DNA of 36,064 nucleotides from Bacteroidales bacterium. Lineage in GTDB: Bacteria; Bacteroidota; Bacteroidia; Bacteroidales; VadinHA17. Position numbers and translations under genes: made by a program. The notes below the pieces were generated by a model. The model searched no databases. It was not told where the DNA came from and saw nothing but the letters and a program-made list of their open reading frames with translations. Positions 1 to 36,064 of the stretch are shown one piece after another; positions within the stretch are counted from its first letter, which is position 1, and every line of letters begins with the position of its first letter. The DNA is taken from contig JAFGXX010000129.1 in NCBI GenBank assembly GCA_016936435.1, forward strand, positions 1 to 36,064, written 5' to 3'.

Positions 1-264
1 AGGCTGAATACCCATAATCAGTTCCTTGAAGCCCAGATGACATTCGGCGTAGCCGGGACTGTGGTACTTTTATTATTACTCTTTCTTCCTGTCTTTTTCA
101 GAAACCGGATGATATACCCTCAGGCCTTGCTTGCCCTGATAAGTCTTACGGTTTGTTTTCTTCTGATTGAATCGATGTTCAACCGTCAGTGGGGCATCAT
201 GTTTTTTCTTCTTTTTGTAAACCTTCTTGCGTTAAAAAATATAGATGATAAATTCGCAGGTTGA
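1..264 (+). CDS. O-antigen ligase/polymerase family membrane protein, C-terminal fragment (5' truncated by window edge)
   Basis: Frame 1 is open from base 1 (RLNTHNQFLEAQMTFGVAG...). The 'NTHNQFLE' motif followed by hydrophobic TM segments is typical of the Wzy_C/O-antigen ligase C-terminus; next to polysaccharide genes. Confidence 0.65.
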   Translation, partial: RLNTHNQFLEAQMTFGVAGTVVLLLLLFLPVFFRNRMIYPQALLALISLTVCFLLIESMFNRQWGIMFFLLFVNLLALKNIDDKFAG

Positions 265-1382
265 ATAAAAAGACTAAATTTACTAAAGAATTTTATTTGT
301 TTATGCTGCCTGATTTTACTGATATTCTAATAATATTTCTGGGATTTCTGCTGGCCTTTGTAATTACATTCTTTGGAATTCCCAGGGTTATCAGACTATC
401 CCGGCAGAAAGGTTTATACGATATTCCGGGAACACGAACTTCACACTTTGAACCCACACCGCGGCTCGGTGGCGCCATGATCTTCGCGGGAGTAATCCTG
501 ACTTCAGTACTGTTTACCGATTTTGAGAATGCTGCCAAACTAAAATACCTTATTGCCGGTATGCTGATACTGTTCTTCATTGGCATAAAGGACGATATTA
601 TAACACTCACTCCGCCGAAAAAAATCCTGGGTCAGCTTTTTGCCTCAGGAATTATAGTGATACCTGGAAATATCAGAATTATTGATTGTTATGCCTTCTT
701 TGGCCTTGAGACGCTCTCAACAACCTTCAGCATAATATTCTCCATCATGTTATTTATGGCTCTCATCAACAGCATAAACCTTATCGACGGTATCGACGGA
801 CTGGCTGCAGGTGTAGGCATAATAGCATCAACGGCATTCGGAATCTGGTTCTTTCTTTTCGGACATATTTCTATGGCCGTCATCTGTGTGTCACTTCTCG
901 GGTCTCTTATAGCTTTTCTTTACTTCAATGTTTTTAGCAAAAAAAATAAGATATTTCTTGGTGATACGGGCTCCCAGCTCATAGGATTCCTCCTTGCCGT
1001 ATTTGCTGTTTCCATCCTTGAACTTAACGCCTCATTCAGCGGCAGCGAGAAGCTCGCAACAGCACCGGCAATTGTCCTGTCAATTTTGATTGTCCCGGTA
1101 ACTGACACTCTCAGAGTGATATTTATCCGACTGCGTAATAAAAAATCTATCTTTAAAGCCGATCATAACCACATCCACCATGCAGTGCTCAGCGTGTCAA
1201 AAACACACCTCGAAGCTTCACTTACAATCCTTGCCGTGAATATCGTCCTGATTGTTCTTACATTAATTTTCAGGTCTCTCGGAAATACGATACTGTTTAT
1301 TTCCCTTGCCCTCCTGAGCACAATATTGATATACCTGTTAAACTATTACAGCCACAGGAATAAAAAAGTCACAGAAAGATAA
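261..1382 (+). CDS. MraY/WecA-like undecaprenyl-phosphate glycosyl-1-phosphate transferase (glycosyltransferase family 4)
   Basis: Multi-TM protein with NSINLIDGIDGLAAG, FLGDTGSQLIGFLLA and ADHNHIHH motifs. The start (TTG 261 or a downstream ATG near 303) is uncertain. Confidence 0.88.
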   Translation: MNKKTKFTKEFYLFMLPDFTDILIIFLGFLLAFVITFFGIPRVIRLSRQKGLYDIPGTRTSHFEPTPRLGGAMIFAGVILTSVLFTDFENAAKLKYLIAGMLILFFIGIKDDIITLTPPKKILGQLFASGIIVIPGNIRIIDCYAFFGLETLSTTFSIIFSIMLFMALINSINLIDGIDGLAAGVGIIASTAFGIWFFLFGHISMAVICVSLLGSLIAFLYFNVFSKKNKIFLGDTGSQLIGFLLAVFAVSILELNASFSGSEKLATAPAIVLSILIVPVTDTLRVIFIRLRNKKSIFKADHNHIHHAVLSVSKTHLEASLTILAVNIVLIVLTLIFRSLGNTILFISLALLSTILIYLLNYYSHRNKKVTER

Positions 1383-1388
1383 TAGCGC

Positions 1389-2390
1389 TTATTTGTATTT
1401 TTCAAAAACACCCCTCAGTCCTTTCCTGTTCGCATTTAAAATCAGGATTAAAAGAGTGAGAATAAAGATGACAGGAACTACCCGAACAGCATAATAACTG
1501 CCCCCGTTAGTTCTTCGTGCGGGAACGGAAAAATCACTGAGTACGGTAATAACTTCTTTATAAAGGTTTAAATCAGTTTCCAGCAACTGTTTTCTTGCAT
1601 AAAGAGAATAAATATCATCGATAACCAGCTGAGTTGCATGTTCCTGAAGGAAAATCATCTGACCCCCTTCTTTCGGCTGAATATTTCTGGTCTCTTCAAA
1701 GTATTTTACTTTCTGAAGACTGTCGAGGAGCAAAAGATCGTAATCGATCCTCGAAATAAGTTCTTCATTCTGCTCTATCCTGTTTTGATTTCTCTGGTGC
1801 AAAAGTGAGTCAGATTTGATGTATTTTATCAGCCCGTTTCTTATGTTGTCGAGATAATCAGGGTCCTTTATTTTAACTCTTACGTTGAAGCGGTCCATCA
1901 TCATTACATTCAGCGTATCATAAACATTATGTTTTCTTTTATAGTCTACTTTGTCCGGAATCCCGTCATTATTATTGTCTATTATCCAGAAAGCATCAAT
2001 GTCTCTGATGTTTTCAATCATCTCATTGTCGAGTGAAAGCAGTTCCTGCAGTTTTGTTTTGTTTCTTTCCCTGCAGTAAATATGAAGCTTGTTAATTTTT
2101 TCGATAAGGTCAGAATTGGTTCCGACATTGGTTCTGAAAACAATGTTCGACTGATACAGCGGCGGGGTTGTATACCTGAAAAGATAGGAAAGCCCAATTC
2201 CGATAAGACCGCTTAATAACAGGGGCAGCCAGTTACGCAACAGGAAGACTAAAGATATTATCACTCCTCTTCCAAGTGCATTTAATCCTTTGAGCAACCA
2301 TCTTCCCAGTTGACTGAAAAGGTCAAGAAGATCTATCTCGTCAATGCTGTTGTTATGAACAGAGTTCTTCTTATCCATAAGATCATTCAT
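1389..2390 (-). CDS. Wzz-like chain-length determinant / polysaccharide biosynthesis protein
   Basis: N-terminal TM, periplasmic coiled-coil-like region and C-terminal TM (VVPVIFILTLLILILNANRKGLRGVFEKYK); polysaccharide gene context. Confidence 0.6.
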   Translation of the reverse strand: MNDLMDKKNSVHNNSIDEIDLLDLFSQLGRWLLKGLNALGRGVIISLVFLLRNWLPLLLSGLIGIGLSYLFRYTTPPLYQSNIVFRTNVGTNSDLIEKINKLHIYCRERNKTKLQELLSLDNEMIENIRDIDAFWIIDNNNDGIPDKVDYKRKHNVYDTLNVMMMDRFNVRVKIKDPDYLDNIRNGLIKYIKSDSLLHQRNQNRIEQNEELISRIDYDLLLLDSLQKVKYFEETRNIQPKEGGQMIFLQEHATQLVIDDIYSLYARKQLLETDLNLYKEVITVLSDFSVPARRTNGGSYYAVRVVPVIFILTLLILILNANRKGLRGVFEKYK

Positions 2391-2438
2391 TGGTACAGAA
2401 CAAATTTAGAAATATTTCAGGTTTCTCCAACTCCGGTC

Positions 2439-3305
2439 TCAAATTACCTGCAAGACCTTAAGCGCAAGGTCCTTCATCAACGGTTTGTAATCTTTGATGA
2501 ATTCTCCTGTTACCCTGTTGCCAATTACAAGACACAGTGTCAGAGCCCTATGACCCAGCAGCCCTGCCAGACCGTAAATTGCCGAACTTTCCATTTCGTA
2601 ATTAGCAATAATCCTTCCTTTTAGAGAAAATTCAGCGAGCTTCCTGTTTATATCGGGATCAAACGTACGAAGCCTTAGTTCTCTTCCCTGAGGGGCGTAG
2701 AAACCGGGGGCAGAGATCGTTATTCCCCTGATGAATTTTTCGTTGCTGAAAAGAGATACGAGCTCTTTGCTGGCGTTTACAGCATAAGGATATGAAAAGG
2801 TATCAGGCCATTCAAGATACTGAACCAGAACATCAGAAAGAAAAGTGTCAAGCAGCCAGTCATAACCCTCGTAAAAATGAAGCAGTCCGTCAAATCCCAC
2901 TGCCGTTTCTGTCAGCACTACAGAACCCGCAGGAACGTCAGCCCTGATCCCCCCCGATGTTCCAAGCCTGATGAACGTCAGAGATACTGGTTCTTCTTTT
3001 GCTTTCCCGGTGGAAAGATCTATGTTGACAAGGGCATCAAGCTCATTTATGAGGATGTCGATATTGTCGGTGCCGATCCCCGATGAGATTATGGTTATTT
3101 CACCGCTGTTATCGAAACTTCCCGTCACGGTTTTGAATTCCCTGTTTTCCTTTCTCACCCTTACTTCGGACAGAAGCTCCGAAAGCATATCAACACGCCC
3201 AGGATCACCTACAATAATTATCCTGTCGGAAATATCATCGGGATAGAGGTTAAGATGAAAGATAGCCCCATCGCCCGAGGTAATAAGTTCGGTTTCCTTT
3301 TGCAT
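2439..3305 (-). CDS. Nucleoside phosphorylase (uridine phosphorylase-like)
   Basis: IIIVGDPGRVDMLSELL, FIRLGTSGGIRADVPAGSVVLTETAVGFDGLL and NYEMESSAIYGLAGLLG motifs of the PNP/UDP superfamily. Confidence 0.88.
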   Translation of the reverse strand: MQKETELITSGDGAIFHLNLYPDDISDRIIIVGDPGRVDMLSELLSEVRVRKENREFKTVTGSFDNSGEITIISSGIGTDNIDILINELDALVNIDLSTGKAKEEPVSLTFIRLGTSGGIRADVPAGSVVLTETAVGFDGLLHFYEGYDWLLDTFLSDVLVQYLEWPDTFSYPYAVNASKELVSLFSNEKFIRGITISAPGFYAPQGRELRLRTFDPDINRKLAEFSLKGRIIANYEMESSAIYGLAGLLGHRALTLCLVIGNRVTGEFIKDYKPLMKDLALKVLQVI

Positions 3306-3350
3306 AACTTAAGATTGAAGGACAAATTTACAATTTTCCTTTCAGGACTG

Positions 3351-4694
3351 CTAATTGTAATAATTCATAATGCTTCCTGATATCAGGTTAAGGGATATCT
3401 CTGCCAGCTTTGTCTGGTATTGAACTGAGAGCAGGCTCTCCCTGGCGTCGAGAAGACTCTTCTGAACCTCGCGGAGGTCTATTCCCGAAAGGCTGCCGAG
3501 TTTGTATCTTTCCATGGCTATGGAGAGATTCTCGGTGGCAGTCTGGAGATTCTGTCTTTCGAGTTCGATAAGCCGCAGGAAATTGCTGTAAGCACTGTAA
3601 ATGGTTAAAAGATCTGCTTTTACGCCCTGCTCAAGCTCCTGGTACCTGAGATCAGTGTTTTGAAGTATTATCGAGGAATTGCGGATGTTCCTTCTTTGAT
3701 TCAGACCGTCAAAAATGTTGAATCCCAGAGTAAGGCCATAGCTGAGCCCGTTCGTCATCTGATTCGACGATGAACCTGAAGAGTAGGTGTTGAAATTGTA
3801 GTTGTATCCCGATGAAGCTGTCAGATAGGGATAGGACCTCGACTTTGCAAGTGTATAGTCATATTCTGAAACAATCCTGTCAGATCTGGCAATCTGAAGG
3901 CCGGTATTTTTTTCAAGTGTTTCGCTCAGAAGTTTTTCATACAGAAGTTCATGATCCACTTCTATGGTTGTATCCCTTGTTGTAAACTGATTGTTCAGGT
4001 CTTCAACTGCCATGAGCTCGTTCAGCCTTACCTGTGCGGCGTGAACAGTCTCACACTGCTTTGAAAGTCTTGAACTGTCAGCATTAAGGTAAACCCTCGA
4101 CTGAAGCACCTGTAACTTCGAGCTGCTTCCGAGGAGATATCTGTCTTCGTCAATTCTCAGCCTTTCTTTCGACAATGAAACTGCATATTTAAGGTTTTCA
4201 AGTAGCTTAACCTGCTGAATATAGTTGTAATATGCAGCTATGATGTCGGAAACAAGATTCTCTATGGCAAACTGTGTGTTCAGTTCTCCCTTATTTTTCA
4301 GCTCCCCCAGTTTGCGGTAAGTAGTTGTTACACTGAAACCATCAAATATTGTTAATCCGAGACTTACAGATGCAGCGCTGGTAGTGTTGTGAATGTTATT
4401 TGAAAAAGTACTGTTCGTATCCCCGACATTTGTCCTGATATCGTTCAGTGTTCCGCTGTGCCTGCCGCTTAGATCGAGTGACGGAAGATACCCGGCATTG
4501 CCTATGGTATGGTTGTTTCCGGCAATGGTTTCGTTGTTCCTGGTAATCAGCAGGGAATAGTTTCTGTCAAGTCCGGTTTTAATGCAATCCTTTACGTTAT
4601 ATATTTTCTGCGCAAAAGTTTGGTTTACAGACAGTAAAACAGAAAGGCTAAGCAGAAGCAACCGTGTTTTCATCATTGTTCTTTTTTGTTTCAC
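3351..4694 (-). CDS. TolC family outer membrane efflux protein
   Basis: Signal peptide, two similar alpha-helical repeats with LTIFDGFSV and LGFNIFDGLNQRR motifs, upstream RND and adaptor genes. Start may be internal (MMKTRLLLL). Confidence 0.9.
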   Translation of the reverse strand: MKQKRTMMKTRLLLLSLSVLLSVNQTFAQKIYNVKDCIKTGLDRNYSLLITRNNETIAGNNHTIGNAGYLPSLDLSGRHSGTLNDIRTNVGDTNSTFSNNIHNTTSAASVSLGLTIFDGFSVTTTYRKLGELKNKGELNTQFAIENLVSDIIAAYYNYIQQVKLLENLKYAVSLSKERLRIDEDRYLLGSSSKLQVLQSRVYLNADSSRLSKQCETVHAAQVRLNELMAVEDLNNQFTTRDTTIEVDHELLYEKLLSETLEKNTGLQIARSDRIVSEYDYTLAKSRSYPYLTASSGYNYNFNTYSSGSSSNQMTNGLSYGLTLGFNIFDGLNQRRNIRNSSIILQNTDLRYQELEQGVKADLLTIYSAYSNFLRLIELERQNLQTATENLSIAMERYKLGSLSGIDLREVQKSLLDARESLLSVQYQTKLAEISLNLISGSIMNYYN

Positions 4695-7600
4695 TCGAAA
4701 TGTAGGTATAGATTGCAGGAACTATAAAAAGTGTAAGCATCGTTGCGAATATCATTCCTCCGACTACAGCCGTACCCATTGCGACGCGGCTCTGTGCTCC
4801 TTCGCCAAGTCCCAGAGCCAGCGGCAGAATACCCAGGATTGTGGCAAGGCTGGTCATGAGTATGGGGCGGAAACGTGAAGCAGCTGCATATTTTATTGCT
4901 TCATATTTTGGCATACCGGCATTTTTTCTCTGATTTGCAAATTCAACCAGGAGAATCCCGTTTTTGGAGACCAGCCCGATTAGCATTATAAGTCCTATCT
5001 GGCTGAAAATGTTCATGGTGATATCAAAATACCACATGAACACCAGGGCACCGGTTAGAGCAAGTGGCACAGTCATCATAACAATCAGCGGATCCTTAAA
5101 ACTCTCAAACTGAGCGGCAAGAACGAGGAATATAAGCACAAGAGCCAGTGCGAATGCAAACATAAGGCTCGATGAACTTTCCATGAAGTCTTTGGAGTCT
5201 CCGGCAAGAGCAGTACGGAATGAATCGTCGAGAACATCCTTCGCTATCCTGTCCATCTCTTCCAATCCTTCACTTATTGTTTTTCCCCTGGCAAGACCGG
5301 CGGAGACTGTTGCGGCAACAAACCTGTTATACCGGTATAGCTGGGGAGGTGCTGTCTCTTCAGTAAGGGTTACAAGATTATCGAACTGGATCATTTCCCC
5401 CCTGTCATTTCTGACGTAGAGAGATTTAAGGTCGAGAGGCTTGTTGCGGTCTGAACGCGCAAGTTCTCCGAGTATCTGGTATTGTTTTCCGTTCATGAAA
5501 AAATAACCGAAACGCTGCCCGCTCAATGCAAGCTGGAGGGTCTGTCCGATGCTTTGGGTTGAAACCCCCAGAGTTGTGGCTTTATCGCGGTTGATGTGTA
5601 TTCTCAGTTCGGGCTTTGTGAACTTAAGGTTGACATCAGCCATCTGAAGGATTTCACTTTCACTGACTCTGGCCATGAATTCAGGAAGTATCTCTCTCAG
5701 TTTCTCGATGGAGGTTGCCTGAAGAACATACTGTACAGGCATTCCTGCTCGCCTGCTTCCGAAGGTAGATTGCTGCTGGACAAAAGATCTGGCTTTGGTT
5801 TTGGTCCTCAGGTCGACTGCAAGCTCATCGGCAATCTCCTGCTGTGACCGTTCCCTTTCATCAGGTGTTTCAAGCATTATCCTGATAATGGCAAAACTGC
5901 CACCCCGAACCATCTGTGTGAAGCTTAGTCTTTCCGGTACTTTCTCCTCGACAAATTTCGCGATGTCATCTGAATAGCCAAGCATGTATTCATAGGTGGC
6001 TCCTTCAGGTGCCGACATATTTACGGATACCTGTGAACGGTCCTCGAGAGGAGCCATCTCAGCAGGTATTGTCTTCCAGAGAAGAATGACAAGGCCCAGG
6101 GAAACAAAAAGTATTACAAGTGCCCATCTGCGATGTTCAAGAAATATCGCCAATGTATCCTGGTACCATTTGTTAAGCCTCTCAAAGAATTTTTCGGTTT
6201 TTCTGAAAAACCAGCTGTGGCGCTTTTCATGACGAAGAAGCTTTGTTGACACCATAGGTGTAAGTGAGAGAGCAAGAAATGCTGAAATTGTTACAGCTCC
6301 TGCCATAACAATACTGAACTCCCTGAAAAGCCTTCCCGTTATACCCTGAAGGAATACTATCGGGAAAAAAACAGAAACAAGAGTTATTGTGGTTGAAATA
6401 ATTGCAAAATATATCTCCTTCGAGCCCTTTAGTCCTGCTTCGATGGGAGGCAGTCCCGATTCCACTTTCACGTATATGTTTTCCATAACAACAATGGCGT
6501 CGTCAACCACAATTCCGATTGCAAGGACTATTGCCAGCAGGGTAAGAACGTTTATTGTAAATCCCGCCACATACATGATAAAAAATGATCCGACAAGAGA
6601 AATCGGAATTACAAGAATAGGGATCAGCGTAGCCCTCCAGCTTCTCAGAAAGACATAAATAATAATCACAACAAGGATAAAGGCTATGTAAATAGTACTC
6701 TCCACTTCCCTTATCGATGAACGGATATATTTGGTGTTGTCGTAGTTTACATTGATCATTACGTCATCGGGAAGATCCTTTTTAATGTAGTCAAGCCTTC
6801 TGTATACTTCATCAACGATATCAATATGATTCGAACCAGGCTGGGGTACAATAACAACCTGTACCATGGGCACTCCGTCTCTTTTCAGAATTCCCCTGAT
6901 ATCTTCAGGCCCAAGCTCAGCCCTGCCAATATCACTGAATCTCACTATATTGCTTCCCGACTGTTTTATTATCAGATCGTTAAACTCTTTTGGGGTGGTC
7001 ATAAGTCCAAGAGTCCTTATCGTAAGCTGCGTATTGGTACCCTCTATTGAACCTGAGGGAAGTTCGACATTCTCGCGGCTTATCGCATTCCTGACATCCA
7101 TTGGTGTCAAACCGTATCCGGCAAGTTTTGCCGGATCCATCCAAAGGCGCATCGAATACCTTTTTTCTCCGAAGATATTGACCCCGCTCACACCCGATAT
7201 TGTCTGTAACTGCTGCTTCAGTGTCAGGTCTGCAATTTCAGAAAGCTGCAGCAATGATCTTTTGCTGCTTTCAACTGTCAGGAATAATATAGGGTTCGCA
7301 TCTGCGTCAGCTTTTGAAACAGTTGAGGGATCACAATCCCGGGGCAGATACCTGGTAGCCTGAGATACTTTGTCTCTCACGTCGTTTGCAGCTGTCTCGA
7401 GATCGACTGAAAGTTCAAATTCGACGGTAATATTGCTTCTTCCCTGGCTGCTTACGCTTGTAAGGGTGCGGACTCCGGGAATACCATTGATATTCTGTTC
7501 AAGGGGTTCTGTGATCTGTGTCTCTATGACATCAGAATTTGCACCGGGATAGGATGTGCTTACCGTTATTATTGCAGGATCGACACTTGGAAATTCCCGT

Positions 7601-7701
7601 ATTCCGAGATATGTAAAACCTACAAACCCGAATAGCAGTATTACGATAGCAAATACTGAAGCCAGTACCGGTCTGTTTATGCTTGTTGATGATATACTCA
7701 T
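4648..7701 (-). CDS. Efflux RND transporter permease subunit (AcrB/MexB family)
   Basis: 1017 aa; MSISSTSINRPVLASVFAIVILLFG N-terminus, PGANSDVIETQITEPLEQNINGI, VVDDAIVVMENIY, LVSKNGILLVEFAN. Overlaps the TolC gene start. Confidence 0.95.
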   Translation of the reverse strand: MSISSTSINRPVLASVFAIVILLFGFVGFTYLGIREFPSVDPAIITVSTSYPGANSDVIETQITEPLEQNINGIPGVRTLTSVSSQGRSNITVEFELSVDLETAANDVRDKVSQATRYLPRDCDPSTVSKADADANPILFLTVESSKRSLLQLSEIADLTLKQQLQTISGVSGVNIFGEKRYSMRLWMDPAKLAGYGLTPMDVRNAISRENVELPSGSIEGTNTQLTIRTLGLMTTPKEFNDLIIKQSGSNIVRFSDIGRAELGPEDIRGILKRDGVPMVQVVIVPQPGSNHIDIVDEVYRRLDYIKKDLPDDVMINVNYDNTKYIRSSIREVESTIYIAFILVVIIIYVFLRSWRATLIPILVIPISLVGSFFIMYVAGFTINVLTLLAIVLAIGIVVDDAIVVMENIYVKVESGLPPIEAGLKGSKEIYFAIISTTITLVSVFFPIVFLQGITGRLFREFSIVMAGAVTISAFLALSLTPMVSTKLLRHEKRHSWFFRKTEKFFERLNKWYQDTLAIFLEHRRWALVILFVSLGLVILLWKTIPAEMAPLEDRSQVSVNMSAPEGATYEYMLGYSDDIAKFVEEKVPERLSFTQMVRGGSFAIIRIMLETPDERERSQQEIADELAVDLRTKTKARSFVQQQSTFGSRRAGMPVQYVLQATSIEKLREILPEFMARVSESEILQMADVNLKFTKPELRIHINRDKATTLGVSTQSIGQTLQLALSGQRFGYFFMNGKQYQILGELARSDRNKPLDLKSLYVRNDRGEMIQFDNLVTLTEETAPPQLYRYNRFVAATVSAGLARGKTISEGLEEMDRIAKDVLDDSFRTALAGDSKDFMESSSSLMFAFALALVLIFLVLAAQFESFKDPLIVMMTVPLALTGALVFMWYFDITMNIFSQIGLIMLIGLVSKNGILLVEFANQRKNAGMPKYEAIKYAAASRFRPILMTSLATILGILPLALGLGEGAQSRVAMGTAVVGGMIFATMLTLFIVPAIYTYISSETKKNNDENTVASA

Positions 7702-7719
7702 TTCACCTGTATTGGCTGA

Positions 7720-8844
7720 TTACTGATTAATTATAAGAGTGTCAAGGACAACAGGCAATCCCTGCCGGAGTTGAAGTATTCCGGTTGTAATGAGCGTATC
7801 GCCGAATTTAAGTCCGTCAGTTATCTGTACCAGTGATTCGGTACGAAGACCTGTTGTAACTCTGCTGATTGCTGCCTTTCCCTTTCTGTAAACATAAACC
7901 ATTTCACCTTCCATCTCAGGAGTGATGGCTTCACTCGGAATGGCAATGGTATTGTCGATCTTTGAAAGGAGCAGGGTAACGGGTGCGAAACGTCCTGGTT
8001 TAAGCTCCTCATTCCTGTTCGGATGAAGGGCTCTGATCGTAATTGTACGTGTCTCTTCATCCAGTCTCGGATCAACTGCATATACTGATGCTTCGTATAT
8101 CTTGTTGTCGCCCTCCAGGGTAAAGGTCACCGGGAAACCGATATTCACCTGATTGGCATACCTTTCCGATATTGAGAAATCGATCTTAATAGGACTTATT
8201 TTAACCAGCCTGGCGATCTTTGTCGAAGGATTGGCATAGCTTCCTTCGCTAAGGTAGCGCATACCTATAATTCCGTCGAAGGGAGCGTAAAGTTCAGTTT
8301 CCGATATCCTGGCCTTTATAAGATTTATATCTGCCTCCATCGTTTGCAGTTCGGTTACAATCTGGTCATAACTTTCCTGGCTTATTGCATCTTTCTCAAG
8401 AAGCGAACGCTGTCTGAATTCCTTTTCCTCCAACAATTTTTTCTGGGCCATAAGCTTCTGAAGCTGTGCCTGCAATGGTTTGTCATTCATTTTTGCCAGG
8501 AGATCGCCTTTTTTAACCCGGGTTCCTTCGGCAAAATTGATCCCGACGATTTTTCCCGAGGTTTCAAACGCAAGATCGACCTCTTCATCAGGCCTGAGCT
8601 GACCTGTGCTTCGGTACAGATCGCTCATGCTCGTCGGTTCAATCAGGAATCCGCTGACATTCAGCATCTGACGTCCTGCCGCAAAGCTTCCTCTGCCACC
8701 CTGTCCTGGATTCGGACCTGCAGGGGCCTGGTCTTTCTTGCTGAACAGATTACTCAACAGCGGTTTATACTTGGGATAAAATATAATGGCTGCTATTGTA
8801 AAAATCAGCAATACCGTAATTGTACGCTTAGAATTATTCTTCAT
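7720..8844 (-). CDS. Efflux RND transporter periplasmic adaptor subunit (MFP)
   Basis: N-terminal TM, DLAFETSGKIVGINFAEGTRVKKGDLLAKMND lipoyl motif, ETELYAPFDGIIGMRYLSEGSY, directly upstream of the RND permease. Confidence 0.93.
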   Translation of the reverse strand: MKNNSKRTITVLLIFTIAAIIFYPKYKPLLSNLFSKKDQAPAGPNPGQGGRGSFAAGRQMLNVSGFLIEPTSMSDLYRSTGQLRPDEEVDLAFETSGKIVGINFAEGTRVKKGDLLAKMNDKPLQAQLQKLMAQKKLLEEKEFRQRSLLEKDAISQESYDQIVTELQTMEADINLIKARISETELYAPFDGIIGMRYLSEGSYANPSTKIARLVKISPIKIDFSISERYANQVNIGFPVTFTLEGDNKIYEASVYAVDPRLDEETRTITIRALHPNRNEELKPGRFAPVTLLLSKIDNTIAIPSEAITPEMEGEMVYVYRKGKAAISRVTTGLRTESLVQITDGLKFGDTLITTGILQLRQGLPVVLDTLIINQ

Positions 8845-9064
8845 AAAGCCTGATTATGTATTTTTATCATTTGTTTTAACCGCCACTTATTCTGCGTTAG
8901 AACGTATCCGGCAGCCCTGATTTCTGAACTTCACAAATGTAGATAATTTGAACGTCACATAGTTTCAGGGTTGTTTAAAATAGTGTTAAAATATCATAAA
9001 AATTTTATAGTTAACGATTTGAATATTCCTTCGTTCTGTAAAACATTCCTGGATTAAAAACAAT

Positions 9065-9072
9065 TATTTTTG
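9065..9072 (+). promoter_or_regulatory. Candidate Bacteroidetes -7 promoter element for the DUF4293 gene
   Basis: TATTTTTG matches TAnnTTTG, 20 nt upstream of ATG 9093; -33 element not convincing. Confidence 0.3.
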
Positions 9073-9092
9073 TAATCTAAAAACTGATCGCC

Positions 9093-9560
9093 ATGTTCCA
9101 GAGAATTCAGACACTTTACCTGATACTGACAACTATATTGTCGGGGATATTCCTTAACTGTCATATAATAAAATTCCCCGACGGACAAAAAAACATTCTG
9201 TCGATAGGTTCCGGCGGGCTGAGTCTGACCAACAGCACGGGAGGAAAGGAAACGTTGTATATTCTCCTGCTGATAACCATCGTTGTCCTGGGAATATTCC
9301 TGATATCTTTAACCACGGTGTTCCTCTATAGAAAGAGAAGGACTCAGATGAAACTTGCGGCTGTATGTATCGTGCTTTCCTGTATACTGATCCTGGCTTC
9401 GGCATACTACTATGCAAATGTTGCGATGAACTATGAAGGTTCGTTCCGGCCCGGTTTTAATATTCTGGTGGGGCCCCTGATTCTCATTCTCTCATGGCTC
9501 TCTTACAGGGGAATAAGAAAAGATGAAGAACTGGTAAAGTCTTACGACAGACTGCGCTAA
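9093..9560 (+). CDS. DUF4293 family membrane protein
   Basis: [23 protein letters not shown]-terminus and four TM segments, characteristic of this Bacteroidetes family. Confidence 0.75.
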
Positions 9561-10015
9561 ATTATCTGGAGATTCTCCTGGTTCGTTATCTTCTCGCAGT
9601 AGTGGCACTTCAGTGATACGTTCTTTTTTGAAACCACCCTGAAGCGCGTAGTCACAGGTTCAAAGTTTGTGATGCATTTAGGATTCATGCACTTTGCAAT
9701 TCCAACTATTGTGTCGGGTACCTCCACCACCTTCTTTTCAACAACTTCATATCCTCTGATGATATTGAGCTTTGCATCAGGAGCTACAAGGGCAATCCTG
9801 TTAATATCGTCATCCTCAAAAAACTTATCTGCAATTTTTATAATTGCCTTTTTTCCAAGTTTTTTGCTCTCGAGGTTGGTGCCGAAGGTTATCTGATGGT
9901 CAATCCTGTCGAGCCCTAGTATCTGAATTACCTTGAAAAGGTTCCTGGCCGGTATATGATCTATCACGGTCCCGTTCTGTATGGCACTGACGCTTAATTG
10001 CTTTGGTTCCTTCAT
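9557..10015 (-). CDS. pyrI: Aspartate carbamoyltransferase regulatory subunit
   Basis: [35 protein letters not shown] and C-terminal Zn motif CMNPKCITN...CHYCEK. ATG at 10015 preferred over the longer 10129 ORF, which overlaps pyrB. Confidence 0.95.
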
Positions 10016-10019
10016 AGCA

Positions 10020-10940
10020 TTAATCCTCCCGTATATTAATTCCAAGTAATGTACACAATATTGCCTGTCTCGTGAAAACCCCGTTAAGGGCCTGCTCGAA
10101 GTAGTAGGCTTTGGGGTTGGCATCCACATCGGTATTGATCTCGTTTACCCTTGGCAAAGGATGGAGTATCCTCATGTTGGGCTTTGTGTTTGCCAGCATG
10201 GAATTTTTCAGGACGTAAACGTTTTTTACTTTTTCATATTCTATGGGATCAGAGAATCTTTCTTTCTGTACCCTTGTCATATAGATGATGTCAGCTCTTG
10301 AAATGATGTCGGTGAAATCGGTATGCTCATAATATTTAAGCCCGAGGTTATCAAGATAAAGTTTGAACTCTTCGGGCATTCTCAGCTCTTCAGGCGATAT
10401 AAAATTGAATGTTGCGTTCCATCTCGACATGGCCATCATAAGGGAATGGACCGTACGGCCATACTTCAGGTCACCTACCATGAAAATATTCAGGTTCTCG
10501 AGCTTGCCCTGTGTTTTTCGTATTGAATACAGGTCGAGCATCGTTTGTGTAGGATGCTGGTTGGCACCGTCACCAGCATTGACAACCGGTACCGATGCAA
10601 TCTCGCTTGCATAGCGGGCGCTGCCTTCTATCGGGTGCCTCATCACAATAAGGTCGCTGTAGCTGCATACCATCCTTATTGTGTCGTGAAGAGTCTCTCC
10701 CTTGGTTACGCTCGAACTCGACACATCCGAAAAACCAACCACCTTACCTCCAAGCCTGTTTATTGCACTTTCAAAGCTGAGCCTCGTACGTGTGGAAGGC
10801 TCAAAGAACAGGGTCGCTATAACCTTACCCTCGAGCAGCTTCCTCACAGGCTTTTTTTCGAAGTCGGCAGCCATGTCGAGTACCTCGGTGATCTCTTCGC
10901 TCGAGAAATCATCAATAGAAACTAAACTCCTGTTTTTCAT
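10020..10940 (-). CDS. pyrB: Aspartate carbamoyltransferase catalytic subunit
   Basis: [42 protein letters not shown] motifs; 4-nt gap to pyrI. Confidence 0.97.
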
Positions 10941-11064
10941 TGATTTGGATTTTTATTGTGTGATCCGGATCCGGACATAAAAATACTGAAGATCAGCAAG
11001 GGGAGGAGTGAATGTTGATAATTTATTAACAACTTTTACAATATCCCGATGACTGTCCGGTTTA

Positions 11065-11667
11065 TCAGGAGCTGTATTTCAATCCTTCTGTCCTGGAAAG
11101 ACGCTGAAGTATTCTTTCAATACCTGACACAGGCAGTTCTGCTGTCAGACAACATTCAATATCAATCTCTTGCGATGACAATATGATATTTTCATCCTTC
11201 ACGATCTTCATTACAGCATTCAACGAGGTATAGGGAAAGGTGATCCTGAATGTACGATGCACTATATGTTCTTTTATCCGTGCATTACCCAGTGCAGCAG
11301 CAGCGGCTTTCCGGTATGCGTTTATGAGTCCGCTGACTCCAAGGAGAGTCCCTCCGAAATATCTCGATACTACCACGAGGATATTAGTAAGATGCAAAGA
11401 CCGTATTTGTCCGAGAATCGGTCTTCCGGCTGTCCCGGAAGGCTCACCGTCATCATTTGCCCGCCATCGTTCACTGCCTGCGCCCAGGATATAAGCGTAA
11501 CAATGATGCCTGGCCTCATGATGTTCCTTCCTTACCGAATCTATGATATCCTTTATTTCGTCTTCGTCTGAAACGGGGTAGGCTGTCGCAACAAAACGGC
11601 TGCCCTTTTCCTTATAAAGACCTTCAGAAACCGTATCTATGCTCCGGAAAGCTTCGGGTGATGACAT
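11065..11667 (-). CDS. YigZ/IMPACT family protein
   Basis: KGSRFVATAYPV...HHEARHHCYAYILG, RANDDGEPSGTAGRPILGQI, VVVSRYFGGTLLGVSGLINAYRKAA motifs. Confidence 0.92.
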   Translation of the reverse strand: MSSPEAFRSIDTVSEGLYKEKGSRFVATAYPVSDEDEIKDIIDSVRKEHHEARHHCYAYILGAGSERWRANDDGEPSGTAGRPILGQIRSLHLTNILVVVSRYFGGTLLGVSGLINAYRKAAAAALGNARIKEHIVHRTFRITFPYTSLNAVMKIVKDENIILSSQEIDIECCLTAELPVSGIERILQRLSRTEGLKYSS

Positions 11668-11749
11668 GATCTGATAATTTGCATAGCAGTTTAAAAAGTA
11701 ATATTAATAAAACCGGTCTTCCTAAATGCAGTATTTTGCCAAAAAATAA

Positions 11750-11757
11750 TACTTTTG
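11750..11757 (+). promoter_or_regulatory. Candidate Bacteroidetes -7 promoter element for the GroES-like gene
   Basis: TACTTTTG matches TAnnTTTG, 19 nt upstream of ATG 11777; no convincing -33 element. Confidence 0.35.
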
Positions 11758-11776
11758 TTTCAACAGGAGGTGTCGA

Positions 11777-12160
11777 ATGGGAGTATTACTTGATGAAAAA
11801 GATCTTAACAAACTAATCGTAATTGGTGACCGTATTCTTATCAAACCCAAGACTCCGCAATCAAAAACTAAAAGTGGTTTGTATCTGCCCCCGGGTGTCA
11901 ATGAGAATGAAAAGGTACAGTTAGGTTATGTCGTGAAAGTCGGTCCGGGTTATCCTATACCTTCGATAAATGATCAGGATGAACCCTGGAAGAACAGAAC
12001 TGATGAACCCAAATATGTACCTCTGCAGCCTCGTGAAGGTGATCAGGCTGTTTACCTTCAGAGCAGCGCCATCGAGATTGAATTCAACAGGGAAAAATAC
12101 ATGGTAGTCCCCCATTCTGCTATCCTGCTGCTTCTGAGGGACGAAGGATTATTTGAATAA
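11777..12160 (+). CDS. GroES-like co-chaperone family protein (elongated paralog, no adjacent groEL)
   Basis: IVIGDRILIKPKTPQSKTKSGLYLPPG...VQLGYVVKVGPG resembles the Cpn10 fold; 127 aa with a ~30-aa insertion PIPSINDQDEPWKNRTDEPKYVPLQPREGD. Confidence 0.8.
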   Translation: MGVLLDEKDLNKLIVIGDRILIKPKTPQSKTKSGLYLPPGVNENEKVQLGYVVKVGPGYPIPSINDQDEPWKNRTDEPKYVPLQPREGDQAVYLQSSAIEIEFNREKYMVVPHSAILLLLRDEGLFE

Positions 12161-12166
12161 TATGAT

Positions 12167-12556
12167 ATGACACCGGAGACACTCAAGGGAAAGAAAATAC
12201 TGATCGTTGAAGATGACCTGTCGAGCCGGCTTTATATTAATAAAATACTTGAAAAGACAGGCGCTGTACTCCTAAATGCAGGCGATGGAAGGGAAGCTGT
12301 CGGCATTGCTGCTTCCGACCCCGGTATTGACCTGATACTTATGGACATCCAGCTTCCGGTTATGGATGGATATACAGCAGCAGCCAAAATAAGGGAATCC
12401 GCACACGATATAAGGATTATCGCTCAGACTGCCTACAGCCTCTCCGGAGACATGGAAGAACTGATCGCCTCAGGCTTCGACGACTATATAATCAAACCCA
12501 TATTCTCAGGCCAGCTGATAGAAAAAATTTTTCAACTTCTTCAACCCGATAAATAA
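12167..12556 (+). CDS. Stand-alone response regulator receiver domain protein
   Basis: ILIVEDDLSSRLYINKIL, DLILMDIQLPVMDGYTAA, AQTAYSLSGD, FDDYIIKPI receiver motifs; no output domain. Confidence 0.92.
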   Translation: MTPETLKGKKILIVEDDLSSRLYINKILEKTGAVLLNAGDGREAVGIAASDPGIDLILMDIQLPVMDGYTAAAKIRESAHDIRIIAQTAYSLSGDMEELIASGFDDYIIKPIFSGQLIEKIFQLLQPDK

Positions 12557-12567
12557 AAGGTTCGACC

Positions 12568-13743
12568 TTAACCTTCATACGCCGATAAAGCACTGAATTC
12601 TTTCATGAATTCAGATATCTCTTCATGCCATCTTTCAATCTCAGTTACCGGATCGAGTCTCTGCATCAGGGTTTCTCTCATCCCGCTGTCGCCCGACAGG
12701 ATATCAAAAGGCATCAGTTTTTCCTCATACTCATACGGTGGCTTCCTGAATTCAGTAAGTCCGGGCGGCGACGTTTTAAAAATTGCATCAATTACGTGAT
12801 GGGCAGTTGCAACAGGTTGATAGTTCTCTGGTTCTGTAACATGTATCTGAAGACCATGACACAACTGACCGGAAAATTTGTTAAAAACAGGTATGAAGCT
12901 GTGCTCCCTGAATCTGCATCCTTTAATATCCCTTTCCTTAAGATTTTCTGATAACTTCCGGCTGTTGATCCAGGGAGCTCCGAAAAGTTCGAAAGGTATC
13001 GTGCTGCCCCTTCCCTCTGAAATATTCATTCCTTCCAAAAGCACCGTCCCCGGGTATACTATAGCAGTATTCAGGGTTGGCATGTTAGGAGATGGTATCA
13101 CCCACGGAAGCCTGGTCTCGCTAAATAGTGTGTCCCTTCTCCATTCTTCCATCCATACAACATTAATATCACAATGAGGGATATACTTTTCCCTTATCCA
13201 CAGCGACATTTCACCAATAGTCATCCTGTGACAGAGAGGGAAGGAGGCTCCTCCCACAAATGAAAAGAAATCTTCCTTGAGAACCGGTCCGTCGCACGGC
13301 AATTTCCCTATGGGATTGGGCCGGTCGAGTATCCAGACCGGGATCCCTGCAAGGGCACAAGCTTCAAGACATTCCTTAATTGTCCAGATATATGTGTAAA
13401 GTCTCGCTCCGACATCCTGAAGATCTATCAGCAGAACATCAATATGATCCAGCATGGAAGGAAGCGGTCTGCGGTTTTCTCCGTATAAACTGAAAACCGG
13501 GATGTGAAGATGTGGATGCTCATAACCTTCCCATTCTATCATATTATCCTGCGTTTCACCAAACATGCCGTGCTGCGGACCAAAGAGGGCAGTAAGCCTG
13601 CAATCTTTCCTTTCTGAAAAGACCTCCGTGATATGGATCAGTTTGCCTGTGACGCTCGCAGCATGGCAAAGTATACCTATCCGCTTTCCTCTGAGAGGCG
13701 GAGGCAGTTTTTCTGCCATTACATCAAGACCTGTTCTGACCAT
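12568..13743 (-). CDS. DUF1343 / NamZ-like exo-beta-N-acetylmuramidase family protein
   Basis: RIGILCHAASVTGKLIHI, ALFGPQHGMFGETQDNM, DLQDVGARLYTYIWTIKECLEAC, WILDRPNPIG, EGMNISEGRGSTIPFELFGAPWI. Confidence 0.9.
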   Translation of the reverse strand: MVRTGLDVMAEKLPPPLRGKRIGILCHAASVTGKLIHITEVFSERKDCRLTALFGPQHGMFGETQDNMIEWEGYEHPHLHIPVFSLYGENRRPLPSMLDHIDVLLIDLQDVGARLYTYIWTIKECLEACALAGIPVWILDRPNPIGKLPCDGPVLKEDFFSFVGGASFPLCHRMTIGEMSLWIREKYIPHCDINVVWMEEWRRDTLFSETRLPWVIPSPNMPTLNTAIVYPGTVLLEGMNISEGRGSTIPFELFGAPWINSRKLSENLKERDIKGCRFREHSFIPVFNKFSGQLCHGLQIHVTEPENYQPVATAHHVIDAIFKTSPPGLTEFRKPPYEYEEKLMPFDILSGDSGMRETLMQRLDPVTEIERWHEEISEFMKEFSALSAYEG

Positions 13744-13818
13744 AAGGCTTTTATTTGCACAAATATGTGTATTTTTGGCTATCTTTTTAATGTAAATTGT
13801 TTATATAATCTGAAAATA

Positions 13819-15588
13819 ATGAAAAGCATATCAGGATCTATATTCAGATACACCTTATTTATAGTTTTATTGTTTTCCGCCTGCACGGGCAGAAGGGAAA
13901 TTAAGTTGTCTGTCATCCAGACCACTGATCTCCATGGTGTTATCCTGCCTTACGATTATATCGGTAAACAGCCTCTCCGGTCTTCTCTCGCAAATTCGGC
14001 AAGCTATATCCGACAACTAAGGGAAGAAGGTGAATCTGTTGTTCTCCTTGACAACGGTGATAACCTGCAGGGACAACCATCTGTTTATTATTATAATTTC
14101 ATCGATACAGTCACTCCGCACCTTCTGTCTGAAGCCATGAACTGGCTCGACTTCGATGCAACAACTGTTGGTAATCACGATATTGAAGCCGGACATGATG
14201 TCTACGACAGGCTTTCGGAAGAATATGATTTCCCGATGCTGGCAGCAAATGCAGTGGATACACGAACAGGTAATCCTTATTTTACACCTTATGTAATTAT
14301 AGAACGTGAGGGCTTCAGAATTGCCATACTGGGATTAATAACTCCTGCAGTTCCGACCTGGCTGCCGGAAGAGTTATATTCAGGTATTGAGTTCCGTGAT
14401 ATGGTTGAAACAGCAAGGTTGTGGATGCCTGAAATAATGAAGCAGAAACCCGACCTCGTTGCAGGTCTCTTCCATTCAGGCTGGAACAGTGATGCTGTTG
14501 AAGAAGTTATAGGACAAGGTCCTATGGAGAACGGCTCGGCCGCCGTGGCATACAATGTGCCGGGATTTGATATCATTTTTTGCGGACACGACCACAGAAT
14601 AGCAAATGAAAAATTCGTTAATGCCAGGGGAGATTCCATTCTGATACTTAACGGAGGAAGCAGATCGGAAGTTCTGGCCCGTGCCGACATTGAATTTTCG
14701 GGCAACAGGTTAACCGGGTTAAAACTCAAATCGGTAAAAGGAACGATCATCGACGTCGGAAATTATGAACCTGATCCCGGATTCATCGAAAAATTCAGAT
14801 CATATGATGAAAAATTACGGGAATATGTCGATAAGGTGATCGGGAACTGTACTTCAACAATATCATCACGCGACGCATATTTCGGATCGTCGGCATTCGT
14901 TGATATGATCCACAATATACAGATGAAGATCACCGGTGCCGCAATTTCATTTGCAGCTCCTTTGTCATTCGACGTGAGTATAGAAAAAGGCCCCGTGACA
15001 GTTGGCGACATGTTCAAGCTTTACAGGTTTGAAAATATGCTCTACACCATGGAATTGACAGGACTGGAGATTAGAAAATACCTTGAATATTCTTACTCGG
15101 AATGGATTAATACGATGAAAAGTGAGTCGGATTATCTTCTGAAATTACGCCTTGGGCAGGATGGTAAACCCATTCTGGTCAACGGTGAAGTATGGCTCAG
15201 AAACCAGTCTTATAATTTTGATTCCGCTGTCGGATTAGACTATGTCGTCGATGCTTCAAAGCCTGACGGACAGAAAGTTACGATATTTCGCCTGAGCAAC
15301 GGAGATGTTTTCGATGAGAAGAAAACCTATAGTGTGGCATTGAATTCATACCGGGGTAATGGGGGAGGAGGTCACCTTACTGAAGGAGCTGGTATAAAAT
15401 CCGCAGATCTTATGTCGAGAGTAACAAATTCAACCGAAAAGGATCTTCGTTACTATATTATGAAAGAGATTGAAAGTAACGGGACAATCAGACCTTTTAA
15501 ATACAATAACTGGAAAATTGTTCCTGAAGACTGGGTCAGACCGGCTGCCATTAGAGAATATAAACTGCTATTCGGTTCCGGCAAATGA
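13819..15588 (+). CDS. 5'-nucleotidase / bifunctional metallophosphatase family protein (lipoprotein)
   Basis: MKSISGSIFRYTLFIVLLFSACTG lipobox; VIQTTDLHGVILPYDY, LLDNGDNLQGQPSVYYYN, TTVGNHDIEAG, FCGHDHRI. ATG at 13819 preferred over the ORF start at 13633. Confidence 0.92.
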   Translation: MKSISGSIFRYTLFIVLLFSACTGRREIKLSVIQTTDLHGVILPYDYIGKQPLRSSLANSASYIRQLREEGESVVLLDNGDNLQGQPSVYYYNFIDTVTPHLLSEAMNWLDFDATTVGNHDIEAGHDVYDRLSEEYDFPMLAANAVDTRTGNPYFTPYVIIEREGFRIAILGLITPAVPTWLPEELYSGIEFRDMVETARLWMPEIMKQKPDLVAGLFHSGWNSDAVEEVIGQGPMENGSAAVAYNVPGFDIIFCGHDHRIANEKFVNARGDSILILNGGSRSEVLARADIEFSGNRLTGLKLKSVKGTIIDVGNYEPDPGFIEKFRSYDEKLREYVDKVIGNCTSTISSRDAYFGSSAFVDMIHNIQMKITGAAISFAAPLSFDVSIEKGPVTVGDMFKLYRFENMLYTMELTGLEIRKYLEYSYSEWINTMKSESDYLLKLRLGQDGKPILVNGEVWLRNQSYNFDSAVGLDYVVDASKPDGQKVTIFRLSNGDVFDEKKTYSVALNSYRGNGGGGHLTEGAGIKSADLMSRVTNSTEKDLRYYIMKEIESNGTIRPFKYNNWKIVPEDWVRPAAIREYKLLFGSGK

Positions 15589-15600
15589 CAGTATAACGTA

Positions 15601-16311
15601 GTGAAAGAATTCCAGCGAAATATTGTCTGTGCTGACAACGTTTATGCTGAAGGAAAAAGGACCGGTTCATATTATTGTTGCAGCTTGATAAGCAGAAAGA
15701 CAGAAAAAGAAGGAGAGAAACTGCCTCTTGCAGAAGAATTCTACTCTTTACAGGGAGAAGGTTTTCATGCCGGTAAGCCGGCTTATTTAATTCGTCTGGC
15801 CGGTTGCGATATCGGATGCAGCTGGTGTGACACTTCCTTTTCATGGGATGCTGATAAGCATCCTCTGGTCGATATTGATGAAATTGTTAATAATGCGGTT
15901 GCTTCAGGCGCCCGTATTGTAGTCGTAACAGGAGGCGAACCCCTTATGTGGAACCTGGATCACCTGTGCGAAAGTTTAAAAAGGAACAATATTTGTACTT
16001 ATCTTGAAACATCCGGGGCTCACAGGATGAGCGGTAAATGGGACTGGATATGCCTCTCTCCCAAGATACACAGACCTCCGCTCCCTGAAAACCACAGGAT
16101 GGCAGATGAACTTAAGGTAATTATACAAACAGATGATGATTTTAAATGGGCGGAGAAATCAAGGCTCCTGGTCAGGGATGAGTGTCATCTTTTTCTCCAG
16201 CCCGAATGGAGCGTATTTGAATCCGTTATACCCGCAATTGTCAGCTATATCAGACAAAACCCGATCTGGAGGTTATCTCTTCAGGTCCATAAATTCATGC
16301 ACATTCCCTAG
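15601..16311 (+). CDS. queE: 7-carboxy-7-deazaguanine synthase (radical SAM)
   Basis: LAEEFYSLQGEGFHAGKPAYLIRLAGCDIGCSWCDTSFSW, VVVTGGEPLMW, LETSGAHRMSGKWDWICLSPK. True start is probably downstream (e.g. TTG near 15685). Confidence 0.93.
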   Translation: MKEFQRNIVCADNVYAEGKRTGSYYCCSLISRKTEKEGEKLPLAEEFYSLQGEGFHAGKPAYLIRLAGCDIGCSWCDTSFSWDADKHPLVDIDEIVNNAVASGARIVVVTGGEPLMWNLDHLCESLKRNNICTYLETSGAHRMSGKWDWICLSPKIHRPPLPENHRMADELKVIIQTDDDFKWAEKSRLLVRDECHLFLQPEWSVFESVIPAIVSYIRQNPIWRLSLQVHKFMHIP

Positions 16312-16312
16312 G

Positions 16313-18253
16313 ATGAAATATTTTTTCTTCATACTGATCTTTCTTTCATCATGCTTCGCCTCTGAAAAGATTTATTCCCAGAGACTTCATACCTCATCAA
16401 ACAAGGCCATAAAAACATATCATGAGGCTATGACATACTATGATTATAATAATCTTGACAAGGCGGAGGAAACTTTCAGACTTGCCCTTGAGTATGATAC
16501 AGGATTCTATGAAGTCTATATGATGCTCGGAGAGCTCTATACAAAAAAAAGGGACTTCAGTGCGGCAGCAACCAGTTACTCGACTGCCCTGAAGATTGAT
16601 TCACTTAGTTATAAACCTGTTTTTTTCATGCTCGCCTCCTCTGAATTCATGTCAGGAGACTACGCTAATGCATTGAAACATTATAAAAGATATCTGTCTC
16701 AGTCTGGTGTTTCAGAAAAAAACAGGCTCCAGGCTCAAAAGAATATTGTCAACTGTGAGTTTGCGATGAAAGCCGTAAACGAACCGGTGAAATTTAATCC
16801 CGAAAATATAGGCCCGGGAATAAATACAGCGGATGATGAATACTGGCCTTCAATAACTGCCGACGGTCAGACAATTATGTTCACACGCCAGTTGTGGTCC
16901 GGAACAACAGCAAGGACGATGGGCAGAACGCATGAAGATTTCTATGTCAGCTACCTCACCGAAGAAGGATGGGGTAATGCATTTAATGCCGGAGATCCCC
17001 TTAACACGAGATCAAATGAAGGGGCACAGACATTGTCATCGAACGGTACATACATGTATTTTACAGCCTGCGAGAGATCAGGCGGAATGGGAAGCTGCGA
17101 TCTCTATTTTTCATCCCTCCGTGAAGGAAAATGGTCAGTGCCGCAGAACCTCAGGTCACCTGTAAACTCACCCTCGTGGGAATCAACTCCTTCGATAAGT
17201 GCAGACGGCACTATGCTCTTCTTTTCGAGCAACAGACCCGGAGGAAGAGGCGGAAAAGATCTTTGGTATTCTATACTCAGGCAGGATGGTTCATGGTCCG
17301 TTCCTGTCAACCCCGGTGATGTTATAAACACACAATACGATGAGATGTCGCCCTTCATTCATTTCGACGGACGGACTCTATATTTCGCTTCCAACGGTCT
17401 TCCAGGTATGGGCGGTTTCGACATTTTCATGACAACGATGCTATATGATTCAACATGGACGGTGCCGAAAAACCTGGGATATCCTGTTAATACTTCCAAC
17501 GACGAGACAGGTCTGGTAATCGATGCCGCAGGTAAGAAAGCATATTTTTCCTCGCGGCGCGACAGCCGCTACGGCAAGGATATATTCTTCTTCGAACTTG
17601 ACGAGTCAGTCCGGCCTAATCCTGTTTCATACCTTAAGGGAAGGGTAAGCGACAGTGAAACCGGGATAGCACTAAGGGCAGAATATGAACTTATTAACCT
17701 TTCAACCAGCAGGGTTACAGTAAAAAGCACAACCGACGAAAAAGGCAATTTCATGGTTTGTCTTCCACAAGGTAATAACTATGGTCTGAACGTAACCAGA
17801 GAGGGCTATCTTATTCACTCCGAGAGTTTTATGTTTGAAGGACTGCATTCTGCCCTCGAGCCGCTGATAAAGAGGATAAACCTGAAACCACTTAAGGCAG
17901 GTGAGAAAATGCTCCTTTCAAATGTATTCTACGAAGTTGATTCATGGGAACTCAGAAAGGAATCAGTTGAAGAGCTCAACAATCTGGCGGAACTTATTGT
18001 AAATAATCCCGGGATAATTGTTGAAATTGGAGGTTATACCGATTCTACCGGTACCGATGAACATAACCTGCTACTCTCCGAAAAAAGAGCACTTTCTGTT
18101 GTCAGCTATCTGAAAGAAAAAGGAATTTCGCTTTCTGTATTGAAATATAAAGGCTATGGTAACACTTCTCCGATAGGCGATAATGTCACTTATGAAGGAA
18201 GAAAGCTCAACAGGAGGACAGAAGTGAAAATAATCGCCACGGGAAATAAATAA
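16313..18253 (+). CDS. PorE-like OmpA family protein (TPR + PD40 propeller + carboxypeptidase-regulatory-like domain + OmpA C-terminal domain)
   Basis: Signal peptide MKYFFFILIFLSSCFASEKIYSQ; TPR segment; repeated 'STPSISADGTMLFFSSNRPGGRGGKDLW' propeller motifs; YLKGRVSDSETGIALRAEYELIN; OmpA peptidoglycan-binding 'IEIGGYTDSTGTDEHNLLLSEKRALSVVSYL'. Same domain order as the type IX secretion-associated protein PorE. Confidence 0.85.
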   Translation: MKYFFFILIFLSSCFASEKIYSQRLHTSSNKAIKTYHEAMTYYDYNNLDKAEETFRLALEYDTGFYEVYMMLGELYTKKRDFSAAATSYSTALKIDSLSYKPVFFMLASSEFMSGDYANALKHYKRYLSQSGVSEKNRLQAQKNIVNCEFAMKAVNEPVKFNPENIGPGINTADDEYWPSITADGQTIMFTRQLWSGTTARTMGRTHEDFYVSYLTEEGWGNAFNAGDPLNTRSNEGAQTLSSNGTYMYFTACERSGGMGSCDLYFSSLREGKWSVPQNLRSPVNSPSWESTPSISADGTMLFFSSNRPGGRGGKDLWYSILRQDGSWSVPVNPGDVINTQYDEMSPFIHFDGRTLYFASNGLPGMGGFDIFMTTMLYDSTWTVPKNLGYPVNTSNDETGLVIDAAGKKAYFSSRRDSRYGKDIFFFELDESVRPNPVSYLKGRVSDSETGIALRAEYELINLSTSRVTVKSTTDEKGNFMVCLPQGNNYGLNVTREGYLIHSESFMFEGLHSALEPLIKRINLKPLKAGEKMLLSNVFYEVDSWELRKESVEELNNLAELIVNNPGIIVEIGGYTDSTGTDEHNLLLSEKRALSVVSYLKEKGISLSVLKYKGYGNTSPIGDNVTYEGRKLNRRTEVKIIATGNK

Positions 18254-18255
18254 AA

Positions 18256-18281
18256 AAGGGTATCCGGTTAAAGATACCCTT
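18256..18281. terminator. Candidate bidirectional terminator hairpin
   Basis: AAGGGTATC cggttaaa GATACCCTT, perfect 9-bp stem with flanking A/T-rich sequence between convergent genes. Confidence 0.6.
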
Positions 18282-18326
18282 ATAATACTCATGCATGGTT
18301 GCATCAGACAGTAATGCTTATGGTAT

Positions 18327-19142
18327 TCAGATAGCCATCATAGGGTTGACGTATCTGTTTATGCTGATCTCCTGGCTTGCTGCAATTGTTTTAACGGGTA
18401 CAGTAAAATAGATAGCCGAGCCTGTAATGCCGTTGCATTCAATCCACACAGTTCCTCCCAGGATAGAGATAAGCTGATTGGCCAGGGTTATATTGATCGC
18501 TGTAACTGTATCGTTGAACTGGGTAAGCGATTCATTCAGATCCTCAGTATGAAGAAATTCTTTGCATTTGGAATAACCCTGGCCGGAGTCAATAACATGG
18601 AACGTTAAGATATTGTCCCTGTAAGTGTAACCAATTTTTATGTATCCAGAATGAGTATTCCTCAGCGCATTCTGGAACAGTATCCTTATTACCCTGAAAA
18701 CCCTGTCGTTGTCGATATTGACGATTCCGGGATCACCGTAACTGCTTTCCGCCACTAGTACAACACCCTTATGAACCTCCCTTGACAGGATGTCTCTGAA
18801 TTCTGACATGAGGTCATTAAGTATGTTTTCTGGCTTGCATTCTTTTAGCCCCGAACTGGTTGCACCGGAATCAATAATTGCAGAATCGAGAAAATTGTCC
18901 ATCAGTTGAATCAACTGGTCACATGATGAAAGGATCTGTTTGCTGAAATCTTCCTTTTCCGTATCATCAAAATCATTATTCTTCAACAGATAAGAAAAGG
19001 CAACTATCGAATTCATGTGTGTTCTGACCTCATGCGACATACCCGATAAAAGCAAAGGACAATGAACTGCGCTGACAACTGACAGAGTGTCGGACACGCT
19101 GTTTTCTGTTTCAGAATCAATATCCCGGCTTGCCTTTTTCAT
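18327..19142 (-). CDS. Soluble sensor histidine kinase (HisKA + HATPase_c), no TM or obvious sensor domain
   Basis: H-box 'LLSGMSHEVRTHMNSIVAFSYLLK', degenerate N-box 'RILFQNALRNTHSG', G1 'VIDSGQGYSKCKEF', G2 'LGGTVWIECNGITGSAIYFTVPV'. Confidence 0.85.
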   Translation of the reverse strand: MKKASRDIDSETENSVSDTLSVVSAVHCPLLLSGMSHEVRTHMNSIVAFSYLLKNNDFDDTEKEDFSKQILSSCDQLIQLMDNFLDSAIIDSGATSSGLKECKPENILNDLMSEFRDILSREVHKGVVLVAESSYGDPGIVNIDNDRVFRVIRILFQNALRNTHSGYIKIGYTYRDNILTFHVIDSGQGYSKCKEFLHTEDLNESLTQFNDTVTAINITLANQLISILGGTVWIECNGITGSAIYFTVPVKTIAASQEISINRYVNPMMAI

Positions 19143-19176
19143 TTCGACGTAGAATAGGTTTCAGGTTGCAGGTTTG

Positions 19177-19923
19177 CTATTTAATGTGTTTGAGTATTTT
19201 CCGTGCCTGTTTTCTGTAAAGGCTCTCGGTTTTGCTTATAATACTTAGCTGTTCAACAGCTTTATCAGTCTCGTCTGTCTTCAGATAGCACATTGCCAGA
19301 TACCACTGCGCATCTTCGATATAGAGGTTGTCGTTGTTGTCGATTACCTTGTTGAATGAATTGCTGGCTACCGGAAAATTCTCCTCCTCAAAACTTGAAA
19401 CTCCGTACAGGTATGTCGATTCCATATCCCCGGGTGCTTTATCGATCACTTTCAGAAAATAGTCTGCTGCATTTCCGTAGTCGTGAATATTAAAATAATC
19501 GAGCGCCGTCAGATAATCACGGTCCGGAGAATCTGAAAAAGATCGTGCAGATGCAATTGTCTCATATGGCTTATGATATCTGTCGATCAGTTCATCTGCC
19601 GGCAACGTTCTGTTCCCGGCTAAAAAGATGCTCACTGCCACGATAACAGCACCAACTGCTGCAGCATATCTGATGGGCGAATGTTTGCGTCTGACAGTCC
19701 GGATGGGAGGTGCCGATCTCTGCATCTCAATGGCATGCAATTTATTACGCATGCGTAATACAGAAGTTTCATTGAGAACTCTGTCAGTTTTTGCTCTCAG
19801 CTCAACTTCATCACGCAACAATTTGTTCCCCTCAATTTCCCTGAGGAACCATTCTTTTTCGGTTTCATTCATTTCACCGGAATTATACCTTTCGATGAAA
19901 TATGAAAAGTCAATTGTCTTCAT
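19177..19923 (-). CDS. Anti-sigma-factor-like membrane protein with C-terminal TPR domain
   Basis: N-terminal cytoplasmic helical region (FIERYNSGEMNETEKEWFLREIEGNKLLRDEVELR), single TM (YAAAVGAVIVAVSIFLAG), then TPR repeats (ALDYFNIHDYGNAADYFLKVIDKAPGDMESTYLYG...). Confidence 0.65.
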   Translation of the reverse strand: MKTIDFSYFIERYNSGEMNETEKEWFLREIEGNKLLRDEVELRAKTDRVLNETSVLRMRNKLHAIEMQRSAPPIRTVRRKHSPIRYAAAVGAVIVAVSIFLAGNRTLPADELIDRYHKPYETIASARSFSDSPDRDYLTALDYFNIHDYGNAADYFLKVIDKAPGDMESTYLYGVSSFEEENFPVASNSFNKVIDNNDNLYIEDAQWYLAMCYLKTDETDKAVEQLSIISKTESLYRKQARKILKHIK

Positions 19924-20009
19924 ATAGTTCCATGTATTTAGTTTCTTAATTCATGATCATTATGACTTAAAGCATCCATATATTCTGTATTTATAGTTCT
20001 GCAACATTC

Positions 20010-20139
20010 CGGGTAGCAATGATTGTACCCGCGATGCAGTTATTCCATACCTGCCTTTAACCCGGCAGTTCCCGGATATTCACGTTGTGAATTATCCGCT
20101 CAGCGTAAATTAACGGTCCGCAACACTGTTGTCAGGACC
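20010..20139. other. Cluster of four consecutive inverted repeats (candidate structured RNA/attenuator region)
   Basis: CGGGTAgCAAtgaTTGTACCCG (20010-20031); CTGCCtttaacccGGCAG (20051-20068); CGGATATTCACgttGTGAATTATCCG (20073-20098, one bulged base); GGTCCgCAACactGTTGtcaGGACC (20115-20139). Confidence 0.5.
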
Positions 20140-20152
20140 CTGGTCAAAATGT

Positions 20153-20296
20153 TCAGATTTTTACCGGAGGTAAGGGTGGAATTAAAATAGGATCGCTTCC
20201 GTCGCCGTCACCGCCGCGTACTTTTCTCATCTGTTCAACTGTAAGAGCAAATTCAGCAAAAAACTGACCTGATTTTTTAAATTTCATTGTTTTCAT
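20153..20296 (-). CDS. Putative double-glycine leader precursor peptide (47 aa; absent from the supplied ORF track)
   Basis: Reverse-strand translation MKTMKFKKSGQFFAEFALTVEQMRKVRGGDGDGSDPILIPPLPPVKI*. 'LTVEQMRKVRGG' matches the general form of GG leaders (LSxEEMKKIxGG) of Bacteroidetes natural-product precursors. A C39-peptidase ABC exporter is encoded nearby. Confidence 0.75.
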   Translation of the reverse strand: MKTMKFKKSGQFFAEFALTVEQMRKVRGGDGDGSDPILIPPLPPVKI

Positions 20297-20534
20297 TTTC
20301 TTCTGTTTTTGATTTTATTGTTATTTTTTTTTGGCTGTTCGTATTAATTGTTTTACACTACTACATGTAAGACCCCCCCGATTTGTGACACGAAAAAATC
20401 AATTATTTTTCAACTATTTTATAACTAACTATATTTCATTTAATTACAAAGGTGTATTTTTTGAAATGAAAGGGGTCGATTTGATTATAACAGATATTTT
20501 TGAGATATTTCGGAGGGAATAACTCATTATCGGG

Positions 20535-23500
20535 ATGGGAAAAAAGCTTCTTGCATTATTATTTATCATCCTGTCAGCTTCAATGTCAGCCATGACATCA
20601 GCTATGGCTGATATTTCCATGAGTATCCATTCATCGGGAATCAGATGCTATGGCTGCTTCTCCGGTTGTCAGAACAATCCCGGAAGTAACACTTCAGATA
20701 TAAGGGAAAAGATCCGGCTGTTAAGTTCCGGGGGTGATTTACGAGGCCTGATTATGCTTTCCGACAGTCTTAAGAAATCCCTGATACTGCATAGCTCCGA
20801 CACCTCACTGCAGGCTGATATTTTGTATTATTCCGGGGTTTGTCAGTTATTGGCCTCGCGTCACAGGCAGGCATTGCCTGATCTCCAGGAAAGCATAAGA
20901 CTTAAAAAGATCATCGGGGTAACGGATGATGTTTACGGAAAGGCACTCTTTAATGCAGGAATAGCGTGCACTTATCTGGGAGAATATATCCAGGTAATAA
21001 ACTATATGACCGAGTATACAGGACTTGCCGGATTGCTTTTCAGAAATGACGGAGTAGAAATGATTGAAGCTCTTACTTCAATGGCTGTTGCTTCAACAGA
21101 GCTTCTCGATCACGAAAATTTCGCCGCTTATTCTCTCCGTGCGATCGGAATCACAAAATCAGCCGGCACCCTGCATTATCCTTCTGAAACTCTCAGGACC
21201 CTTTACACGGTAACAGGTGTTGGATATGCGCGAATGGGGGAGTATGCCAAGGCAAGGATATATCTTGAAAATGCAGAATCCGAGAATAAAGAAAACAACC
21301 TTCCTCCCGACGATAATTATATAAATCTGATAAACAGCCTTGCCATCACCTATGGCTATCTGGGGCTCTCGGAAAAGGCTACAGAATATCTTGCCCTCGG
21401 GATAGATCTCGCGGTAAATAATAATTCTGATCTGGCTTTTAATATGTTACATTCACATGCGGTGGAACTGGGCAGATCAGGTAAAACAGCAGAAGGAGAG
21501 GAGCTTCTTGCGTCGGTTGTTAAAAGGGCCGGAGAGGTTTACGGAACCGATTCCAGGTTTTATTTGCAGCAACTCAAGAATTATGCAGGTTACCTGGCAT
21601 TCTATTCACCCGATGCAGGCCGGGCACTCAGGGAATATGACCGGCTTCAGGAATATGTCAGTTTACACAGTGAAGACTTACAAATTATCAGCCAGATACT
21701 GACGGGACATTCGCGTGCACTTTACCGGACCGGCGACAATGAAAAGGCACTCAGAATGATAAGTAAATTGCTTTCAGGGAAAAGCACAGGTGACCCGGAA
21801 AGGTTTCTTTATGACAATCCCCCTATCGATTCCCTCAATCCGGGAAGCATTTCACTTAACATACTTCAATTGAAGCATGATATTTTATGGAATATGTACA
21901 AGGCCGGTAACACCTTCAGGTTTCTTGAATCAGCGGCAGAAACTGCCGGACTGATAATCGAACTGATAGACAAGATCCGGATTAACCTCAGTGAAGAAGA
22001 AAGCAGGATTATCCTTGGCGACAGGTACAGAAAAGCATACATTCTGGCCATACGTGATTACGAGCTTTGCTTTAGAGAAACAGGTAAGGACTACTACATG
22101 GGAAAAGCATTTGAGTATGCTGAGAAAAGCAAGGTGGCAGGACTTCTTTCTACCACACGTCAACTCAAAGCCATACAGTTCCACATACCTGAGAAGCTTG
22201 CTGAAAAAGAAAATTCCCTTCAGCGAATGATAGGCTTTTACGGATCGAGAATATCTGAAGAAAACGGGAAGGAAATACCTGATAAAACACTTATCGGGTC
22301 GTGGAATGAAAAAATGCTTTCTGCTGTTGCCGGCAGGGATTCGCTTATAAAGACATTTGAAAAAGAGTTCCCGGGCTACTATACACTTAAATACAGTACC
22401 AGGGTCCCTGCAATGAAGGATATTCCCTCAATAACCGGTCGTAACACCAACTATATAAACTACGTCATCTCCGATTCCATTCTGTATATCTTCCTTGCGA
22501 ACAGGAAGTACCATAAAATGATAACTGTCGCCACCGATTCTTCATTCATGAAGAAGCTTAATGATTTCAGGATTCTTCTTTCAGAACCTTCCCTGTCGAA
22601 ATCGGCAAGATCAAAATTTGACAGGTTTCAGAATACAGGCTACGAACTTTACATGATCCTGATCGCCCCTTTAGAAAAATATTTTATCTCCGGCAACCTG
22701 CTCATTTCCACTGATAATATTCTGTCCTATCTTCCTTTTGAAACTTTCCTCTCAGACAAATACCAGGGCAATGAATTACTTTACCGCAAGCTGGATTATT
22801 TAATGAATGACTATAATATCTCCTATGCTTATTCAGCTGCTTTTATGAATGAGAACCTTGGCAGAAGGGAATCCGGAGTAAAAAATATGGTTGCCTTTGC
22901 GCCATCCTACATGACCGGGATGAAGTATGACACGCTCATCAGAAGAATGGTTGAAACGAACTTTCTACCCGATCTTCCCTTTGCCAGAAATGAAGCCGAA
23001 TATGCTGCTCATGTTGCGAAAGGGGATGTTCACCTGCATGATGAAGCAACCGAGACCCTTTACAAGGATAAGGCCGGAGATTATTCGATAATTCACCTGG
23101 CCATGCATACTATTCTTGACGACCAGAATCCCATGAACTCGGCCATGCTTTTTTCAACACTTCGCGATACCGCCAATGACGGGATGCTTTATACCTACGA
23201 GGTTTACGGGATACCTCTCAGAGCACGTATGGTAGTTCTTAGTTCATGCAATACAGGAAGCGGTCTTCTCTCAACAGGCGAAGGAATTCTGAGCCTCTCA
23301 AGAGGATTCCTTTATTCAGGGTCTCAATCAGTGGTGTTGTCGCTCTGGAAAGTGGATGACAAATCAGGAACAGATATTGTCAAACTTTTTTACGATAATC
23401 TGGAAAAAGGTATGAAAAAAAACCTCGCCCTCAGAAAAGCAAGGAACAAATATCTTAAAAATGCCAATCAGCTTAAATCACATCCCTATTTCTGGTCGAC

Positions 23501-23630
23501 ACTGGTGATATTCGGAGATAACTCTCCTCTTTTCAGCAACATGAGAAGAATTACTCTCGTGTCAGGCATTCTTCTGGCAATATCCGGGTTCGTTTTGTTC
23601 TTCTACCTTCGGAAGTTAAAAAGATCATGA
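20535..23630 (+). CDS. Exported TPR-CHAT domain protein (caspase-like protease fold), C-terminally membrane anchored
   Basis: Signal peptide MGKKLLALLFIILSASMSAMTSAMA; TPR-rich middle; CHAT motifs 'SIIHLAMHTILDDQNPMNSAMLFS' (His) and 'RMVVLSSCNTGSGLLSTGEGILSLSRGFLYSGSQSVVLSLWKVDD' (Cys); C-terminal TM 'LVSGILLAISGFVLFFYLRKLKRS'. Confidence 0.88.
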   Translation: MGKKLLALLFIILSASMSAMTSAMADISMSIHSSGIRCYGCFSGCQNNPGSNTSDIREKIRLLSSGGDLRGLIMLSDSLKKSLILHSSDTSLQADILYYSGVCQLLASRHRQALPDLQESIRLKKIIGVTDDVYGKALFNAGIACTYLGEYIQVINYMTEYTGLAGLLFRNDGVEMIEALTSMAVASTELLDHENFAAYSLRAIGITKSAGTLHYPSETLRTLYTVTGVGYARMGEYAKARIYLENAESENKENNLPPDDNYINLINSLAITYGYLGLSEKATEYLALGIDLAVNNNSDLAFNMLHSHAVELGRSGKTAEGEELLASVVKRAGEVYGTDSRFYLQQLKNYAGYLAFYSPDAGRALREYDRLQEYVSLHSEDLQIISQILTGHSRALYRTGDNEKALRMISKLLSGKSTGDPERFLYDNPPIDSLNPGSISLNILQLKHDILWNMYKAGNTFRFLESAAETAGLIIELIDKIRINLSEEESRIILGDRYRKAYILAIRDYELCFRETGKDYYMGKAFEYAEKSKVAGLLSTTRQLKAIQFHIPEKLAEKENSLQRMIGFYGSRISEENGKEIPDKTLIGSWNEKMLSAVAGRDSLIKTFEKEFPGYYTLKYSTRVPAMKDIPSITGRNTNYINYVISDSILYIFLANRKYHKMITVATDSSFMKKLNDFRILLSEPSLSKSARSKFDRFQNTGYELYMILIAPLEKYFISGNLLISTDNILSYLPFETFLSDKYQGNELLYRKLDYLMNDYNISYAYSAAFMNENLGRRESGVKNMVAFAPSYMTGMKYDTLIRRMVETNFLPDLPFARNEAEYAAHVAKGDVHLHDEATETLYKDKAGDYSIIHLAMHTILDDQNPMNSAMLFSTLRDTANDGMLYTYEVYGIPLRARMVVLSSCNTGSGLLSTGEGILSLSRGFLYSGSQSVVLSLWKVDDKSGTDIVKLFYDNLEKGMKKNLALRKARNKYLKNANQLKSHPYFWSTLVIFGDNSPLFSNMRRITLVSGILLAISGFVLFFYLRKLKRS

Positions 23631-24220
23631 TATTCAGGATCTTCCTTCATCATTTCAAGTAATGCCTCTTTGGCAAGGTATTTTTTGCGTCTGGCATAGG
23701 TTTCATTCTTCAGCTTCAGTTTCACGGCTATTGTTTCATAGGAAAGACCCTCAGAAAACAGGGTAAGTACTTTCTTATGATCGTGACTCAGCTTTTCAAA
23801 GGCCCGGCTTACGATCCTCTCGAACACCATGTCGGCAGCTTCCTCTGATGGTGAGTCATCGGGCATTTCCGGGTGCAGTTCGAGGGTCTTCTTTTTCTTG
23901 CGCAGACTGTTGTTCCAGGTATTTCTGGCAATACTGTAAAAATACCCCTTAAGATCGGTTGTAAGTTCCAGTTTATCTTCACATATCTGCCTGTAAAGTA
24001 CTATTATCGAATCCTGGAACACATCGGATACATCATCGGCTGTCCCGCTGTTTTTGGTCACATAACTTTTTACCGGTTGGTAATAATTGTCATACAACCA
24101 GTTCAGGATTTTGTCATCCTGGTCCTTAATTCCCCTGATGATACTTTTATCTGAATATCTTTTAAACAACCCCGTGCAGATAGCAAAGCAAATGACAAAT
24201 ATAATATTTCCGGGAGGCAA
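23603..24220 (-). CDS. ECF-type sigma-70 family RNA polymerase sigma factor
   Basis: KRYSDKSIIRGIKDQDDKILNWLYDNYYQPVKSYV, DDVSDVFQDSIIVLYRQI, LKGYFYSIARNTWNNSLRKKKK, LSHDHKKVLTLFSEGLSYETIAVKLKLKNETYARRKKYLAKEAL. Start may be internal (TTG at 24169). Confidence 0.88.
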   Translation of the reverse strand: MPPGNIIFVICFAICTGLFKRYSDKSIIRGIKDQDDKILNWLYDNYYQPVKSYVTKNSGTADDVSDVFQDSIIVLYRQICEDKLELTTDLKGYFYSIARNTWNNSLRKKKKTLELHPEMPDDSPSEEAADMVFERIVSRAFEKLSHDHKKVLTLFSEGLSYETIAVKLKLKNETYARRKKYLAKEALLEMMKEDPEYHDLFNFRR

Positions 24221-24271
24221 AACTATGTAAGATTCCCCAACTATCGAATTTATTGGCGTAAGTTAAGGTTT

Positions 24272-26506
24272 ATGGCAAAAAATCATATCTTTATCGCTGA
24301 TAATTCTTCAGCCGGAAAAATGTCATTTCCTTTTGTAAAACAGCCTGATGCCATGGATTGCGGACCGGCATGCCTTAAAATGGTTGCTGGTTATTACAAA
24401 AAGAATTTCTCACTTGAATCCATCCGCAGAAAATGCTATATAACCCGCGAAGGCGTTTCATTTCTTGGCCTTTCTGAAGCTGCTGATGCACTCGGATTCC
24501 GGACTATCGGAGTAAAGATACCTTTCGAAATACTTAGCTCAGAAGTCCCTCTTCCATGTATAGTGCACTGGCGCCAGAAGCATTTTATTGTTGTTTACCG
24601 TATAAGCAGGGATAAAATCTGGGCAGCCGACCCGGCTCTGGGACTTGTCAAATACACGAAGGAGGAATTTATCAAAAACTGGGCAACAACCATCACCGAC
24701 GACAAACCCTCAGGGCTCGCAATGATTATTGAACCCACCCCGGCCCTGATGGAAACAGAAGGCGAGAAGGAAAAAAAAGGAGGATTCAGGTTTCTTTTTA
24801 AATACTTCCGGTTTTACGATAAATATCTTTTCCAGCTTATCCTGGGGCTCCTTATCGGAAGCATGATCCAGCTTATCATTCCATTTCTTACCCAGTCGGT
24901 GATCGACATAGGTATAAACAACAGCGATATAAATTTTATTTATCTCATTCTCTTTGCGCAACTGGCCCTGGTAGTGGGCAGAATGTCGGTCGAGTTCATA
25001 AGGGGATGGCTTCTCCTGCATATAGGTACAAGGGTGAATGTGGCAGTCATATCAGGGTTCCTCCAGAAACTTATGTCGCTGCCGGTAGCTTTCTTCGACA
25101 CAAAGCTTACAGGAGACATACTACAGCGTATCGATGACAACAACAGGATCGAAGAATTCCTGACATCAGCCAGTTTAAGCATACTGTTCTCATTGTTTAA
25201 CATGCTGATATTTGGTATTGTCCTCGCCATTTACAGTTTAAAAATACTCCTGCTTTTCATCGCCGGATCACTACTGTACATAACCTGGGTCTCGCTTTTC
25301 ATGAAACCCCGCGAGCGTCTCGACCACCAGAGATTCAAACAGATGTCAGCAGCCGGAAGCAAGCTGATAAACATGGTGAACGGTATGCAGGAAATAAAAC
25401 TCACCCAGAGTGAAAGAAGCATGCGTTGGGATTGGGAAGGATTGCAGGCTTCACTTTTCCGGCTTAAAACCAAAGGTCTTGGCATTATCCAGTATCAGTC
25501 AGCCGGGGCAACATTCATAAATGAAGTTACCAACCTGTGTATTACAATTGTTGCAGCTACGGCAGTGCTTAAGGGAGAGATGACTCTCGGCATGATGCTC
25601 GCCGTCCAGTTCATTATCGGACAGCTCAACATCCCGGTAAGCCAGATTATAGGTTTCTTCAGGGTATCACAGGATGCTTCAATGAGCCTGAACAGGCTTT
25701 CCGAGGTTCATGAGATGGACGACGAAGAGCCGGAGCCTGAGATGAAGGTAAGAAAACTGCCCGCCAAAAAGGAGATATTTGTTAATAATGTATCTTTTCA
25801 GTACGAAGGACCACGATCACCCTTCGTCCTTAAGGATATCGACCTTCACATAGGGGAAAATAAAATAACAGCTATTGTCGGGGCAAGCGGAAGCGGTAAA
25901 ACAACGCTTTTAAAACTGCTTCTGGGCTTCTATGAGCCAGTTGCGGGAGAAGTGCTGGTAGGAGATACCCGGCTCTCAAACCTGAGCCTTAAGATCTGGC
26001 GTGAAAATACGGGAGCGGTGATGCAGGACGGATACCTCTTTCCTGCCTCAATAGCTTACAATATTGCCCCCGGTATAGATGAATTCGACGAGGACAGAAT
26101 GATCCATGCTGTTGACACAGCTAATATAAGAGGGTTCATCGAGTCTCTGCCTCTGGGTTACAATACAAAAATAGGAGCCAACGGTCATGGTCTGAGCGAG
26201 GGTCAGAAACAGAGACTTCTGATTGCCAGGGTAGTTTATAAAAACCCCCGCTTTGTGATCTTCGATGAAGCTACCAACTCACTCGATGCCGCAACAGAAA
26301 AAGCAATTGTAGAAAACCTCGGAAGCTTCTTTAATAATAAAACGGTAGTTATCGTCGCTCATCGCCTCAGCACAGTGCGTGATGCCGACATTATAGCCGT
26401 AATGGACGGGGGCAGAATAGCGGAACTCGGATCACACCAGGATCTGATCGATAACCACGGACCCTATTACAACCTGATTAAAAACCAGCTGGAACTGGGA
26501 ACCTGA
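24272..26506 (+). CDS. Peptidase-containing (C39) bacteriocin-type ABC transporter
   Basis: C39 'KQPDAMDCGPACLKMVAGYYKK' with 'PCIVHWRQKHFIVVYRI...AADPALG'; TMD; Walker A GASGSGKTTLLKLLLG; signature LSEGQKQRLLIARVV; Walker B FVIFDEATNSLD. Confidence 0.96.
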   Translation: MAKNHIFIADNSSAGKMSFPFVKQPDAMDCGPACLKMVAGYYKKNFSLESIRRKCYITREGVSFLGLSEAADALGFRTIGVKIPFEILSSEVPLPCIVHWRQKHFIVVYRISRDKIWAADPALGLVKYTKEEFIKNWATTITDDKPSGLAMIIEPTPALMETEGEKEKKGGFRFLFKYFRFYDKYLFQLILGLLIGSMIQLIIPFLTQSVIDIGINNSDINFIYLILFAQLALVVGRMSVEFIRGWLLLHIGTRVNVAVISGFLQKLMSLPVAFFDTKLTGDILQRIDDNNRIEEFLTSASLSILFSLFNMLIFGIVLAIYSLKILLLFIAGSLLYITWVSLFMKPRERLDHQRFKQMSAAGSKLINMVNGMQEIKLTQSERSMRWDWEGLQASLFRLKTKGLGIIQYQSAGATFINEVTNLCITIVAATAVLKGEMTLGMMLAVQFIIGQLNIPVSQIIGFFRVSQDASMSLNRLSEVHEMDDEEPEPEMKVRKLPAKKEIFVNNVSFQYEGPRSPFVLKDIDLHIGENKITAIVGASGSGKTTLLKLLLGFYEPVAGEVLVGDTRLSNLSLKIWRENTGAVMQDGYLFPASIAYNIAPGIDEFDEDRMIHAVDTANIRGFIESLPLGYNTKIGANGHGLSEGQKQRLLIARVVYKNPRFVIFDEATNSLDAATEKAIVENLGSFFNNKTVVIVAHRLSTVRDADIIAVMDGGRIAELGSHQDLIDNHGPYYNLIKNQLELGT

Positions 26507-26515
26507 GACCGGACT

Positions 26516-27805
26516 ATGAAAGAAAAGAAAGTTGATATATTATATTCCGACCAGGTAAGCGAGATTATCTCCAATCCACCACGTAAAATTGTACGCCTGG
26601 GGACCTTTGTTATTTCATCCGTTTTTATACTTCTACTCATACTGTCGTGGCTCATTAAATACCCCGACATCATACCTGCTCCTGTTGAAATTACGACCAC
26701 CTTTCCTCCGGCAACACTTGTATCAAAAATAACAGGGCCCATTATTAAATTATACGTAAAAAACGGGCAAAAGGTTTCGAAAAACACTATTCTGGCCGTC
26801 ATGCAGACAGCAGCATCAATTGAAGAATTAGGAATTCTCGTTACAGTTACGGATACGCTGGATAATCCTGCGGACCTGGATCCCGAAGACCTTCCTGTTC
26901 TGACACAACTCGGTGAAATTCAGCCTTTTTACGCTTCATTTCTAAGGTCGGTTACCGACTATAACACGTATGTAAAAAATGATATATACGGTTACCGGAT
27001 CAAATCGGCATCTGAAGAAATATCGGCTTTGAATGATCACATAGGACGTTTAAGAACGAAGGAAAGATTTCTTGAGGAAAACCTCGGACTGGAACTGAAA
27101 AAATACAGAAGGGATTCTCTTCTTTTCAACAATAAGGTTATTTCAGAAAGCGCCTGGGAAGTTTCACGGCAGGCATGGAACAGCAGCAGGCTCTCTCTGC
27201 AGGAAGTGAAGCTGGAAGAGTCGTCACAGACTATCGTACTGACCCAAAAACGCCAGATCCTGCAGGATTATATTATTATGAGAGAAGAGGAACGTGAAAA
27301 ACTGGCTTCCCAACTATACGAAAGCTGGCAGAACCTTGTTGCTGAAACGAAAATATGGAAAAATAAATACCTTCTCGTTTCTCCATTCGATGGCGTTGTA
27401 ACTTTTACAAGGTACTGGAGCGAAAATCAGGCTGTACTGGCCGATGAGCCTGTTCTTACAGTGGTACCTGAAGATACCGGCGATTACATAGGGAGGATAA
27501 AACTAAGTATGCAGCGTTCGGGCAAAGTCACTGTCGGACGTGATGTAAATATTAAACTCAGTGGCTATCCATATCTCGAATACGGAATGGTAAGAGGCGT
27601 TATCATATCAAAATCGCTGGTCCCCTCAGGCGACTCCTACATGATCGAAGTCTCACTGCCTGATGGTCTGACCACATTGTACGGAAAAAAGCTGGATTTT
27701 ACCCAAAACATGCAGGGAATAGCAGAAGTAGTCACCGACGACCTCAGGTTGTTGCAGAAAATAGTAAATCCGCTGAGGCACCTTATCTCAAAAAACAGAA
27801 ATTAA
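26516..27805 (+). CDS. HlyD family secretion adaptor (membrane fusion protein)
   Basis: Single N-terminal TM, GPIIKLYVKNGQKVSKNTILAVMQ biotinyl-lipoyl-like motif, coiled-coil, LVSPFDGVVTFTRYWSENQAVLADEPVLTVVPE; 9 nt after the ABC gene. Confidence 0.9.
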   Translation: MKEKKVDILYSDQVSEIISNPPRKIVRLGTFVISSVFILLLILSWLIKYPDIIPAPVEITTTFPPATLVSKITGPIIKLYVKNGQKVSKNTILAVMQTAASIEELGILVTVTDTLDNPADLDPEDLPVLTQLGEIQPFYASFLRSVTDYNTYVKNDIYGYRIKSASEEISALNDHIGRLRTKERFLEENLGLELKKYRRDSLLFNNKVISESAWEVSRQAWNSSRLSLQEVKLEESSQTIVLTQKRQILQDYIIMREEEREKLASQLYESWQNLVAETKIWKNKYLLVSPFDGVVTFTRYWSENQAVLADEPVLTVVPEDTGDYIGRIKLSMQRSGKVTVGRDVNIKLSGYPYLEYGMVRGVIISKSLVPSGDSYMIEVSLPDGLTTLYGKKLDFTQNMQGIAEVVTDDLRLLQKIVNPLRHLISKNRN

Positions 27806-27990
27806 TTGTTACGCCGGCCTGAATAAGGCTCATAGTCGTCATCATTATTACCGGAAAACGAACCTTTTGCTCCGGGTGTTCCGGTACTGCCATTATCCTC
27901 TCCGGCCTTCTTTTTCATATATCTTCTGTATAAGTTAAATCCGGCTGCCAGAAGGATTACTGCAAAGATTATGATGTCTTTTGTTTCCAT
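27802..27990 (-). CDS. Small single-TM protein of unknown function
   Basis: METKDIIIFAVILLAAGFNLYRRYMKKKAGEDNGSTG...: N-terminal TM, basic juxtamembrane region, low-complexity tail. Confidence 0.5.
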   Translation of the reverse strand: METKDIIIFAVILLAAGFNLYRRYMKKKAGEDNGSTGTPGAKGSFSGNNDDDYEPYSGRRNN

Positions 27991-28267
27991 TGCTTGTACG
28001 TATTAAACTTTTAAACCTGTATTGGCGTAATTAAGCTGGATTCAAAGATATTATTTATTGAGAAAACCTGATCTGAAAAAATGATTTCCGATGTTTGCGG
28101 TAAAAAATCATCATACAATGTGCCGGCACAGGATTTTTGAGGCTGCCGCTTTTTTATGTAAAACTTTGAGTTTTAATAAATATTTCAATATTTTCGTACC
28201 GTTAAAATTTTGTGGTCAATTGATGACCATCGAAGAGTAATGAGAGCGAAACAAGAAAGGATTGGAA

Positions 28268-30256
28268 ATGATAGAGAAAGATCCGGATGACTCTGTTCTG
28301 AATGAAGAACAATCCGGGGCATCTGATGATGCCTCCGGAACTGAGAAAAACGAACAGGCTGAAAAAGCGAAAGAATCCGATTCACCTGAAACAGCAGACG
28401 AAGAACCCAAAGGCGAAGGTGAAAAGGAAGAAAAAACAAGAAAGAGACCGCGCACAACAAGAAATCAGGAGCTTGAGGAGTCTGAAACTGAAGAAGAGTC
28501 GGACGAAGGTGATGATTCAGGACTTCCTCCTGTCGACTATTCAGGGTATTCCAAGCTTGAACTTGTTGATACACTTATCCTGATAATTGAAAACAGGCCT
28601 CCGTCTGAGATAAAGGGTGATGTTGAGCGTATAAAGGTTCTTTTTTATAAAAAACTCAAACAGGAAGCTGACGATCGTAAGAATAAATTCCTTGCTGACG
28701 GTGGAAAAGCGGAGGATTACCGGGCATGGATAGATCCCGATGAAGCCCGCATAAAACATATTCTGGAAAAATACAGGGAGAAAAGATCAGACTATAACAA
28801 GGTTCAGGAAGCCGAAAAAATTGAGAACCTTAAAAAGAAATATGACATAATAGACAAGATTAAAGAACTTGTCAACCGCGAGGAATCAATAAACAAAACT
28901 TTTCAGGAATTCCGTTCACTGCAGAATGAGTGGCATTCAACAGGTATCGTCCCACAAAATTCGCTCAAGGACCTCTGGGAGAATTACCATCACAATGTCG
29001 AGATCTTCTACGATTACATTAAAATCAACAAAGAACTCCGTGATCTCGATCTTAAGAAGAATATGGAGGCGAAGGTAGTACTTTGTGAAAAGGCTGAAGA
29101 GCTTCTCCTCGAGCCAAATCCTGTTAATGCTTTCAGACTTCTGCAGGATTATCACAACCAGTGGCGGGAAATAGGCCCCGTTCCTCAGGAATCAAAAAAC
29201 GAATTGTGGGACAGATTCAGGGAGATAACATCCCAGATAAATAAAAGACACCACGAATATTTCGAAAAACAAAAAGAGGAACAGAGAAAGAACCTCGAAT
29301 CAAAAATTGCTCTCTGCGAGGAGGTCGAGGCCATAAATCAATCGGAAATAAAAAACTTCAGGGAGTTTGACGATAAAGCCGACAAGATAGTTGCACTGCA
29401 GAAGATGTGGCGTACTATCGGATTTGCTCCCAGAAAACAGAATAACAAGGTATACCAGAGATTTCGTGATGCCTGTGATGCTTTTTTCGAAAAGAAAAGA
29501 GGTTTTTATGCCGATAATAAGGAGATCCAGCAAAACAACCTCCAGATGAAAATCAACCTCTGTATTCAGGCTGAAGCTCTGCAGGACAGTAACGACTGGA
29601 AGGAGACATCAGACACGCTTATCAGACTTCAGAAGGAATGGAAGGAAGTAGGCCCGGTGCCCAGAAAACAATCAGACAAGTGCTGGAAAAGATTCAGAAA
29701 GGCCTGCGATCATTTCTTTGAGAGAAAATCCGGTCATTTCGCCGAACTAGATACCTCATATGAAGACAACCTGAAGGCAAAGATTGCCATCATCGAAGAA
29801 CTGGAAAGCTTTGAGCCCGGACAGGATGTTCAGGCTGCCTTCGAAAAACTGAAGGATCTTCAGCGGAAATGGACAGAAATAGGTTTTGTCCCCTTCAACA
29901 AAAAAGAAGAAATAACCAACAGATACAGGAATGCCCTGAATAAGGAATTTGATAAATTGAAAATCGGGGATGATGATAAAAGCATCCTTAAATACAGGAA
30001 TAAACTTGAAAATCTCAAATCAAATCCCAAAGCATCACGGAAAGTAAGGAATGAACGTGACAAATTCCTGACCCGTATAAAACAGCTTGAGAACGACATA
30101 GTACTGTGGGAAAACAATATCGGATTCTTTGCAAAATCGACCAAAGCCGATAACATGATCCGCGAAGTGGAAGATAAAATAGAGAACGCAAAGAAGATGA
30201 TAAAAATATTCGAGGAAAAAGTCAAAATGATCGACCAGTCAGGCCTGGATGATTAG
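28268..30256 (+). CDS. DUF349 repeat protein
   Basis: Acidic low-complexity N-terminus then several repeats of the form 'LQKEWKEVGPVPRKQSDKCWKRFRKACDHFFERK'. ATG at 28268 preferred over the listed TTG at 28262. Confidence 0.9.
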   Translation: MIEKDPDDSVLNEEQSGASDDASGTEKNEQAEKAKESDSPETADEEPKGEGEKEEKTRKRPRTTRNQELEESETEEESDEGDDSGLPPVDYSGYSKLELVDTLILIIENRPPSEIKGDVERIKVLFYKKLKQEADDRKNKFLADGGKAEDYRAWIDPDEARIKHILEKYREKRSDYNKVQEAEKIENLKKKYDIIDKIKELVNREESINKTFQEFRSLQNEWHSTGIVPQNSLKDLWENYHHNVEIFYDYIKINKELRDLDLKKNMEAKVVLCEKAEELLLEPNPVNAFRLLQDYHNQWREIGPVPQESKNELWDRFREITSQINKRHHEYFEKQKEEQRKNLESKIALCEEVEAINQSEIKNFREFDDKADKIVALQKMWRTIGFAPRKQNNKVYQRFRDACDAFFEKKRGFYADNKEIQQNNLQMKINLCIQAEALQDSNDWKETSDTLIRLQKEWKEVGPVPRKQSDKCWKRFRKACDHFFERKSGHFAELDTSYEDNLKAKIAIIEELESFEPGQDVQAAFEKLKDLQRKWTEIGFVPFNKKEEITNRYRNALNKEFDKLKIGDDDKSILKYRNKLENLKSNPKASRKVRNERDKFLTRIKQLENDIVLWENNIGFFAKSTKADNMIREVEDKIENAKKMIKIFEEKVKMIDQSGLDD

Positions 30257-30263
30257 ATCATGA

Positions 30264-31898
<1,635 letters not shown>

Positions 31899-31940
31899 TC
31901 TTGTGTTGATATTTTGATTAGAAATATTTAAAAAGAGAGA

Positions 31941-33920
31941 ATGGATAAGAACACAATTACCGGTATAATTCTGATTTTTGCGATTTTCGTCGGGTTCAGT
32001 ATATACAATAACCAAAAAGCCAACAAGGGTTTCAGGGAAGCTGTAGCTACTGCCGAGGCTCAGATATCACAGGGAAATCTTGAAAGAGCCCGTACAGAAT
32101 ATGTTAACGCGCTCAGGTTTAAACCAAATAACCCTGAAGTGCTGGCCGAATTAAATAAACTGAACGAAAAACTTGGTATCAGTGCCGGCACTGCATCGGA
32201 AATCGCCGATACTTCTTCAGGAACTTCAACAACAAATATACCTGCAATTACTCCGGCACCTGAAAGAACACAACAGGACCTGACTGAGGTCTCTGGTCCT
32301 TTCTCCGGGGCTTCATCAGGAGAAAATGAATTTATAACCCTCGAAAACAACCTTCTGGAACTTAAAATATCCCAAAAGGGAGGCAGAGTCTATTCAGCAC
32401 GGCTGAAAGACTACCAGACTCACGATTCAATGCCCCTTATACTCTTTTCCGGAGATTCAACAGTTTTTGGCTTCAACTTCTTCACATCCGATAACAGGGT
32501 TGTTCAGACAAATGAACTCTTTTTTACCCTTCAGTCAGGCGAAAAATCCGTCATGGTAAGTGAAAGCGCGGAAACTGTGGCACTAAGATTATATGCCGCA
32601 GATGATAAATACATCGAATACCGCTATACACTTGAACCTGATAAATATTCTGTGGATTTCGATGTTGTCTTCAGTAACCTTACAGGGATTATCCCAGCAA
32701 ACCAGACTAATATAACCCTCGACTGGCGAATGTATATACCTCAGCAGGAAAAGGGCAGAGATAATGAAGATAATTATTCAACAATAAAATATAAGTATTA
32801 TGAGGATGAAGTAGCCGGACTGAGGCTCAGGTCACAGAAGGAAACGGATACTGAAGATATAACAACACGGTTGAACTGGGTAGCCTTTCAGGATCAGTTT
32901 TTCTCTTCGGTGCTGATCGCCGGCGATTATTTTCAAAGCGGATCCGTATCATCACTCCGTACGGTAAATTCTCCGAAATACCACCGTTACTTCACCGCTG
33001 AACTTGCTGTCCCCTATATCTCTGGTACGGAATCAAAAATCGATCTGGGATTCTACTTTGGCCCCAATCATATCGGGACTCTCAGAAAAGAAGGACAGGA
33101 ACTTGAAAAAATTGTCTTCCTCGGAAGAAATATAATCGGATGGATAAGCAGATTTGTCATCATTCCTGTTTTCAACTGGCTCGAAAAATATATTAGCAGC
33201 TATGGCATAATCATTCTTATTCTGACCGTCCTTATTAAGCTTGTGCTGTTCCCGCTTACATATAAGTCATTTCAGTCGACTGCAAAAATGGGTATACTTA
33301 AACCAATGGTCGATGAAATAGGCAAAAAATTCCCGAAACAGGAGGACGCCATGAAAAAGCAGCAGGCTACAATGGACCTCTATAAAAGAGCAGGCGTTAA
33401 CCCTATGGGAGGCTGCCTGCCTATGCTTCTTCAGTTTCCTATCCTGTTTGCCATGTTCAGGTTCTTTCCTGTCTCAATAGAGCTGAGGCAGGAAGCATTC
33501 CTGTGGGCAAGCGATCTGTCGACCTACGACTCAATCCTGAACCTTCCTTTTACAATTCCGATGTACGGAAACCACGTGAGTCTCTTTACCATCCTCATGA
33601 CCGTGTCATCTCTTCTCACCATGAAAATGACTGGTACTTCTCCCGGAAGCGATCAGCCCGGTATGAAGATCATGATGTACATGATGCCCGTAATGTTCAT
33701 GGTTATACTGAATAAATTTTCAGCAGGGCTTACCTATTACTATTTTCTGGCAAACATGCTGACATGGATACAGAATATTGTGATGAAGAGATTCATCAAT
33801 GCCGATGAGGTGCTTGCAACTCTTGAGGCGAACAAAAAGAAACCTGTCCCAAAATCCAAGTGGCAGCAGCGACTTGAATCCGCAGCAAAACAGAGAGGTA
33901 TAAATCCTTCACGTAAATAG
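31941..33920 (+). CDS. yidC: Membrane protein insertase YidC
   Basis: MDKNTITGIILIFAIFVGFSIYN N-terminus, YGIIILILTVLIKLVLFPLTYKSFQSTAKMGILKP, MGGCLPMLLQFPILFAMFRFFP. Confidence 0.96.
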   Translation: MDKNTITGIILIFAIFVGFSIYNNQKANKGFREAVATAEAQISQGNLERARTEYVNALRFKPNNPEVLAELNKLNEKLGISAGTASEIADTSSGTSTTNIPAITPAPERTQQDLTEVSGPFSGASSGENEFITLENNLLELKISQKGGRVYSARLKDYQTHDSMPLILFSGDSTVFGFNFFTSDNRVVQTNELFFTLQSGEKSVMVSESAETVALRLYAADDKYIEYRYTLEPDKYSVDFDVVFSNLTGIIPANQTNITLDWRMYIPQQEKGRDNEDNYSTIKYKYYEDEVAGLRLRSQKETDTEDITTRLNWVAFQDQFFSSVLIAGDYFQSGSVSSLRTVNSPKYHRYFTAELAVPYISGTESKIDLGFYFGPNHIGTLRKEGQELEKIVFLGRNIIGWISRFVIIPVFNWLEKYISSYGIIILILTVLIKLVLFPLTYKSFQSTAKMGILKPMVDEIGKKFPKQEDAMKKQQATMDLYKRAGVNPMGGCLPMLLQFPILFAMFRFFPVSIELRQEAFLWASDLSTYDSILNLPFTIPMYGNHVSLFTILMTVSSLLTMKMTGTSPGSDQPGMKIMMYMMPVMFMVILNKFSAGLTYYYFLANMLTWIQNIVMKRFINADEVLATLEANKKKPVPKSKWQQRLESAAKQRGINPSRK

Positions 33921-34011
33921 TCGCGGTTTAGTTTTTTTGTTAAAAATCATTAAACCTTTTCCTGACTAAAGAATAATAATCTATTTTTAGTTATTCTTTC
34001 AAACAGGGGAA

Positions 34012-35046
34012 ATGTCTAAAAAATTTAAAAACAAAGATTTAGCCGCCAGGCTGGGGGTGTCCGGCACACTGGTATCCCTCGTGCTCAATAATAAAGGTGA
34101 TCAGCACGGTATCAGCAAAGCGACCCAGGAAAAGGTACTTATGGTAGCCAAACAGATGGGCTACTTCAATACACTTTATGAGAATAATTCTACTTCTCCG
34201 GCTGAAGAAACGCCAGGTGTTATAGGAATGATAGTATCGTCGATGAGCGATCACTTCATCTGCGGCATCACTCCTTACCTTCATGATGCTCTTACCGGGA
34301 TCGGATTTGGATTTTCGCTGATAACCAGAGACCCTGATGACATTCGCTTTGACCGCCTTATCAGCGCTTTCAGGAAATTCTTTAGCGGAATGATACTGGT
34401 TGGCGATGCAGCCGATGAATCTTCAATACGGGCTCTGAGGAATGCCGATTATCCATTTGTTGTTCTGGATAGTAACAACATGCATGGAAGGATAAATGCC
34501 GTGAACACCGATTTCAAAGCCGGAGCCGGCCTTATCGCGAATCATATCGGGAAAATGGGCTACAGAAATATTGTTATTGTCACCGGTAAACATAGCGGAA
34601 AGGTGAGTACCCATCACACTGAAATTCTCGAAGATGCTGTTTTAAAATTACGGGGGATTAATAAACCCGTGATATTGGAGCTTGAAAAAATAAATACTGC
34701 CGACGAATTTAATTTCAATCAGATAGAAACTTTACTCCGGCCTCCTTTCAGGGCAGAAGTGTTCATCACAACACGGTCATCACTTGTTTATCCGTTGCTC
34801 AGATTCATGGGCCGCAAAAAACAACGTATACCACAGGATGTTGCATTGATATCGGCAGAAGAGGGGATAGGCTTCGACCTGCTAAATCCACCGGTTACAT
34901 GTCTGAGCAAACCTCTGGCATCAATGGCAATGAAAACCGCGAACATGATCTGGACCGAAATAAAGAATGCCGGTAAAAGCAAATACAAAAGACAGGTAAG
35001 CACAGTGCCAGAGCTTATAGTGAGAAATTCCTGCGGAAACATCTGA
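34012..35046 (+). CDS. LacI family transcriptional regulator
   Basis: N-terminal HTH 'KNKDLAARLGVSGTLVSLVLNNKGDQHGISKATQEKVLMVAKQMGY' and periplasmic-binding-like domain. Confidence 0.9.
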   Translation: MSKKFKNKDLAARLGVSGTLVSLVLNNKGDQHGISKATQEKVLMVAKQMGYFNTLYENNSTSPAEETPGVIGMIVSSMSDHFICGITPYLHDALTGIGFGFSLITRDPDDIRFDRLISAFRKFFSGMILVGDAADESSIRALRNADYPFVVLDSNNMHGRINAVNTDFKAGAGLIANHIGKMGYRNIVIVTGKHSGKVSTHHTEILEDAVLKLRGINKPVILELEKINTADEFNFNQIETLLRPPFRAEVFITTRSSLVYPLLRFMGRKKQRIPQDVALISAEEGIGFDLLNPPVTCLSKPLASMAMKTANMIWTEIKNAGKSKYKRQVSTVPELIVRNSCGNI

Positions 35047-35136
35047 TATACATAATATTATCATCTTAAGGTTTATTTTTCAACACCTGTTGAAATATTA
35101 CTGAGAAATAATTGGATCATCATTACCGATTAAGTT

Positions 35137-35144
35137 TATCTTTG
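35137..35144 (+). promoter_or_regulatory. Candidate Bacteroidetes -7 element (TAnnTTTG) upstream of riboswitch
   Basis: TATCTTTG exact match to TAnnTTTG, with TTG at 35112-35114; predicted TSS falls at about the 5' edge of riboswitch P1 (35150). Confidence 0.5.
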
Positions 35145-35149
35145 TATCG

Positions 35150-35338
35150 TTCTGGTGTTGCAGTGATAATTGATCAATGCAATGAAAAGGGAATGCGGTC
35201 ATAATCCGCAACAGTACCCGCTGCTGTGAAGCCTGATCACGAATGCCGTGATGATGGTCACTCAATAACCTGCCACTGTTCCATTAAGGGAATGGGAAGG
35301 CTTTGAGAGACCGGGACGAGTCAGAAGACCTGCCAGAA
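35150..35338 (+). promoter_or_regulatory. Cobalamin (AdoCbl-type) riboswitch
   Basis: aagggaatgcggtcataatccgcaacagtacccgctgctgtga ... ctgttccattaagggaatgggaagg ... gacgagtcagaagacctgcc (B12 box); TTCTGG (35150-35155) can close with CCAGAA (35333-35338). Confidence 0.95.
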
Positions 35339-35456
35339 TGAGCCATATTCTAAGCTTTCGGGAAAAAAAGCACCGGATCATTCATTCTGAATCCCCTTTA
35401 TTCCCCTGCAGGCCCCTGAAAATGGTATGCTTGTTTAACTTATTAATAATTTTCAG

Positions 35457-36064
35457 ATGACCAGTCTATTCAGAGCAGTCTTCTTAACATTGTTGCTGCT
35501 GTCATTTTCGGGACTCAAAGCCCAGGTTTCTTTCTATCGTGATACACTCAGGATAGATGAAGTAATAATAACCCGTAAACAGATCAGCTCCGATCAGCCG
35601 GGATATAAATTTTTCAACGTCGATTCGGGAAAACTTATGAATTTTTCACAGCTTACCCTTAACGATGTACTTAGAGAAACATCTCCTCTTTATATCAAGG
35701 AATATGGTGCAGGTCTTACAGCAACTTCTTCTTTCAGGGGAACTTCCGCAGGACACACAAAGGTTACCTGGAATGGTGTGAATATAAACGATCCGATGCT
35801 GGGACAAACTGACTTCTCCCTTATTCCTGCAATAATGGCCGACAATATCCTTGTAAGTTTCGGTGGAGCTTCAATGGATCTTGGCAGCGGAGGCATAGGA
35901 GGTGTCATAAACATCGAAAATGAACCAGTGTGGAGAAAGAAAACACTGATAGCGGCTTCTCCTTCAGCCGGCAGCTTTGGCAGGTATTCCGGATTGCTTA
36001 AAATAAGTACAGGGACAGAAGTATTTCAGTCAGTTACAAGAGTATTCCTAAACTCTGCACTGAA
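35457..36064 (+). CDS. TonB-dependent outer-membrane receptor (BtuB-like, plug domain), 3' truncated by window edge
   Basis: Open frame to window end (not in ORF track): MTSLFRAVFLTLLLLSFSGLKAQVSFYRDTLRIDEVIITRKQ...FRGTSAGHTKVTWNGVNINDPMLGQTDFSLIPA...GSGGIGGVINIEN; downstream of the B12 riboswitch. Confidence 0.88.
   Translation, partial: MTSLFRAVFLTLLLLSFSGLKAQVSFYRDTLRIDEVIITRKQISSDQPGYKFFNVDSGKLMNFSQLTLNDVLRETSPLYIKEYGAGLTATSSFRGTSAGHTKVTWNGVNINDPMLGQTDFSLIPAIMADNILVSFGGASMDLGSGGIGGVINIENEPVWRKKTLIAASPSAGSFGRYSGLLKISTGTEVFQSVTRVFLNSAL

Follow-up and report, generated by a model that had tools for sequence, protein, structure and literature searches.

A candidate peptide-signalling circuit of Bacteroidales joining an ECF sigma factor, an exported TPR-CHAT protease and a double-glycine peptide

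The island at positions 18327-27805 of the window (the whole stretch of 36,064 nucleotides that was analysed) looks like an undescribed peptide-signalling circuit of Bacteroidales. The original prediction had described seven genes here, and all of them were recovered in place by open reading frame analysis and profile searches (Table 1). We give about even odds that these genes form a single module, in which an ECF-sigma circuit centres on a short peptide that is exported. A fuller reading, to which we give a probability of roughly 0.4, is that a double-glycine (GG) autoinducer is sensed extracytoplasmically by the TPR-CHAT protease, which frees the ECF sigma factor from a TPR anti-sigma factor, and that sigma then boosts production of the peptide and, in some species, turns on secreted proteases; this would be a new kind of pheromone system. 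The gene set, its conservation and recurrence, the invariant promoter-like element with its downstream genes, the intact catalytic dyad and the topology were computed directly.

The circuit would operate as follows. Sigma, the TPR-CHAT protease and the C39-ABC/HlyD exporter would be supplied from housekeeping-type promoters, and active sigma would transcribe the operon of the GG precursor, the membrane-bound TPR anti-sigma factor and the soluble kinase. The exporter would cut off the leader and release a Cys-free, Pro-rich core of 14-20 residues with a conserved aliphatic C terminus, which could be recognised in the periplasm by TPR arrays, either those of the anchored CHAT protease or those of the anti-sigma factor. 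The CHAT dyad would cut the ectodomain of the anti-sigma factor, beginning its destruction and setting sigma free. The peptide would provide positive feedback and the anti-sigma factor negative feedback, and in Marinifilum and Labilibaculum the same loop would have a broader output, including sigma itself and secreted proteases.

Table 1. Features of the island, in coordinates of the window
Feature	Position	Strand	Description
Soluble histidine kinase (HK)	18327-19142	-	HisKA and HATPase_c above Pfam cut-offs; no TM, no receiver
TPR-TM protein, candidate anti-sigma factor	19177-19923	-	One TM at amino acids ~84-103; TPR ectodomain
GG precursor, 47 aa	20153-20296	-	MKTMKFKKSGQFFAEFALTVEQMRKVRGG (leader), DGDGSDPILIPPLPPVKI (core)
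Precursor leader, 29 aa	20210-20296	-	Ends in GG
Precursor core, 18 aa	20156-20209	-	DGDGSDPILIPPLPPVKI
ECF-type promoter-like element	20362-20390	-	TGTCACAAA-N13-ACATGTA; reads into precursor, TPR-TM and HK genes
TPR-CHAT protease, predicted exported and membrane-anchored	20535-23630	+	CHAT domain, TPR array, signal-like N terminus
CHAT domain, amino acids 700-995	22632-23519	+	170.8 bits (cut-off 24 bits)
Catalytic dyad, H858 and C905	23106-23108 (H858); 23247-23249 (C905)	+	
Signal-like segment and C-terminal TM of the CHAT protease		+	Amino acids 1-24 (signal-like); ~1006-1024 (TM)
ECF sigma factor, probable TTG start (188 aa)	23603-24169	-	ECF domains, TIGR02937 60.5 bits (cut-off 42.9)
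Listed open reading frame of the ECF sigma factor	23603-24220	-	Begins at TTG 24220
TAnnTTTG -10 before sigma	24196-24203	-	sigma-ABfr type
C39-ABC exporter	24272-26506	+	PF03412, 124.7 bits
HlyD-type adaptor of the exporter	26516-27805	+	

The precursor is conserved across dozens of species. Comparison of close species gave a pS of 0.42 and a pN of 0.11, which marks it as a genuine gene under purifying selection. The precursor of the window matched no NCBIfam or Pfam model, and no paralogue was found elsewhere in its genome (3.2 Mb, 98% complete). Precursors were detected in 37 loci of the window's clade, with Cys-free and Pro-rich cores of 14-20 amino acids and a net charge of -3 to +1, and the C terminus of the core is mostly conserved as PP-I/V-x-I, or as PPVIIEI in a sister clade. 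Marinifilum and Labilibaculum encode several tandem, near-identical precursors of 30-33 amino acids (e.g. MKNFEVLNTEDLKNIKGG followed by MQDKSIDEDILV), one of which, from Marinifilum, scored above the cut-offs of ComC (PF03047) and bacteriocin_sig. With both a GG leader and a C39-ABC exporter present, the product belongs with the double-glycine peptides and is predicted to be processed by the C39 domain. The genome of the window encodes no C39 protein other than this exporter. The exporter's counterparts in Marinifilum flexuosum and Labilibaculum are 55-56% identical to it and lie on the same contig as sigma, some 10-14 kb away; one congener (G023) has no exporter at the locus.

Alignment of the intergenic regions between precursor and CHAT genes revealed a promoter-like element of 29 bp with invariant spacing, oriented towards the precursor. 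The copy in the window lies 65 nt ahead of the ATG of the precursor. No other site in this genome comes within two mismatches, and the precursor operon is the only target of the element found there. Allowing at most one mismatch, the element is present in 44 of 58 congeners (a reversed control gave two matches in total), and it is absent from G006 and G008, both 97% complete and without a CHAT orthologue of this type. Within the window's clade it lies upstream of 33 of the 37 precursors and upstream of none of the CHAT (0/44), sigma (0/48) and exporter (0/48) genes. The TAnnTTTG -10 of the Bacteroidetes housekeeping sigma factor precedes 44/48 sigma and 29/44 CHAT genes, and exporters show a near-match to it, TATCTTTAC; judging by these motifs, sigma, TPR-CHAT and C39-ABC/HlyD appear to be made from housekeeping-type promoters. 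As such a -10 precedes sigma, transcription of this gene in the window's clade probably does not start from the ECF element. Since the element stands before the precursor operon and not before the CHAT, sigma or exporter genes, sigma probably controls the peptide and the anti-sigma factor here, and not the exporter. Control by sigma had originally been proposed for precursor and exporter alike: for the clade the first part is supported and the second is not.

At the equivalent position in distant loci, GGTnAC[CG]TTT followed by an AT-rich block was found before 13 of 25 precursors, with no match on the opposite strand and 0.03 on average in shuffles; this pattern was first noticed in Marinifilum-type loci and then counted in the 25 distant ones. 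The full element occurs at 4-11 sites in each of four cultured Marinifilum/Labilibaculum genomes (none in the reversed control), preceding the precursor array and the sigma-TPR-TM operon, as well as a C25 (gingipain-family) peptidase, an I9-S8 subtilase, lipoproteins and an EamA transporter. Given these downstream genes (precursors, the sigma-TPR-TM operon and proteases), the distinct and conserved element behaves as a target promoter of the ECF sigma factor, and we infer that sigma binds it. In Marinifilum and Labilibaculum sigma probably regulates its own gene and activates those of secreted proteases. A palindromic site for a dimeric repressor was also considered, some copies reading TGTCA...TGACA, and was rejected: the inner half is not conserved (GTCTTACATGTA in the window), so that a -35/-10 pair fits the element better.

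The position of the precursor downstream of the candidate sigma element, both in the window's clade and in many distant loci, would also suit a peptide that is an effector (an antagonist, or a surface or scavenging factor) made together with secreted proteases, while CHAT and the anti-sigma factor sense an envelope or nutritional cue. The sharing of the element by precursor, secreted proteases and lipoproteins in the cultured relatives is consistent with this, as is the tandem amplification of precursors, which raises the dose. However, the cores are only 12-20 amino acids long in most loci and have neither Cys pairs nor net positive charge in the window's clade, unlike bacteroidetocins, no immunity or modification gene was recognised in the module, and the core C terminus is kept across species, as expected of a receptor ligand. 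We consider the effector role possible and rather unlikely; short, Cys-free, non-cationic cores together with a protease/sigma regulon favour a signal, and we infer that the peptide is the signal of the circuit. A bacteriocin, weighed against the bacteroidetocins, is likewise disfavoured. Bacteroidetocins are GG peptides of Bacteroidales with a C39-ABC exporter, are 42-48 amino acids long, Cys-containing and cationic, and are encoded with a TM protein and usually a thiol oxidoreductase (PMC6671954); the cores of the window's clade are far shorter and lack Cys, and these partner genes are absent.

The TTG at 24169 is the probable start of sigma because the resulting length matches many orthologues. 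The TPR-TM protein consists of a helical cytosolic N-terminal domain (amino acids 1-~80), a single TM, which is kept in all 43 relatives, and an extracytoplasmic (predicted periplasmic) TPR ectodomain. A fold search with this protein returned TPR structures only and no recognised anti-sigma fold for the N-terminal domain. Same-strand pairs running from sigma to the TPR-TM gene were found in 23 of 26 order-level loci, in 15 of 21 Marinifilum-type loci and in none of the 43 of the window's clade. The anti-sigma role first suggested for the TPR-TM protein gains from these order-level operons, and the pairing, together with the layout of cytosolic helical domain, TM and TPR ectodomain, makes it the candidate anti-sigma factor.

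The HK gene stands third in the precursor operon, after those of the precursor and the TPR-TM protein, and is missing from congeners L039, L040 and L055. Peptide pheromone systems typically use a membrane receptor kinase; none was found in the module, whose sole HK has no TM. The streptococcal pheromones of the ComC type share with the window a short core after a GG leader, a C39 exporter, and expression of the peptide by the circuit that it may control. They act through a membrane receptor kinase and a response regulator, whereas the window, from a Gram-negative bacterium, has an ECF sigma factor and a TPR-CHAT protease, and falls outside the ComC type.

The CHAT peptidase domain (PF12770) of the exported protease has an intact His-Cys dyad, whose residues H858 and C905 are invariant in 40 of 40 CHAT relatives; a signal-like N terminus is present in 39 of these and a C-terminal TM in all. 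We know of no assigned substrate for exported TPR-CHAT proteases of this type. A search for anti-phage defence with PADLOC gave ATPase-type matches and one very weak match only, none of them to CHAT, and that reading was rejected. The best Foldseek match by E-value of the predicted structure (pLDDT 84) was the transmembrane anti-sigma factor DdvA (3e-12; TM-scores low, 0.22/0.25), followed by separase and Craspase proteases. The TPR array also resembles kinesin light chain and the peptide-pheromone receptors NprR and Rap; this likeness would fit peptide binding but is no specific sign of it, since TPR arrays match these proteins generally.

DdvA carries a cytosolic anti-sigma domain, a TM and a periplasmic TPR-CHAT in one chain, whereas in the window the TPR-CHAT and the candidate anti-sigma factor are two proteins, which sets the module apart from the DdvA type. 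The CHAT protease of the window moreover has a C-terminal TM as its anchor and has retained the two catalytic residues, and the module adds a secreted peptide and an exporter. What it shares with DdvA/DdvS of Myxococcus xanthus (PDB 8rw5, 8rot) is a periplasmic TPR-CHAT in an ECF sigma pathway. In Craspase/CASP (type III-E CRISPR Csx29, Csx30 and CASP-sigma), cleavage of an inhibitor by a TPR-CHAT protease frees an ECF sigma factor (PMC10028731), and the CHAT model aligned with the Craspase protease 7zoq at TM-scores of 0.41/0.50. Craspase is cytosolic and RNA-activated, whereas the CHAT protease of the window is predicted to be exported; no CRISPR, Cas7-11 or Csx30-like gene was found in the module, and the protease is not of the type III-E Csx29 kind. 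Genes of CHAT, carboxypeptidase and subtilase proteins lie near ECF54 sigma factors, for which proteolytic control has been suggested (PMC8999054); compared by description, ECF54 is said to have no anti-sigma factor, whereas the window has the TPR-TM candidate. The control of ECF sigma factors by CHAT proteins is thus a known idea (Craspase, PMC10028731; DdvA; ECF54, PMC8999054), and in the proposed circuit CHAT would be the transducing protease that acts on the anti-sigma factor.

Recurrence was assessed in an order-level sample of 73 CHAT genes, made up of 60 loci from an order-wide Pfam search, which drew loci regardless of their similarity to the window and from nearly one genome per family, and 10 loci from earlier comparisons; several genomes contributed two loci. 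Of the 25 CHAT genes with sigma and TPR-TM genes, 11 had a GG precursor in divergent orientation less than 0.5 kb (85-474 bp) upstream, against 3 of the 48 without both (p=2e-4, Fisher, ignoring kinship), and two of these three exceptions sit on short contigs (L236, 4.4 kb; L242, 4.7 kb). The null for the GG pattern was about 0.02 matches per 2 kb per strand on reversed DNA. A C39 gene within 9 kb was found at 6 of 14 GG-positive and at 0 of 59 GG-negative CHAT loci (p=2e-5, Fisher, ignoring kinship). The neighbourhood check that had been asked for thus supports a recurrent module, with C39 genes near GG-positive CHAT genes only. In a locus of another family (L070) the exporter, precursor, CHAT, TPR-TM and sigma genes lie together in a different order, and in L158, L161, L162, L165, L171 and L173 the exporter is upstream of the module instead of downstream, so that the association survives rearrangement.

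By the pattern used, no GG precursor was found at 14 of the 25 CHAT loci with sigma and TPR-TM, and the peptide is therefore not obligatory for the sigma/CHAT core. This suggests that release of sigma gated by CHAT may have come first and that the peptide loop was added to it later. The same loci bear on the idea that CHAT trims, degrades or is inhibited by the peptide, as its substrate or propeptide-like inhibitor, and that another protease serves the anti-sigma factor. Precursor and CHAT are divergent neighbours in GG-positive loci, nearer to each other than to sigma, and both products are predicted to be extracytoplasmic, as such a relation would have it; but CHAT has a job without the peptide at the 14 loci where none was detected, and the nearest solved TPR-CHAT folds serve sigma control or the regulated cleavage of one partner (PMC10028731), which makes this relation distinctly improbable.

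A CHAT orthologue of this type is present in most congeners, and wherever the contig extends far enough its locus lies between OmpA/QueE and DUF349/pyrG; in the window the module is flanked by OmpA/QueE on one side and DUF349/pyrG/yidC on the other. Synteny within the genus was rejected as evidence of coupling by itself, and other families and an empty site were used for this purpose, because the flanks are syntenic too. In G006, OmpA, a small FeoB-associated gene (FeoBa) and DUF349 are directly adjacent and all seven genes are missing. That the genes are merely co-inherited neighbours with no functional link, the element belonging to another regulator, would suit the syntenic housekeeping flanks and an element whose regulator is assigned by reasoning from its targets, but it is very hard to reconcile with the coupled loss of seven genes between intact flanks in G006, with the co-occurrence of the same parts in other families and other orders, and with an element that is missing where the module is missing and in Marinifilum also precedes the sigma operon.

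To our knowledge, no secreted-peptide signalling pathway has been established for Bacteroidota. A GG peptide with its exporter and promoter in a CHAT/sigma circuit was undescribed in the literature searched, which covered CHAT-sigma/anti-sigma, TPR-CHAT, Bacteroidetes GG pheromones and DdvA. The module joins secreted-peptide signalling and an exported TPR-CHAT protease in one circuit with a promoter element and a candidate signal; if the autoinducer reading is true, caspase-like proteases gate sigma factors outside CRISPR and Myxococcus. Relatives in named genomes comprise Bacteroidales/Bacteroidota metagenome assemblies and cultured Marinifilum, Labilibaculum and Prolixibacter, and cultured hosts such as Marinifilum flexuosum DSM 21950 and Labilibaculum make the circuit directly testable. 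As a separate observation, the TGTCACAAA element recurs in some congeners, where additional copies precede a second HlyD/C39 exporter (L095, L199, L200) and secreted proteins.

The genome of a congener lacking all seven module genes (G006) contains a clean empty site, in which the FeoB-associated gene and the OmpA gene are separated by 90 bp, and this may reflect either loss of the module or its ancestral absence. The CHAT reading frame is in pieces in three relatives (L130, L131 and L056), as is the sigma frame in the latter two, possibly due to decay or assembly error. In the window itself, comparison with relatives indicates that the sigma factor probably starts at TTG 24169.

Coordinates of the features discussed
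Feature	Location	Remark
Empty site	L086:7571-8773 (G006:C44)	
Sigma ORF as listed	window 23603-24220	first codon TTG, upstream of likely -10
Sigma element	L199:13381	exact or 1 mismatch
Sigma element	L200:5746	exact or 1 mismatch
Sigma element	L095:3434	exact or 1 mismatch
Sigma element	L204:1987	
Sigma element	L208:5991	
Sigma element	L209:6000	
GG precursor, Cys-rich core (SSCCVCLNGSGS...)	L091:2403-2624 (G007:C64)	C39 fragment adjoins

No GG precursor was detectable at six sigma/TPR-TM/CHAT loci (L065, L066, L252, L253, L264 and L276); the first two also encode a neighbouring secreted protein, which may stand in for it. The L091 precursor, with its Cys-rich core, is a bacteriocin-like peptide, different from that of the module.

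In three congeners (L199, L200 and L095), copies of the sigma element immediately precede a second, only distantly related HlyD and C39-ABC operon. In further copies (L204, L208 and L209) the 13-bp spacer, AGTGCTGTTTCTG, is the same or almost the same, and these copies are possibly homologous or mobile sequence; those of L204 and L208 are followed by a gene family starting MAST(T/S)ETGHAKNVANF.
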